Assembly (NCBI RefSeq): GCF_011751945.2
Contig: NZ_CP064951.1
Location: 496,001 to 560,000, forward strand
Direction: 5' to 3'
DNA: 64,000 nt
From: Actinomyces sp. zg-332
GTDB lineage: Bacteria; Actinomycetota; Actinomycetes; Actinomycetales; Actinomycetaceae
Within the stretch, counting starts at the first letter, position 1. Every line of letters starts with the position of its first letter. The position numbers and the translations under genes were made by a program. Below, piece by piece: positions 1-64,000 of the stretch. A model generated the notes under the pieces. That model made no database searches. It saw nothing but the letters and a program-made list of their open reading frames with translations, and was not told where the DNA came from.

Positions 1-81
1 TCTGTAATAATTTGAAATCTAAGACCTTTAATAAGGTATTATTTGTAGTAGAAATAAATTTTTGGCGACAGGGGAATAGCA

Positions 82-1059
82 ATGGATTTTCCATCAGATA
101 AAGACCTTATGAACGGTCCTAATGCACTGGATGGATTTGTATCCAAGTTTAAGGTTGATTATCCTGATGATTATCGTTCAGGATTTGCTTGTTTAATAGG
201 GCGTCCTAATGCTGGTAAATCAACTTTGACTAATGCTTTAGTGGGCGAGAAAGTTGCGATTACTTCTATGCGTCCTCAGACAACTCGTCATACTATTAGA
301 GCTATTGTCCATAGGCAAGAGGGACAAATAGTGCTTGTGGATACGCCCGGTTTACACCGTCCACGCACTTTGCTGGGGAAACGTTTGAATGAACTAGTAC
401 GTGAAACTTTATCAGATGTTGATGTTATTTTATTTTGTCTGCCTGCTGATCAAAAAGTTGGTCCTGGAGATAAGTTTATTGCAGCTCAGTTGTCCTCAAT
501 TAAAACTCCTGTTATAGCTGTTGCTACTAAGACTGATTTGGTTGACCACGAAAGACTTGTAGAACATTTATTAGATATCTCAACTTTGCATAATTTTTCT
601 GACATTATTCCTGTTAGTGCACTAAAGAATAAGCAAGTTGACGACCTTATAGATCTTGTTATTTCTAAGCTACAGGTTTCTCCTCCTTTATATCCTGAGG
701 GTGAGCTTACTGATGAACCAGATGATGTTATGATTGCAGAGTTAATCAGAGAGGCGGCCCTAGAGGGAGTAAGGGATGAGCTTCCACACTCCTTAGCAGT
801 AGTTGTTGAAGAAATGATTACTCGTAAGAATAAAAATAAAGAAGAAATAGTTAATATTTATGTAAATCTTTATGTTGAAAGAGATTCACAAAAAGCAATT
901 ATCATAGGAAAAAATGGTTGTCGTTTGAAAGAAGTAGGAAGTAGAGCCAGAAAAGGCATTGAAAACTTATTAGGCAAAAAGATTTATTTAGATTTGCATG
1001 TGAAAACAGCCAAAGACTGGCAACGAGATCCTAAACAGCTACAAAAATTAGGGTTTTAG
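82..1059 (+). CDS. era: GTPase Era
   Basis: Era is a Ras-like GTPase that binds the 3' end of 16S rRNA and helps mature the 30S subunit. The 325-residue protein shows the G1 motif GRPNAGKS at residues 40-47, G3 DTPG at 87-90, G4 TKTD at 149-152 and a G5 SA near 179-180. A C-terminal KH domain with IIGKNG lies in roughly the last 85 residues. The ATG at 82 has an AGGGGA ribosome site at good distance. The first 30 or so residues extend the usual Era N terminus slightly. It is followed closely by a nitroreductase gene and recO; era and recO are close neighbours in many actinobacteria. Confidence 0.97.
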   Translation: MDFPSDKDLMNGPNALDGFVSKFKVDYPDDYRSGFACLIGRPNAGKSTLTNALVGEKVAITSMRPQTTRHTIRAIVHRQEGQIVLVDTPGLHRPRTLLGKRLNELVRETLSDVDVILFCLPADQKVGPGDKFIAAQLSSIKTPVIAVATKTDLVDHERLVEHLLDISTLHNFSDIIPVSALKNKQVDDLIDLVISKLQVSPPLYPEGELTDEPDDVMIAELIREAALEGVRDELPHSLAVVVEEMITRKNKNKEEIVNIYVNLYVERDSQKAIIIGKNGCRLKEVGSRARKGIENLLGKKIYLDLHVKTAKDWQRDPKQLQKLGF

Positions 1060-1087
1060 TATTGCCTAATTCTAGAGTAGGTATGGT

Positions 1088-1849
1088 ATGGAAATTTTAG
1101 ATACTGTTTTTAAACATCGTTCTATTAGAGATTTTAAAGATGAAACACTGAGCGAGGAAACGCTTGAGACTCTTTATAAATCAGCCATTGCAGTATCTAC
1201 CTCAACTAGTAGCCAAGCTTGTTCTATAATTCATGTAAGTGACCCTAATATAAAGAACGAAGTTTCAAAAGTTTCACGTCAAGAATTTATAGCTAAGGCA
1301 CCTCATCTTTTCATATTTGCTGTAGATAATTACAGGAACAAAAGCATTGCTGAAGAATCTGGGGTAAAGCAAACTTATGCTAGTAGCATGGATCTTTTCT
1401 TCCAAGGATTTAGCGACGCTTGTATTATGGCTCAGACTATGGCTTTAGTGGCGCAAAGCATGGGATTGGGTATCTGTTTGCTTGGAAGTATCTTGAATAA
1501 TCCTGAGCGCATATGTGAGCTTTTAAAAATGCCTCAGCTTACTTTTCCAGCTATAGGACTTGTAGTAGGTAAGCCTAGTGACAAAGTTATTTATCAGAAA
1601 CCGCGTCTAGACTTTTCAATGCGTGTATTCGAAAATGAGTACAAAGTTTACGATGATTATTTGTCAGAAATAGCTGAATATAATGACGAGATTGCTCAAT
1701 ATTTCATCAAGCGTAACGATGCAAGTTCTGGTAGCCAATATCGTAACGATTTTGTAAAAGTAGTTATTTCTCGTTTGAAAAAAGATTACCCTTCACGTAG
1801 GAAAATACTAGAGTTTGCTCGTAAACAAGGCTTTGAAGTTGAACTGTAG
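1088..1849 (+). CDS. NfsA-type nitroreductase / NADPH-FMN oxidoreductase
   Basis: This 253-residue protein fits the FMN-dependent nitroreductase family, in the NfsA/FRP branch that uses NAD(P)H to reduce flavins or nitro compounds. The N terminus has HRSIRDF, the FMN-phosphate binding motif of the family. A central segment with SMGLGICLLGS and a GLVVGKPSD segment match the middle of the fold. The C-terminal 80 residues form the NfsA-type extension. It lies 28 bp after era and about 34 bp before recO on the same strand, so co-transcription is likely. The substrate cannot be read from sequence. The family call is firm, the physiological role open. Confidence 0.85.
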   Translation: MEILDTVFKHRSIRDFKDETLSEETLETLYKSAIAVSTSTSSQACSIIHVSDPNIKNEVSKVSRQEFIAKAPHLFIFAVDNYRNKSIAEESGVKQTYASSMDLFFQGFSDACIMAQTMALVAQSMGLGICLLGSILNNPERICELLKMPQLTFPAIGLVVGKPSDKVIYQKPRLDFSMRVFENEYKVYDDYLSEIAEYNDEIAQYFIKRNDASSGSQYRNDFVKVVISRLKKDYPSRRKILEFARKQGFEVEL

Positions 1850-1883
1850 TTGTAAGTAAGTGGAATTAGCGAAGGAGTATGCA

Positions 1884-2612
1884 TTGAAAATTTATCGTAG
1901 TGAAGCGATAGTGTTGCGTACTCGTAAGCTTGGGGAATCAGACAAAATCATTACTATCTTTACTAAAGAATATGGGATAAGAAATGCTGTGGCTAAGGGA
2001 GTGCGTAAAACTACCTCGAAAATAGGGGCTAGGGTTGAGCCGTTTAACTGTATAGATGTACAGATTTATGAGGGGCGTAGCTTAGATAATATTACTCAAG
2101 TCGAGATTATAGATGCTTTTTCAAAGAATATTTCTAAGAGTTTTGAGTCTTTTACTACAGCTAATCTGATAAGTGAGCTTTGTGAGAAGCTGATAGAGGA
2201 AAAAGAGCAAGCTTTAAGTTTATATTCTTTGTTAAAAGGTGCTTTGTATGCTTTGTCTTATAAAGACTATGTTCCTGTGATGGTCGCAAATTCTTTTTGT
2301 TTTAGGGCCTTAGCTATTAGTGGGTGGGCTCCTAGTTGCTATAAGTGTGCAGTTTGCTCTAAAGATGGATTGCATGAATATTTTAACGTCCATTCTGGTG
2401 GAGCTATGTGCTTTGAATGCCGTGAGCAAGGGTGTGTAAAAGTTGATGTATATACTATGAAAGTGCTTAGTGATTTACTAGTGGGTAACTGGAACAATCT
2501 TTATAATGTGCCTGGTGAAGTAATAGATGAAGTTACTGATATTGTTAACTCTTATACACAATGGCATTTAGAAAGACGTTTAAAATCAGTGCAATTTCAA
2601 GGAATGCGTTAG
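1884..2612 (+). CDS. recO: DNA repair protein RecO
   Basis: RecO anneals single strands and, with RecR, loads RecA at gaps in RecF-pathway repair. I place the start at TTG 1884, because AAGGAG sits six bases upstream and the protein then begins MKIYRSEAIVLRTRKLGESD, as actinobacterial RecO does. A longer in-frame GTG at 1860 has no ribosome site. The 242-residue product has the N-terminal OB fold and a four-cysteine zinc site (CYKCAVC followed by CFEC) in its C-terminal half, around residues 152-178. It is the last gene of the era-nitroreductase-recO group. Confidence 0.95.
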   Translation: MKIYRSEAIVLRTRKLGESDKIITIFTKEYGIRNAVAKGVRKTTSKIGARVEPFNCIDVQIYEGRSLDNITQVEIIDAFSKNISKSFESFTTANLISELCEKLIEEKEQALSLYSLLKGALYALSYKDYVPVMVANSFCFRALAISGWAPSCYKCAVCSKDGLHEYFNVHSGGAMCFECREQGCVKVDVYTMKVLSDLLVGNWNNLYNVPGEVIDEVTDIVNSYTQWHLERRLKSVQFQGMR

Positions 2613-2949
2613 ATATATAAAGAATACTTTATGCTAAAATTGGTATAAATGTGTGGCTCTGTATGTAAATATTGTTCATATCTACTATTTGGGAAACTGA
2701 AATTTATTTTGTATTTATAAGTCATTTTTTTTATTTTGTTCAAGTACGTGATTTTGGGTGTGAAAAGTTGATTTATTGCTATAAATAGTTAGAATAAATG
2801 GGTGTGAAGAAATAATATTCTTGAAATAGTGGAATTATTTTTCAATGTTTGTTATACTTCATTAGTTGAATAATGCATTTTGTATTATCTGAGTATCACA
2901 TTGTGATAGTGTAATTTGTTAGTAGGTTTAGATAGGAGCGGTAGGGCAA
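2613..2949. other. intergenic stretch before rpmF
   Basis: This AT-rich stretch of 337 bases has no supportable gene. It contains a 15-nt palindrome, TATCACA-T-TGTGATA at 2894-2908, about 40 bases before the rpmF start, and an AGGAG ribosome site at 2933-2938. It presumably carries the rpmF promoter, but I see no convincing -35/-10 pair. Confidence 0.5.
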
Positions 2950-3114
2950 ATGGCAGTTCCAAAGCGCAAGATGTCCCGCAGTAACACTCGCTCTCGCCGG
3001 TCCCAGTGGAAGGCTGAAGTTCCTCAGCTCGACACAGTTAAAGTCGGTGGACGCGAGGTTTCAATTCCACGTCGTTTAGTTCGTGCTGTAAAAGAAGGAC
3101 TAATCAAGGACTAA
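2950..3114 (+). CDS. rpmF: 50S ribosomal protein bL32
   Basis: This short gene encodes 54 residues that start [20 protein letters not shown] and end EGLIKD, a clear match to the actinobacterial form of ribosomal protein bL32. The C-terminal half has none of the four zinc-ligand cysteines found in zinc-binding L32, so it is the cysteine-free form. The ATG follows the context GGAGCGGTAGGGCAA. A strong hairpin directly downstream suggests a single-gene transcript. bL32 binds 23S rRNA at the base of the large subunit near the exit tunnel. Confidence 0.96.
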
Positions 3115-3127
3115 TTGTAAACTTTCT

Positions 3128-3155
3128 AAAGCTCCCTTCTTGGGGGCTTTATTTA
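3128..3155 (+). terminator. rpmF terminator
   Basis: AAAGCTCCC and GGGGGCTTT pair across a short loop (one G-T pair) and are followed by TATTTACTT. The hairpin starts 13 bases after the rpmF stop. Confidence 0.8.
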
Positions 3156-3570
3156 CTTAAAGTTTTGTTAGTTTTTAAGAATATACGCATTAGATTTATT
3201 CTTGGAAATATTGGATACTGAAAATGAAAGTATTAGATGCTTTAGCGTTTAATGTTTTTCAGGTTTAATAAGGTGGTAGTTACTTTATAAATTTTCTAAA
3301 TAATATAATGCTAGTGTTATTAAATAAGTAGTTATGTGTTAAATTTTACAATTGTATAAATATGTATAAGGTTATGCATGAATCAATATATAACTTATTT
3401 CCATTCATGATATCATTATGTTTTACGCAAGACATCTAATAAGCATTTAATTAATATTAAGGTTTACAAATCTTTTAAAGGTAGAAGTATTGGTATTTAC
3501 CGATAAGAGATGAATTAGAAAGTCGTTGCAATGTTTCAACAAAATTACTGATAATAAAATAGGAAGCGAA
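3156..3570. other. intergenic stretch before argS
   Basis: About 415 bases of very AT-rich sequence between the rpmF terminator and argS. I see no gene on either strand and no clear promoter. It holds the argS ribosome site AGGAAG at 3561-3566. Confidence 0.4.
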
Positions 3571-5253
3571 ATGACACCTGAACAGTTATCTGCGTTTTTG
3601 AAAACAATTATTGAAGAGATTGTAAGTCTAGGACAAACTAATTTACAAGAAAGCGACATACCTGAGACTGTAAAAATTGAACGTCCTCGTCAAAGACAAC
3701 ATGGTGACTGGGCTACAAACATTGCTATGCAATTAGGTAAAAAAGCTGGTTTTGTTCCTCGTGATTTTGCTCAGGTTATTGCTGATAAATTATTTGAAAA
3801 TGCTCATATTGAGAAAGTTGAAATTGCCGGACCTGGATTCTTAAATATTACTTTGGTGGCTGGTGCTGCTGGATCAGTGGTTGATGAGATTCTTAGCAAT
3901 GGGGAAAATTACGGTAAAAATAACTTTTTTGCTGGTAAAAATATAAACCTTGAGTTTGTTTCAGCTAATCCAACTGGACCTATTCACCTTGGTGGTGCTA
4001 GGTGGGCTGCTGTGGGCGACACTTTGGCTCGTTTGCTAGAGTTTAGCGGTGGTAACATTGTTCGTGAGTATTATTTTAATGACCATGGTGCACAAATTGA
4101 CCGCTTTGCTAAATCTTTGATAGCTAGTGCTAAGGGACTTGAAGCTCCTGAAGATGGTTATGGTGGACAGTATATTCATGACATTGCCCAGCAAATTAAA
4201 ATTGACTATCAGCGTGATTTAGGTACATCAGTTTTAGATATTACTGATGATGAAGAATTACTTGAAGTTTTCCGTTCGCGTGGCGTTACTTTGATGTTTG
4301 ATGAAATTAAAAAATCTTTGCATGATTTCGGTGTAGATTTTGACGTATACTTCCATGAAGATAGTTTACATGAGAGCGGACGCGTAGATAAAGCTGTTGA
4401 AATTTTGCGTTCTCAAGGCGTTATAAAAGATGAAGATGGTGCTATTTGGGTTGAAACTACAAAATTTGGAGATGATAAAGACCGCGTTATTATTAAGTCT
4501 GACGGTAATGCTGCATATTTTGCTGGAGATATTGCTTATTACTTGGATAAGAAAGAACGTGGTACGGATAAAGCCATTATTTTGCTAGGTGCTGATCACC
4601 ATGGATATGTCGGTCGTATGATGGCTATGTGTGCAGCTTATGGCGATACTCCACACGAAAACCTAGAGATTATCATTGGACAGATGGTTAACCTTTACTC
4701 AGGTGGACAACCTGTTCGTATGTCTAAGCGTGCAGGTACTATTGTGACTTTGGAAGATTTAGTTGAAGCAGTGGGAGTGGATGCTGCTCGTTATTCACTA
4801 GCGCGTTCTTCAATGGATAGTGAAATTGATATTGATTTAGATTTGTTGACCAGTCATAGCAATGAAAACCCTGTGTATTACTTACAATATGCTCATGCAC
4901 GTACTTGTAGTGTTAAGAAAAAAGCTTTGGAATACGGTATTGGACTGGAAGAAAGCTTTGATGCTTCTTGCCTAAGTTCCGAGTCTGATTTAGAACTTTT
5001 GGCTACTTTATCTCAGTTCCCTCAAATAGTATTACAGTCTGCGCAGATGTTAGAGCAACACCGTATTGTTCGTTACTTGGAGAGTTTGGCTGCTGCTTAT
5101 CATACCTGGTATGCTAAATGCCGTGTCACACCTAAAGAAGGTGAGACTAAAGGTCCTGAACATGTAGCACGTCTATATTTGAACGAAGCTACTTCACAGG
5201 TTTTGAAGAATGGGTTGTCAATCGTTGGTGTTAGCGCACCTGAAAAAATGTAA
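3571..5253 (+). CDS. argS: Arginyl-tRNA synthetase
   Basis: This enzyme charges tRNA-Arg in the cytoplasm. The 560-residue class I synthetase shows an N-terminal Arg-tRNA synthetase domain, the HIGH-type signature in NPTGPIHLGG near residue 140, the KMSK-type signature RMSKRAGT near residue 383, and an all-helical DALR anticodon domain that ends SAPEKM. I choose ATG 3571 (MTPEQLSAFL) with AGGAAG just upstream over an in-frame ATG at 3526. It begins the conserved actinobacterial block argS-(lysA)-hom-(thrC-thrB)-rho. Only two bases separate its stop from hom, so the two are surely co-transcribed. Confidence 0.97.
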   Translation: MTPEQLSAFLKTIIEEIVSLGQTNLQESDIPETVKIERPRQRQHGDWATNIAMQLGKKAGFVPRDFAQVIADKLFENAHIEKVEIAGPGFLNITLVAGAAGSVVDEILSNGENYGKNNFFAGKNINLEFVSANPTGPIHLGGARWAAVGDTLARLLEFSGGNIVREYYFNDHGAQIDRFAKSLIASAKGLEAPEDGYGGQYIHDIAQQIKIDYQRDLGTSVLDITDDEELLEVFRSRGVTLMFDEIKKSLHDFGVDFDVYFHEDSLHESGRVDKAVEILRSQGVIKDEDGAIWVETTKFGDDKDRVIIKSDGNAAYFAGDIAYYLDKKERGTDKAIILLGADHHGYVGRMMAMCAAYGDTPHENLEIIIGQMVNLYSGGQPVRMSKRAGTIVTLEDLVEAVGVDAARYSLARSSMDSEIDIDLDLLTSHSNENPVYYLQYAHARTCSVKKKALEYGIGLEESFDASCLSSESDLELLATLSQFPQIVLQSAQMLEQHRIVRYLESLAAAYHTWYAKCRVTPKEGETKGPEHVARLYLNEATSQVLKNGLSIVGVSAPEKM

Positions 5254-5255
5254 CT

Positions 5256-6539
5256 ATGAATAAGATAAAAATAGCTATTTTAGGATCTAGTAATGTGGCT
5301 GCACAGGTTGTGCGGTTAATTAGTGAGCAACAAGAAGAACTTGACCAAAGTGTTGGTACTAAAGTTGACTTAATTGGTGTAGGTGTAAAAAATATAGAGA
5401 AAATAGGGCATGAAGATATAGATAAGCGCCTATTTTCTACTGATATACCTTCACTTATTCGCAAGGCTGACATAGTGGTAGAGCTAGTTGGTGGTTTGAC
5501 TGACGCTAAAGATTATGTTTTTGAAGCCTTATCTTTAGGAAAAACTGTTGTCACCGCTAATAAAATGCTTCTATCACATTTTTATGAACAGTTAATGGAA
5601 GCATGTGAAACCAATAAGACTGAACTTTATTATGAAGGTAGTGTATGTGGAGCTATTCCTATAGTTCATGCTCTTCGTGAATCTTTGCGAAATGATAAAG
5701 TCGAGTCAATTATGGGAGTTGTAAATAGTACTACTAATTATGTTCTAGACAAGATGACCTCTGAAGGCACTTCTTTTGAAGAAGCCCTACAGCAGGCTCA
5801 AGATTTAGGTTTTGCAGAAACTGATTCTACCGCTGATGTATATGGCACTGATGCTGCATCTAAAGCTGCAATTCTTTCCTCATTAGCGTTTTCTAGTCAA
5901 ATTTCAATTGATCAAGTTGACGCTAAAGGTATAGAAGATATCACTGTAGAAGATATAAAGACTGCTAAGGAAAAAGGATATGCTTTAAAGCTGATATTTG
6001 TTGCTAGTAGGCGTGAAGATCATAATGCTATGGGAATACACGTTAGTGTACGTCCGACTTTACTTCCTTTGTATCATCCATTAGCTACAGTTAAAGGTAT
6101 TCATAATGCTGTTTTAGTAGACACACAGTTAGCTGGAAGGCTAATGTTTTATGGGCAGGGTTATGGTATTAATGCCGTTGCTTCAACTGTGTTGAATGAT
6201 ATAGTCAGGGCTAGTGTTCACAAGAAATATGGCATAGTTTTCACACAAAATTATGTCCCTACAGATTTAAATATATTAAGTGATGAGTATATTAGTGGTC
6301 GTTTCTATATGAATTTGACTGTTGATGATAGACCTGGAGTTCTTTCCCAAGTTACAGGTATTTGTGGGGCAAATAATTTATCTATTGATTCTTTGGTTCA
6401 AGACAGGCAGAACTTAGAAGTTCGCCTATCCATTTTCACTCATGAAACTACATATAGTTCTCTTAAAAAAACTGTGGAAATGTTTAACGAAGATGTGGGA
6501 ATCATATCCGTGAATTCAATACTTTATGTTGAAAAATAA
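5256..6539 (+). CDS. hom: Homoserine dehydrogenase with ACT domain
   Basis: The protein reduces aspartate semialdehyde to homoserine for threonine and methionine. The 427 residues comprise an N-terminal nucleotide-binding fold, a catalytic domain (TANKMLLSH near residue 100, GVVNSTTNYVLDKM, AETDSTADVYGTDAA) and a C-terminal ACT regulatory domain starting near residue 350 (TVDDRPGVLSQVTGI). The usual glycine-rich loop GxGxVG reads GSSNVAAQ here, which is odd for an NAD(P)-binding site. In other actinobacteria lysA lies upstream and thrC and thrB lie downstream; all three are missing here, and rho follows. The family call is firm, full catalytic competence less so. Confidence 0.93.
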   Translation: MNKIKIAILGSSNVAAQVVRLISEQQEELDQSVGTKVDLIGVGVKNIEKIGHEDIDKRLFSTDIPSLIRKADIVVELVGGLTDAKDYVFEALSLGKTVVTANKMLLSHFYEQLMEACETNKTELYYEGSVCGAIPIVHALRESLRNDKVESIMGVVNSTTNYVLDKMTSEGTSFEEALQQAQDLGFAETDSTADVYGTDAASKAAILSSLAFSSQISIDQVDAKGIEDITVEDIKTAKEKGYALKLIFVASRREDHNAMGIHVSVRPTLLPLYHPLATVKGIHNAVLVDTQLAGRLMFYGQGYGINAVASTVLNDIVRASVHKKYGIVFTQNYVPTDLNILSDEYISGRFYMNLTVDDRPGVLSQVTGICGANNLSIDSLVQDRQNLEVRLSIFTHETTYSSLKKTVEMFNEDVGIISVNSILYVEK

Positions 6540-6566
6540 GTGATATTCATCATAAAGGCAATATTA

Positions 6567-6595
6567 TTGTTTTTGCTAGATAAATGTTATATAAT
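6567..6595 (+). promoter_or_regulatory. putative promoter of rho
   Basis: TTGTTT at 6567-6572 and a perfect TATAAT at 6590-6595 are separated by 17 bases. The resulting leader of about 100 bases contains the hairpin-forming stretch TGCGT-TTAT-ACGCA. Long rho leaders often mediate autogenous control, but I see no proof of that here. Confidence 0.5.
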
Positions 6596-6705
6596 TAGTG
6601 GTGTGCGTTTATACGCATGTTGCTTAGAGAAGAATCTCTATCTTAATAAGGAAATATAAAAGTTTTGTATTTTCGTTATCTTAAAATCCAATAATCAGGA
6701 ACGGT

Positions 6706-8442
6706 ATGAGTAAAAGTTTAACCACTATGAAACTAGATGAGCTAAAAACTATGGCTATAAATCTAGGTTTAAAAGGCGTTTCAAAAATGCGTAAATTAGA
6801 GCTTGTAGAGGCTATTGAATCACTTAGTAATAACTCTCAAGTCAATCAAAATAATGAAGAAAAGACTTATTCTGAAGAATATCAGCAAAAAGATAATAAT
6901 CACGGAAGATCAGAACGCCGTGGACGTGATGGACGTCGCCGTATTTCTAGGCGTGCAACTTCAGCAGTTGCAACTCCTGACCCAGTCAGTGAAGATGTAT
7001 TAAACGTTCGTGAAACATTAATGCAAGATTTGGGTATTAAATCTGACGATAATAACGATTCTTCCTCAGCAGATACCAAAGAAGATACTTCTGAGTTTGA
7101 AGATCGTAGAAATAATGAAGAAAAAGAAAATCACGAAGAACGTGAAAATCGTGAAGAGCGCCGTGGAAGATATGACCGTGGTGAAAGAAATGTACGTACA
7201 CGTAGAGGTCGCGACACCCGTGAACGTGGTGAACGTGGTGACCGCAATAAGCGTCGTCGTGAAACAACACGTGAAGAAAATACAAACTCAGTTGAAGAGT
7301 TTAGCGAAGACGATGTATTGCTACCAATTGGTGGTGTATTAGATATTCAGGAGAACCACGCTTTCATCCGTACTTCAGGATACTTAGCCGGTCCACACGA
7401 TGTATATGTTAGCTTGGGACAGGTGCGAAAGTATGGACTACGTCCAGGCGATGCTGTACAAGGTGCTGTTCGTCAGCCACGTGAAGGTGAATATCAGCGT
7501 CAAAAGTATTCTGCACTAGCTCGTCTTGATTTCATCAATGGCATGACACTAGAAGAAATTAAAGATCGTGTAGAATTCAACAAATTGACACCACTTTACC
7601 CACAAGAACAGCTGAAGTTGGAAAATGATTCTAATCAGATGTCTTCAAGAGTGATTGACTTAGTAGCTCCTATTGGTAAAGGTCAGCGTGGTCTGATTGT
7701 TGCTCCACCAAAAGCTGGTAAGACAATCATGATGCAACAAATTGCTAATGCTATTGCTGAGAATAATCCTGAAGTTCACCTAATGGTGGTACTAGTTGAC
7801 GAACGCCCAGAAGAAGTTACTGACATGGAACGTACAGTAAAGGGTGAAGTTATTGCTTCTACTTTTGATCGCCCAGCAGTAGATCATACAACTGTTGCTG
7901 AATTAGCAATTGAACGTGCTAAGCGTCTAGTTGAACTAGGTAAAGACGTAGTTGTGCTTTTGGACTCTTTGACTCGTCTATCACGTGCTTATAACCTATC
8001 TGCACCTCCTTCAGGTCGTATTTTATCGGGTGGTGTGGATGCTGCCGCACTATATCCTCCAAAGAAATTCTTTGGGGCTGCACGTAATATTGAAAATGGT
8101 GGCTCATTGACTATTATTGCTTCTGCTCTAGTTGAAACTGGTTCAAAGATGGACGAATTAATCTTTGAAGAATTCAAGGGCACAGGCAATATGGAATTGC
8201 GTTTGTCACGTGCTTTGGCTGATAAGCGTATTTTCCCAGCAATTGATGTAAATTCTTCAGGTACACGTCGTGAAGAAGATCTATTCGCTCCTAACGAATT
8301 GCAGATAATTTGGCGTTTGCGTCGAGTTTTGGCTTCTTTGGAACAGCAACAAGCTATTGAATTGATTTTGAATAAGCTAAAAGAAAATAAGACAAATGCT
8401 GAATTTTTGGTTACAGTAGCAAAAACTGTTTCACCAGAATAA
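6706..8442 (+). CDS. rho: Transcription termination factor Rho
   Basis: Rho is the hexameric RNA helicase that ends transcription of untranslated RNA. The 578-residue protein has a SAP-like Rho_N domain (residues 1-45), a long Arg/Glu/Asn/Asp-rich disordered insert (about 45-200) typical of actinobacterial Rho, a cold-shock-type RNA-binding domain (about 205-280), and a RecA-like ATPase core. Walker A is APPKAGKT near residues 333-340 and Walker B lies in VVVLLDSLTRLSRAYN. The insert is built from short RGER/REER-type runs, which produce spurious antisense frames. It is followed by rpmE, as in most actinobacteria. Confidence 0.98.
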   Translation: MSKSLTTMKLDELKTMAINLGLKGVSKMRKLELVEAIESLSNNSQVNQNNEEKTYSEEYQQKDNNHGRSERRGRDGRRRISRRATSAVATPDPVSEDVLNVRETLMQDLGIKSDDNNDSSSADTKEDTSEFEDRRNNEEKENHEERENREERRGRYDRGERNVRTRRGRDTRERGERGDRNKRRRETTREENTNSVEEFSEDDVLLPIGGVLDIQENHAFIRTSGYLAGPHDVYVSLGQVRKYGLRPGDAVQGAVRQPREGEYQRQKYSALARLDFINGMTLEEIKDRVEFNKLTPLYPQEQLKLENDSNQMSSRVIDLVAPIGKGQRGLIVAPPKAGKTIMMQQIANAIAENNPEVHLMVVLVDERPEEVTDMERTVKGEVIASTFDRPAVDHTTVAELAIERAKRLVELGKDVVVLLDSLTRLSRAYNLSAPPSGRILSGGVDAAALYPPKKFFGAARNIENGGSLTIIASALVETGSKMDELIFEEFKGTGNMELRLSRALADKRIFPAIDVNSSGTRREEDLFAPNELQIIWRLRRVLASLEQQQAIELILNKLKENKTNAEFLVTVAKTVSPE

Positions 8443-8619
8443 ACTTTATGGGTATTATCTGGCTAATTGATTCTTCTGAATATTTTAGTCAGATACTACT
8501 TTAAAACTTGAAAATTTTTCTAAAAATGGCAAAATTGTTTTTTGGCAAGATGCCTTAGGAACTGCTTCACCGAAGCCAACAACTTTGGACCCAGTTCCCT
8601 TCTAATACAAGGAGAAACC

Positions 8620-8829
8620 ATGAAAAAGGGTATTCACCCAGAATATGTTGAAACCACAGTTACTTGTACATGTGGTAACACATTTAAAACACGTTCAACA
8701 CTAACTTCAGGTGAGATGCGTGCAGATGTATGCTCAGCATGCCATCCTTTCTACACTGGTAAGCAGAAGATTCTTGATACTGGTGGTCGTGTTGCTCGTT
8801 TCGAAGCTCGTTACGGTAAACGTAAGTAG
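8620..8829 (+). CDS. rpmE: 50S ribosomal protein bL31
   Basis: The 69-residue protein starts [20 protein letters not shown] and contains CxCGN and [13 protein letters not shown], so it is the zinc-binding form of bL31. AAGGAG at 8609-8614 places the start at ATG 8620. An upstream in-frame ATG at 8542 would add 26 unrelated residues and lacks a ribosome site. bL31 bridges the two ribosomal subunits. The zinc form is commonly the one used when zinc is plentiful; no zinc-free paralogue is present in this window. Confidence 0.97.
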
Positions 8830-8835
8830 TTTTGC

Positions 8836-8882
8836 TTTGGCACTGATACTTTAAAAGTATTGGTGCCAAAATTTTATTTTAA
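8836..8882 (+). terminator. rpmE terminator
   Basis: A long hairpin (TTTGGCAC plus TGATACTT pairing with AAGTATT plus GGTGCCAAA) is followed by ATTTTATTTT. It directly follows the rpmE stop and ends the rho-rpmE transcript. Confidence 0.85.
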
Positions 8883-9398
8883 TTTCATTTTTTTGTTTTC
8901 ACACTAAAGATTGTAATTATATCCCTTTACTATGTTGTATAGGGAAAATGTATTTATCTTGTCTGGATTTATCATGTTTATTTAGTATAAGATAGAGTTT
9001 TATAAATCTAATATGCTATTTGAGAATACAAAGTAACGCAAAATACTGAAAGTAACTTTTATAATAAGTTCCTTTATTACTTACCTGAAAAATACTGGCG
9101 TGTAGTATATAGACTAAATCAACTTTAGTAGTATAAAAGTATAAAAAGTGCTATGGAAATAAATAATTTACTCAATTTTTAAGATAAAGTTATACACCCA
9201 ATGAGGACATATAGTTGATAAATATTTATTAGTATTTTGATAACAATGATAATAAAATTGGTGTATTTGCATTTTAAAAGTATCGTTGTAAGTATAATAT
9301 TCAAAATAAACTATCTTGAGTATTATTATTGGGATATAATTTTTTAGTATTTGTGTAAAATTATTGAGTATATATGTATTGCGAATTGAGTAGGAAAT
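8883..9398. other. intergenic stretch before prfA
   Basis: About 515 bases of AT-rich sequence with no supportable gene. A TATAAT lies at 9335-9340, about 60 bases before prfA, but without a matching -35, so it is only a weak promoter candidate. Confidence 0.4.
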
Positions 9399-10490
9399 AT
9401 GAGTGAAGAATTTGGTGCAGTTGGAGATCTTCTTAAAGAATACGATGAAGTTGAAAAAGCTTTAGCTGATCCTGATGTACATAATGACCGCACTAAAGCT
9501 CGTACTCTTGGTAGACGTTATGCACAGCTTGGACGTATTGCTGCTGCTGCGAAGAAGTATTACCAAACAGTTGATGACCTAGAAGCTGCTAAAGAACTAG
9601 CTACTGAAGACGAAAGCTTTGCTCAAGAACTACCAGCCCTCGAAGAAGAATATGAGAAAGCTTACGATGTACTTAGAAAAGTTCTAGCTCCACGTGATGA
9701 AGCTGATGCTCGTGATATTCTTATGGAAATCAAAGCTGGTGAAGGTGGCGCTGAATCGGCACTGTTTGCTGCTGACTTGCTACGTATGTATTTGAGATAT
9801 GCTGAGCGCAAAGGCTGGACTACAGAAGTTTTATCAAGCACTGACTCAGATTTGGGTGGCTATAAAGATGTACAAATAGCTATTAAATCCAAAGGTGAAG
9901 TTGCTCCAGAAGATGGTGTCTGGGCTCAGATGAAATTTGAAGGTGGTGTGCACCGTGTTCAGCGTGTACCAGCTACAGAATCTCAGGGACGCATTCATAC
10001 ATCAGCAGCAGGTGTGTTAGTCATGCCTGAAGCTGAAGAAACTGGCGAAATAGAAATCGATCCAAATGATTTGAGAATCGACGTTTATCGTTCTTCAGGC
10101 CCTGGAGGTCAGTCTGTGAATACTACTGACTCAGCTGTACGTATCACACACATACCTACAGGTATTGTTGTAGCTATGCAAAACGAAAAGTCTCAGCTCC
10201 AAAATAAAGAGGCTGGTATGCGTGTTTTGCGTGCCAGATTACTTGCTGAACAGGAAGCTAAGCGTGCGGCTGAAGCAGCACAGGCACGTCATTCACAGGT
10301 TCGTACAGTTGACCGCTCAGAGCGTATTCGCACATATAATTTCCCTGAAAACAGAATTGTTGACCACCGTACAGGTTATAAGGCTTACAATTTGGATCAG
10401 GTAATTGACGGTGACTTGGAAGCAATTGTGCGTTCATGTGTCGAGATGGACGAAAAAGAAAGACTAGCTAACGCTGGAAATAACGAATAA
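9399..10490 (+). CDS. prfA: Peptide chain release factor 1
   Basis: RF1 reads UAA and UAG and triggers peptide release. The 363-residue protein has the PAT stop-codon recognition tripeptide in [10 protein letters not shown] (near 190) and the peptidyl-transferase motif GGQ at residues 236-238 within [14 protein letters not shown], not the RF2-type SPF, makes it RF1. The start has TAGGAAA just upstream. The gene for the methylase that modifies the GGQ glutamine, prmC, follows after 13 bases. Typical length for the family. Confidence 0.97.
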
Positions 10491-10503
10491 CAATGTAGTA
10501 GCA

Positions 10504-11415
10504 ATGAATAATAGGGAAATTATCGCTAAGGCTAGTGCATTACTGCGTGATAGAGGCATTGTTGATTTCAATATAAGTGCTGTTCGTATTGCTGAGTATT
10601 GTTTAGGTAAGCCTTTATATTTAGCTGATAATTTCTTGCCAGAACAATTAGAGTTGTACAATTCTTTAATATCTAAACGCTTACAAAAGGTGCCATTACA
10701 GCATATTTTAGGGAAAGTTAATTTTAGATATTTGGAACTTTTTTCCAGTAAAGACGCTTTTATTGCTCGTCCTGAAACAGAACTTATAGTTGACTACGTT
10801 ATTGACTACGTAAGTTCAGTTAGAAAAAATAGCGTTTTTCTAGACAAAACTTTACATACAAAAGACAATATAGATTTTGCTTTGCCTAAAATGAAGGTAG
10901 TTGATTTATGTACAGGTAGTGGAAATATTGCTATTTCTATCGCGAGTGAAATTGAAAACACGGATGTATTTGCTGTGGAAATTTCCCCTGAAGCTATTGC
11001 CGTAGCTGAGCAAAATAATCTCAAATATGGCAATAAAGTTAAGATTATCCATGATGATGCTACTAGTACATCTTGGGTAAATACTTACGGGATAAAGGAC
11101 AATGTTATTCTAGGTAGCTTTGACTGTGTTGTCTCAAATCCTCCTTATATTCCGAGTAATAGGGTATTTGATAATGAAGTTTCTTATGACCCTAAAATAG
11201 CTTTATACGGGGGAGATGATAAGGGATTGTATATCCCTAGAAAAATTGTTGATGTGGCAGCTAAACTTTTAAAAAAAGGTGGTTTATTCGTAATAGAGCA
11301 TGATGATACCCACCAAGAAGAACTATGTGAGTATATAAAAGGAAAAAATTTTTCTACAACAGAACCTATGAATGATTTGAACGGGTATCCTAGATTTATA
11401 AAGGCTATTTACTAG
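10504..11415 (+). CDS. prmC: Release factor glutamine methyltransferase PrmC
   Basis: PrmC (HemK) methylates the glutamine of the GGQ motif of release factors using S-adenosylmethionine. The 303-residue protein has a helical N-terminal domain, SAM motif I in VVDLCTGSGNIAISIA (near 135-150) and the catalytic NPPY at residues 212-215, which binds the target glutamine. A non-conserved stretch of about 25 residues (around 100-130) lies just before motif I. It sits directly after its substrate gene prfA, as in many bacteria. Confidence 0.95.
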   Translation: MNNREIIAKASALLRDRGIVDFNISAVRIAEYCLGKPLYLADNFLPEQLELYNSLISKRLQKVPLQHILGKVNFRYLELFSSKDAFIARPETELIVDYVIDYVSSVRKNSVFLDKTLHTKDNIDFALPKMKVVDLCTGSGNIAISIASEIENTDVFAVEISPEAIAVAEQNNLKYGNKVKIIHDDATSTSWVNTYGIKDNVILGSFDCVVSNPPYIPSNRVFDNEVSYDPKIALYGGDDKGLYIPRKIVDVAAKLLKKGGLFVIEHDDTHQEELCEYIKGKNFSTTEPMNDLNGYPRFIKAIY

Positions 11416-11469
11416 CTTATTTTTAGTCAAGAAATTTTCTAAGAATAGGCACATAAAATGGAGTTTCAA

Positions 11470-12072
11470 ATGAAATATTCTAGTATTGAGCAAGCAGTTG
11501 AAGCAATAAAAAACGACAAGTTGATTGTTTTGCCTACTGATACTGTTTATGGTATTGGAGCTAGCCCGAAAAAACCTGAAAATATAGAATCCATTTTACA
11601 AGCTAAGGGTAGGGGTAAGCACAAACCACCTCCTGTTTTAGTGTCAGGAATTGACCAAGCTAAGCAAATAGCCGAACTAGATGAAAAATTTATTCCTCTT
11701 TTGCAAGAGTTTTGGCCAGGTCCACTAACTGTAGTGTTGTCAATGAAAAAAAGTACAGATTGGGATTTAAGCGAAACTAACTCAACGGTTGCACTACGTA
11801 TGCCTGATAGTGAAATAGCTTTGAAAATTTTAGAATTAGCTGGACCTTTAGCTGTTACGAGTGCCAATTTGACTTCTTGCCCACCAGCGTTGAATGTGCA
11901 AGAAGCAGTACAGTATTTCGGCGACACAGTTCAAGCTTATGTAGATGGAGGAGCCTCTCCTTTAGGAGTTAGTTCCACTATAGTGGATTTGACTACAACC
12001 CCCATAAAAATATTACGATTAGGTGTTATTACTAAGAAAGATTTGGAAAAATTTTTACCTGATGTAAATTAG
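11470..12072 (+). CDS. tsaC: Threonylcarbamoyl-AMP synthase (Sua5/YrdC family)
   Basis: The enzyme makes threonylcarbamoyl-AMP from threonine, bicarbonate and ATP, the first step of t6A modification in ANN-decoding tRNAs. The product of about 200 residues has LPTDTVYGIGA near the N terminus, the conserved KGRGKHKPPPVLV stretch and the SANLT motif. ATG 11470 has GGAG six bases upstream; an in-frame ATG at 11458 is possible and would add four residues. In Mycobacterium the same gene lies between hemK and the wecA homologue, as here. Confidence 0.94.
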   Translation: MKYSSIEQAVEAIKNDKLIVLPTDTVYGIGASPKKPENIESILQAKGRGKHKPPPVLVSGIDQAKQIAELDEKFIPLLQEFWPGPLTVVLSMKKSTDWDLSETNSTVALRMPDSEIALKILELAGPLAVTSANLTSCPPALNVQEAVQYFGDTVQAYVDGGASPLGVSSTIVDLTTTPIKILRLGVITKKDLEKFLPDVN

Positions 12073-12239
12073 ATTTAAATAGGTATAATAAGCGGTAAAC
12101 TATAAATACTGATTTTATTTTTATATGATAATAATAGTTTGTATTACACGGATAAATATGTGCTAATTAACTAAAATTAGTCTATAGTGTTTCGTAGAAA
12201 CTTTGTGAAATATGTTTTGAAGTATTGATTGGAAATAGT

Positions 12240-13355
12240 GTGAGAGTTTATTTGCTCATATTTTTGATTGCCTGTAGCGTCACATACTTGACTACTCCTA
12301 TGGTGCGTCATTTTGCCCTTGCTACAAAAGCTCTCACCCCAGTACGCGATCGTGATGTTCACACAGTTCCTATACCTCGTTTTGGTGGTGTAGCAATTTT
12401 TGCTGGTATTTTTGTATCTTTTATAGTTGCCAGTCATATTCCTTTTCTAGAAGAAGTCTTCAAAACTTCTGAAGCTTGGGCAATACTTTTTGGAAGTGGG
12501 GCTGTCTGTTTATTAGGCGTAATTGACGATATTTGGGAATTAGACTGGGTAACTAAACTCGCAGGTCAAGTGCTGATAGCTGGCATAATGGCTTGGATGG
12601 GGATACAAATTACTTCTTTCCCGATATATGGTTTAACTATTGGTTCTTCACGCCTATCACTTATAGCAACGATTTTCCTAATTATATTAGCAATGAACGC
12701 TGTGAATTTTGTCGATGGATTAGACGGTTTAGCCTCTGGAATGATTGCTATTGGTTCTTTAGCTTTCTTCATTTATTCTTACGTTTTGACCAGGGTAGTG
12801 GGAGGTCACTCATATGCCTCTTTAGCTTCTGTTGTAATAATTGCTCTATTAGGTGTGTGTGTAGGATTTTTACCTCATAATTTTAACCCTGCCTCTATAT
12901 TCATGGGTGACTGTGGATCGATGATTTTGGGATTAGTTACAGCAAGTGCAACTATTCTTGTGACAGGTCAGATTAACCCAGCAGTTATGTTACCGAGACA
13001 AACTTTTGCGGCTTTTATTCCAATTCTTTTACCTTTAACTGTAATGTTAATTCCTTTAATTGATATGACTATGGCAGTTGTAAGGAGAATAAAGGCAGGA
13101 AAATCACCTTTCCATGCTGATAGACTGCATATTCACCATCGTTTGCTTAGCTTAGGATATAGTCATCGTCATGTAGTTCTAGTCATGTATATATGGTGTA
13201 TCGTTGTTTCTTTTGGAAGTTGTTCACTTTTGTTCTTACCGGGTCAAATTTGGATAGGCGTATGGCTACCAATGATAGTCTTAGCCTTAGTTTATACTTT
13301 GTTTTCAGCTCCACTACTTAGAAATAAAATCTTATCAAAGTTCAATAAAAAATAG
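12240..13355 (+). CDS. wecA: Polyprenyl-phosphate GlcNAc-1-phosphate transferase (WecA/Rfe family)
   Basis: This integral membrane enzyme transfers GlcNAc-1-phosphate from UDP-GlcNAc to the polyprenyl phosphate carrier, starting wall-linked polysaccharide synthesis. The 371 residues contain about eleven hydrophobic segments, the early motif DRDVHTVPIPRFGG, the DDIWELD loop, the catalytic VNFVDGLDGLASG and the cytoplasmic loop HADRLHIHHRLLSLGYSHR. I choose GTG 12240 (MRVYLLIFLIAC) with GGAA upstream; a longer frame starts at TTG 12225. It matches Rv1302-type placement just before the ATP synthase genes. It could start the polymer made by the galactofuranose genes at 57-62 kb (inference). Confidence 0.93.
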   Translation: MRVYLLIFLIACSVTYLTTPMVRHFALATKALTPVRDRDVHTVPIPRFGGVAIFAGIFVSFIVASHIPFLEEVFKTSEAWAILFGSGAVCLLGVIDDIWELDWVTKLAGQVLIAGIMAWMGIQITSFPIYGLTIGSSRLSLIATIFLIILAMNAVNFVDGLDGLASGMIAIGSLAFFIYSYVLTRVVGGHSYASLASVVIIALLGVCVGFLPHNFNPASIFMGDCGSMILGLVTASATILVTGQINPAVMLPRQTFAAFIPILLPLTVMLIPLIDMTMAVVRRIKAGKSPFHADRLHIHHRLLSLGYSHRHVVLVMYIWCIVVSFGSCSLLFLPGQIWIGVWLPMIVLALVYTLFSAPLLRNKILSKFNKK

Positions 13356-13377
13356 GAAATATAAGGCAGGAATAAAA

Positions 13378-13818
13378 ATGGTCGATGATAGTATTCGTGA
13401 TGGAGTAAAGAGCATAAGTCACAATGATCGACAAATGCTAAAAGCTGTTAGAAAAATTTTTACAACAATGCTCGTTCTGTTGGTGACGATTTTAGTATTC
13501 GGTAGCCTTATTGCATATTATTTTGATGGATTTAGAGGTATCGAGTCTGTTTTACTCGCTACTTTAGGATTTATCGTTTTGATGTCTGTTACTATCTTAG
13601 TTATAAAATTGAGTGTTAAAAATCACTCTTTGATAGGTGGATTAGTTCTTTTCGCATTCTTAATAAAAATAATTTTTATCATTGTTTTCTTGTTCTTAAT
13701 ACGTAACTATATGAATGTGAATGCACACATTTTTTCAATTACTTTAATAATTAGCATGTTATTAGGTTCTTTTATTGAAATATATTTCTTAACTAAAACG
13801 AAATTTAGATACGTTTAA
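13378..13818 (+). CDS. AtpI-like membrane protein
   Basis: This 146-residue protein has a charged N terminus of about 25 residues and four predicted membrane helices (near 27-50, 58-80, 86-110 and 120-140). Position and shape match the AtpI/Rv1303-type protein encoded just before atpB in actinobacteria, thought to help assemble the c-ring. Sequence similarity to AtpI is weak by eye, so the call relies on topology and position. It starts 22 bases after wecA, with an AGG-type ribosome site. Confidence 0.7.
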   Translation: MVDDSIRDGVKSISHNDRQMLKAVRKIFTTMLVLLVTILVFGSLIAYYFDGFRGIESVLLATLGFIVLMSVTILVIKLSVKNHSLIGGLVLFAFLIKIIFIIVFLFLIRNYMNVNAHIFSITLIISMLLGSFIEIYFLTKTKFRYV

Positions 13819-13907
13819 AAAGGTATTAGATATTTTTCATATACGACCGTACATTAGTTATTTAGGACTATTTTGTATTTATAATGTATGTAAGTGCTTT
13901 TCATTAC

Positions 13908-13937
13908 TTGTTTCTAGATACAGATTTATGCTATAAC
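13908..13937 (+). promoter_or_regulatory. putative promoter of the ATP synthase operon
   Basis: TTGTTT at 13908-13913 and TATAAC at 13932-13937 are separated by 18 bases, and TGC directly before the latter makes an extended -10. It lies about 90 bases upstream of the atpB start. A second TATAAT at 13880-13885 has no fitting -35. Confidence 0.45.
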
Positions 13938-14029
13938 AATTTAGAGCACAAATATGTGTTCGTGACTTCCAAAGGTTGGGGTCATGGAGAGGAAATAATG
14001 CTCAATGGCGAATTAATAGGAGGTACCTT

Positions 14030-14830
14030 TTGTTAGGTATGATTACTCCTTATCTAGTCCCACTTAGCGATGGATTAGATTCAATTAGCGTTGATGAATT
14101 TTTTCCACCTGCAATTTTATTTGAAGGGACTCCTTTCGAACTAAACCGCGTGATGTTGGTTCGTTTGATATCAGTAACTGTTGTATCAATAATATTACTT
14201 TTGGCATCTTCTAAAGCTAAAGTAATACCATCGCGTGCACAAGTTTTAGTCGAAATGGTTTTTGAATTTGTAAGAAAAAATATTGTTTGTGAAATTATTC
14301 AGTCTAAGAAGATAGCTGATACAGTTACCCCTCTTATTACTTTCATATTCTTAGGTATTTTTTCCATGAATATTACAGGTATTATTCCGGGGCTAAATAT
14401 TGCTGGATCTAGTGTTGTAGGTATTCCTTTGGTTTATGCGATAGTTTCTTATGTTGCATTTATTTATATTGGAATACGTGTAAACGGTGTTGGTAAATTC
14501 TTTAAATCACAACTTATACTTCCAGATATTCCAAAAATACTTTATCCGCTATTTATTTTGATTGAGTTCTTCTCAACCTTTATTGTTCGTCCATTTACTC
14601 TTGTTATCCGTCTACTGGCTAACATGATTGCTGGACACTTACTTCTTGTTTTGTTCTTTATCGCAACAAATATTTTCATATTCTCTCTAAGTATTTATAC
14701 AGCTTTAGCACCAATAACTATGGCACTGTCTATAGCTATTTATGCTTTTGAAATTTTTGTTGCAGCATTGCAAGCATATATCTTTGCTCTACTATCAGCT
14801 GTATATGTGCAGTTGTCGGTGGAACACTAA
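14030..14830 (+). CDS. atpB: ATP synthase F0 subunit a
   Basis: Subunit a forms the proton half-channels next to the c-ring. I place the start at TTG 14030 because a perfect AGGAGG (14018-14023) lies six bases upstream. The longer frame from TTG 13976 reads through this ribosome site and adds 18 residues of no family character. The 266-residue product has five to six membrane helices. The functional arginine is Arg194 in VIRLLANMIAGH. ILFEGTPFELNRVMLVR near the N terminus is typical of actinobacterial AtpB. It begins the operon atpBEFHAGDC. Confidence 0.95.
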   Translation: MLGMITPYLVPLSDGLDSISVDEFFPPAILFEGTPFELNRVMLVRLISVTVVSIILLLASSKAKVIPSRAQVLVEMVFEFVRKNIVCEIIQSKKIADTVTPLITFIFLGIFSMNITGIIPGLNIAGSSVVGIPLVYAIVSYVAFIYIGIRVNGVGKFFKSQLILPDIPKILYPLFILIEFFSTFIVRPFTLVIRLLANMIAGHLLLVLFFIATNIFIFSLSIYTALAPITMALSIAIYAFEIFVAALQAYIFALLSAVYVQLSVEH

Positions 14831-14849
14831 ACATAAAATACAGGTGTAA

Positions 14850-15079
<230 letters not shown>

Positions 15080-15080
<1 letters not shown>

Positions 15081-15625
15081 TGTTTACTTACTTATTATTA
15101 CCACTATCTTCTGGGCACAACATTTTGTTGCCAACAGTACCAGATATGGTTTATTCCCTTATCTGTATGGCTGTTTTGGCACTAGTACTACGAAAAGTTT
15201 TGCCTAAGTTTAACTCGGTTATCCAAGAACGAACTGAGAAAATTGAGGCTGGTATTAATGCGTCTAAGGTAGCTAAAGAAGAAGTAGCTATAGTCAAGCG
15301 TGAACTTGAAGAAGAAAAAATTCGTTCTTTCGAAGAAGCTACACAGATTCGTGAAAAAGCTCATACTGATGCTAGAAACATAATTGATTCAGCTAAAGCA
15401 CAAGCAAAACTTGAAGCTGAACGTATTATTGAAGCAGCACAGAGACAAATTCAATCTGAATACCAGCTATCACAGATTAGTTTACGTTCAGAGGTAGGAA
15501 TGCTTGCATGTGAACTAGCAGATAAAATCGTTGGTGAACATCTTCAAAACGAAGAATTATCTGCTCGTGTTATAGACCGTTTTTTGGATGATTTAGAGCG
15601 TATTCCTTCTAAAAAGGAGTCATAA
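15080..15625 (+). CDS. atpF: ATP synthase F0 subunit b
   Basis: Subunit b is the peripheral stalk that holds F1 against rotation. The 181 residues have one N-terminal membrane helix (near 24-42) followed by a long charged coiled coil from about residue 45 to 140. The start overlaps the atpE stop by one base and the stop overlaps the atpH start by one base, both as TAATG, so translation is probably coupled through all three. Confidence 0.95.
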
Positions 15626-16440
15626 TGCGTTTGCATGTTAAAAGAGCTTTAGCTCAATTTTCGCCGATATTTACTTCAATAGTTAATGCTAGTGACAATG
15701 CTCTTGTTATTAGTGAAGATTTATTTGCTGTTGAAAAGCTCTTTGCTGAAAATACTCCATTATTGCGAGCCGTAACTGATCCTTCACGCAGTGCCGGGGA
15801 CAAGGTTAGTTTTGTCGAAAAACTACTATCTGACTCTATAAATAAAGCTAGTGTACAGATACTTTGTGCTTTGGCAGAGCTTAGATGGACAAAAGATGCT
15901 GACTTGTTAGAAGCTTTGGAAACACTAGGCATTGAAGCAATAATGCTATATGCAGAAAGTGAAGACAAACTTCATAAAGTTCAAAGTGATCTATTTGCTG
16001 TCATAGGTACTTTAAAGAAAAATCCTTCTTTACGTAATACTTTGACAGATCTTCGCACTTACAGTGTTAAAGATCGTGTAAATTTGGTTGATAAAGTATT
16101 TGCTAGCGAAATAGATGCTCTTTCTGTATTAATGCTAAAACGTGCTGTTGTACATACTAAACGTGCGGGGCTGAGCGTATATATTAGAGGACTTGCCGAG
16201 TTAGTGGCAGGACACGCTAATCACCTCTTAGCCGTTGTAACTGTAGTAGCTCCTATGACTGAGCAACAAAAAGTGCGTCTTGAAAGTATTCTACAGAAAG
16301 CTTATGGAAAACAAGTAATTATTAATGAAGTAATCGATAAAGAACTTATCGGTGGTATTCGTATTCGTATAGGCCAAACAATGATTGATGGTTCTTTGCT
16401 TTCTTCAATGGAGCAGGCCCGTCAGCGTTTAGCCTCATAA
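15625..16440 (+). CDS. atpH: ATP synthase F1 subunit delta
   Basis: Delta links the b stalk to the top of F1. The 271-residue product has the helical OSCP-type fold in its N-terminal two thirds, and the C-terminal signature [17 protein letters not shown] near residues 240-256 is diagnostic. It is longer than the E. coli form of about 177 residues, as is usual in actinobacteria. It begins within the atpF stop (TAATG) and ends 13 bases before atpA. Confidence 0.94.
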
Positions 16441-16453
16441 ATTAGGAAGACTA

Positions 16454-18079
16454 ATGTCTGAACTATCGATTAAACCCGAAGATATACGTGCAGCTTTAGA
16501 TGATTTCGTAAATTCTTACGAACCAAGCCGTGTTGCTAAAGATGAAATTGGCCGCGTTATTATGACTGCTGATGGTATTGCCGAAGTTGAAGGTTTACCA
16601 GGCACTATGGCTAATGAACTCCTAAAGTTCTCAGATGGAACTCTGGGGATAGCAATGAACCTTGATGTTCGTTCAATTGGTGTTGTCGTTTTAGGTGACT
16701 TTTCAAATATTGAAGAAGGTGACGAAGTACGTCGCACCGGTGAAGTTCTTTCAGTACCAGTAGGTGACGGGTATTTGGGACGTGTTGTTGATCCGCTAGG
16801 AAATCCAATTGATGGACTAGGGGAAATCACTGATATAGATGAACGTCGTCCTTTGGAATTACAGGCACCAGGCGTAATGATGCGTAAGTCTGTGCATGAA
16901 CCTTTGCAGACAGGTTTGAAAGCTATAGACTCAATGATTCCAATTGGTCGTGGACAGCGTCAGCTAATTATTGGTGACCGTCAAACAGGTAAAACAGCTA
17001 TCGCTCTGGATACTATTTTGAATCAGCGTGAAAACTGGTTGAGTGGAGATCCTCAGAAACAGGTACGCTGTATTTATGTTGCAATTGGACAAAAAGGTTC
17101 AACAATTGCTTCAGTACGCGGTGCTTTAGAAGAAGCAGGGGCAATGGAGTATACAACAATTGTTGCATCACCGTCTTCTGACTCAGCAGGTTTCAAATAT
17201 TTGGCACCTTATACTGGTTCTGCTATAGGACAGCATTGGATGTATCAAGGAAAGCACGTTTTGATTGTATTTGATGACTTGACAAAACAAGCTGAAGCAT
17301 ACCGTGCTGTTTCTTTGTTGCTACGCCGTCCACCAGGTCGTGAAGCATACCCAGGGGATGTTTTCTACCTACACTCACGTTTGCTAGAACGTTGTGCAAA
17401 GCTATCAGATGAACTCGGAGGAGGTTCAATGACAGGTTTGCCAATGATTGAGACAAAAGCTAATGACGTTTCAGCATATATTCCAACAAACGTTATCTCT
17501 ATTACAGACGGTCAGATTTTCTTGCAGTCAGATTTGTTCAACGCTAACCAGCGTCCAGCAGTTGACGTAGGTATTTCTGTTTCACGTGTTGGTGGTGACG
17601 CGCAGGTGAAAGCTATGAAGAAAGTTGCTGGTACTTTGAAGCTAACTCTAGCTCAATACCGCTCAATGGCAGCCTTTGCGATGTTCGCATCAGACCTTGA
17701 TGCAACTACACGTCAACAGCTACAGCGTGGTGCTAGACTAATGGAACTTTTGAAGCAGCCACAGTCCACTCCTTATCCAGTAGAAGATCAAGTTATCTCT
17801 ATTTGGGCTGGTACAAATGGTTACCTGGATGAAGTTGAAGTAGCTGAGGTCAGCAAATATGAACATGGCTTGCTTGACTATGTAAAATCTAATACTGATG
17901 TAGCTAAAATCTTGGCTGAAACTAACGTACTAGACGATGAAACAGAAGAGAAGTTGAAAGCAGCTGTTAGCGAATATACAAAGAATTTTCTAGTTATTCC
18001 AAATAACAACTCTGTTAGCGAAGTTGAAACAGAAGCTGAATTTTCTTCTGAGCAAATCGTAAGTAATAAGCGAGGCTAA
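16454..18079 (+). CDS. atpA: ATP synthase F1 subunit alpha
   Basis: Alpha is the non-catalytic nucleotide-binding subunit of F1. The 541-residue protein has the N-terminal beta barrel, the P-loop GDRQTGKT at residues 174-181, and the alpha signature around [14 protein letters not shown]. The C-terminal tail of about 30 residues is Ser/Glu-rich ([13 protein letters not shown]), as in mycobacterial alpha, where an extension limits ATP hydrolysis; whether this tail does so is unknown. AGGAAG lies upstream of the ATG. Two bases separate it from atpG. Confidence 0.98.
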
Positions 18080-18081
18080 TC

Positions 18082-20480
<2,399 letters not shown>

Positions 20481-20491
20481 TAGGAGTAATT

Positions 20492-20749
20492 ATGGCTCTA
20501 GATGTAAGAGTAGTTTCTGATAAAGAAGAACTTTGGTACGGACAAGCTACTTATATTGGTTTAATGACTGGTGGTGGTAGTATCGGTATTTTGCCGGGAC
20601 ACCAGCCAGTTTTAGCTACTGTTGTTGCTGGTAAAGCACAGATTCATACTACTAAAGGTGACAAGATTGAGTTACCTGTAGGAGAAGGAATTTTATCTGT
20701 AGACCAAGATATTGTAAATATTGTTGTAAACCACGTTTCAGATAACTAA
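20492..20749 (+). CDS. atpC: ATP synthase F1 subunit epsilon, short form
   Basis: Epsilon joins gamma to the c-ring. This product is only 85 residues and covers the N-terminal beta sandwich, including IGILPGHQPVLA and LPVGEGILSVD. The two-helix C-terminal domain, which inhibits ATP hydrolysis in many bacteria, is absent: the gene ends right after the sandwich with a clean stop and the next gene begins 12 bases later. Short epsilons occur in other actinobacteria. TAGGAG precedes the start. Confidence 0.95.
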   Translation: MALDVRVVSDKEELWYGQATYIGLMTGGGSIGILPGHQPVLATVVAGKAQIHTTKGDKIELPVGEGILSVDQDIVNIVVNHVSDN

Positions 20750-20761
20750 ACAGGACAAAAT

Positions 20762-21193
20762 ATGAGTGTTATAGCTAGTGTATTGCTAATGGTTGCAAGT
20801 ATTATCATTATTCTATTAACAATACTACTAGCTATTTCGCTATTTTTGGGTGCTAGAGCCGTACATTTGTATAGACGTACAGGCTCTTTTGAATGTAATT
20901 GGTGTGAAAATAATTCTAAAAAATGGCAAAATGGTGTTGCTCAGTATAACGTTTATGAACTAACATGGCATCGCCTTATAGGATTTGGTAATACACCTGA
21001 GCTACGTTGGAAGCGAACAGGGATACACTTTGATCCTCAAGATGTATTATTTGATGAATTCAATCCAAATAAAGTTATTGTAAATTTTAAATATCGCGAT
21101 TTTACTTTTACATTATATATGGATATTAAAGACTATGAAGGATTCATCTCTTGGCTAGATTCTGGGCTTCCTGAAACTAAAGAATTTTTCTAG
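20762..21193 (+). CDS. DUF2550 family membrane-anchored protein
   Basis: The 143-residue protein has one N-terminal membrane helix (about residues 5-30) followed by a soluble domain rich in Trp, Cys and Tyr (GSFECNWCENN, YELTWHRLIGFG, DVLFDEFNP). This architecture and its place directly after atpC match the actinobacterial DUF2550 family, as with Rv1312 in Mycobacterium. The function is unknown. The constant position suggests a link to the envelope or ATP synthase, but that is inference. It closes the plus-strand block that starts at argS. Confidence 0.8.
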   Translation: MSVIASVLLMVASIIIILLTILLAISLFLGARAVHLYRRTGSFECNWCENNSKKWQNGVAQYNVYELTWHRLIGFGNTPELRWKRTGIHFDPQDVLFDEFNPNKVIVNFKYRDFTFTLYMDIKDYEGFISWLDSGLPETKEFF

Positions 21194-21697
21194 CTTTTAT
21201 TTCTATTTCTTTTATTTAAAAAATATATTAGTTGCTCTTTTGAAAATACAAAGTGAAAAACCTAGTAAAAATTTATCGAACTTATTTAACTATTTCTTGT
21301 GATACCATAACTTTTATTTAACTTTAGATAAATAATTATTGGTATAGCTAAATTTTATAAACCTAATTGCAAGTTATCACATATATAAAATGTGCTTATC
21401 TTATTAAGTAAGACACTGTGTTTGAAATACTTTAGATTCGTAGTGCTTATTTTGTACTAGTAATTTAGAATCTAAATTGCATTATGGGAATTATAATATG
21501 CTGATAAAATAAAAATAATTACTTTGACTTGTAAATAATATTTTAATCAGGAGTTGAGTAAATAACTTTTAATGAGTTATTGTTTAATAGTTGAAATTTG
21601 ATACATAAATAGTGTGGGGCTATTTCTTGTGGAAAATTATTTGCTGCATAAGACAATAAAGTGTCTGAAACTTATTTAATAGAGAAATAGGATTACG
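21194..21697. other. intergenic stretch before nucS
   Basis: About 500 bases of AT-rich sequence with many stops in all frames. I see no gene and no firm promoter. Mycobacterium has several genes between Rv1312 and nucS; none remains here. Confidence 0.4.
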
Positions 21698-22393
21698 ATG
21701 AGGGTATTAGTTGCTAACTGTTCGGTGGACTATTCAGGGCGTCTGGATGCACATTTGCCTTTAGCTAAAAGGGTAGTAATGTTCAAAGCTGATGGCTCTG
21801 TATTAGTGCATTGTGATGGTGGATCATATAAACCCTTAAACTGGATGAGTCCTCCTTGTAAAATTGAAGAAGTACCTTTGAGTGAAGAAGATGTACAAGA
21901 CGCTGTGGAACAAGTTTTACAAGTTGTATCATCTAAAAGTGATGACAGGTTAATACTTAGAATACATGAAGTAATTGACAATATTGAAGTGGACTTAGGT
22001 GAAGATCCAGGTCTTATAAAAGATGGTGTTGAAGCTCACTTACAAAAACTTTTAGCTGAACAAGTTGAGGTCTTGGGTAGCGGTTTTTCTTTAGTAAGGC
22101 GTGAATATCCAACTCCTATTGGTCCAGTTGATTTGCTTGTACGAGATGAAAATAGCTCTTATGTTGCTGTGGAAGTTAAACGCCGTGGAGAAATTGACGG
22201 TGTAGAGCAACTTACTAGATACCTTGAACTGCTTAACAGAGATCCAAAGCTAGCTCCAATAACAGGCATATTTGCGGCTCAAGAGATTCGTCCACAGGCT
22301 AGGACTTTAGCCCAAGATAGAGGTATACGCTGTGTGATTTTGGACTACCAAGCAATGCGTGGAATTGATGATAGTGAAGGAAAGCTTTTCTGA
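21698..22393 (+). CDS. nucS: Endonuclease NucS (EndoMS), non-canonical mismatch repair
   Basis: NucS cleaves both strands at mismatches and replaces MutS/MutL in most actinobacteria. The 231-residue protein has the N-terminal DNA-binding domain ([20 protein letters not shown]) and a C-terminal RecB-like nuclease domain with catalytic Asp in GPVDLLVRD (near 144) and the E-x-K pair in [16 protein letters not shown]. All catalytic residues are present. The C terminus ends GKLF, possibly the sliding-clamp binding peptide of this family. It is followed by a small zinc-site gene, the usual actinobacterial neighbour. Confidence 0.96.
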
Positions 22394-22414
22394 TATGTGG
22401 AAGTGGGTGAGAAT

Positions 22415-22711
22415 ATGTCTCCTAGGCGTTCTAAGAAACGTCCTTATGGTAAACACGTAGAGCTAGATTATTCTAGATTGCGTTATGTTGAGTCCGTTCA
22501 GACTGGTAACGATGGTGCTAGTTATAATGTACGACACATAAATTCCAGCCCTAAAACTTATATTTGCCCAGGGTGTTTGCAAGATATTTTGCCTGGAGTT
22601 TCACATATTGTTGCATGGGAAACAGACCACTTTTTTGGAGCTGATAGAGCTGCTCAAGAACGTAGACATTGGCATAGTAATTGTTGGAAACGTGGTTTAC
22701 GTCCGCAATAG
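22415..22711 (+). CDS. Small putative zinc-site protein next to nucS
   Basis: This protein of about 98 residues starts MSPRRSKKRPYGKH and contains CPGCLQDILPG followed by HWHSNCW, a C-x2-C...H-x-H-x3-C arrangement that suggests a zinc site. Homologues next to nucS in actinobacteria are often labelled ATP/GTP-binding protein, but I see no nucleotide-binding motif. The basic N terminus and the HNH-like spacing hint at nucleic-acid binding (inference). ATG 22415 has GGTGAG upstream; an in-frame GTG at 22397 would add six residues. Confidence 0.75.
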   Translation: MSPRRSKKRPYGKHVELDYSRLRYVESVQTGNDGASYNVRHINSSPKTYICPGCLQDILPGVSHIVAWETDHFFGADRAAQERRHWHSNCWKRGLRPQ

Positions 22712-24428
<1,717 letters not shown>

Positions 24429-24447
24429 TTTTGAACGTATTTATTGT

Positions 24448-24484
24448 AAAAGCTCCGTAGTTACTATGCGGAGCTTTTATTTTA
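24448..24484 (+). terminator. terminator of the M20 peptidase gene
   Basis: AAAAGCTCCG pairs with CGGAGCTTTT across an 11-base loop and is followed by ATTTTA. Confidence 0.88.
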
Positions 24485-24526
24485 GGAGTAAAAATTAGGG
24501 GAAACAAAGTATATTTAGTTTTATAA

Positions 24527-24533
24527 GGGGGGG
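24527..24533 (+). repeat. G7 homopolymer tract
   Basis: A run of seven G lies in AT-rich DNA about 100 bases upstream of the glycerate-kinase-like gene. Such tracts are prone to slippage. It does not sit in a recognisable promoter spacer, so any role is uncertain. Confidence 0.6.
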
Positions 24534-24622
24534 ATAACAGTTTATGTAAATATACGATAGCTTTATAAAACTTTTACAAATGTGTGCATGAGTATATCAG
24601 CTTCTCTAGGAGCAATGTAGGA

Positions 24623-24628
24623 TATAAT
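24623..24628 (+). promoter_or_regulatory. -10 element, probable leaderless start
   Basis: A perfect TATAAT ends six bases before ATG 24635, where no Shine-Dalgarno sequence exists. Transcription would begin at or next to the A of the ATG, giving a leaderless mRNA, a common class in actinobacteria. No good -35 is visible. Confidence 0.5.
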
Positions 24629-24634
24629 TTTTGT

Positions 24635-25795
24635 ATGAAAGTTTTTTGTATCTCAAATAATGTGTCTAAAGAATGCATAGATAGTTTCGTAGCAGGCTGG
24701 TGTTTGGGTGAAAAAGAAACAGAGTTTGAGGTATATAACTTCGATATTGAAAGTGAAAAACTAAGAAAGTCACTAGGGAAAAGCGTTAGAAATTTATCTT
24801 GTGAAGAGTTTTTAGATATTGTTTCCTCTTCTGTAGATAAAAAAGATAGTGTAGAAGAAAAAACGAATGAAAGCCTTGAAATAAAAGATACAAGTAAAAC
24901 TACTTTTACCTCTAATGTATCTTTTATTACGAGTTGTTGCAGTGTTGAAGATGACGGTGAATGTGATACTGATTTTTCAGCATTTTCTAGTATTTATTGG
25001 CTGGATGATACAAATTCTCATTCAAGAAGTTATTTTGCAGATTTGGAAGAAGATAATAAAGATAACGTTGCTTATTTAGGTAACAAAGATAACGAAAAAT
25101 TTGAGTATGTGAACCATTTTTGTAAGTGGATAGATGAATACTTTGAAAATAGTGATTTGAGCGACAAAGATAAAGCTAGTTTTTTATACAGAGTTTTGAA
25201 AAATATTGATACTTCTACTTTAGGGGTTTATAGAAATTCTGATTTTTTGGTTTCTAATGCTGAAGATAAATTACCTTTTAGTTATTCAAGCAATTCTTTT
25301 AGTGAAAATAGTGTTTTAGGTTCTAAAATTGCTGACACATCTCCTCAAAAAAGTAGTTTTATTCCGCTAAAGTCTGTATTAAATAGTGGTGTTATAAACG
25401 AGTTGCAAAAGCTATCCAAAATCTCTAGAGCTAGTATCCAAAAGGGGAGCAATACGCCGATAGGTTTTTTATTGTCGATACTTGGGATAAAGCTAGTTGA
25501 TGAAAGAAACTTTGTGTTACAAAAGAGCAAAGCTGTAAGTAGAATTACCGAAAACGACCTTGTTATATTGTTTGAAAAGGATTTGAATTTACTAAGTGTT
25601 GATTCAACTTTATTGCCAATACTGAAGAAAAAACTTTACCATACTATTGTTCCGCTAGTTGTAGTTTCGCAAAAAATGGAGCTGTCTCGTGTTGAATTGA
25701 ACGAATATCATGTAAATTCTAGTTATGAAGCAAGATTTACGAATGACGATTTATATAAATTAGGTTCTGCTCTATCAGTAACTTGGAAGTTATAA
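24635..25795 (+). CDS. Degenerate glycerate-kinase-like protein
   Basis: I assign this 386-residue protein to the GlxK-type glycerate kinase fold with moderate confidence. The N terminus (MKVFCISNNVSKECIDSFVAGW) follows the family pattern of a beta strand, an SF/SK turn and a helix. Further on TSPQKSSF corresponds to the PQKGA motif, and NTPIGFLLSILGIKL followed by NDLVILFEKDLN corresponds to GGLG...LGA and DLVITGEGRLD. In every case the catalytic and glycine residues are replaced. The middle (about 75-240) is low-complexity, rich in Ser, Asp and Lys. The ATG at 24584 gives a longer frame, but 24635 fits a leaderless start. Probably a pseudoenzyme or fast-evolving relic. Confidence 0.5.
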   Translation: MKVFCISNNVSKECIDSFVAGWCLGEKETEFEVYNFDIESEKLRKSLGKSVRNLSCEEFLDIVSSSVDKKDSVEEKTNESLEIKDTSKTTFTSNVSFITSCCSVEDDGECDTDFSAFSSIYWLDDTNSHSRSYFADLEEDNKDNVAYLGNKDNEKFEYVNHFCKWIDEYFENSDLSDKDKASFLYRVLKNIDTSTLGVYRNSDFLVSNAEDKLPFSYSSNSFSENSVLGSKIADTSPQKSSFIPLKSVLNSGVINELQKLSKISRASIQKGSNTPIGFLLSILGIKLVDERNFVLQKSKAVSRITENDLVILFEKDLNLLSVDSTLLPILKKKLYHTIVPLVVVSQKMELSRVELNEYHVNSSYEARFTNDDLYKLGSALSVTWKL

Positions 25796-25948
25796 CTGTA
25801 GTGTGTGAATAATCATACTTAAACCTATAAATGCTTTATATATGTTGTTCTTTTTATATTTTTTGATAAATATTTTCGATTAGGGCTTGCAAAAATCATT
25901 TTTTTTGCTTACTATTTTCTAGTGCGAGATGTTCAGCATGTCTAATAT

Positions 25949-26021
25949 GCGGATGTGGCTCAGTTGGTAGAGCATCACCTTGCCAAGGTGAGGGTCGCGG
26001 GTTCGAGTCCCGTCATCCGCT
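25949..26021 (+). tRNA. tRNA-Gly(GCC)
   Basis: A full cloverleaf with acceptor arms GCGGATG and CATCCGC, anticodon loop TTGCCAA, and T-loop GTTCGAGTC. CCA is not encoded. It is identical over all 73 bases to the tRNA-Gly at 39326-39398 on the other strand. Confidence 0.97.
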
Positions 26022-26052
26022 CAGGTGTTTCCCTATGTGGAGCTAGCCTCGC

Positions 26053-26123
26053 GGTGGGTTGGCCGAGAGGCGAGGCAGCGGCCTGCAAAGCCGTATACAC
26101 CGGTTCGAATCCGGTACCCACCT
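26053..26123 (+). tRNA. tRNA-Cys(GCA)
   Basis: A 71-base cloverleaf with acceptor arms GGTGGGT and ACCCACC, anticodon loop CTGCAAA and T-loop GTTCGAATC. CCA is not encoded. Confidence 0.96.
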
Positions 26124-26124
26124 C

Positions 26125-26196
26125 GGGCGATTGGCGCAGTGGTAGCGCGCTTCCTTGACACGGAAGAGGTCACTGGTTCGAACCCAGTATCGCCCA
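26125..26196 (+). tRNA. tRNA-Val(GAC)
   Basis: A 72-base cloverleaf with acceptor arms GGGCGAT and ATCGCCC, anticodon loop TTGACAC and T-loop GTTCGAACC. It starts two bases after tRNA-Cys, so the three tRNAs form one transcript. The Gly-Cys-Val order is common in actinobacteria. Confidence 0.96.
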
Positions 26197-26402
26197 CAGA
26201 TTATCAAATATTCCTAGTCTTTATTGGCTAGGTTTTTTGTTTTAACTATTAGACAAAACACATAAGTATTTATCTATGAGATAAACTCATTTTCTCTCTT
26301 ATATATATGGCTAAAATACTTTTATTTCTATTACATAACACTAGATAAGTTTTTACAATTTTTCATTCAAAAATCAACATTTAAATAAATAATAATATTT
26401 CC

Positions 26403-26435
26403 TTGACAAAATGCGGGGGGGGGTAGGTTAATAAT
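26403..26435 (+). promoter_or_regulatory. putative phase-variable promoter with G9 tract
   Basis: A consensus -35 TTGACA (26403-26408) is followed by ATGC, nine G (26415-26423), and then TAGGTTAATAAT, which offers -10 candidates (TTAATA at 26428-26433, spacer 19; TAGGTT at 26424-26429, spacer 15). The homopolymer therefore lies in the promoter spacer, so slippage would change the -35 to -10 distance. The downstream gene starts at 26463 after GGGGAGAA. Confidence 0.55.
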
Positions 26436-26462
26436 GAAATTTATAACTCAAAGGGGAGAATA

Positions 26463-27062
26463 ATGTCAGATAACTATGAGACATCTTTTCAACTAGCACC
26501 AGGTGAGTCTAACGTCGCTGGCGTCAAGGTTTCACCGTCACTTTTGACTGCCTATATTAAGGGCGAATTAATGTGTTCATCTACTCGTTTTGTTTATAAG
26601 ATTCCTAATACAGTGTTGGGAGTAATTCCTTTAGGAAGCGAGGAAAATACTATTCCACTAAAATCAATTGCTTCTGTGAATACTGCAACAAAATTTCATA
26701 TTGGACGCTTTATTTTTGGAATTGTGTTAGCTATTGCTGGTTTTAGCTCGATTACTTCAAGTTTTGTAATTGGATTAATAATGATGGCTCTCGGCGCTGT
26801 GCTTTTAGCTATGACTTTTCCAGCACAGCTAAGAGTCGTAAACCATGCTGGTGGAGTAAATGCTGTTACAGTTTCTATTCTGGAAAAAAGTAAGCTAGAA
26901 AAATTTGCTCGCGAATTTCAAAACAGAGTCTTTGCTGATTTAGAACAGACAAGACACGATGAAGCACAAACTATGAGAATGATGCAAACACAATTAGCTC
27001 AAATGCAGGTACAAAATCAACAGCAAATGATGAATAACCAAAATAACACTGAAAAAGAGTAA
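26463..27062 (+). CDS. Small membrane protein, PH-like N terminus, unknown function
   Basis: The 199-residue protein has no recognised close family. Residues 1-75 look like a small beta-rich, PH-like domain (LSPSLLTAYI-type strands, CSSTRFVYKIPNTVLGVIPLGS). Two membrane helices follow (about 80-98 and 101-119). A short soluble part (VVNHAGGVNAVTVSIL) leads to a C-terminal helix rich in Gln, Met and Asn (MRMMQTQLAQMQVQNQQQ). The start has a clear GGGGAGAA site. It stands alone between tRNAs and thrS, with its own terminator. Its promoter spacer contains a G9 run, suggesting on/off or graded expression. Confidence 0.7.
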   Translation: MSDNYETSFQLAPGESNVAGVKVSPSLLTAYIKGELMCSSTRFVYKIPNTVLGVIPLGSEENTIPLKSIASVNTATKFHIGRFIFGIVLAIAGFSSITSSFVIGLIMMALGAVLLAMTFPAQLRVVNHAGGVNAVTVSILEKSKLEKFAREFQNRVFADLEQTRHDEAQTMRMMQTQLAQMQVQNQQQMMNNQNNTEKE

Positions 27063-27080
27063 AGATCTGTGAAATTTATA

Positions 27081-27126
27081 GTTTAAAATGGGGATAAAAC
27101 ATTATGTTTTGTCCCCCTAAACTTTT
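27081..27126 (+). terminator. terminator after the poly-G-controlled gene
   Basis: GGGGATAAAAC pairs with GTTTTGTCCCC (one G-T pair) over a four-to-six base loop and is followed by CTAAACTTTTT. Confidence 0.8.
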
Positions 27127-27346
27127 TAATAAATACTTATTTGGAACAAATATGAACGCTCTGTATAAAACGGAAAACATATTTTTATATGCTAGAGTTT
27201 TGTTTATTAAATATTTACTTCTAAAAGTATATTTTTGTTTAAATGTTGTTATAGTTTTATGATGAAAAAACCATTTATTTTTAGTAATATGTAATGGTAT
27301 TTATTATTAAATATCGAAATAGATAAAAGAAAACTTAGGAGTAGTC

Positions 27347-29356
27347 GTGTCTGAACACAAAATAATAATTGATGGTAAGTCTTGTTTTGTTGAAGAAGGC
27401 ACTACTGGAACTACAATTTTTGCTAAAGAAAAAAATATTGTTGCTTTACGTATCAATGGTGAACTTAAAGATTTATGCACAGTTGTGAAAGAAAATGATG
27501 AAGTCGAAGGTATTGATATAAATAGTGAAGACGGTTTGAATATATTGCGTCACTCATGCGCGCACGTTTTAGCTCAAGCTGTGCAACAAATTAATCCACA
27601 AGTTGATTTAGGAATCGGTCCACCAGTTACTGATGGTTTTTACTATGACTTTGGAAATGTGGAATCATTTACGCCAGAAAGCTTGAAAGAAATCGAAAAA
27701 GCTATGGCTCGTATTGTAAAAGAAAATCAGACTTTTGTGCGCCGTGTCGTAACTGAGGAACAAGCATGTGAAGAACTGGCTGATCAACCTTACAAACTAG
27801 AGTTAATTGGCTTGAAGTCTGACGCTAATTCTGAAGATAATAGCAATGTTGAAGTTGGTGGCGCAGAACTAACTATTTATGACAACGTGCGTCGCAACGG
27901 CGAAGTTGCTTGGAAAGACTTGTGTCGTGGTCCTCATTTGCCAAATACAAAATTAATTGGTAACGGATTTTCGCTAATGCGTGCAGCTGCTGCATACTGG
28001 CGTGGAAGTGAAAAAAATCCACAGTTGCAACGTATTTATGGTACAGCTTGGCCAACTAAGGACGAGTTAGTAGCATATAAGACTCGTATCGAAGAAGCTT
28101 TAAAACGTGATCACCGCAAACTAGGTAATGAATTAGATTTATTCTCATTCCCGGATGAAATCGGTTCAGGTCTTGCAGTGTTCCATCCAAAGGGCGGAAT
28201 TATCCGCATGGAAATGGAAGAGTATTCACGTAGACGTCATATTGAAGATGGTTACGAGTTTGTTTACACTCCGCATATCACTAAAGGTGAGCTATTTGAA
28301 ACTTCTGGTCACCTACAGTGGTATAAAGAAGGCATGTATCCTGCAATGCACATGGATGAAGAATACCATGAAGATGGAACTATCAAAAAAGCTGGGCAGG
28401 ACTACTATTTAAAACCAATGAACTGTCCAATGCATAACTTGATTTTCCGTTCACGCACTCGTTCATATCGTGAGTTACCTTTGCGTTTGTTTGAATTTGG
28501 AACAGTGTATCGTAACGAAAAGTCTGGTGTTGTGCATGGTATTACTCGTGCTAGAGGATTTACACAAGATGACTCACACATTTACTGTACACGTGAGCAG
28601 ATGCGAGATGAACTAGCTCGACTATTGCAGTTCGTTTTGGAACTATTAAAAGACTATGGTTTGAGTGATTTCTACCTAGAACTATCTACAAAAGATCCTG
28701 AAAAATTTGTAGGAAGCGATGAAATCTGGGAAGAAGCAACAAGTACTTTGGAAGAAGTTGCGAAGGAATCTGGTTTAGAATTAGTACCTGATCCAGGTGG
28801 TGCAGCTTTTTATGGGCCAAAAATTTCAGTTCAAGCACGTGATGCAATTGGTCGTACATGGCAGATGTCTACAATTCAGCTAGATTTCAACTTACCTGAA
28901 AGGTTCGACTTAGAATATGTAGACAAAGATGGTCAGCGTAAACGCCCAGTTATGATTCACCGTGCATTATTTGGTTCCATTGAGCGTTTCTTCGGTGTGT
29001 TAATTGAACACTATGCTGGTTCTTTCCCAGCTTGGCTTGCTCCAGTACAGGTTCGTTGCGTGCCGGTTGCTGATACTTTCAATGACTACCTATACGATAT
29101 AGCAAAGAAACTCAAGGCTAAAGGCGTACGTGTAGAGGTTGACGAAAGTGATGACCGTTTCGGTAAGAAGATACGTAATGCTTCAAAGGACAAGGTTCCG
29201 TTCGTGCTAATTGCTGGTGGACAAGATGTTGAATCTAACGCCGTATCATTTAGGTACCGTGATGGTTCACAGGAAAATCAAGTCCCAGTAGAAGAAGCCA
29301 TAAATCGTATTGTTGAAGCTATAGAAAGTCATCGTGATACTAACGTGACTGAATAG
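27347..29356 (+). CDS. thrS: Threonyl-tRNA synthetase
   Basis: This class II synthetase charges tRNA-Thr. The 669 residues contain an N-terminal TGS domain (1-65), the second additional domain with editing histidines in [11 protein letters not shown] (near 68), the catalytic core (about 250-560) with zinc-ligand Cys in MNCPMHN and motif 2 [17 protein letters not shown], and the C-terminal anticodon-binding domain. A GTG start is preceded by TAGGAGT. The order thrS-HIT-pgsA matches the mycobacterial block Rv2614c-Rv2612c. Confidence 0.98.
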
Positions 29357-29378
29357 TTGCAAATATGTGAGGAAAGAC

Positions 29379-29924
29379 ATGGAAATTGAAAATGGGCAAG
29401 ATTTTGTAGGGATACCTGACGATTCAAATAGGCTATGGACTCCACACCGTATGGCTTATATCGGTGGTGAGAATAAGCCTAAAACAAAAGATTCGTCTGC
29501 TTGTCCATTTTGCACTATTCCTGAAAAAAGCGATGAAGAAGCTTTAATAGTTTATAGAGGACAATATTGTTACGTGGTAATGAATTTGTATCCATATAAC
29601 TCTGGTCATATACTAGTTGTTCCTTATCGCCACATACCTGATTATACTGATTTGACTTTTGAAGAACGTATAGAGTTTGGTGAAATTACTGCTAAAGCTA
29701 TGAGGGTAATTCGAGTAGCTAATAAACCTGATGGCTTCAACTTAGGAATGAATCAAGGAGCTATTGCAGGAGCAGGTATTGCGGCTCATTTACATCAGCA
29801 TATAGTTCCGCGTTGGGGAGGGGATGCTAACTTCTTCCCAATTATTGCTAAGACTAAAGCCTTACCTCAGCTTTTGGGTGATGTAAGACAACTATTCGCA
29901 AACACTTGGGAGCAAGTCGATTAA
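29379..29924 (+). CDS. HIT-family nucleotide hydrolase/phosphorylase
   Basis: The 181-residue protein carries the histidine triad HLHQHIVPRW near residue 134 and a CPFC zinc-type pair near residue 42. It belongs to the branch of mycobacterial Rv2613c, a diadenosine tetraphosphate phosphorylase, so breakdown of Ap4A made as a synthetase by-product is likely. I choose ATG 29379, preceded by GAGGAAAG; GTG 29367 is an alternative that lies in that ribosome site. Its stop overlaps the pgsA start as TAATG. Confidence 0.92.
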   Translation: MEIENGQDFVGIPDDSNRLWTPHRMAYIGGENKPKTKDSSACPFCTIPEKSDEEALIVYRGQYCYVVMNLYPYNSGHILVVPYRHIPDYTDLTFEERIEFGEITAKAMRVIRVANKPDGFNLGMNQGAIAGAGIAAHLHQHIVPRWGGDANFFPIIAKTKALPQLLGDVRQLFANTWEQVD

Positions 29925-30544
29925 TGTTAGGTCAACACGGACGTAAGTTTACTAGTTTTATTTTTTCACCTATTGTAAATATCCTTTACAAGAAAAAAGT
30001 TCATCCAGATACTGTAACAATTTTTGGTACAGTATTGGCTTGTCTAGTGGCAGTTTTGACAATTCCTTTGGGTTTTGCTTGGCAAGGAGCAATTATACTC
30101 GGTGTAATACTATTTTCTGATTCTGTTGATGGAATGTTAGCTCGTAAAATGGGAATCAGTGGTCCTTATGGTGCTTTTTTAGACTCTGTGCTTGACCGTA
30201 TATCAGACGGAGTTATTTTTGCCAGTATAAGCTTTTACTGTGCCTATTACATGAGCGGTGTTATTGGACACGTAACATTTGTTGTTTCCCTCATATTGAT
30301 GGTTTTTTCAACTACTGTTCCATATGCTCGTGCCAAGGGACAGGCTTATAATGTTGAACCTAAAATAGGTATTGCTGAGCGAGGGGATAGGCTAGTTATT
30401 GCTCTTGTAGCATTAGGATTTACCGATATGGGCTTGGGGAATTGGATTATTCTGCTGGCTTTAGTCTATTTGGCTTTGGCTAGTGCATATACTACTTATC
30501 AACGAATAATGTATGTGAAAAAACATTTAGCTACGAATAACTAA
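29924..30544 (+). CDS. pgsA: CDP-alcohol phosphotransferase, phosphatidylinositol-phosphate synthase type
   Basis: The 206-residue membrane protein has the CDP-alcohol phosphotransferase signature D-x2-DG-x2-AR-x8-G-x3-D-x3-D in DSVDGMLARKMGISGPYGAF followed by LDSVLDR. About six membrane helices are visible. The position after thrS and the HIT gene matches mycobacterial pgsA1 (Rv2612c), which joins CDP-diacylglycerol to inositol phosphate. The acyltransferase and mannosyltransferase genes that follow in Mycobacterium are absent. ATG 29924 overlaps the HIT stop; a longer frame from TTG 29906 is less likely. Confidence 0.9.
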   Translation: MLGQHGRKFTSFIFSPIVNILYKKKVHPDTVTIFGTVLACLVAVLTIPLGFAWQGAIILGVILFSDSVDGMLARKMGISGPYGAFLDSVLDRISDGVIFASISFYCAYYMSGVIGHVTFVVSLILMVFSTTVPYARAKGQAYNVEPKIGIAERGDRLVIALVALGFTDMGLGNWIILLALVYLALASAYTTYQRIMYVKKHLATNN

Positions 30545-31113
30545 GGTTCTACTTTTATTATTGGTGTAACTATTTTGTTTTAGTTTGTAAATATACTCGT
30601 GTGCGTTTTGTGTGCTTTACTCGAGATGAGATTGTAACGTGAGAGAGCGATTTTGTTGGATAGTCTTTCTTACCTATTTTATTTAAACTACCGTAAGTAT
30701 AAGTACTTTGTTGTATTTATGACTATAGTTTTAGTTTAGTTGTTTATTTTATAAGTAAGTGTACAAGGTAAATATATTAGAATTTATGCTTATGAGTTTA
30801 TATAAGAAGTAGTTTTGAAGTTTTTCTTCTGAGATTGCTAAATATTATCTTGGAATAATAAGATTTTTAATGACGTTTTTCGTTTTGCTTGAAGGTAAAG
30901 TTGAAAAATTTATTAGGAAAACTATAGTAAGAAACATTGTATTTGTAACTGATAGTCTACTTTTTGAATGTTCAACTTATAATTATCAGAGGAACAATAA
31001 AAGTTATAACCTATACGAATAAGTGAGTTTAATATTAAGATACAAATATGGTTATATCTATGAGCTAAACATACCAAGCTTATAACATAAAAATATTATG
31101 TAGTTCGTTATAC
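30545..31113. other. long gene-free stretch after pgsA
   Basis: About 570 bases between convergent genes, AT-rich, with stops in every frame. I recognise no gene, RNA or repeat. In relatives the space after pgsA holds PIM-synthesis genes, so this may be what remains after loss, but no readable remnant is seen. Confidence 0.4.
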
Positions 31114-31842
31114 CTACAATTCTTTGATAAAAAATAACTTGTTACTTTCTGATAAATCTTTGCAGTAGGTAAAACCATCAAAAGTAATCGTTTTAATTTC
31201 TGTAATAGTTTTTATTTGCTTGTTGATTAGTTCAGATAAGAATTTTCCACGTGCTTTCTTTGAAATAGTGGAGTGAATCTTTAGTTTTCCTTCTTTTTTC
31301 TCGGCAAATACTAATTTTATGAACTTATCTCTGCATTCTTTTGAGAATACTTCTTCGAACTCACTAGATAATAAAGAAATTACTAAGCTTTCGTCTTTTA
31401 TAAAATTATCATAGCTGTCTTGCCAGTAGTTTTTGAGTGAAAGGTTGTCAATTTTTATAGGTTGCATAAAATCTAAACGGTGTTTAGAAATCAAATCAGT
31501 AGCATTTATTATTCCGTACAGTGAAGAAGTTATATAAATGTGTGAGTCAATGAAGTCTTGTATTTCAGGTTTAGAAGTATCAACACATATATTTCGATAC
31601 ATTAGCCCATCAAATAAATCCAAAGCCTTATAACACGAGTAAGTATTTGAGTATAAATCCTCAAAGTACTTTTTTACTTCAACAGCTTGCTTATCGCTTA
31701 TTTTATAAAGTTTGGCTATATCGGTTAGTGATTTTGAATGCAACTCATTTACGATTCTCTTTGTTTTTTCACCCAAAGTAACAGTGTCAAAACTTTGGGC
31801 TGTGCTTGATAATTGCTTAGCAGTCGGAATTAGAACTTTCGT
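31114..31842 (-). CDS. yaaA: YaaA/DUF328 peroxide-stress protein with ACG in start position
   Basis: YaaA proteins limit iron-driven oxidative damage under peroxide stress. The protein shows the family core: ALDLFDGLMYR, SSLYGIINATDLISKHRLDFMQP, LKNYWQD, SLLSSEFEEVF and STISKKARGKF. No ATG, GTG or TTG marks the natural N terminus. Instead AAGGAG (31848-31853) sits five bases before ACG at 31840-31842, from which the frame reads TKVLIPTAKQL, matching the family start MKILISPAK. The nearest usual start is TTG 31774-31776, which would delete 22 residues of the first strand. Either ACG initiates weakly, or the start codon has mutated. Confidence 0.8.
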   Translation of the reverse strand, partial: TKVLIPTAKQLSSTAQSFDTVTLGEKTKRIVNELHSKSLTDIAKLYKISDKQAVEVKKYFEDLYSNTYSCYKALDLFDGLMYRNICVDTSKPEIQDFIDSHIYITSSLYGIINATDLISKHRLDFMQPIKIDNLSLKNYWQDSYDNFIKDESLVISLLSSEFEEVFSKECRDKFIKLVFAEKKEGKLKIHSTISKKARGKFLSELINKQIKTITEIKTITFDGFTYCKDLSESNKLFFIKEL

Positions 31843-32007
31843 GGCTACTCCTTGTATGTTTAGAAGAAAACTATTTTAGTATGAATTATAGAAATAAAAT
31901 CCCTATAAAAACAAGGATGAGTAAAAATAATCATTATAGATACTAGACAGCATTAAATAAATAAAAGTATTATATAAGAACAGTGTTTGACAACTAAGGG
32001 AGAAAAA

Positions 32008-32904
32008 ATGTCTGAAAATAACACAGTAATTGGTACAACAAGAGTAAAGCGATCAATGGCTGATATGTTAAAAGGTGGCGTCATTATGGACGTGGTAACA
32101 CCTGAACAAGCAAAGATTGCTGAAGATGCTGGTGCAGTAGCAGTTATGGCTCTGGAAAGAGTTCCAGCAGATATTCGCGCACAAGGTGGTGTCGCACGTA
32201 TGAGTGATCCAGATTTGATTGATGGTATTATTAACGCTGTAAATATCCCGGTTATGGCAAAAGCTCGTATTGGACATTTTGTTGAAGCACAAGTTCTACA
32301 ATCCTTAGGTGTAGATTATATTGATGAATCAGAAGTTTTGACTCCCGCTGACTATGAAAACCACATTGATAAATGGCAATTTGATGTACCGTTTGTATGT
32401 GGTGCTACGTGTTTGGGTGAAGCACTACGTCGCATTACTGAGGGTGCAGCTATGATCCGTTCAAAGGGTGAAGCTGGTACGGGTGATGTGTCAAATGCTA
32501 CTACTCATATGCGTCAGATTAGACGTGAAATTCGAAAGCTACAGAATCTACCAAAAGATGAATTGTATGTGGCAGCTAAAGAACTACAAGCTCCTTATGA
32601 ACTAGTTGCTGAAGTTGCTCGTACAGGAAAACTTCCAGTAGTGTTATTTACAGCAGGTGGAATTGCAACTCCAGCAGACGCAGCAATGATGATGCAGCTC
32701 GGTGCTGAAGGTGTATTTGTTGGTTCTGGTATTTTCAAGTCAGGAAATCCAGCTGAACGTGCACGTGCAATTGTAAAAGCAACTACTTTCTATAGTGATC
32801 CAAATGTTATTGCTGATGTCTCACGTGGACTAGGTGAAGCAATGGTGGGTATCAATGTCGATGACATTCCAGTGCCACACCGTTTGGCTGAACGAGGCTG
32901 GTAA
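32008..32904 (+). CDS. pdxS: Pyridoxal 5'-phosphate synthase subunit PdxS
   Basis: PdxS makes pyridoxal phosphate from ribose 5-phosphate, glyceraldehyde 3-phosphate and ammonia. The 298-residue TIM-barrel protein is highly conserved ([80 protein letters not shown]). AAGGGAG before ATG 32008 fixes the start; a TTG at 31987 in frame is unlikely. The glutaminase partner pdxT, usually next door, is not in this window. A long perfect hairpin follows the gene. Confidence 0.97.
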
Positions 32905-33044
32905 TAATTATATGTTTTAGGTATTTTTCTAGTAGAAAATTAGCCCTAAAACACTATGTTTGTAATAGCTTTCTAGCTTTTTATAAGCAAAACTCAAGTT
33001 TTTAAAGCTTTAGTTTTACTTGTGAACTGCGATAAAAGTTTTGT

Positions 33045-33097
33045 AATTAGCCACTACTTAACTCTTGTATTAGACTTTAAGTAGTGGCTAATTTTGT
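33045..33097 (+). terminator. terminator after pdxS
   Basis: A perfect 17-bp stem (AATTAGCCACTACTTAA at 33045-33061 with its complement at 33077-33093) around a 15-base loop, followed by TTTTG. It ends 25 bases before the Nudix gene. Confidence 0.85.
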
Positions 33098-33121
33098 AAA
33101 TATATTGTAAGAAGTGTATAA

Positions 33122-33715
33122 ATGCAAAAAGATGTAGTTCCCGATAGAATAGCTGGCCGTGTAATTCCTATGACTCTTGACGGAGAAGTTTTGCTTATAA
33201 AAGGTCATGATGCGGATAATTTAGACTATAGCTGGTGGTTTACAGTTGGCGGTGGAACGAAGGAAAAAGAAACCGTATCACAGTGTGCTGTACGTGAATT
33301 GTATGAGGAAACTGGTATAAAATTACAATCTTGTAACGATTTAATGAAACTACTTATAGTTAGAGAGGGTAAGTTTTCTTTCACTAGGCATACAGTGTAT
33401 CAGCGTGACTATATTTATATTGCTTTACTTGATGAAAAAATTAGTATAAATACTACTAACTTTACTTTGAACGAGAAAAACGTTATTGATGATGTTAAAT
33501 GGTGGAATATAAGTGAGTTATATAAAAACGTTATTGAAGGAAAAATAACTTTATATCCTTATAAACTAGAGGAAATACTTATGTCTGTGCATCAAAAATT
33601 ACTTCAAAAACTAAATGAAACTTCTATTGGTAAAGAAAATAAAAAACTACTACTCAAAAACTTAGACACTTGGGAAATAAATGACTATGACAATAGCGTT
33701 AAAGTTTGTAAATAA
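33122..33715 (+). CDS. Nudix hydrolase
   Basis: The 197-residue protein has a complete Nudix box, GGTKEKETVSQCAVREL followed by YEETGI (near residues 41-63), matching G-x5-E-x7-REU-x-EE-x-G-U. The N terminus (RIAGRVIPMTLDGEVLLIKGHD) and the DDVKWWNISEL segment fit the Nudix fold. The C-terminal 40 residues are Lys/Asn-rich and not part of the core. The ribosome site is weak (AAGAAG). The substrate, usually a nucleoside diphosphate linked to another moiety, cannot be predicted. Confidence 0.88.
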   Translation: MQKDVVPDRIAGRVIPMTLDGEVLLIKGHDADNLDYSWWFTVGGGTKEKETVSQCAVRELYEETGIKLQSCNDLMKLLIVREGKFSFTRHTVYQRDYIYIALLDEKISINTTNFTLNEKNVIDDVKWWNISELYKNVIEGKITLYPYKLEEILMSVHQKLLQKLNETSIGKENKKLLLKNLDTWEINDYDNSVKVCK

Positions 33716-33803
33716 GTTATTTTAATAATTATGTAAAAAGAAAAAGAATGCTTTAGTATAATGCGGGCGATGTGTCGTATAATTGTATGGTTTATTCTTG
33801 TAA

Positions 33804-35753
33804 GTGTATTTAGGCGGTAAGGTGCATAAACATTATAAGCAAATAGGTTCTGTTACTTCTCCAGAAGATTTAAAGTCAAAATCTAATGTTGAATTAAGAC
33901 ACTTATGCGCGCAAATACGTGACTTTTTAGTACAAAATGTATCCAAAACAGGAGGACATTTAGGGCCTAATCTAGGGGTAGTGGAACTAACTGTTGCGTT
34001 ACATAAAGTTTTTAACTCACCTACAGATACAATAATATTTGATACGGGACATCAAGCTTACGTACATAAAATACTTACAGGTAGACAAGATTTTACAGAT
34101 TTGCGTAAAAAAAACGGTTTGTCAGGGTACCCAAGTAGAGCTGAGTCAGAACACGATGTAGTTGAAAATTCTCATGCTTCCACAGCATTAGCGTGGGCTG
34201 ATGGTGTTTCCAGAGCAAAGAAGCTACAAGGGGATGATTCTGCAGTAATCGCAATAATAGGAGACGGGGCTTTAACTGGCGGCTTAGCTTGGGAATCCAT
34301 AAATAATATAAGTGAAGTAAAAAATAGAAAACTCATAATTGTTGTAAACGACAATGGCAGGTCTTATGCACCAACTGTTGGAGGACTGGCAAAACATTTT
34401 GACTCCTTGCGTTCAAATGTAAAATACGAAAATTTTAAAGATGGAGTCAAAAAGCATCTAAAATCTATTGGAAAACCTGGAAAAGTTACATACGACTTGC
34501 TCCACGGTGTAAAAGAAGGCTTCAAAGATATAGTTACTCCTAAAGTCTTTTTTGAACACCTAGGAATAAAATATGTAGGGCCAGTAGATGGACATAACTT
34601 ACAAGACTTAGAAGAAGTCTTTATAAAAGCATCAGAGTTCAACGAACCAATCATAATTCACGCTATTACTAGTAAAGGTAGGGGATATACTCCAGCTGAG
34701 CAAAACAAAGACGACTGCTTCCATGCTGTTGGTAAAATACATCCTGAAACAGGACTTCCAATAGTTGCCTCTAGATTTGGTTGGACATCAGTATTTGCTG
34801 ATGAAATTGTGAAAATTGGGCGTGAAAACCCCAGTATTGTTGCCATAACAGCTGCGATGTTACAGCCAGTTGGACTGAAAAATTTTGCTAAGGAATTTCC
34901 TGATAGAACTTTTGACGTGGGCATAGCTGAGGCTTTTGGGGCAACTTTTAGTGCCGGTTTGTCTTTTAAAGGACTGCACCCTGTTTTTGCACTGTATTCT
35001 ACATTTTTGAACAGAGCTTATGATCAGGTACTATTTGATGTGGCTTTGCATAACGAAAATGTTACTTTTGTTTTAGATAGAAGTGGTATAACGGGCGATG
35101 ATGGGGCTAGCCATAACGGAATGTGGGATATGGCTTTGTTTCGTTCTATTCCTCATATTCAGATAAATGCTCCTAGGGATGAAAAAACTTTGCGTTTAGC
35201 TTTGCGTGAAGCTACAAGTAAGAGTGGTGCTACTTTAGTTCGATATCCAAAAGGTAATGTCGGCAACGATATAGAAGTTGTTGAAAAATATAACAGTATA
35301 GATATTTTGTATAAGAACGCTGATTTACAGGGGTTTTTATCTGATAGTGTTGCCGATTCGAAAGAAAGCTCGGTGTCAAGAGTTGTAGTTGTAGCAATGG
35401 GGGCTTTTGCTGGTGTTGGTATAGAGTTAGCTGAAAAAATTGTTGCCTCCAGTGGAAAAGCTGAGCATGAGGTTATAGTAGTTGATCCTAGGTGGGTGTG
35501 GCCTGTTTCTTCAGATTTAATTGATATTGCGCGAAAAGCTGATTTAGTAGTTACCTTGGAAGATGGACTTGTACAAGGGGGAATCGGTAGTGGAATACGT
35601 GAAGAACTTGCTAATAACAACGTATTTGTGCCTTTGAAGTCCTTTGGTATTCCTGATGAGTTTTTGTTACATCAAAGTCGAAGTGAAGTAATTGAAGAAG
35701 TTGGCTTAGAAGTAGAGGCAATTTTTGCTGAGATTGAGCCTTTATTGTCTTAG
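33804..35753 (+). CDS. dxs: 1-deoxy-D-xylulose-5-phosphate synthase
   Basis: DXS condenses pyruvate and glyceraldehyde 3-phosphate in the first step of the non-mevalonate isoprenoid pathway. The protein, up to 649 residues, has GGHLGPNLGVVELTVALH, the DTGHQAYVHK motif, the thiamine-diphosphate motif GDGALTGG near residues 153-160, and the transketolase-like central and C-terminal domains. The start is uncertain: GTG 33804 gives the longest frame, while GTG 33822 has AGGCGG upstream. Its product feeds the polyprenyl carrier used by uppS, wecA and the glycan export genes in this window. Confidence 0.95.
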   Translation: MYLGGKVHKHYKQIGSVTSPEDLKSKSNVELRHLCAQIRDFLVQNVSKTGGHLGPNLGVVELTVALHKVFNSPTDTIIFDTGHQAYVHKILTGRQDFTDLRKKNGLSGYPSRAESEHDVVENSHASTALAWADGVSRAKKLQGDDSAVIAIIGDGALTGGLAWESINNISEVKNRKLIIVVNDNGRSYAPTVGGLAKHFDSLRSNVKYENFKDGVKKHLKSIGKPGKVTYDLLHGVKEGFKDIVTPKVFFEHLGIKYVGPVDGHNLQDLEEVFIKASEFNEPIIIHAITSKGRGYTPAEQNKDDCFHAVGKIHPETGLPIVASRFGWTSVFADEIVKIGRENPSIVAITAAMLQPVGLKNFAKEFPDRTFDVGIAEAFGATFSAGLSFKGLHPVFALYSTFLNRAYDQVLFDVALHNENVTFVLDRSGITGDDGASHNGMWDMALFRSIPHIQINAPRDEKTLRLALREATSKSGATLVRYPKGNVGNDIEVVEKYNSIDILYKNADLQGFLSDSVADSKESSVSRVVVVAMGAFAGVGIELAEKIVASSGKAEHEVIVVDPRWVWPVSSDLIDIARKADLVVTLEDGLVQGGIGSGIREELANNNVFVPLKSFGIPDEFLLHQSRSEVIEEVGLEVEAIFAEIEPLLS

Positions 35754-36144
35754 GAAACTTCTTATACTTTTGAATTTTAGTATATAGTTGCTATAAGCTA
35801 TATTTTAGATAGATACCCTAAGCTTTAATGGCTTTACCCTTAATATTGACTTGTATTTTGAAGCTTGTTTGTATATTGCCTACGTGATTGTTGCTTATGA
35901 AATATGGTTTTGTTGTGAAACTGTAGTTTGCTAAACATTTATTTTTTGTGTGTTTAGTTGTTGTGATATGTTTACAATTTAGTTACTTTCTATTCGTGTG
36001 AAGTAAATTTAGCATATATTACAGTTTTATATAGTTTTATCCACTTAAAAATTCAATGTAAAAGTAGTGGAAGTAAAATATTTTATAGTTTTACTTCCAC
36101 TACTGATGTAGATTATAAATTATATTTCTATAGTAGCTTTTTAT
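35754..36144. other. intergenic stretch between dxs and a minus-strand pair
   Basis: About 390 AT-rich bases between convergent genes. The only structure I see is the hairpin at 36063-36104. Confidence 0.4.
36063..36104 (-). terminator. bidirectional-type terminator
   Basis: A perfect 16-bp stem (AGTAGTGGAAGTAAAA at 36063-36078 with its complement at 36089-36104). On the minus strand it lies about 40 bases beyond the membrane-protein stop and is followed by TTTTACA. Confidence 0.75.
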
Positions 36145-36399
36145 TTATATTCCTCGTAGGTTTCCAATTATTTCCCCTAATCCCATTAGGATAAAAGGTA
36201 TAGCTAGTATTAGTATTCCCCAAATTATTGTTTTGTATTCTTTGGATATTATTGAGTAAGCTATTGATATTATCCCGATTATAGGACAAGCAATTATTGT
36301 TACTATACCTAGTCCTTGGCTACGTAGGAAGATAGATAGTAATAACAATATTACAACGAATATAAAGTATAGTACTGGGAAAAGTATTTTTTTATTCAT
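36145..36399 (-). CDS. Small three-helix membrane protein, orphan
   Basis: I recognise no family. The 84-residue protein is almost entirely hydrophobic, with three likely membrane helices (about 4-24, 30-50 and 57-77) and a polar loop SKEYKT. Its ATG overlaps the stop of the upstream secreted-protein gene in the ATGA pattern, so the two are translationally coupled. The compact pair with its own terminator suggests one unit, perhaps a membrane partner or immunity-like protein for the secreted one; that is inference from arrangement only. Confidence 0.65.
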   Translation of the reverse strand: MNKKILFPVLYFIFVVILLLLSIFLRSQGLGIVTIIACPIIGIISIAYSIISKEYKTIIWGILILAIPFILMGLGEIIGNLRGI

Positions 36400-36869
36400 A
36401 TTGTCTCTCGTGAATTTGCTGGATTATCTTTTACATCAAGCTTTTTAGCTGTAAACCATGCTTTTATAGCGTATACGTGTACAACTATCCTTGACGTACG
36501 TCTTAAATCTCTATTTATTTCATTTATAAGGTTTTGGTCACAACTGCATTTCCAGTAGCCTCTTTTGGCGTAACAATCATCGTGTCTTTTTTGTAGCTGA
36601 TTTTCATAGATTGTATTAATGCTTTCTCCAATATTTATTAAATCAGCACTTGCTTTATCTTTAACAGCTAAAGAAGTATCAAAATAAGAATAGTTATTTG
36701 TTGTATCAAATCGAAGATACTTTTTTATAGCATTATCGATTTCAGATATAGAAGATTTACCTACTCTTATATTTGAAACATTTATATCATATGCTTTTGA
36801 AGGTAAAACGGTAAAAAATGTGAAAACAAATATCACTAATACGAATGAGAATTTTTTTATAGTATTCAC
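36396..36869 (-). CDS. Secreted protein of unknown function, orphan
   Basis: The 157-residue product begins MNTIKKFSFVLVIFVFTFFT and reaches LPSKAYD, a classical signal peptide with likely cleavage after Ala near residue 26. The mature part is mostly helical with three cysteines in a short span (DDCYAKRGYWKCSCDQN), a candidate disulphide or metal knot near residues 97-113. No family recognised. A GTG start is preceded by AAGGAG. The stop overlaps the start of the downstream membrane-protein gene by four bases. Confidence 0.7.
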   Translation of the reverse strand: MNTIKKFSFVLVIFVFTFFTVLPSKAYDINVSNIRVGKSSISEIDNAIKKYLRFDTTNNYSYFDTSLAVKDKASADLINIGESINTIYENQLQKRHDDCYAKRGYWKCSCDQNLINEINRDLRRTSRIVVHVYAIKAWFTAKKLDVKDNPANSRETI

Positions 36870-37172
36870 AATAACTCCTTTGTTGTTGTGGAAATGCTAT
36901 AAAGCAAATTTATTATAACATATAACTTACAAACAATCTACACTCTATCTTGTGATTTATATAAATATTGTAAAAATGTTACATATTTGAGGTTATGCTT
37001 TATTTATAAATAAAGTGCATACTCTAAGGAAGCAAAATAATGCTATTTTATATAAGAATTTAGCGATTAACGGTAAAACATTGATATACAACTATGTTAA
37101 CGCTAATAAAGATATTTATAATATTTAAAGATTTTATAAATATTTACACCAAAATAACGGTTACGAAGTTAA
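36870..37172. other. intergenic stretch upstream of the orphan pair
   Basis: About 300 AT-rich bases between the orphan pair (promoter side) and the end of the RNase D gene. No convincing promoter or hairpin seen. Confidence 0.35.
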
Positions 37173-38405
37173 TTATTTGAAAGCTTTATAAATATTATTT
37201 CTAAGCAAGTTTTTTTGCCAATTTCGTAAGGAACATAAGCTGAATACGTCATCTATTTCTTCTAGAGATGGAAAGTCAGATAAATTCCAAGCAATAATAT
37301 TTTTATCTCTCGTTGTAATAATATTTTCTACACGAGTATTTACTTGCTCAGCAATATTGGCAGAAATTTCTTTTATTATTTGTAAACGTTCGTACTTGTT
37401 AGGATAGGTTTTTATCCAAGCTGTATTAGGATAAATATCTTTGTGTTCCTTAGCCTTATACACAGGGAGTTTATCCTCTGGATAGTTTTTTGCTCGAGCA
37501 ATTGCTCCCCACCACCTATTTTTATGAGGACGATTTTTAGCTCCCTTAAACAAAGATAATTTGACCATTTCTTCTCTAGATTTAGGCATAGTTTTTGCTG
37601 CTTGCACGAGGGCTTTGGTAGATAGTAGGGAAGAAGGGGCAGTATCTAGTTTTTTAGCTAGACTTTCCCTACTTAGATATAGTTCCTTTACAACCGCTAA
37701 TTCTCTAGGGGACAAAGCATAAGCTCCAGGTACAAAGTGGAAAATATTCTGTAAATTTTGTTTCTCTTTCTGTCTTTCTAGGAACTTTGGGTAAGTAGTA
37801 TCTAAACAGTATTCAAATTCTTCAAGAGCGTATTCTAACTTATGTGTTTCTTCCAGTTCTTTATACAAGATATCACGTAAATCAATCAAATACTCTACGT
37901 CTAATGCTGCGTAATCTAGCCATTTTTGAGGGATAGGTCTCATTGACCAGTTTTCATTTGAATGTAATTTTTCTAGAGTTATGTTGAGCTTTTCCTCTAT
38001 CATTTTACCTAGAGAGACCTTGGAGTAATTTAGGAGTCTAGAAGATTTTTCGGTGTCGAAAATTTTTGTAGGTATTAATCCTTGTTTGACTAAGCAAGGA
38101 ATGTCTTGATCAGCAGCGTGCAATACCCACTCACTGTTTTTTATGGCTTCATTTAAATCTTTTAAATTTCCAGTTTTTATAGGATCTATAAGGAAGATAG
38201 TATTTTCACGTTTCATCTGTATTAGGTAAGCTTTGTCACTATCGTATCGAATACCACAGGCACGTTCAGAGTCTACGGCAATTGGTCCAGATAAAGTTTT
38301 GATATAGCTAATCATTTTATCTAGACTGTTTTTATCATTCACCCACATAATAGGTGAATAAGGCTTTACTATTACTGTCTTACTTCGCTTACCTTTAATT
38401 TTCAC
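37173..38405 (-). CDS. rnd: Ribonuclease D
   Basis: RNase D trims the 3' ends of tRNA precursors and other small RNAs. The 410-residue protein has the DEDD exonuclease domain with the first acidic pair in IAVDSERA (near residues 43-48), a later Asp in WVLHAADQDIPCL, and Y/D in LDYAALDVEYLIDL near 167-177. An HRDC domain follows (about 230-290, LSPRELAVVKELYLSRE). The last 110 residues are a poorly conserved second helical domain. Pairing with a DUF3000 gene just upstream is typical of actinobacteria. Confidence 0.93.
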   Translation of the reverse strand: MKIKGKRSKTVIVKPYSPIMWVNDKNSLDKMISYIKTLSGPIAVDSERACGIRYDSDKAYLIQMKRENTIFLIDPIKTGNLKDLNEAIKNSEWVLHAADQDIPCLVKQGLIPTKIFDTEKSSRLLNYSKVSLGKMIEEKLNITLEKLHSNENWSMRPIPQKWLDYAALDVEYLIDLRDILYKELEETHKLEYALEEFEYCLDTTYPKFLERQKEKQNLQNIFHFVPGAYALSPRELAVVKELYLSRESLAKKLDTAPSSLLSTKALVQAAKTMPKSREEMVKLSLFKGAKNRPHKNRWWGAIARAKNYPEDKLPVYKAKEHKDIYPNTAWIKTYPNKYERLQIIKEISANIAEQVNTRVENIITTRDKNIIAWNLSDFPSLEEIDDVFSLCSLRNWQKNLLRNNIYKAFK

Positions 38406-38425
38406 TTTGTCCTACGAATTGCCTG

Positions 38426-38983
38426 TTATATTGCTTGTAAATATGGTGAAGATAATGCTCGTCCTGATAGTGTTTCAAGCATATTGAAAAATCCATGTAG
38501 ATGTGAAGATAAATTTATGTCTTCGGTAGATTTGAAAATGGGGGACCAAGATGCACGTATCTCTATTTTGCCTTGCTGATCTTTTAATCTAAGGCCGCCA
38601 AAAGAATCGGTGTGATGTTTTGTTACAGTTCCGTTTAGATTAACGTAGTTATTTGTATACGTGTCTAGAGACTCGGTCAGCCATGACCAAGCTACTTGTC
38701 CGATTAAATGTTCTTCAATCAAATCTTGGGTAAGAATAGATGAAAACATTACTATGATACGGAAAGTGCTATCCCAACCTACTTGAGTTTGTGGGTCATA
38801 TAGCAATATGAATTTTCCATCAGCGAACATTGATTCAGAGCTAGAAATATGTGCTGTAAGTCCTGCACAGTACGGAGATACTGTGGGTTTTAAAGGAACT
38901 TCCTGAACATGAACAAATTTTGGAAGAGAATACGATTTTATGCTCTCTAATGCGCGTACAAAATCTTGTGGCACATTGTTCAT
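38426..38983 (-). CDS. DUF3000 family protein
   Basis: The protein of about 185 residues matches the actinobacterial DUF3000 family in layout: DFVRALESIKS at the start, SPYCAGLTAHI, GKFILLYDPQTQVGWDSTFRIIVM (shortened in families by a few residues) and SWLTESLDTY. It lies 20 bases upstream of rnd on the same strand, the usual partner. I favour ATG 38983 (MNNVPQDF), preceded by a purine-rich GAAGAAG. A longer frame starts at GTG 39016. Function unknown; the constant pairing with RNase D suggests a role in RNA processing (inference). Confidence 0.82.
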   Translation of the reverse strand: MNNVPQDFVRALESIKSYSLPKFVHVQEVPLKPTVSPYCAGLTAHISSSESMFADGKFILLYDPQTQVGWDSTFRIIVMFSSILTQDLIEEHLIGQVAWSWLTESLDTYTNNYVNLNGTVTKHHTDSFGGLRLKDQQGKIEIRASWSPIFKSTEDINLSSHLHGFFNMLETLSGRALSSPYLQAI

Positions 38984-39325
38984 TTTTTCTTCTTCTAACT
39001 CGACTTTTTTTAGCACACTTATAGGGTAAATATTTTTTAGTTATTGTTGTTATACTACACGCCGTAAAGTTATATATTCTTTATTAAGTGAGTAGATGAT
39101 TGCGGTATTTAAGTTATAAATTAAGTGTAGAATATAAGTAGAAAGTATTTTTTATTATTCAATAAAACTAGAGTTTTTGTATTGTAAAGCTCTAATTTTA
39201 CACAATGTGGTATTTGGATAAAGTGAATAAAAGCTTATTTAAATTTATATTAATTAGCATTTTATATTTGGATAAATTGGTATAAGGTAAAGCTTTAATA
39301 TGGAAGTTTTAGTGAGAAAAAATGG
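38984..39325. other. intergenic stretch between DUF3000 and tRNA-Gly
   Basis: About 340 AT-rich bases lying between the DUF3000 start and the 3' end of the minus-strand tRNA pair. Nothing beyond possible promoter sequence is seen. Confidence 0.35.
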
Positions 39326-39398
39326 AGCGGATGACGGGACTCGAACCCGCGACCCTCACCTTGGCAAGGTGATGCTCTACCAACTGAGCCACATCCGC
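39326..39398 (-). tRNA. tRNA-Gly(GCC), second copy
   Basis: The complementary strand gives a 73-base cloverleaf with anticodon GCC, identical base for base to the tRNA-Gly at 25949-26021, but in inverted orientation. Confidence 0.97.
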
Positions 39399-39496
39399 AT
39401 ATGCTTACAAGATAAGAATTATATATGGTTTGTTTTTTAAAATCAATATCTTAAATGAGGAATATTTAACAGAATTATTAAGCGGTAGCTTCGTGG

Positions 39497-39568
39497 TGGG
39501 CGATACTGGGATCGAACCAGCGACCTCTTCCGTGTGAAGGAAGCGCTCTACCACTGAGCCAATCGCCC
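39497..39568 (-). tRNA. tRNA-Val(CAC)
   Basis: The complementary strand folds into a 72-base cloverleaf with acceptor GGGCGAT/ATCGCCC, anticodon loop TTCACAC and T-loop GTTCGATCC. It lies about 100 bases upstream of tRNA-Gly and is probably co-transcribed. Confidence 0.96.
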
Positions 39569-39696
39569 TTTAGAATATGATAATTCATATTGTGTTCAAA
39601 TAAAACACGCTTTATATGCGTCGAATATAAGCTTTTAGTTCGTCTATTACAAGTTAGTGTAGCCAGTTAGTTAGGTATAAATGCTAAAGAGATATA

Positions 39697-39740
39697 ATAA
39701 TAAGGTTGCATATCAAGTAACAGATACACAACCTTATTAT
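39697..39740 (-). terminator. terminator of the glutamine amidotransferase gene
   Basis: A 12-bp stem (ATAATAAGGTTG at 39697-39708 with CAACCTTATTAT at 39729-39740) about 20 bases beyond the minus-strand stop at 39760. Confidence 0.7.
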
Positions 39741-39759
39741 AAACTCTAGACTATAAAAC

Positions 39760-40458
39760 TCACTTTATAGAATCCAAGAAACCCACTAGTAAAGTTTGAC
39801 CGAATTTTTCAATTTCCTTGCGTTTATTATTGTATTCGTCTAGGATTTCTTTTTTATCTGCTCTGTCTTTAGTCCACTTTTCCATAGTATTAATATTTAC
39901 TTCTGGGTGGAATTGTGTGCCTAGGAAAGAACCACAACGTACAGCTTGTATATATTTATCAGATGAAGCTAGGATTTTTCCTTTAGGTGGAACAGCAGTC
40001 ACTGCATCGCTGTGCCACTCTGGGACAAATATTTCTTCGCCTTCTGATAGTTGCTGTTTGTATTCAGCTAGAGCTGGTTCATCGTCAGCCAAAGCTGATA
40101 ATGTGATTTTGTGTACACCAACTTCTCTGCCTCTAGGGTGAGATACTTCAACTTCTCCACCTAGAGCTACGCAACCTAATTGATGGCCCAAACAGATTCC
40201 AAATACTGGTATATTTTTCTTTACAAGATTACAGATTAGTTCTTTTTCTTTAATTAGCCATGGTGCTTTTTCATGATCATAAGCATTATTTTCCCCACCG
40301 AAAAGAATAACTGGAGTATCACAATCGACAGGAATTTCCTTTTCACGCGCATAAATAATTTCAATTTCGATACTAGGATCGTAATCTAGAATCCATTTTT
40401 GAAAGTTACCGATTGGAACATCTTCATCATGTTGTATAGCCAGTATTTTTTTAGTCAT
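39760..40458 (-). CDS. Class I glutamine amidotransferase-like protein
   Basis: The 232-residue protein has a full class I triad: nucleophile Cys in FGICLGHQLG (near residue 94) and the His-x-Glu of TQFHPEVN (near 182). GMP-synthase-like amidotransferases of this stand-alone type act on small molecules such as gamma-glutamyl compounds or are uncharacterised. It is not PdxT, whose GGEST and short C terminus are missing. LFGGENNAYDHEKAPWL replaces the usual oxyanion strand region. Single gene with its own terminator; partner unknown. Confidence 0.85.
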   Translation of the reverse strand: MTKKILAIQHDEDVPIGNFQKWILDYDPSIEIEIIYAREKEIPVDCDTPVILFGGENNAYDHEKAPWLIKEKELICNLVKKNIPVFGICLGHQLGCVALGGEVEVSHPRGREVGVHKITLSALADDEPALAEYKQQLSEGEEIFVPEWHSDAVTAVPPKGKILASSDKYIQAVRCGSFLGTQFHPEVNINTMEKWTKDRADKKEILDEYNNKRKEIEKFGQTLLVGFLDSIK

Positions 40459-40638
40459 CTTGTACCACCAATTTGAAAAATATTTTTTAGTGTATAGATT
40501 ATATAGTAAAAATATGTTATTAGTAAAATTCTTTTTCTAGACTCCAGTGCTTTCTTATGTGTTTTGTACAGTGAGCTCATAAAACGCAAAATATAGATAG
40601 TGATAGTAACTCTTATAGGGAAATGAAGTAAAAATGGT

Positions 40639-40980
40639 ATGTTTAGTAAGGGATGATGTGTGGGGTCTGATTGGGAAAGTGTTGGTGTATTAAGGTATTG
40701 GGGTTTCGAATAGTTTGCTTAGAGATGTTTTGAGTGTAGTAAGGTGTAGGGCTGGTAAAGTCTAATATTTTTCAAAGTGGCTGCATCAAAACCTTGATAT
40801 GGCTTAGGAAAACGGTTTGCTTAGCGGACTGTTCTGATTAGGGAAACTGCTGCGCTTAGTAGGCTCTTCGGGTTGGGGATAACCTGCTCGGCTCAGCAAA
40901 GTGCTACACTTTGGTTGGAAAAGTGCCATGTTTTGCTTGAAAAACACTAGGTTTGGCAAAACGTGGCGTTGTGCTAATAA
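40639..40980. repeat. degenerate G-rich repeat tract
   Basis: This non-coding stretch is richer in G than its surroundings and contains imperfectly repeated words. TCTGATTGGGAAAGTG at 40666-40681 recurs as TCTGATTAGGGAAACTG at 40833-40849, with weaker relatives near 40868-40890 and 40908-40925. GTTTAG/GCTTAG words precede most of them. From about 40820 the spacing is roughly 35-40 bases. I see no open frame and no known repeat family. Confidence 0.45.
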
Positions 40981-41037
40981 CATAGCACTTTGCTTTCGCT
41001 AGGGTGACAAGCGAAAATTTATATTTTCAAATATAAA

Positions 41038-41073
41038 AATTGGTGCTAAGACAATGAAGCCTTAGCACCAATT
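41038..41073 (-). terminator. terminator of the HtaA/LGFP gene
   Basis: A perfect 13-bp stem (AATTGGTGCTAAG at 41038-41050 with CTTAGCACCAATT at 41061-41073). On the minus strand it is 12 bases beyond the stop codon and is followed by TTTTTATATTT. Confidence 0.88.
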
Positions 41074-41084
41074 AATTGAAAATG

Positions 41085-44000
41085 TTACTCAACAGTTACT
41101 TTATTATTTTGGAATACAACTGTTCCATGCTCGAACTGTTGCTTGTAACCATTTTCAATATTTTCGCGTTCAGAAACTGGGTAACCTAGCTTGCCGTTTT
41201 CCCAACCCGAGCTAATCCAGTGCTTAGCTATATTGTCGCTCAAATTCACTGATATAGTTTTACCTGAATGCGAGTAAACAGCATATTTTTCATTACTCTT
41301 ATTGATGAAAGATTGTACGCAGCCTTTGTTTTTTAGTCCGCATTTTATGCTGTTTAGAGGGAATAGGTTTTCCATGTTTTCTTTGTAGTATTTGGTGATA
41401 GCGTGGTCTTTGTAGCTGACTGCTATTCCGTTTGCGCTGTATGTGACGTAGGCGTTTTCAAATTCTTGTATCCATTGTTGTTTGCCTACTGATTTTTCTG
41501 TGTTTACTGGATAGCCTAGTTTACCGTTTTCCCAACCATTTTGTGAGAAGTGGTAGCCGATTGCTCCGTTTAACTGTATTGGTGTTACAGGTGTTGAGTT
41601 GGAGACATATACGGCAAAGCGTTTTCCGTCTTTAGCTATGAAAGTTTGTACGCAGCCTTTGTTTTTTAGTCCGCATTTTATGCTGTTTAGAGGGAATAGG
41701 TTTTCCATGTTTTCTTTGTAGTATTTGGTGATAGCGTGGTCTTTGTAGCTGACTGCTATTCCGTTTGCGCTGTATGTGACGTAGGCGTTTTCAAATTCTT
41801 GTATCCATTGTTGTTTGCCTACTGATTTTTCTGTGTTTACTGGATAGCCTAGTTTACCGTTTTCCCAACCATTTTGTGAGAAGTGGTAGCCGATTGCTCC
41901 GTTTAACTGTATTGGTGTTACAGGTGTTGAGTTGGAGACATATACGGCAAAGCGTTTTCCGTCTTTAGCTATGAAAGTTTGTACGCAGCCTTTGTTTTTT
42001 AGTCCGCATTTTATGCTGTTTAGAGGGAATAGGTTTTCCATGTTTTCTTTGTAGTATTTGGTGATAGCGTGGTCTTTGTAGCTGACTGCTATTCCGTTTG
42101 CGCTGTATGTGACGTAGGCGTTTTCAAATTCTTGTATCCATTGTTGTTTGCCTACTGATTTTTCTGTGTTTACTGGATAGCCTAGTTTACCGTTTTCCCA
42201 ACCATTTTGTGAGAAGTACTTACCAATAGCTCCATTCAACTTTACAATTCCAGAAGAAACATCAGATACATATGCTGCGTGTCTGTTGTTATCTTTGTCT
42301 TTGAAAGACTGCACACAACCATTTTCACGTAAATCACAACGTATAGAATTAGTTGAATTACCTACTAAATCAGCGTTATCTTTTGCTAATTTCTCAAGTT
42401 TTTCACGGTTAGTCATACTAGATGGATCAGAAGAATCTTGACTATCTTTTTCTACATTAATTAGTGAAATTGATAGAGGGTTTGGCTTTTTATCTTCGTC
42501 TCGTGAAGCACCTGTCTTGTACCACCATGGACGCATATCTGCGATGAAGTTATCAATAAATTCTGTTGGCCAAGCACCTGTATGTACTACTTCTTTAGCA
42601 TCCGTGTAAGTTACATTATCGTAGGCAATAGGGAAACTAATACTTTCTCCATTTATGAATTTAAGTTTATTAGTTGTTGGTTTTGCTGAAACTGCAACGG
42701 ATACACGCTTAAATGATTCAGAATGGCTTGGTTTCTCTGAACCTAAATCCCAGTACATGTCAAATGTTACTTTTTCGTTACCTACTTTATCTCGTTCATA
42801 TACAGGGTTAGAGAAAACTATTGACATACCAGGTATGAATGAATAAGGCTTGAATGTTACTGTGCCTTCGTATGCTATTACTGTTTCACCAGTCTTACTA
42901 TTAGCTAAACCAGTTCCTTTAGTAAATTTATAAGTTGCGTCAGTTTTACCTGGGTTTATTCTTTCAACATTTTTATCTACTTTGTCTTCCCAGTAAAGCT
43001 TGGCATAGTCACTAAATCCCCAGCTAAGGCTTGAGTCTTTAATTTTTACATCGTGACCTTCAAGTACAGGCTTTACAGGTTCTGGTAGCTTGAACTCGTC
43101 TTTTGGCTTTTCAGGAGCATTAGGTTCTGGGGGAGGTGTAGGTGATTGATCTTCATTAGGCACTACATCAGCTGCTGGCGTAATATTTACTTCAATAGCG
43201 GTTGAAAATCCTTTGCCTATAAGTGCTGTCGGGAAAGGAGAAAGAGCATAGGCTTTTGTTCCATCGTTATTTAAGGAAATTGCGTATAGGTTAGCTTTGC
43301 CTGCGGCAGAGGCATCTGCTTTATCAGCTGGTACTACATAATCATTTAAATCTAGAGCTTTCTTAGATTCAAAAGTTCCTGGATTAGCAACGTAAATGGA
43401 GTTGTCATAGCTTGAAACCGCTATTACTTCGTGTGAAGTTGGATGTAGTTTCAAATCTACAGTATTGCTGCCAAGTGGCATTACTTTGCCTACAAAACTT
43501 TGTGTTTTTAGATTATAGGTAACTAGGAAATGAGGATTATTTCCTCCAGGAGCAGGTGAATATAGTACGTATATACGATTCTTAGCTTCATCTAGTAAAA
43601 TTTGGCGAGGCTTAGCTCCAGCGCTAAATCCTTCAACATTTGGATTTGCTAAATCAACATTGAAATCACTTACTAGAGTGTTTGTACTTAGATTCCATGC
43701 TCTCAAACTTGAGGCTTTGAAACCTTTTTGTAGTAGATATAGAGTTTTTGTTCCCTTGTTGATTTGAGGGGAAGTTAAGCTTTGACCTTTGCTTACTTCA
43801 ATGGTGGAAGTTTCACTATTGCCTTGTTCAGCATTTATTTTATATAGGTTTGAGCCTTTAGCTGCATAAAATGTAGACTCATCTAATGCTGTTAAAGCTG
43901 TTGAATCAGGGAATTTTGCGAAGCCATCCATAGTTGATACTGTTTTACCAGTAGTTGCATCTAATATTACTATACTTGCAGATTTAGCGTTTCGTCCTTG

Positions 44001-44378
44001 AATGTATACTGCTACATATTTACCGGTTGAGTATATGCTTTCGTATGGACCTTTTAGAATTTCAGAGTTTAATGTGTGTGATTGTTTTGCTGCTGTGTCG
44101 TAGCCGTAGAAAACTCCGCGAGTGTTTGTCTCCACATTATCCTCATTGATTTGCGGAGTTTTCCAAGAGTTGTCTTGTAAAACTTGTAGGTTTTTACCAT
44201 CTGGTAAGAACTTTACGAATACTGACTGTTCTGGAATAGGTTTTACATTTTCACTCGCTGTGAAAGTAGAAAATCCTGGCTTTTCTTCTTCAGCATTAGC
44301 GACTGTGATGCTTAGTAGTGGTGTTAAGCATACTGCTGTACCAGCTAAGACTGTTATAAATCGTTTTATACTATTCAT
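41085..44378 (-). CDS. Secreted HtaA-domain protein with LGFP repeats
   Basis: The 1097-residue protein starts with a signal peptide ending ANA near residue 29. Residues 40-400 resemble a beta-propeller of YncE type. A Pro-rich linker (about 405-440) leads to an HtaA-like domain (about 445-625, starting SLSWGFSDYAKLYW); HtaA domains bind haem in Corynebacterium. The C-terminal 400 residues hold four GWENGKLGYPV units of the LGFP repeat, which in actinobacteria is thought to bind cell-wall polysaccharide. Between them lie cysteine-paired segments (KCGLKNKGCVQTF). No LPXTG signal or terminal membrane helix, so retention must come from the LGFP repeats. Three LGFP units are encoded by exact 333-bp copies. 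An iron-box-like operator lies upstream. Confidence 0.85.
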   Translation of the reverse strand: MNSIKRFITVLAGTAVCLTPLLSITVANAEEEKPGFSTFTASENVKPIPEQSVFVKFLPDGKNLQVLQDNSWKTPQINEDNVETNTRGVFYGYDTAAKQSHTLNSEILKGPYESIYSTGKYVAVYIQGRNAKSASIVILDATTGKTVSTMDGFAKFPDSTALTALDESTFYAAKGSNLYKINAEQGNSETSTIEVSKGQSLTSPQINKGTKTLYLLQKGFKASSLRAWNLSTNTLVSDFNVDLANPNVEGFSAGAKPRQILLDEAKNRIYVLYSPAPGGNNPHFLVTYNLKTQSFVGKVMPLGSNTVDLKLHPTSHEVIAVSSYDNSIYVANPGTFESKKALDLNDYVVPADKADASAAGKANLYAISLNNDGTKAYALSPFPTALIGKGFSTAIEVNITPAADVVPNEDQSPTPPPEPNAPEKPKDEFKLPEPVKPVLEGHDVKIKDSSLSWGFSDYAKLYWEDKVDKNVERINPGKTDATYKFTKGTGLANSKTGETVIAYEGTVTFKPYSFIPGMSIVFSNPVYERDKVGNEKVTFDMYWDLGSEKPSHSESFKRVSVAVSAKPTTNKLKFINGESISFPIAYDNVTYTDAKEVVHTGAWPTEFIDNFIADMRPWWYKTGASRDEDKKPNPLSISLINVEKDSQDSSDPSSMTNREKLEKLAKDNADLVGNSTNSIRCDLRENGCVQSFKDKDNNRHAAYVSDVSSGIVKLNGAIGKYFSQNGWENGKLGYPVNTEKSVGKQQWIQEFENAYVTYSANGIAVSYKDHAITKYYKENMENLFPLNSIKCGLKNKGCVQTFIAKDGKRFAVYVSNSTPVTPIQLNGAIGYHFSQNGWENGKLGYPVNTEKSVGKQQWIQEFENAYVTYSANGIAVSYKDHAITKYYKENMENLFPLNSIKCGLKNKGCVQTFIAKDGKRFAVYVSNSTPVTPIQLNGAIGYHFSQNGWENGKLGYPVNTEKSVGKQQWIQEFENAYVTYSANGIAVSYKDHAITKYYKENMENLFPLNSIKCGLKNKGCVQSFINKSNEKYAVYSHSGKTISVNLSDNIAKHWISSGWENGKLGYPVSERENIENGYKQQFEHGTVVFQNNKVTVE
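41313..42217 (-). repeat. exact 333-bp tandem repeats inside the LGFP gene
   Basis: The same 333-base unit, 111 codons, recurs about 2.7 times from 41313 to 42217. By eye copies at 41321-41653 and 41654-41986 are identical, and a third partial copy matches to about 42217. Perfect identity at third codon positions means very recent duplication or ongoing gene conversion. Confidence 0.9.
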
Positions 44379-44428
44379 TTAGTGTCCTTAAATTGTCTGA
44401 CACTATAAATTTTAAGATGAAAAGTTTT

Positions 44429-44444
44429 CTTAGGCAATCCTAAG
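44429..44444 (-). promoter_or_regulatory. putative DtxR/IdeR-type iron box
   Basis: CTTAGG-CAAT-CCTAAG is a perfect inverted repeat 51 bases before the HtaA/LGFP start. Read on the coding strand, TTAGGATTGCCTAA agrees with the first 14 positions of the DtxR/IdeR consensus TTAGGTTAGCCTAACCTAA at 12 places, and 14 of 19 overall. A TATAGT at 44407-44402 (minus) is a -10 candidate, so the box would overlap the -35 region. Confidence 0.45.
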
Positions 44445-44861
44445 TTTACCTTTTGGTGCAATAGTGTAATCATTTTTCAGATATGTGAAATAAGTCACAC
44501 ATTGTGAGCATTTATGCTGATAAATTTGTATTTCTCTGTCTAACGATATTTGACTGCACAACAGATTTTCTGCACCATATAATTTTATATTTACTAGTAT
44601 TGTTTGAAAGACCAATAGAACAGAGTATTTAGGTAGAGTATTTAATCGAATAGTTAGCTTATAAACAATGGCTATTTACCCAAAAATAAAACGCTGTATG
44701 TATAAGGTTTCATATACTTTTATTATTTTTATGTTGTTTAGAAAAACAAAATCTTAATTTAAATCGATTATTTTACCCAAAAATTAGTAAAATCGTTTTT
44801 TTTTTTTTTTGAAAAAGTTAGAGTTAGGTTTCGTAATACAAATAACAAAGGGGTTAAAATA
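44445..44861. other. divergent intergenic region with T15 tract
   Basis: About 415 AT-rich bases between the HtaA/LGFP gene and the broken OB-fold gene. A run of 15 T spans 44796-44810. TTGAAA at 44809-44814 and TAATAC at 44834-44839 (spacer 19) could be the promoter of the broken gene. Confidence 0.45.
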
Positions 44862-45373
44862 ATGACTGAAGAAAAGGCTCAGAAGAGCTACTTTGTATGA
44901 CATAAAATGTTGACATTTATACTAATAGTTTTTAGTACTTGTTGGAATTGGATCTATTTATACAGCGAATAAAGATGAGATTAAAGGCAATGCTCCAGTA
45001 GCTGAAAGTAGTAATAGCAAAGAAGCTAAAAAAGAGGAAACAAAAAACTACGAAACACATGAAGTTCGAGAACTTACAGACGATTTAGAAGCTAATGCTT
45101 TAAAAGCTACAGAAAAATATGAAGGTAAATATGTAGAACTAAAAGGTAAATTAGGAATAATAGACAGTAGTGGAGAATACTTCCAAATTGTACCTTTTGA
45201 TGATGAATTTGGATTTGACGGAGTACAATAGCTTTATTCAAAATGAAGAGCAAAAGAAAGCATTATCAGAACTAAATAAAGACCAAAATATTATTGTAAA
45301 AGGAAAAATAAAAGATGTTGGTGAAATTATGGGGTACACTCTAGACCTTCATGAATTAGCAAAATCTGAATAA
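44862..45373 (+). pseudogene. Broken OB-fold (tRNA_anti-like) membrane-anchored protein gene
   Basis: The frame opens at ATG 44862 (MTEEKAQKSYFV) and stops at once at TGA. Beyond it the same frame starts a membrane helix (HKMLTFILIV); one base too many in a TTTTT run then shifts it. The next frame reads VLVGIGSIYTANKDEI, a Lys/Glu-rich linker, NALKATEKYEGKYVELKGKLGII and FGFDGVQ before TAG. A further shift continues as FIQNEEQKKALSELNKDQN, IIVKGKIKDVGEIMGYTLDL and ends. Joined, this is a signal-anchor plus OB-fold protein of the tRNA_anti-like type. At least three lesions make it a pseudogene, unless sequencing errors are responsible. Confidence 0.75.
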
Positions 45374-45384
45374 TATTTTCTACA

Positions 45385-45415
45385 AAGCCCTCTTTCATAA
45401 TAAAGGGGGCTTATT
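45385..45415 (+). terminator. terminator after the broken OB-fold gene
   Basis: AAGCCCTCTTT pairs with AAAGGGGGCTT over a six-base loop and is followed by ATTACTAT. Confidence 0.75.
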
Positions 45416-45546
45416 ACTATACGACTACGACTAGTATTGATATTTATGTCACTTTTTATAAATAATGTTTATTTCTTTAAAAGCGAAAATAGTAATAAAA
45501 TTATATAACTGTAATTATAAAAAATATCTTACTAGGAGTTTAAAAC

Positions 45547-46311
45547 ATGGAAACAACATTTTTACAAGAATATGAGCATGCTCCTAGCTTTGATACATCA
45601 AAATCACCAAAACACATAGCAATAATTATGGACGGTAACGGTAGATGGGCAAATGAACGCAATTTACCTAGAACACAAGGACATATTGCTGGTGAAGAAG
45701 CTCTAATGAAAGTTATAGCAGGTGCAATACAAGCAAACGTAAAATTCTTATCAGTCTACGCATTCTCCACTGAAAACTGGAAAAGATCACCAAGTGAAGT
45801 AAAGTTTCTAATGGGCTACTCACGAGAAGTTCTACGTAAAAGGTGTGACCAGCTCCATGCATGGGGAGTTAAAGTACTATGGTCAGGACGCAAGCCAAAA
45901 CTATGGAAAAGCGTAATAAATGAGCTAGAAAGAGCTGAAAAAATTACGGAAAATAACACAGGGCTGACTTTACAAATGTGTATTAACTATGGGGGACAAC
46001 TAGAAATACTAGACGCTGTTAACGCGATAATTACTGATAAAGAAAACGGTAAAATTAAAGGCAAAATAACTGAAAAAACTTTTGAAAAATACTTATACAA
46101 CCCACAAATACCCCCAGTAGACCTCCTAATAAGAACTAGTGGAGAAAAACGCTTATCGAACTTTTTACTATGGGAATGCGCATACGCTGAATTTGAATTT
46201 TTAGATGTATATTGGCCAGATATGAACCAAGAATACTTATATAAGACTATTGAAAACTACACTAATAGAGATAGAAGATTTGGTGGAGCAATAGACAAAG
46301 TTACAAGCTAG
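45547..46311 (+). CDS. uppS: Polyprenyl diphosphate synthase (cis-isoprenyltransferase)
   Basis: The enzyme builds the long-chain cis polyprenyl diphosphate that becomes the lipid carrier for peptidoglycan and wall sugars. The 254 residues include IIMDGNGRWA with catalytic Asp29, SVYAFSTENWKRS, and the C-terminal RTSGEKRLSNFLLWECAYAE. ACTAGGAG precedes ATG 45547. It converges with zur and lies near glyQS, the same neighbourhood as mycobacterial Rv2361c-Rv2357c. The carrier is used by wecA and by the glycan genes at 57-62 kb. Product chain length (C50 or C55) cannot be judged. Confidence 0.96.
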   Translation: METTFLQEYEHAPSFDTSKSPKHIAIIMDGNGRWANERNLPRTQGHIAGEEALMKVIAGAIQANVKFLSVYAFSTENWKRSPSEVKFLMGYSREVLRKRCDQLHAWGVKVLWSGRKPKLWKSVINELERAEKITENNTGLTLQMCINYGGQLEILDAVNAIITDKENGKIKGKITEKTFEKYLYNPQIPPVDLLIRTSGEKRLSNFLLWECAYAEFEFLDVYWPDMNQEYLYKTIENYTNRDRRFGGAIDKVTS

Positions 46312-46410
46312 ACAAAGAACAAAATTACATACCAATAGATTAAAATCTTTGCTCTGCTTTTCAAATAATATACAAACTAGAACAGATAATATAACGAACA
46401 GGTAAAATAT

Positions 46411-46794
46411 TTATTTATTACAGGCCGAGCACACTCCAAATAATTCAGCTACATGCTCTATATGATGAAAACTATATTGACGAGCAACATCATCAATCCA
46501 TTTTTCAAATACATCACCAGATATCTCAACTATTTTTCCACAAGATTTACAAACTAAATGATGGTGGTGTTCTTCCAAATCACATTTTCTGTATAAAATT
46601 TCGCCTTCAGTGGAACGAATAGAATCAATTTGCCTTGACTCAGCTAAGGATTGGAGAGTCCTATAAACTGTTGCTAAGCCAATTGTTTCACCACCGTTTT
46701 TTAAAGCATCATGAATATTTTGAGCTGACAAAAACTCTTTCTGCTTAGACAAAAAACTCATTATGATAACACGTTGCTTAGTAACTCGTTGCAT
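46411..46794 (-). CDS. zur: Fur-family regulator, probably Zur
   Basis: The 127-residue protein has the Fur winged-helix (LSAQNIHDALKNGGETIGLATVYRTLQSLAE) and the C-terminal metal-binding domain with HHHHLVCKSCGK and VCSACNK, the two CxxC pairs of the structural zinc site. Position between uppS and glyQS matches mycobacterial furB/zur (Rv2359), so a zinc-sensing repressor is likely; its sequence alone would not exclude an iron or peroxide sensor. It is divergent from glyQS, 220 bases away. Confidence 0.88.
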   Translation of the reverse strand: MQRVTKQRVIIMSFLSKQKEFLSAQNIHDALKNGGETIGLATVYRTLQSLAESRQIDSIRSTEGEILYRKCDLEEHHHHLVCKSCGKIVEISGDVFEKWIDDVARQYSFHHIEHVAELFGVCSACNK

Positions 46795-47015
46795 TATTCC
46801 TCCATGACTAAACTATATTAAAGTATACAAAAAGTTATCTTAGACAACAATTTACCTACTACTTGAGATATAGTTATTAGTATAAGTTTATATATAAAAA
46901 CACAAAAAAGAATCTAAAAATAAGCAAATATGATTTTAATTACTGTTTATATATAATAATACTAGCAATTATCAATCCGGATAATCAGCTTTAGATCAAG
47001 AAATTGGAGATAGAA

Positions 47016-48404
47016 TTGGCTAAGCAACCATCAAGACTTGATGCAGTAATCAATTTAGCAAAACGTAGAGGTTTTGTTTACCCATGTGGTGAAATTTATG
47101 GCGGTACAAGATCAGCATGGGATTACGGGCCATTAGGTGTTGAACTAAAAGAAAACATCAAACGCCAATGGTGGAATTACATGGTTCGCATGAGAGATAA
47201 CGTTGTTGGCCTTGACTCGTCAGTCATTTTACCTAAGCAGGTTTGGGTTACTTCTGGTCATGTTGATGCTTTTACTGATCCTCTAGTCGAATCTTTGCAT
47301 ACACACAAGCGTTACCGTGCTGATGAACTAATTGAAGCTTATATTGAAAAACACGGACATGAACCAGAAAACGGCTTAGCAGATATCAACGATCCTGAAA
47401 CAGGTCAACCAGGAGCTTGGACTGAACCACGAGCATTCTCAGGACTACTAAAAACATACCTAGGACCAGTAGACGACGAATCAGGTCTACACTTTTTACG
47501 TCCAGAAACAGCCCAAGGTATTTTCGTCAACTACGCTAACGTAATGGCATCAGCACGCAAAAAGCCACCATTCGGTATTGGACAAATCGGAAAATCCTTT
47601 AGAAACGAAATCACACCAGGAAACTTCATATTTAGAACACGAGAATTCGAACAAATGGAAATGGAATTCTTCTGCGAACCTGGCACAGATGAACAATGGC
47701 ACCAATATTGGATTGATCAGCGTTTTGCATGGTATGTGGACTTGGGCATAAACCCAGATAACTTGAGATTATACGAACACCCTAAAGAAAAACTATCACA
47801 CTACTCAAAACGAACAGTTGACATCGAATACACATTCGGTTTCACAGGTAGCAAATGGGGAGAACTAGAAGGTATTGCTAACCGTACAGACTATGACCTA
47901 AGAGTTCACCAAGAGTCCTCAGGCAAAGACTTACAATACTTTGACCAGACTAAGAACGAAAAATACATTCCTTACACCATCGAACCAGCTGCAGGTCTTA
48001 CACGTTCACTAATGGCTTTCTTAGTTGACGCTTACTGCGAAGATGAAGCACCAAACACTAAGGGTGGAGTAGATAAGCGTATTGTTTTGAAACTAGACCC
48101 TCGCTTAGCACCAGTGAAAATAGCTGTTTTACCTCTTTCTCGCAACGAAAACTTATCACCTCTAGCTAAAGAAATTGCTCAGAGTCTAAGAGCATACTGG
48201 AATATAGACTTTGACGATTCAGGTGCTGTTGGTCGTAGATATCGTAGACAAGATGAGATAGGTACACCATATTGCGTAACAGTTGACTTTGATTCTTTAG
48301 AAGACAAAGCCGTTACAGTGCGTGATCGTGATACCATGAAACAAGAGCGTATTCCAATTGAAAACTTGCAGAGTTACTTTGCTAGTAAACTAATCGGATG
48401 TTAA
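47016..48404 (+). CDS. glyQS: Glycyl-tRNA synthetase, dimeric type
   Basis: This class II enzyme charges tRNA-Gly. The 462-residue protein begins [20 protein letters not shown] from a TTG codon with GGAG six bases upstream; TTG 47004 is in frame but would lie in front of that ribosome site. Key segments are [57 protein letters not shown]-type motif 2 (shortened) and [14 protein letters not shown]. The anticodon-binding domain fills the last 110 residues. The single-chain type differs from the alpha2beta2 GlyQ/GlyS enzyme of E. coli. Confidence 0.97.
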
Positions 48405-48410
48405 TAACTA

Positions 48411-48444
48411 AAGTGGCTGTGTAAAATATTTTACACAGCCACTT
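48411..48444. repeat. 34-bp perfect palindrome between glyQS and the YibE/F gene
   Basis: AAGTGGCTGTGTAAAAT is directly followed by its exact reverse complement. The hairpin would have no unpaired loop beyond the central AT steps and no T-run follows. It lies 6 bases after glyQS and 29 bases before the YibE/F start. It may end glyQS transcription or be a repressor site; the core TGTAAAATATTTTACA has the look of a Fur/Zur-family operator. Confidence 0.6.
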
Positions 48445-48473
48445 ATCCATTTTAGTTATAAGAGTGGTGGAAA

Positions 48474-49919
48474 ATGCAAAATGAGCAAAACGAGGACTTT
48501 ACTCAAGGTTCATATGATAAGGACAACTCACAGATAGAGTGCAAAAAATCTGATGAAAATTTATCAGCAAACACCACAGAAAGTTCTAATTTTACTGAAG
48601 AAAAGCTTAACGAAACACCTAAGGTCAGAAAGCGAAACAGAAGAGAAAAAACTACAACTTTATTTACAAAAAATAGAGTGTTTTCTTCTCATGCCTACTC
48701 GCATTCACATTCTCACTCACATGACATACAGATAGAAGATTATCAAAGAAGAAGAATAAAAATATTTCTATTTTGTATCGTAATTCCTTTACTGATATTT
48801 ACTATAGTAAGCGCTAGCTACCTATATCCTCCCAAAGGGAACTTCAAAAAAATAAATCCAATTTCTTCTAACTCTAAAGTAGTAAAAATAAAGGTTATTT
48901 CACTCAAAGTGTCCGATTGTGTGGATAATACAACTAACAAAGATTTGCTACAAAACGCAGTATGTGGGCGTATAGAAAATACTTTTACAAATACTACTTC
49001 TAATACAAATAAAACAAGAATAGTTCCAGTACATGTTCCTAAGGAAATACTTGAAAACGGAATGAAAGTATCTGATGAAATCACAACTATAAAAAGTGAT
49101 ATTAACCAAAAATTAGGTACAAAATACATATTTTGGGACTATGAAAGACACAATTTTATTTTAGTATATGTAGTGTTATATATTTTATCTGTAGTCTTAG
49201 TAGCCAGATTTAAAGGCTTAGCTGCAATTTTCGGTTTAATTACTTCAGTTTTCGTAATCACTTTCTTTATGATTCCGGCAATATTAGAAGGTGAAAACCC
49301 AATATTTGTCGTCATAGTTGCCGCTCTAATGATGATATTTTTATCAGTATATCTAGCACACGGCATCTCTATTCGCACAACAACAGCTTTACTAGGTACA
49401 CTGCTTGGACTCTCATTTACTTTAATACTAGGGTTCTTAGGAGTAGAGTACGGAAAACTCTCCGGCGCTGTTGGGGAAGAACCATTGCAATTGCTAGGAT
49501 ATTTCCCTAACTTGAACTTGCAACAAATTCTAGTTTGTGGAATAGTTATCTCCAGTTTAGGAGCTTTGAACGATGTTACTATTACACAAGCTAGTGCTGT
49601 GTGGGAAATTTACTCGTTAAATCCCACTATGAGTATCTACGAAATATTCAAACGAAGTATGGCTATAGGTAAAGATCATATTGCCTCCACTGTGTATACC
49701 CTAGCCTTTGCTTATGTAGGCAGTGCTTTTACCACAATTTTGCTAGCAAGTTTAGTTAAAATAGACATAGTTTCGCTCCTATCTAGCTACCATATAGCCG
49801 AAGAAATCATAAGAACACTTATTTCTTCTATAGGTCTAGTTTTAGCTATTCCTCTAACGACTTTACTGGCAGCTACACTAGTGAAGAAAACTGCTAAGAA
49901 AAACGATAAACTTTACTGA
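48474..49919 (+). CDS. YibE/F family membrane protein with His-rich N-terminal segment
   Basis: The 481-residue protein has a 95-residue polar cytoplasmic N terminus holding HAYSHSHSHSHDIQIED, a membrane helix near 98-120, an extracytoplasmic domain (about 120-220), and seven or so further helices typical of YibE/F (GLITSVFVITFFMIP, ALMMIFLSVYLAHGIS, AALMM.. region, GALNDVTITQASAVWEI). YibE/F function is unknown. The alternating histidines could bind zinc or nickel. The gene lies after glyQS and near zur, so a link to metal homeostasis is plausible but unproven. Confidence 0.82.
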   Translation: MQNEQNEDFTQGSYDKDNSQIECKKSDENLSANTTESSNFTEEKLNETPKVRKRNRREKTTTLFTKNRVFSSHAYSHSHSHSHDIQIEDYQRRRIKIFLFCIVIPLLIFTIVSASYLYPPKGNFKKINPISSNSKVVKIKVISLKVSDCVDNTTNKDLLQNAVCGRIENTFTNTTSNTNKTRIVPVHVPKEILENGMKVSDEITTIKSDINQKLGTKYIFWDYERHNFILVYVVLYILSVVLVARFKGLAAIFGLITSVFVITFFMIPAILEGENPIFVVIVAALMMIFLSVYLAHGISIRTTTALLGTLLGLSFTLILGFLGVEYGKLSGAVGEEPLQLLGYFPNLNLQQILVCGIVISSLGALNDVTITQASAVWEIYSLNPTMSIYEIFKRSMAIGKDHIASTVYTLAFAYVGSAFTTILLASLVKIDIVSLLSSYHIAEEIIRTLISSIGLVLAIPLTTLLAATLVKKTAKKNDKLY

Positions 49920-49995
49920 GTAAACATTATTTGAGACAAATATACACAATAAGGTAGTATATTGTAGTTCACTGTACAATTAAGTAATTAGAATC

Positions 49996-51252
49996 ATGAA
50001 AAATGATAAAAGCGGTTTAGACGAAAAGAAAAGAACAATGTTACAAATAGGACCTATTAAAGTATGGACGCCAGTTATCTTAGCCCCTATGGCAGGCGTT
50101 ACCAATGCTCCTTTTAGGAAACTTTGCAGGTTAGAAGGAGAAAAAGGTTTACCGCTTACCCTAAAAAACGAACTGCAAAAAGCTAAAAAATACGTTGATG
50201 CACCATCTGGATTATATGTAAGTGAAATGGTAACTACACGAGCACTTGTTGAACGCGTTCCTGAAACTATGCGTATGGTAAAACCTGACGAAGATGAAAG
50301 AGTTCGGTCAATACAGCTATATGGCGTTGATCCCGATACAGTTTATGAAGCTGTAAAAATACTGTGTGTTGAAGATAGAGCTGACCATATTGACCTGAAT
50401 TTTGGGTGTCCAGTTCCAAAAGTGACTCGAAAAGGTGGAGGAGCTGCTCTTCCTTGGAAAAAAGACCTATTTGAAAACATTGTGAAGAATGCAGTTTTAG
50501 CAACTGAAGAATACGCTAATAACGGTGGTAAAGATATACCAGTTACAGTAAAAATGCGTATTGGTATTGATGATGAACACATTACGTGTTTTCAAGCAGC
50601 AAAAACTTCACAAAATAACGGTGTTTCTGCTGTCACATTGCACGCTCGTACAGCAAAAAAATACTATAGTGGCAATGCTGATTGGGAATATATAGCTAGA
50701 TTAAAAGATGACCTTTCTATCCCTGTACTAGGAAACGGAGATGTTTTCACTGGACAAGACGCTATTAACATGATGGAACAAACAGGGTGCGATGGTGTAG
50801 TAATTGGCAGAGGTTGTCAAGGTAGGCCTTGGTTATTTACGGATATAGTGAATATTTTCCATGGAAGCAGTGAAAAAATAAGGCCAACACTAGCTGAAGT
50901 AGCTGAAATGATTCTAGAACATTCTCGCTTAATGATTACTGAATTTAGTGACGAGAATAAAGCAATGAGAGAAATGCGTAAGCACATAGGCTGGTATTTG
51001 CGTGGTTTTAGCGTGGGAGGCAAAACAAGGCATAGCTTACAGCTAGTCAGTACCTATGATGAGCTTAAAAAAGGTCTTTATGAGCTAGATTTATCTCAAC
51101 CTTATCCACCTATTGTTGCTGATGGCCCTAGAGGGCGAATAGGTACAGAAAAACAGCCACATTTACCTGAAGGCTGGTTAGATTCACCTTACTTTGATGA
51201 GAAAAATATGTCAGAAATTCAAGAAGCTGAACTTGATGTTTCTGGTGGATAA
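49996..51252 (+). CDS. dus: tRNA-dihydrouridine synthase
   Basis: The FMN enzyme reduces uridines in the tRNA D-loop. The 418-residue protein has VILAPMAGVTNAPFRKLC, the active-site Cys in DLNFGCPVPKVTRKGGGAAL near residue 138, VTLHARTAKKYYSG and the flavin-binding VIGRGCQGRPWLF. An insertion of roughly 25 residues after RKLCRLEG (about 42-68) is larger than in most Dus proteins. The C-terminal tail of about 60 residues follows the actinobacterial pattern. No ribosome site stands out; TAGAAT lies directly before the ATG. Confidence 0.93.
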   Translation: MKNDKSGLDEKKRTMLQIGPIKVWTPVILAPMAGVTNAPFRKLCRLEGEKGLPLTLKNELQKAKKYVDAPSGLYVSEMVTTRALVERVPETMRMVKPDEDERVRSIQLYGVDPDTVYEAVKILCVEDRADHIDLNFGCPVPKVTRKGGGAALPWKKDLFENIVKNAVLATEEYANNGGKDIPVTVKMRIGIDDEHITCFQAAKTSQNNGVSAVTLHARTAKKYYSGNADWEYIARLKDDLSIPVLGNGDVFTGQDAINMMEQTGCDGVVIGRGCQGRPWLFTDIVNIFHGSSEKIRPTLAEVAEMILEHSRLMITEFSDENKAMREMRKHIGWYLRGFSVGGKTRHSLQLVSTYDELKKGLYELDLSQPYPPIVADGPRGRIGTEKQPHLPEGWLDSPYFDEKNMSEIQEAELDVSGG

Positions 51253-51417
51253 TATTTATTGACATGCAAATTTTGGTAAATACTAGTCTAGTTTGTTTAG
51301 CTCTGTAAGAAAGTAGCTTAGTAGTGTCATATATGAGTATGTTACGTGAATAATGGCAATACAAGATTTATATTTTCAAAGCATTGCCATTAAATATTGC
51401 TACTAAACTTATAAAAT

Positions 51418-52002
51418 TTACTCGAATGTTGTAAGCAGTGCTGAGGTAACTTCAGGAATTATATTTACCCCAGATCTACTCTCTTCAGTATCTTCTAGGT
51501 TATTCGCATCATGTACTACTTTTAGTACAGTCCAGCTCGTGCCATTTTTGTGGACTCCAGCACAGACACAGATTTTTGTGAAGCTTTCGTGGTTTTTGTA
51601 GTATTCGAGTTGCTCTTGTTCATCTTGTGGAGCGTTTTCCAGACTTTGCTGGTCAACTGCATTTTGCTCCATGTATATTGCACAGCCGTCTACTTCTTCA
51701 TCCCATTTTATTTGTGCAAGTAGTTCATCTATTTCTATTTGAGGAATGTTTTCTTGCTCGATTGAACTTAAATGCTCAGGTACAAATTCTAAAGAGTTTT
51801 TTAAGTTATTCTTAAGATCTTCATCTAGATTTGGTAGTTCTATTAATTTAGTTGATTTTACTAGTGAAAACAGTCGTATTGGTTGGTTTAAGCCTTGAGA
51901 AATCACTGTGTTGAAAATTTCTTTTACTGCTAATGCCACAGCTATTTGATGTGAATCTACTTGGTCAAAAATCGACTTTTCATTATCATTATTTTCGCTC
52001 AT
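51418..52002 (-). CDS. PPA1309 family protein
   Basis: The 194-residue acidic protein fits the actinobacterial PPA1309 family, which is regularly encoded divergently or adjacent to UPF0182 genes, as here. Recognisable elements are the N-terminal VALAVKEIFNTV helix, EIDELLAQIKWDEEVDGCAIYMEQ in the middle and the closing SGVNIIPEVTSALLTTF. It has no signal peptide or membrane helix. The function is unknown; I rely on general layout and neighbourhood. Confidence 0.75.
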   Translation of the reverse strand: MSENNDNEKSIFDQVDSHQIAVALAVKEIFNTVISQGLNQPIRLFSLVKSTKLIELPNLDEDLKNNLKNSLEFVPEHLSSIEQENIPQIEIDELLAQIKWDEEVDGCAIYMEQNAVDQQSLENAPQDEQEQLEYYKNHESFTKICVCAGVHKNGTSWTVLKVVHDANNLEDTEESRSGVNIIPEVTSALLTTFE

Positions 52003-52033
52003 GGCAAATATTGTACAGGAATTATTTAGACAT

Positions 52034-52062
52034 TAGGCACTTAAAGTTCGCCTTGGTATAAT
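52034..52062 (+). promoter_or_regulatory. putative promoter of the UPF0182 gene
   Basis: TAGGCA at 52034-52039 and TATAAT at 52057-52062 are 17 bases apart, and TGG directly before TATAAT makes an extended -10. It lies about 35 bases before the GTG start at 52098. Confidence 0.6.
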
Positions 52063-52097
52063 GAAATAGTATTTTATTATTAAATTTTAGGATTATA

Positions 52098-55019
52098 GTG
52101 GACATAAAATTTGATTTTTCGAAGATAAATATGCCTAAAAATATGCCTAAAAAATTACCTTGGCCTTTAATCATCACTATTGCAGTACTAGTTGCTATAG
52201 TGGGAGGAGTCTATTTAGGATCAATTTTTTGGACTGAAGTTTTATGGTATAAGCAAATAAATTATCAGGGGATTTTATTTACACGTTGGATAGCTAAGGC
52301 AGTAATTGTTTTGGTATCGGTGTTAGTTTTCTCTGTGACGATGTATGCTACCAGTTTTTTTGCCATTCGTGGACATGTAGATGGTATGCAAGGTAGTGCA
52401 ATTTATGCAATGCGCAAGAATAGAGCAATGCTAAAAGCTCCTTTAAGAGTAGTTCCGTTGCTTGTTGGTTTATGGCGCGGTGTTATTCTTGCTACTAATT
52501 GGGAAGCTATTGCTTTATGGTGGAATTCAACACCATTTGGTAAAAAAGATCCACAATTTGGGTATGATATTTCTTTCTATACTTTCAAATTAGGTTTCTA
52601 TAGTTTGCTTTTAGAGTTCATTTTAATTCTTGTAGTTGCTAACTTGGTTTATGCTGCGATTATTTATTATCTATATGGTGATATAAAACTAGCTCCAAAG
52701 CTTAAAGTTGATCGTAGAGCATGGATTCATTTAAGCGTAATGATAGCTTTCGTTGCACTAGTTATAGGTTCTATAAGGTGGCTTTCACGTTTCTCACTAC
52801 TTACAAATAGTGGAAATAAATTCGATGGAGCTAACTACACAGATATTAATGCTGTTTTGCCAGCTATGACTATTTTGGCAGTAATTTCAATTTTGATTGC
52901 ATTGCTATTTTTCTTTAGTGCGACTCGTTCTTCATGGAAATGGCCAATCTCAGGCGTTGCAGTATTAATTATTTCTTCTCTTGTAATTGGTAATTTATAT
53001 CCAATGCTTATCCAACGCTTCAAAGTTGATCCAAATGCTCAGGCTTTAGAGGCAAAATATATTCAACGAAATATTGATGCGACTTTGAATGCTTATGGTT
53101 TAGATAAAATTGAGAAAAAGACATATAAAGCTGTAACTACTGCTTCTCCTGGACAGCTACGTGAAGATAGTGAATCTACAGCATCAATTCGTTTGCTTGA
53201 TCCTACAATTATTTCACCTACTTTCCGTCAAGTTCAACAGAACAGACAGTATTACGATTTTGATTCTGAAATATATGTTGACCGTTACAATATCGAAGGA
53301 AAGCAACGTGATACAGTTATAGCTGTTCGTGAGTTGAATCAAGATGGTTTGGGTGCAGCTCAACGTACTTGGGTTAACGATCACACAGTTTATACTCATG
53401 GTTTCGGTGTAGTTGCAGCATTTGGTAACACTACACAGTATGATGGTCGACCAGCTTTCTGGGAACAAGGTATTCCTTCTGAGGGACAAATGGGTGAATA
53501 TGAGCCAAGAGTTTACTTTGGAAAGAACTCACCACAGTATTCCATTGTTGGGGCTCCTAAGGGAACTAAACCACAAGAACTAGATTATCCAGATGACAAA
53601 GCTAAGAATGGTCAAGTAAACACTACATTTACTGGTGATGCTGGGCCAAACATAGGTGGAAGCATCCTAAACAAATTGTTGTATGCAATTAAGTTTGGTT
53701 CTTACGATATTTTGTTCTCGAAGCAAGTAAATGAGAAGTCTCAGATTTTGTATGATCGTAATCCTATTTTGCGTGTACAAAAAGTAGCTCCATATTTGAC
53801 TTTGGATAAGCAAATGTATCCAGCTGTTGTAGACACTGATGGTGATCCTAAGACTAAGAAACGTCTAGTATGGATAGTTGATGGTTACACAACATCTAAT
53901 AACTACCCATATTCAGCACATTATATTTTTAATCAAGCAACAAGTGATTCAACTCGTACAAGTAATGCTTCACAGTTTAAATCTGTAAATTATGTTCGTA
54001 ACTCAGTAAAAGCTGTGGTTGATGCTTATGATGGTTCAGTTAAACTTTATGCTTGGGATGACAAAGACCCTGTGTTAAAGACATGGAACAAGATTTACAA
54101 CACAAAGGTACGTCCTATAAGCGAAATTTCTGGTGACCTTATGGCTCATTTGCGATATCCAGAAGATTTGTTCAAAATGCAACGTACACTTTTGTCACGT
54201 TATCACGTAACAGATGCTAGATCATTCTACTCAGGCGGTGACTTCTGGAAGAATCCAACTGATCCAACTAAGTCAGGAAGTGATTTGCAACCACCATTCT
54301 ACTTGACAATGCAAATGCCAGATCAAAAAGAAGCAACCTTCTCATTGACATCAGTATTTGTGCCAGGTGGTAATACTGACCGTGAAATTTTGACTGGTTT
54401 CTTAGCAGTTGATTCTGAAACAGGGAACACCCCTGGAAAGAAACGTGAAGGATTTGGTAAGCTACGACTACTAGAACTTCCACGTGACTTGACAGTTCCA
54501 GGTCCTGGTCAGGTACAAAATACCTTCAACTCGACGAATAAGATTTCGACTGAGTTGAACTTGCTTGCTCAACAGTCTTCTCAAGTTGTACGAGGTAACT
54601 TACTTACTTTGCCAGTTGGTGGGGGACTATTATATGTACAGCCTGTATATGTTCAAGCATCCAAGGGTACGACCTTCCCATTGCTAAGATTCGTACTTGT
54701 AAGCTTTGGCGATAAAGTTGGATTCGCTTCAACTCTTCAAGAGTCTCTTGACCAAGTATTTGGTGGTGACTCAGGTGTAACCACTGAAGAAAATAAAGTT
54801 GATGAAGGATCTGATAAATCTCAAAATCCAGAGCAAAAAACTTTGACCTCTAAAGCTAAGCTAGATGAAGCTTTACACAAAGCAAAGAAAGCAATAAATG
54901 ATTCTAACGATGCTTTGAAGAAACAAGATTGGGCAGCTTATGGTAAAGCTCAGTCACAGTTACAAGAGGCAATTGAAAGTGCAGTAAAAGCACAAACAGA
55001 GATAGACTCTGAAAAATAA
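52098..55019 (+). CDS. UPF0182 family large membrane protein
   Basis: The 973-residue protein is a typical UPF0182 member: seven hydrophobic segments in the first 330 residues (with FWTEVLWYKQINYQGILFTR after the first), then a large extracytoplasmic domain (about 340-890) containing YDFDSEIYVDRYNI, YTHGFGVVAAFG and VYFGKNSPQYSIVG. The last 70 residues are a charged, Lys/Glu-rich helix after GGDSGVTTEE. The family is nearly confined to actinobacteria and some cyanobacteria, and its function is unknown. The GTG start has AGGA upstream. Confidence 0.92.
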   Translation: MDIKFDFSKINMPKNMPKKLPWPLIITIAVLVAIVGGVYLGSIFWTEVLWYKQINYQGILFTRWIAKAVIVLVSVLVFSVTMYATSFFAIRGHVDGMQGSAIYAMRKNRAMLKAPLRVVPLLVGLWRGVILATNWEAIALWWNSTPFGKKDPQFGYDISFYTFKLGFYSLLLEFILILVVANLVYAAIIYYLYGDIKLAPKLKVDRRAWIHLSVMIAFVALVIGSIRWLSRFSLLTNSGNKFDGANYTDINAVLPAMTILAVISILIALLFFFSATRSSWKWPISGVAVLIISSLVIGNLYPMLIQRFKVDPNAQALEAKYIQRNIDATLNAYGLDKIEKKTYKAVTTASPGQLREDSESTASIRLLDPTIISPTFRQVQQNRQYYDFDSEIYVDRYNIEGKQRDTVIAVRELNQDGLGAAQRTWVNDHTVYTHGFGVVAAFGNTTQYDGRPAFWEQGIPSEGQMGEYEPRVYFGKNSPQYSIVGAPKGTKPQELDYPDDKAKNGQVNTTFTGDAGPNIGGSILNKLLYAIKFGSYDILFSKQVNEKSQILYDRNPILRVQKVAPYLTLDKQMYPAVVDTDGDPKTKKRLVWIVDGYTTSNNYPYSAHYIFNQATSDSTRTSNASQFKSVNYVRNSVKAVVDAYDGSVKLYAWDDKDPVLKTWNKIYNTKVRPISEISGDLMAHLRYPEDLFKMQRTLLSRYHVTDARSFYSGGDFWKNPTDPTKSGSDLQPPFYLTMQMPDQKEATFSLTSVFVPGGNTDREILTGFLAVDSETGNTPGKKREGFGKLRLLELPRDLTVPGPGQVQNTFNSTNKISTELNLLAQQSSQVVRGNLLTLPVGGGLLYVQPVYVQASKGTTFPLLRFVLVSFGDKVGFASTLQESLDQVFGGDSGVTTEENKVDEGSDKSQNPEQKTLTSKAKLDEALHKAKKAINDSNDALKKQDWAAYGKAQSQLQEAIESAVKAQTEIDSEK

Positions 55020-55029
55020 TTGTAAATGA

Positions 55030-55072
55030 AAATGGAAGTTGCAAGGTAATACTTTGCAACTTCCATTTATTT
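55030..55072 (+). terminator. terminator of the UPF0182 gene
   Basis: AAATGGAAGTTGCAA pairs with TTGCAACTTCCATTT around a short loop and is followed by ATTTAAAG. Confidence 0.85.
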
Positions 55073-55236
55073 AAAGTAAGTTTTTACATTTTCGTTTTAA
55101 TATCATAGAAAGATGACAGATAAAATACGAATAAATCTTATATTTTTCTTGAATAATAGAATTTTTATGTCATCATATATTCGATTAATATTTTATACAT
55201 TTCGTATGAAATAGAAGTAAGGTATGCGGAAAAGAA

Positions 55237-56427
55237 ATGAAATTTACATCACAAGATAAAAGAGATATTACAAAGTGGGCTATTATCATAACCATTGCTT
55301 TAGTTGTATGGGTTGGATTAAAAAATATAAATCATATAGCTTTTGCAATGAAAATACTTACTAGCCATATTTTATTTCCTTTACTACTAGGTGCTGCTTT
55401 AGCTTTCATTATCAACATTCCAATGTCTGCTTTGGAAAAAAGAAAAGTTGTTAGAAAAGTTATTAAAAATCCTACTGCTTTGAGAGCTTTTAGCTTAGTA
55501 ACTACTTATATAAGTGTTATATTTATTTTCTTTGTTTTACTTTTCACAATCACTCCTCAGCTACTTACTTCTTTGCAAAAAATAGCTGATCAGGCTTTAG
55601 TCTTGATTGACCAGTTAAAACATAGTGAGTTTTTGAATAAATACATTGATGTTTCCTCTTTCTTGGATGTATCTGCTATAAAAACTAAGTTATTATCTAC
55701 TTTCGAATCTGAACAAATAATTGGAACAATATTTTTTGGAATCTCTGAAGTCTTTGAAAGTATATTTGCAGGTTTTATAGCATTCGTATTCTCAATATAC
55801 ATACTTTCTGCTAAAGAAACGCTTAGCCAAGATTTTAGTGTCTTCATAGCTGTAGTTTTTTCTCAGAAAACTTCAGATAAAGTAAGTGAAGTTGGTAGAG
55901 TTGTTGAAAAGCATTTCTACAATTTCTTTACAGGACAATTTTTGGTTTGTACTGTACTAGGTATACTATGTTTTGCAGAAATGACAATATTCAATTTCCC
56001 TTATGCTTACGTTGTTTCTTTAATAATTTGGGTTTTGTCTCTAATTCCAATGATTGGACCTATTACAGGTATATTATTAGGTGCTTCAATTGTGTTTATT
56101 GATTCTCCTAATAAGGCACTAATATTTCTAATTATGATCATTATTACTAAACAGCTTAATGACTACATAACTTATCCTCGTATTGTAGGAAAAGCAGTGG
56201 GGTTGAAACCAATTTGGATTTTAGTAGCCATTACCCTTGGTGGTGCTTTATTAGGCGTAATTGGTATGATAATATTTGTTCCATTATTTGCAATTTTGTA
56301 TGATTTGTTGATACTAAATAATCCGAAATTTATTGAACGAAAGAAAGCTTTAACTTCTAGTCTTGATGTTCCTGTAGAAAAACCACAGATACATACAAGC
56401 TCAGAAAATAAAGATTCAAAAATATAA
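55237..56427 (+). CDS. AI-2E family transporter
   Basis: The 396-residue protein has about eight membrane helices and the family hallmark region SLIPMIGPITGILLGASIVF near residues 268-287 together with QLNDYITYPRIVGKAVGLKP near 305-325. AI-2E proteins export autoinducer-like molecules in some species and act as Na+/H+ antiporters in others; the substrate here is unknown. Single gene, no partner nearby. The C-terminal 40 residues are polar and variable. Confidence 0.88.
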   Translation: MKFTSQDKRDITKWAIIITIALVVWVGLKNINHIAFAMKILTSHILFPLLLGAALAFIINIPMSALEKRKVVRKVIKNPTALRAFSLVTTYISVIFIFFVLLFTITPQLLTSLQKIADQALVLIDQLKHSEFLNKYIDVSSFLDVSAIKTKLLSTFESEQIIGTIFFGISEVFESIFAGFIAFVFSIYILSAKETLSQDFSVFIAVVFSQKTSDKVSEVGRVVEKHFYNFFTGQFLVCTVLGILCFAEMTIFNFPYAYVVSLIIWVLSLIPMIGPITGILLGASIVFIDSPNKALIFLIMIIITKQLNDYITYPRIVGKAVGLKPIWILVAITLGGALLGVIGMIIFVPLFAILYDLLILNNPKFIERKKALTSSLDVPVEKPQIHTSSENKDSKI

Positions 56428-56532
56428 ATAGTAACTAGCGTAAAATAATACTTTATTTTATAATTTTTCAGCATAAAAGTGCATATTACTATTTAGATAT
56501 GTAAACATATATTGATTTAGAAAAGGTAGAGA

Positions 56533-57117
56533 ATGGGAATCAGGCTTGCTAACGAAAATGAACTATCTCAAATAATGGCGATTTTTGAACAAGCAAAAGA
56601 AATACTAAAAAACGATGGTATTGATCAGTGGCAAAATGGGTATCCCAATATGGAAGTAGTTAGAGATGACTATGAAAAGAAGCAACTATATGTTTACATT
56701 GAAGAAGACTCTTCTTCGCAAAATGCTGCGAATTCAGATACTTCAGCTGGCTCAGAAACTATGGGCAACCAAGCTGTACCTAAAGTAATAGCAACTTGTG
56801 TGGTTTCCTACGAAGAAAAAGGAATCTACGAGACTTCTTTGAACGGCAAGTGGGCTGTTGATGGCAAATACGCTGCTGTTCATAGAGTAGCTGTATCTAT
56901 TGATGCAAAACGTAAAGGATATGCTCAAGAGTTAATGAAATTCGCATACGAGAAAGCCAAAGAGAATAATTGTAAATCTGTGAGAGTAGATACACACTCT
57001 GATAATAAAAGAATGCAAAGGGTCCTAGAAAAAACAGGGTATGAATTTAGGGGAATCTTAACATATGATAAAGATGCCACAGTCTTTAGGAATGCTTACG
57101 ATATCGTTATTAAATAG
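56533..57117 (+). CDS. GNAT-family N-acetyltransferase
   Basis: The 194-residue protein shows the acetyl-CoA binding region VHRVAVSIDAKRKGYAQELM (near 120-140) with the R/Q-x-x-G-x-G/A pattern RKGYA, and a C-terminal RVLEKTGYEFRGI strand. The N terminus IRLANENELSQIMAIFEQAKEIL is typical of a GNAT subgroup found in Firmicutes and actinobacteria. A low-complexity Ser/Asn/Ala insert (about 57-80) interrupts the fold at a loop. The acceptor molecule is unknown. AAAAGGTAGAG precedes the start. Confidence 0.87.
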   Translation: MGIRLANENELSQIMAIFEQAKEILKNDGIDQWQNGYPNMEVVRDDYEKKQLYVYIEEDSSSQNAANSDTSAGSETMGNQAVPKVIATCVVSYEEKGIYETSLNGKWAVDGKYAAVHRVAVSIDAKRKGYAQELMKFAYEKAKENNCKSVRVDTHSDNKRMQRVLEKTGYEFRGILTYDKDATVFRNAYDIVIK

Positions 57118-57169
57118 TAGGTTAATATAACAATTTACTAAAACTGATAAACAGGTTAAAATATAACTC

Positions 57170-58129
57170 ATGAGTAATACTATGAACCCCTTGAAAATAG
57201 CTACTGTTATAGTTTCTTATAACCGTGAAGAATTGCTTGAGCAGTGTTTGAAAGCGCATGAAAATCAAACACGTTTGAGTGATTATGTGATAGTTGTCGA
57301 CAATAACTCAACTGATAATTCACTAGAGGTAGCTAAGGCAAGTTCTATAGTTAACCAAGTGGTTAGTTTGAAAGAAAACACTGGCGGAGCTGGAGGTTTT
57401 GCTGCAGGTATCGCCAAAGCAATATGTGACTTTTCGCCAAACTATGTTTGGATTATGGATGATGATAGCGTTCCTGAAGAAAATGCTTTAGAAGAACTGT
57501 TGGTGGCTTTGGAAAAGTATGATGGGTCTCCAGCAGTTTTGGCTTCAGAAGCTGTATGGCATGATGGTACAGTCCATCCTATGAACAAACCACGTCCTCG
57601 TCCTTTCTTGAATAGAAATAGCGTTAGAAAAGCGCAGTCTATTGGTTGTATTCCTATTCGTACAGCTTCTTTCGTGTCAATTCTTATAGACAGCAGGGCA
57701 ATTTTAGAAGAAGGTCTTCCGATAGCAGACTACTTTATCTGGAATGATGACTTTGAATACACTGGTAGGATTCTTGCTAACCGTGTGGGATTATACGTTC
57801 CAGCCTCCAGAGTAAAGCATTTGACAAAAGAGCTAGCCGGGTCTGATAAAGATCCTGGTCAGCGTTTCTATTATGAAGTTAGAAATAAAATGTGGACTTT
57901 CATGCATTCTAAGGCTTTTGTCGGATTCGAAAGAATTGTTTATGTTTTAGCAACTTGTCGTAGATGGATTCGCACTTATAAAAACTCTGATAATAAAAGT
58001 GTTTTAAAGGAGTGCTTCCTACGTGGTTTGAAGGATGGGTTACACTTTTATACTCCTACTAGAAAAGTCTTTGAAAATACTGAAGTTGCTGAACAAGTTG
58101 GTTTAGTAGAGTTACCTCTAGGTAGGTAA
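57170..58129 (+). CDS. GT2 glycosyltransferase, galactofuranosyltransferase-like
   Basis: The 319-residue protein is a GT-A fold family 2 glycosyltransferase: TVIVSYNREELLEQCL, VDNNSTDNS, ENTGGAGGFAAG and the metal-binding DDDS near residue 103. The layout, with a later WNDDFEYTGR containing the probable catalytic acid, resembles mycobacterial GlfT1. It starts the cluster GT2-GT2-glf-permease-ATPase, so addition of the first galactofuranose residues to a lipid-linked acceptor is the most likely role. The start shows no clear ribosome site, and TAAAAT seven bases before ATG hints at a leaderless transcript. The next gene starts one base after its stop. Confidence 0.85.
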   Translation: MSNTMNPLKIATVIVSYNREELLEQCLKAHENQTRLSDYVIVVDNNSTDNSLEVAKASSIVNQVVSLKENTGGAGGFAAGIAKAICDFSPNYVWIMDDDSVPEENALEELLVALEKYDGSPAVLASEAVWHDGTVHPMNKPRPRPFLNRNSVRKAQSIGCIPIRTASFVSILIDSRAILEEGLPIADYFIWNDDFEYTGRILANRVGLYVPASRVKHLTKELAGSDKDPGQRFYYEVRNKMWTFMHSKAFVGFERIVYVLATCRRWIRTYKNSDNKSVLKECFLRGLKDGLHFYTPTRKVFENTEVAEQVGLVELPLGR

Positions 58130-58130
58130 A

Positions 58131-58961
58131 ATGCATTTTAGTGTTTTGTTACCAGTATATAAAGGCGATGATGCCACTAATTTTGCTAGAGCTGTAGATT
58201 CGATTAGTTTGGATCAGACTTTGCGTCCAAATCAAGTAGTTATAGTTATTGATGGGCCGATTCCCTGTAGCATAGGAAAAGTTATAAAAGACAAAAAAGA
58301 ACTTTTGAAAAGTTTAGATATTGACTATTTTATTTTACATTTAAATCAGAATGTGGGCTTAGCTAAGGCATTAGATACAGGTTTGAAGTATTGTAAATTT
58401 GACTGTGTTGCACGTGCTGATGCAGATGATATTTCAGTTCCTACTAGGTTTGAAGAACAGATTCAGTTAATGGATAAGTATGACTTAGTGGGTAGCGACA
58501 TAGTTGAGTTTATTGAAGATGAAAATGTAACTTCTACACTCAGACAAATGCCTTCCGGTAAGGTACAGATTTTAAAAGCAGCAAAAATACGTTCACCTTA
58601 TGCACATCCGAGTGTTATTTTCAAGAAATCACTCGTATATAAAGCTGGGGGATACGTAAATGTTGATAAACTCGAAGATTATTACTTATTTGCACGTATG
58701 TTGATGCTTGATATTGAAACTAAAAATATTTCTAAACCTCTTGTCAAATATAGAGTTGGTTCCGGAGCCTATTCTAGACGTGGAGGATATAAAATGTTTT
58801 TATCTGAGTTAAAATTACAAAAAGAGTTCTTAAAAATAGGGTTTATTACAAGAAAAGAATTTGTTAGAAACGTAACTGTACGTGCAGTTTACAGACTAAT
58901 TCCAACTTTTATACGAAAAATAGCGTACACTATTATGGTTAAAACAAACTGGAGTAGATAG
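58131..58961 (+). CDS. GT2 glycosyltransferase
   Basis: This 276-residue family 2 glycosyltransferase has FSVLLPVYKGDDATNF, VVIVIDGP, VGLAKALDTGLKYC and the DxD motif in ARADADD near residue 98, plus EDYYLFARML with an acidic pair. It belongs to the group often found in capsule and rhamnan/galactan clusters. Donor and linkage are not predictable. It follows the first GT gene by one base and precedes glf, so it works on the same glycan. Confidence 0.85.
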   Translation: MHFSVLLPVYKGDDATNFARAVDSISLDQTLRPNQVVIVIDGPIPCSIGKVIKDKKELLKSLDIDYFILHLNQNVGLAKALDTGLKYCKFDCVARADADDISVPTRFEEQIQLMDKYDLVGSDIVEFIEDENVTSTLRQMPSGKVQILKAAKIRSPYAHPSVIFKKSLVYKAGGYVNVDKLEDYYLFARMLMLDIETKNISKPLVKYRVGSGAYSRRGGYKMFLSELKLQKEFLKIGFITRKEFVRNVTVRAVYRLIPTFIRKIAYTIMVKTNWSR

Positions 58962-58983
58962 AAAATTGCTTCAAATGCAGTAA

Positions 58984-60174
<1,191 letters not shown>

Positions 60175-60182
60175 GGGCTGTT

Positions 60183-61052
60183 ATGAGTAAAACTGCTATT
60201 GAGGCAAAGAACTTGGCTGAGCCTGGGAAGAGTAAAGGGCTGCTGGAAGTATTTTCACGACGTTACCTTTTGAAATTATTGGTGCATAAAGAATTGCGAG
60301 CAAGGTATCGTGGTTCTGTGCTAGGTATGTTGTGGTCTTATGCTAAACCAGCAATGCAATTTACTGTATTTTACTTTGCTCTAGGTGTGTTTTTGAAAAT
60401 GAATAGAGCTGTAGATAACTACGCTATCTATTTGTTTTCTGGCGTTATAATGATTAACTATTTCTCTGAAGTATTTGGTAACTGTACTCGTTCAGTTGTG
60501 GGAAATGCGGCTTTAGTTAAAAAGATATATTTGCCTCGTGAGTTGTTTCCTGTTTCATCAGTGTTTGTGGGAATTGCTCACTTTTTACCTCAACTGGTAG
60601 TTTTACTTGTAGGTGCTTTGATTTATGGTTGGGTTCCGACATTTTCAAGTATACTTGCGTTAATACTTGCTTTTAGTATCGTTACAATATTTGCACTAGG
60701 GCTGGGTATATTATTTGCTGCTCTAAATGTTTTGTTTAGAGATGCTGAAAACTTTGTAGATATAATACTTATGATAACGACTTGGATATGTCCAGTTCTA
60801 TATAGTTGGCATAACGTTTATGATGTTTTCCAAGGAACTGTATATTGGAAACTATATCAGCTGAATCCTTTGGCACCAGCTGTTGAGCTATTCCATGAAG
60901 CATTTTGGTCACCTACGTTGTCAACTCCGTCTGATAATCCTGCCCGTATGTGGGAATGGGGATTAATCGCTTTAGTTACATCATTTATATTCTTAATTAT
61001 TGGTGAGCTAGTGTTCAGAAAATTAGATAAACGATTTGCTCAGGAACTCTAA
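60183..61052 (+). CDS. ABC-2 type polysaccharide export permease (Wzm-like)
   Basis: The 289-residue membrane protein has the short amphipathic start (LLEVFSRRYLLKLLVHKELRARYRGSVLG) and six helices typical of ABC-2 exporters of O-antigen, teichoic acid or galactan. The RARYRGSVLGMLWS motif is a hallmark. It corresponds to mycobacterial Rv3783 (RfbD), which with an ATPase moves lipid-linked galactan across the membrane. Its stop overlaps the ATPase start as TAATG. Confidence 0.92.
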   Translation: MSKTAIEAKNLAEPGKSKGLLEVFSRRYLLKLLVHKELRARYRGSVLGMLWSYAKPAMQFTVFYFALGVFLKMNRAVDNYAIYLFSGVIMINYFSEVFGNCTRSVVGNAALVKKIYLPRELFPVSSVFVGIAHFLPQLVVLLVGALIYGWVPTFSSILALILAFSIVTIFALGLGILFAALNVLFRDAENFVDIILMITTWICPVLYSWHNVYDVFQGTVYWKLYQLNPLAPAVELFHEAFWSPTLSTPSDNPARMWEWGLIALVTSFIFLIIGELVFRKLDKRFAQEL

Positions 61053-61795
61053 TGATAAATGAAAATAATGTAGTTATATCAGTCAAGAATGTTAGTAAAG
61101 AATTTATTTTACGAAATACTCATACTCTAAAAGATATGATTGTATGGACATTTACTGGCAGAAAAAATAAGTTGAAAGATAACTTTTTTGCTTTGAAAGA
61201 CGTGTCTTTTGATATAAATGAGGGTGAATCTGTTGCTCTGCTTGGATATAACGGTTCCGGTAAATCTACTATGTTAAAGCTTATTTCTGGTGTGATGAGG
61301 CAGTCTTCAGGCAAAATTGGGGTTAAGGGTAATATCGCTGGGCTTATTGAAGTAGGAGCAGGTTTTCACCCTGATTTAACAGGGCGAGAAAATGTTTATC
61401 TAAATGGTGCTATTTTGGGAATGAGTAAAGAAGAAATTGATACTTGTTTTGATAGCATTGTTGCTTTTTCAGAGATAGAGCAATTTATCGATACTGAAGT
61501 TAAATTTTATTCTTCGGGTATGTTTTTGCGTTTAGCTTTTGCTGTTGCTATACATACTGATCCTGATATCTTTTTGATTGATGAGATTTTAGCTGTGGGG
61601 GACGAAAACTTTAGGGCTAAATGTTTGAAAAAGATAAAGGAATTCAAAGAAAAAGGTAAGTCTTTGGTCATAGTTAGCCATGATTTAGATATGGTTTCTA
61701 ATATTTGTGATCGTGGTGTTGTTCTTGAGTATGGGGACAAAAAATTTGATGGTCCTATTGACGAAGCAATAAAGTTTATGAGAAGAGATAAGTAG
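61052..61795 (+). CDS. ABC-type polysaccharide export ATPase (Wzt-like)
   Basis: The 247-residue ATPase has Walker A GYNGSGKST at residues 65-73, the signature YSSGMFLRLAFA, Walker B DIFLIDEILAVGD and the switch SHD. It lacks the C-terminal glycan-binding domain seen in some Wzt proteins. The N-terminal SKEFILRNTHTLKDMI helical insert is typical of this subgroup. It pairs with the permease encoded just before (overlap of one base), forming the exporter. The last codons take part in the terminator hairpin. Confidence 0.94.
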   Translation: MINENNVVISVKNVSKEFILRNTHTLKDMIVWTFTGRKNKLKDNFFALKDVSFDINEGESVALLGYNGSGKSTMLKLISGVMRQSSGKIGVKGNIAGLIEVGAGFHPDLTGRENVYLNGAILGMSKEEIDTCFDSIVAFSEIEQFIDTEVKFYSSGMFLRLAFAVAIHTDPDIFLIDEILAVGDENFRAKCLKKIKEFKEKGKSLVIVSHDLDMVSNICDRGVVLEYGDKKFDGPIDEAIKFMRRDK

Positions 61796-61820
61796 GCTTT
61801 AGTTTACTTATCTCTTTAGT
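61783..61820 (+). terminator. terminator of the glycan cluster
   Basis: AAGAGATAAGTA at 61783-61794, the end of the ATPase coding sequence, pairs with TACTTATCTCTT at 61805-61816, followed by TAGTTTG. Confidence 0.7.
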
Positions 61821-61895
61821 TTGAAATACTGCTAGTATTTTGGTTTTGTACTAGTAAAACAGGTATTACTATTGTTTTGAATGCTTTTGTTGTTA

Positions 61896-62888
61896 TTATT
61901 TATTTTCTAAAGCATATTTTTCTTCTACTTCATTTTTTATATTTTGCCAAAACCATGGGTTATTAATATACCATTGGCATAAGTCTTTCATTTCTTTTTC
62001 GAAGTCTGTATGTTTTGGTACAAAATTGAACTCTTTTTGGAATGGTCTAGGATCTGTTTTATATTTGAAATCGTGAAATTTTCTGTCTGAGACGTGCAGA
62101 TAGTTTGTTTCTTGTTTGTTAAAACACCTATTGATGGTCTGCACAACTTCTAAATTAGTTTTTTCTATTCCTGAAGTTATAATATATTTTCCTGTTTTAT
62201 TTGAAAGAATTATTTTCCATAGTGCTAAGCAGTGGTCTTGTACATGTATCCATTCTCTTACTTGTTTTCCGTAGCCATAAATGTGAGGTTTTTTACCAGT
62301 AATAATAGAGGTTATTGAACGTGGAATAAATTTTTCAATATGTTGATAGGGTCCGTAGTTGTTGCACGAATATGAGATAGAGGCTTTTAGATTGTATGAG
62401 TGTTTCCAAGCCCAAACTAGTATGTCAGCACTTGCTTTAGAAGCAGAATAAGGTGAAGTAGGGTTGTATTTATCGTCTACATTAAACCCTGGGTGATTTT
62501 CTTGATTTTCAAGTATTTGTCCAAAAACTTCGTCTGTTGATATATGGTGGTATCTTTTTTGGTACTTTGTACACAAACGGAGTAAGTTGTATGTTCCTAT
62601 TATATTGGTATTTATGAATGAGTCTGGGTCATTAAAAGAGTTATCATTATGTGATTGTGCTGCAAAGTTTATGACTAAGTCAGTTTCAGATACTAATGGT
62701 TCTATTTCGTTTATATTTGATATGTCTTTTATATAGTATGTAATTTTGTTTTCTTTTAGTATTTGAGGGCATGCACTGTAGTCTAGTTTATCTATTACTA
62801 TTAGTTCATGTTCTGGGTGATTTAGTTTTGAATATAGAGCAAAGTTCAAACCTATAAATCCAGCTCCGCCGCATATCAATATTCTCAT
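61896..62888 (-). CDS. rmlB: dTDP-glucose 4,6-dehydratase
   Basis: RmlB makes dTDP-4-keto-6-deoxyglucose, the second step to dTDP-rhamnose. The 330 residues have the NAD loop GGAGFIG at the N terminus, NFAAQSHNDNS, STDEVFGQ, catalytic YxxxK in SPYSASKASAD near residue 145, and SCNNYGPYQHIEKFIPR. rmlA, rmlC and rmlD are not in the window. It converges with the glycan export cluster and probably supplies rhamnose for the same polymer or its linkage unit (inference). TAAACT six bases before the ATG could be a -10 for a near-leaderless start. Confidence 0.94.
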   Translation of the reverse strand: MRILICGGAGFIGLNFALYSKLNHPEHELIVIDKLDYSACPQILKENKITYYIKDISNINEIEPLVSETDLVINFAAQSHNDNSFNDPDSFINTNIIGTYNLLRLCTKYQKRYHHISTDEVFGQILENQENHPGFNVDDKYNPTSPYSASKASADILVWAWKHSYNLKASISYSCNNYGPYQHIEKFIPRSITSIITGKKPHIYGYGKQVREWIHVQDHCLALWKIILSNKTGKYIITSGIEKTNLEVVQTINRCFNKQETNYLHVSDRKFHDFKYKTDPRPFQKEFNFVPKHTDFEKEMKDLCQWYINNPWFWQNIKNEVEEKYALENK

Positions 62889-63086
62889 ATATCCAGTTTA
62901 GCATTTGGAATGATAAAAGGTATTTAATAGCAGATATTTTATTCTTTCAAAAGTATATTATGTATCGATATCATTAAATTTAGATTTTTTCTGTATAAAC
63001 ACGCAAAATGTTATTTTAAAAGGGTTGACTTTATAAGTCACATCAATGTAATTTATATGTGACGTACGATTTTAAGGATTTGTTTC

Positions 63087-63389
63087 GTGTGGAATTTATT
63101 TGGTGATGGACCTCTAAAAGTGTCTGCTAATGGGGAAGTGACACTTTATGACTTGCTGTTTGAAGGAGATATGTCTTCTTGGCAAGATAGAGCTTTGTGT
63201 GCCCAAACTGATCCAGAAGCTTTTTTCCCTGAAAAGGGTGGGTCGACTAGGGAAGCAAAGGGTGTTTGCGAAGCATGTGAAGTGCGTCAAGAATGTTTGG
63301 AATACGCCTTAGAAAATGATGAACGTTTTGGAATCTGGGGTGGATTGTCAGAACGTGAACGTCGTAAGTTGAAAAAAGTAGCTGAATAA
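63087..63389 (+). CDS. whiB2: WhiB2/WhmD-type iron-sulphur transcription factor
   Basis: WhiB proteins hold a [4Fe-4S] cluster and bind the primary sigma factor to control transcription; WhiB2/WhmD governs septation. The 100-residue protein has the four cluster cysteines at positions 38, 61, 64 and 70, the GIWGG turn at 82-86 and a basic C-terminal SERERRKLKK. ALCAQTDPEAFFPEKGGSTREAK is characteristic of the WhiB2 subgroup, shown here in part. The GTG start is preceded by AAGGATT. Proximity to rmlB and surface-glycan genes is common for whiB2. Confidence 0.93.
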   Translation: MWNLFGDGPLKVSANGEVTLYDLLFEGDMSSWQDRALCAQTDPEAFFPEKGGSTREAKGVCEACEVRQECLEYALENDERFGIWGGLSERERRKLKKVAE

Positions 63390-63859
63390 TTCTTTGAGTA
63401 ATTCGTATTTATTGCTTTCTGTTGTAATAGTGTTTAATAACGTGTTTAAAATTTTCGGTGTAGCATTTCATCTTTATCTTGTGTAATTTTTCTAATATAT
63501 AAAACACGTGTTGTATAAATGTAAGGACATAAATATTGTTTAGCTACGAAAACAGTCTATATATGGTAAAAACCTTTAGGATACGTATTTTAGATACTGC
63601 TTATAAAATAACAAGCTTTGGAATATAAGTAAAAATATTACTGCTTGGAATGAGAACAATAAAACTCGATGTTTGTTTTGTAAATACGAGGCTTCGTAGA
63701 AAATGTTATGAAATGTATGAAGAATGAAAATACAATTTTATTAAGTGATATGAGCTTTTCGGCTTAGAGTTTTATACTTTTTTTGAGATGGAGCCGTTTG
63801 AGTTCTTTTTAGAAAATCCTGATTTGACTAAGATTGATGTAGAAAAAGTTAAAGAAAAG
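63390..63859. other. intergenic stretch between whiB2 and tRNA-Arg
   Basis: About 470 AT-rich bases with no firm gene. A 36-codon frame from ATG 63788 (MEPFEFFLENPDLTKIDVEK) reads into the tRNA gene and stops there; it may be a fragment of a lost gene, but is too short to support. Confidence 0.4.
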
Positions 63860-63932
63860 TGCCCCCTGCGGGACTCGAACCCACAACCTACGGATTAGAA
63901 GGCCGTTGCTCTATCCATTGAGCTAAGGAGGC
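63860..63932 (-). tRNA. tRNA-Arg(TCT)
   Basis: The complementary strand gives a 73-base cloverleaf with acceptor GCCTCCT/AGGGGGC, anticodon loop CTTCTAA and T-loop GTTCGAGTC. The bottom pair of the anticodon stem is C31-U39, a mismatch. CCA is not encoded. Confidence 0.95.
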
Positions 63933-64000
63933 ATACCAATGTATTATAAAACTTTTTTGTTAAAATTTCTAATACTTAAATAAAAATTTTATTTTAAGGT

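What the first reader, a model, noticed from the sequence alone, without database searches (positions are those of the whole stretch)
26403..26435. G9 tract inside a promoter spacer: likely phase-variable expression of an unknown membrane protein
A consensus -35 TTGACA is followed by nine G and then AT-rich -10 candidates, right before a lone gene for a PH-like, two-helix membrane protein. In an AT-rich chromosome a G9 run is very unlikely by chance and is maintained at exactly the point where length changes tune promoter strength. The classic precedent is Neisseria porA, where a poly-G run between -35 and -10 sets expression. Promoter-spacer phase variation is little described in actinobacteria.
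Basis: partly seen in the sequence, partly recalled or inferred. Interest (0 to 1): 0.68.

Follow-up and report, generated by a model that had tools for sequence, protein, structure and literature searches.

The report
Slippable poly-G promoter of membrane protein
A run of nine G's sits exactly between the two recognition boxes of a bacterial promoter, and relatives keep such a run in the same place but with different lengths, so the bacterium probably dials a membrane protein (and, in related species, many surface proteins) up and down by gaining or losing single G's.

Summary
In detail: TTGACA (26403-26408), six bases, G9 (26415-26423), -10 candidates, then a lone 199-aa gene (26463-27062). 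A run of 9 or more G/C is expected about 0.02 times in this window.

All five tract-bearing orthologous promoters (four genera of Actinomycetaceae, this one included) carry a homopolymer just behind TTGAC[A/T]: G9, G13, G8, G10 and, in Actinotignum urinale, C9. Two near-identical loci (G053/G152; 4 substitutions in 790 bp) differ by one indel, G8 versus G10 in the tract. GC-rich Actinomyces homologues have no run.

The arrangement recurs. TTGAC-N3-8-G8 occurs at 32 distinct sites in 213 family genomes, against 7 raw hits for the reversed pattern and 9 distinct sites at a shifted distance. TAnnnT is enriched at spacer 14-19 (17 versus 3.8 expected). Many sites precede lipoproteins, pilins and other secreted proteins.

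This genome has NucS and no MutS, so long runs should slip unrepaired. The protein is predicted PH-like with an inserted two-helix membrane hairpin.

Mechanism: known kind (Neisseria porA/opc/fetA). New: its recurrence in Actinomycetaceae. Not shown: read-level length mixtures, transcription start, expression changes. Which -10 is used here is ambiguous.

The parts
26213..26232 (+). intrinsic terminator after the tRNA-Gly/Cys/Val cluster (insulates the locus)
   Evidence: stem of 7 pairs followed by TTTTTTGTTT; tRNAs by ARAGORN
26403..26408 (+). -35 box TTGACA (6/6)
   Evidence: TTGACA or TTGACT is kept in the four other orthologous tract promoters
26415..26423 (+). G9 homopolymer in the promoter spacer (variable tract)
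   Evidence: G13, G8, G10 and C9 at the equivalent place in orthologues
26424..26429 (+). candidate -10 TAGGTT (TAnnnT), spacer 15
   Evidence: sequence; equivalent TAGTTT, TACTCT and TACAAT directly behind or within 5 nt of the tract in orthologues
26430..26435 (+). alternative -10 AATAAT (5/6), spacer 21 at n=9
   Evidence: not positionally conserved in orthologues
26453..26458 (+). Shine-Dalgarno GGGGAG
   Evidence: sequence, 4 nt before the ATG
26463..27062 (+). 199-aa PH-like membrane protein; TM hairpin residues 80-116 between strands 5 and 6; long Q-rich C-terminal helix 139-197
   Evidence: ORF; AlphaFold2 (pLDDT 81); Foldseek (mostly PH domains near the top, E 0.01-0.1); no Pfam family above cut-off
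27090..27116 (+). hairpin GGGGATAAAACA-TTA-TGTTTTGTCCCC, probable terminator of the gene
   Evidence: sequence inspection; not reported by the scan (weak T tail)
22028..22384 (+). NucS/EndoMS domain; mismatch-repair type in a genome with no MutS hit
   Evidence: PF01939, E 9e-40, genome 518028-518384; no PF00488

Best explanation
The G9 run is a contingency tract inside a sigma-70-type promoter spacer. Replication slippage adds or removes single G's. With the -10 that abuts the tract, the spacer equals 6+n, so it is 15 bp at n=9, close to but below the usual optimum of about 17 bp. Each slip therefore resets transcription of the downstream monocistronic gene, a PH-like protein anchored by a two-helix membrane hairpin. 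The tract changes expression level (low, medium, high) rather than reading frame. The same arrangement is used at other loci of the family Actinomycetaceae, mostly for surface and secreted proteins, and NucS-type repair, which ignores indels, leaves the tracts free to slip. Shown here: anatomy, conservation of position with variation of length, family-wide enrichment between promoter boxes, and the repair genotype. Inferred: slippage within a strain, the -10 in use, and the effect on transcription.
For: Runs this long are not chance. The run stands behind TTGAC[A/T] in all five: G000 TTGACA-N6-G9-TAGGTT; G224 TTGACA-N6-G13-TAGTTT; G053 TTGACT-N3-G8-tgc-TACTCT; G152 the same with G10; A. urinale TTGACT-N2-C9-agcta-TACAAT. 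G053 versus G152: 4 substitutions in 790 bp and one indel, the tract, G8 versus G10. Several Actinomyces homologues keep TTGAC upstream with no run. TTGACN{3,8}G8 gives 54 raw hits (32 distinct sites) in 213 genomes, against 7 raw for the reversed pattern and 16 raw/9 distinct at distance 20-25. TAnnnT lies at spacer 14-19 in 17 cases versus 3.8 expected, with other bins near background. Downstream genes include lipoproteins, pilins, Tat- and Sec-secreted proteins. NucS present, MutS absent; in mycobacteria such genotypes give frameshifts at 1e-5 to 1e-2 per CFU in runs of 7-9, and NucS does not correct frameshifts (PMC10159617).
Against: No read-level or isolate-level length data for this genome. 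The -10 next to the tract here is weak (TAGGTT, 3/6), and the best-scoring -10 (AATAAT) sits at spacer 21. A separate TATAAC at 26442-26447 could start transcription without the tract being in the spacer. G8 versus G10 could include homopolymer sequencing error. The C-tract version of the pattern is only weakly enriched (39 versus 27 raw). The gene's function is unknown, and it is not an obvious surface antigen, the usual target of phase variation.
Confidence: 0.75

Rival explanations
1. The real promoter uses the -10 TATAAC at 26442-26447, so that the G-run lies around -22 to -30 and overlaps the -35 position, or the run lies in the 5' leader of a longer transcript. Length changes would then act on something other than the -35/-10 spacing, or on nothing.
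For: TATAAC is a 5/6 match to the consensus, and in many actinobacteria the -35 is dispensable (general knowledge). TAGGTT is a poor -10. The promoter scan did not call TTGACA with any -10 at spacing 16-18.
Against: TTGAC[A/T] and its position relative to the run are kept in four other species while the region around 26442 is not. In the family-wide set, TAnnnT peaks at spacer 14-19 and is not raised further downstream.
Confidence: 0.13
2. The run is a fixed sequence element, for instance a binding site or a stiff or A-form-like spacer, kept for its structure and not for its instability.
For: Conserved position across genera.
Against: Length varies from 8 to 13, and the run is C9 on the coding strand in A. 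urinale. The only indel between near-identical loci is in the run. Homologues in Actinomyces do without it.
Confidence: 0.07
3. Chance or assembly artefact: an ordinary promoter in which a random or mis-assembled G-run happens to fall.
For: The genome holds 13 runs of 8 or more, so one near a -35 is not impossible (expectation 0.02). Homopolymer lengths in assemblies are error-prone (PMC9187656).
Against: Recurrence at the orthologous position in four other genomes and family-wide enrichment against two controls.
Confidence: 0.03

Closest known systems
Neisseria porA, opc and fetA promoter-spacer poly-G/poly-C tracts
   Same: Unstable homopolymer between -35 and -10 that sets promoter strength through spacer length (PMC2791445, citing van der Ende 1995; opc poly-C, PMC3960869).
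   Different: Different phylum, and repair is NucS-based instead of MutS-based. The gene here is a PH-like two-helix membrane protein, not an outer-membrane protein. Switching has not been measured here.
Bifidobacterium breve UCC2003 pilus G-tracts
   Same: Actinobacterium with long G-tracts switched by replication slippage; the paper says in one sentence that other UCC2003 G-tracts lie in promoter spacers (PMC9187656).
   Different: The studied tracts are inside reading frames (ON/OFF frameshift). No promoter-spacer case is described in the passages read, and the family is different.
Mycobacterium tuberculosis homopolymer and promoter tandem-repeat variation (glpK, ESX-1 genes, dop/lpdA/cysG promoters)
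   Same: Indel-based reversible variation in an actinobacterium that lacks MutSL (PMC10159617, PMC12817950).
   Different: Coding homopolymers, or copy-number changes of promoter repeats tens of bp long, not a homopolymer between -35 and -10.
Bacterial PH-domain proteins (e.g. PDB 3dcx, DUF1696)
   Same: Predicted seven strands plus a C-terminal helix, with PH-domain structures among the best fold matches.
   Different: A two-helix membrane hairpin is inserted between strands 5 and 6 and the C-terminal helix is long and Gln-rich. No Pfam or NCBIfam family matches above cut-off.

Membership tests
Promoter-spacer homopolymer phase variation (porA type) | Homopolymer of about 8 or more G/C between recognisable -35 and -10 elements | tested here: met
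   TTGACA and G9 are clear. The -10 here is weak, but the family-wide set shows TAnnnT at spacer 14-19.
Promoter-spacer homopolymer phase variation (porA type) | Tract length differs between related genomes while the flanks are conserved | tested here: met
   G053 versus G152: G8/G10 with 4 substitutions in 790 bp; G9, G13 and C9 in more distant orthologues
Promoter-spacer homopolymer phase variation (porA type) | Mixed tract lengths within one strain | not testable with these tools
   No reads available
Promoter-spacer homopolymer phase variation (porA type) | Transcription depends on tract length | not testable with these tools
   Needs reporter or RNA data
Promoter-spacer homopolymer phase variation (porA type) | Indels in the tract escape repair | tested here: inconclusive
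   NucS present, MutS absent; NucS is reported not to correct frameshifts in mycobacteria (PMC10159617), not tested in this organism
PH-domain superfamily (protein product) | Seven-stranded beta fold closed by a C-terminal helix | tested here: inconclusive
   Predicted (pLDDT 81, pTM 0.62); fold matches mostly PH domains at E 0.01-0.1, none below 0.001; no sequence-family match above cut-off

The most novel reading that the evidence does not exclude
Actinomycetaceae possess a widespread, undescribed set of contingency promoters: poly-G (and some poly-C) tracts placed between TTGAC and TAnnnT boxes, upstream of lipoproteins, pilins and other surface proteins, kept unstable because the organism repairs mismatches with NucS, which ignores indels. 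The window locus is one such promoter, kept in four genera and, in one genus, lying between two inverted ISL3-type insertion sequences.
Probability: 0.6. Interest if true: 0.65.

Novelty: new member of a known kind. Interest (0 to 1): 0.55.

Why it matters
Phase variation by promoter spacing is a textbook mechanism in Neisseria, while actinobacterial work has dealt mainly with coding-frame tracts. If confirmed, members of a family that includes opportunists such as Actinomyces and Actinotignum would be heterogeneous populations whose surface proteins drift at high frequency, which affects adhesion, serology and the reading of single reference genomes. It would also link NucS-type repair to a positive use of uncorrected indels. 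The list of sites found here makes this directly testable from existing raw reads.

Tried and rejected
Chance: rejected by run statistics and conservation. Insertion-sequence origin of the tract: ISL3-type copies flank the locus in G053 and G152, but the window locus shows none nearby and the tract precedes the same gene in every genus, so the IS is a passenger or carrier and not the source. C-tract version of the pattern as equally general: only weak enrichment, though individual cases look convincing. The Actinomyces lipoprotein locus as a clean length-variation series: the run is G8, G8, G8 and G12 but flanks also change (a TGG next to the run in G138 is missing in G107), so it supports instability without being pure slippage. 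Order-wide search outside the family: only 3 hits in about 270 genomes, with no convincing pattern of target genes. Plasmid homologues of the protein are distant Firmicutes hits and say nothing about the tract.

Full report
Observation. The sequence reads TTGACA (26403-26408), AAATGC, G9 (26415-26423), TAGGTTAATAAT, and then the ATG at 26463 of a 199-aa gene with a GGGGAG Shine-Dalgarno. The gene stands alone. Upstream, a tRNA-Gly/Cys/Val cluster ends in an intrinsic terminator at 26213-26232. Downstream lies a hairpin at 27090-27116, followed by thrS. The window is 36% GC, and this is its only G/C run of 8 or more. A first-order Markov expectation is 0.019 runs of 9 or more per 64 kb.

Own genome. 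The 1.54-Mb chromosome has 13 G/C runs of 8 or more, against about 2.4 expected. Several lie just upstream of secreted proteins: L003; L017, an LGFP-repeat protein; and L022 and L025, two paralogues that each have G10 shortly before their start codon. Others lie within or across reading frames: L001 (DUF6541), L009 (Abi_2) and L028 (EamA, where the upstream frame ends in a stop directly behind the G9). L013 lies at the 5' end of an ABC-transporter gene. The -35 boxes of the other promoter-proximal runs in this genome are weak; only the window locus has a perfect TTGACA.

Relatives. Homologues of the protein occur in 13 of 213 family genomes, this one included; one of them is Actinotignum urinale DSM 15805. 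This genome and its four closest homologues all have a homopolymer between a TTGAC box and the gene: G9 here, G13 in G224, G8 in G053, G10 in G152, and C9 (coding strand) in A. urinale. Spacing is consistent. With the TAnnnT box nearest the tract, the spacer is 15, 19, 14 and 16 in the four G-tract promoters (equal to 6+n in every case) and 16 in A. urinale. Several homologues in GC-rich Actinomyces keep TTGAC upstream but have no run, and the divergent G006 homologue has neither.

Length variation. G053 and G152 share a locus lying between two inverted ISL3-type copies. Over 790 bp from the -35 box they differ by four substitutions and a single indel, which is two G's in the tract. This is the most direct evidence for tract hypervariability available without reads.

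Family-wide pattern. TTGACN{3,8}G8 gives 54 raw hits in 213 genomes, 32 distinct sites by my count from the table, against 7 raw for the mirror pattern. Moved to a distance of 20-25 it gives 16 raw, 9 distinct. The C8 version is weaker, 39 versus 27 raw. In 55 distinct sites, TAnnnT occurs 17 times at spacer 14-19 where local composition predicts 3.8; the next bin (20-25) has 7 versus 4.1 and the later ones are near background. These sites are not all independent, because some are orthologues. Downstream genes include an Actinomyces lipoprotein (G8, G8, G8 and G12 in four genomes), signal-peptide proteins in several genera, and two pilin- or fimbria-like proteins with G13 (recognised by eye from their N-termini, not by a family search). 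Outside the family but within the order, only 3 of about 270 genomes had TTGACA-N2-7-G8.

Mechanism. Slipped-strand mispairing in the run changes the -35/-10 distance. Known precedents are porA, fetA and opc of Neisseria (PMC2791445; PMC3960869). The genome has NucS, encoded within this window at 22028-22384, and no MutS domain hit. In mycobacteria NucS corrects substitutions but not frameshifts, and runs of 7-9 slip at 1e-5 to 1e-2 per CFU (PMC10159617). The present length gives a spacer of 15 for TAGGTT or 21 for AATAAT, neither optimal, so expression in the sequenced clone is predicted to be low or intermediate. That is an inference. The -10 actually used is the weakest point; the conserved position behind the tract favours TAGGTT, sequence quality favours AATAAT.

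Product. AlphaFold2 with 11 homologues gives pLDDT 81: five strands, a two-helix hairpin at residues 80-116, two more strands and a long C-terminal helix, i.e. a PH-like fold with an inserted membrane hairpin. The best Foldseek matches are mostly PH domains, at E 0.01-0.1. No Pfam or NCBIfam model matches above cut-off. Its function remains unknown; a membrane-tethered PH-like adaptor is the natural guess.

Novelty. The mechanism is known. For actinobacteria I found one passing sentence, on B. breve UCC2003, about promoter-spacer G-tracts (PMC9187656), and no paper on this in Actinomycetaceae in the open-access library; subscription papers are not covered. The new content is the conservation across genera and the family-wide set of such promoters.

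Noticed in passing
G000:C1 1388672-1388680 (L028): EamA-family transporter gene whose upstream reading frame stops directly behind a G9 tract while the rest continues in another frame: a candidate translational (ON/OFF) contingency locus.
   Followed up: partly
G000:C1 1275415 and 1280741 (L022, L025): Two paralogous secreted proteins about 5 kb apart, each with a G10 tract roughly 10-18 nt before the candidate start codons; candidate phase-variable surface proteins.
   Followed up: partly
G000:C1 610496-610504 (L007): C9 tract early in a minus-strand gene for a signal-peptide protein with repeats; the G9-TAGGTT string is the same 15-mer as at the window promoter, in a coding context.
   Followed up: no
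L031, L037, L038 (G053, G152): The promoter-gene module lies between two inverted, nearly identical ISL3-type insertion sequences, like a composite transposon.
   Followed up: partly
L147, L150 (G131): The Actinomyces lipoprotein homologue is split into two frames and its promoter is decayed too (the TTGAC box is altered and the run shortened to G5), as expected of a dead phase-variable locus.
   Followed up: no
window 22028-22384: NucS/EndoMS mismatch-repair nuclease; no MutS_V domain elsewhere in the genome.
   Followed up: yes
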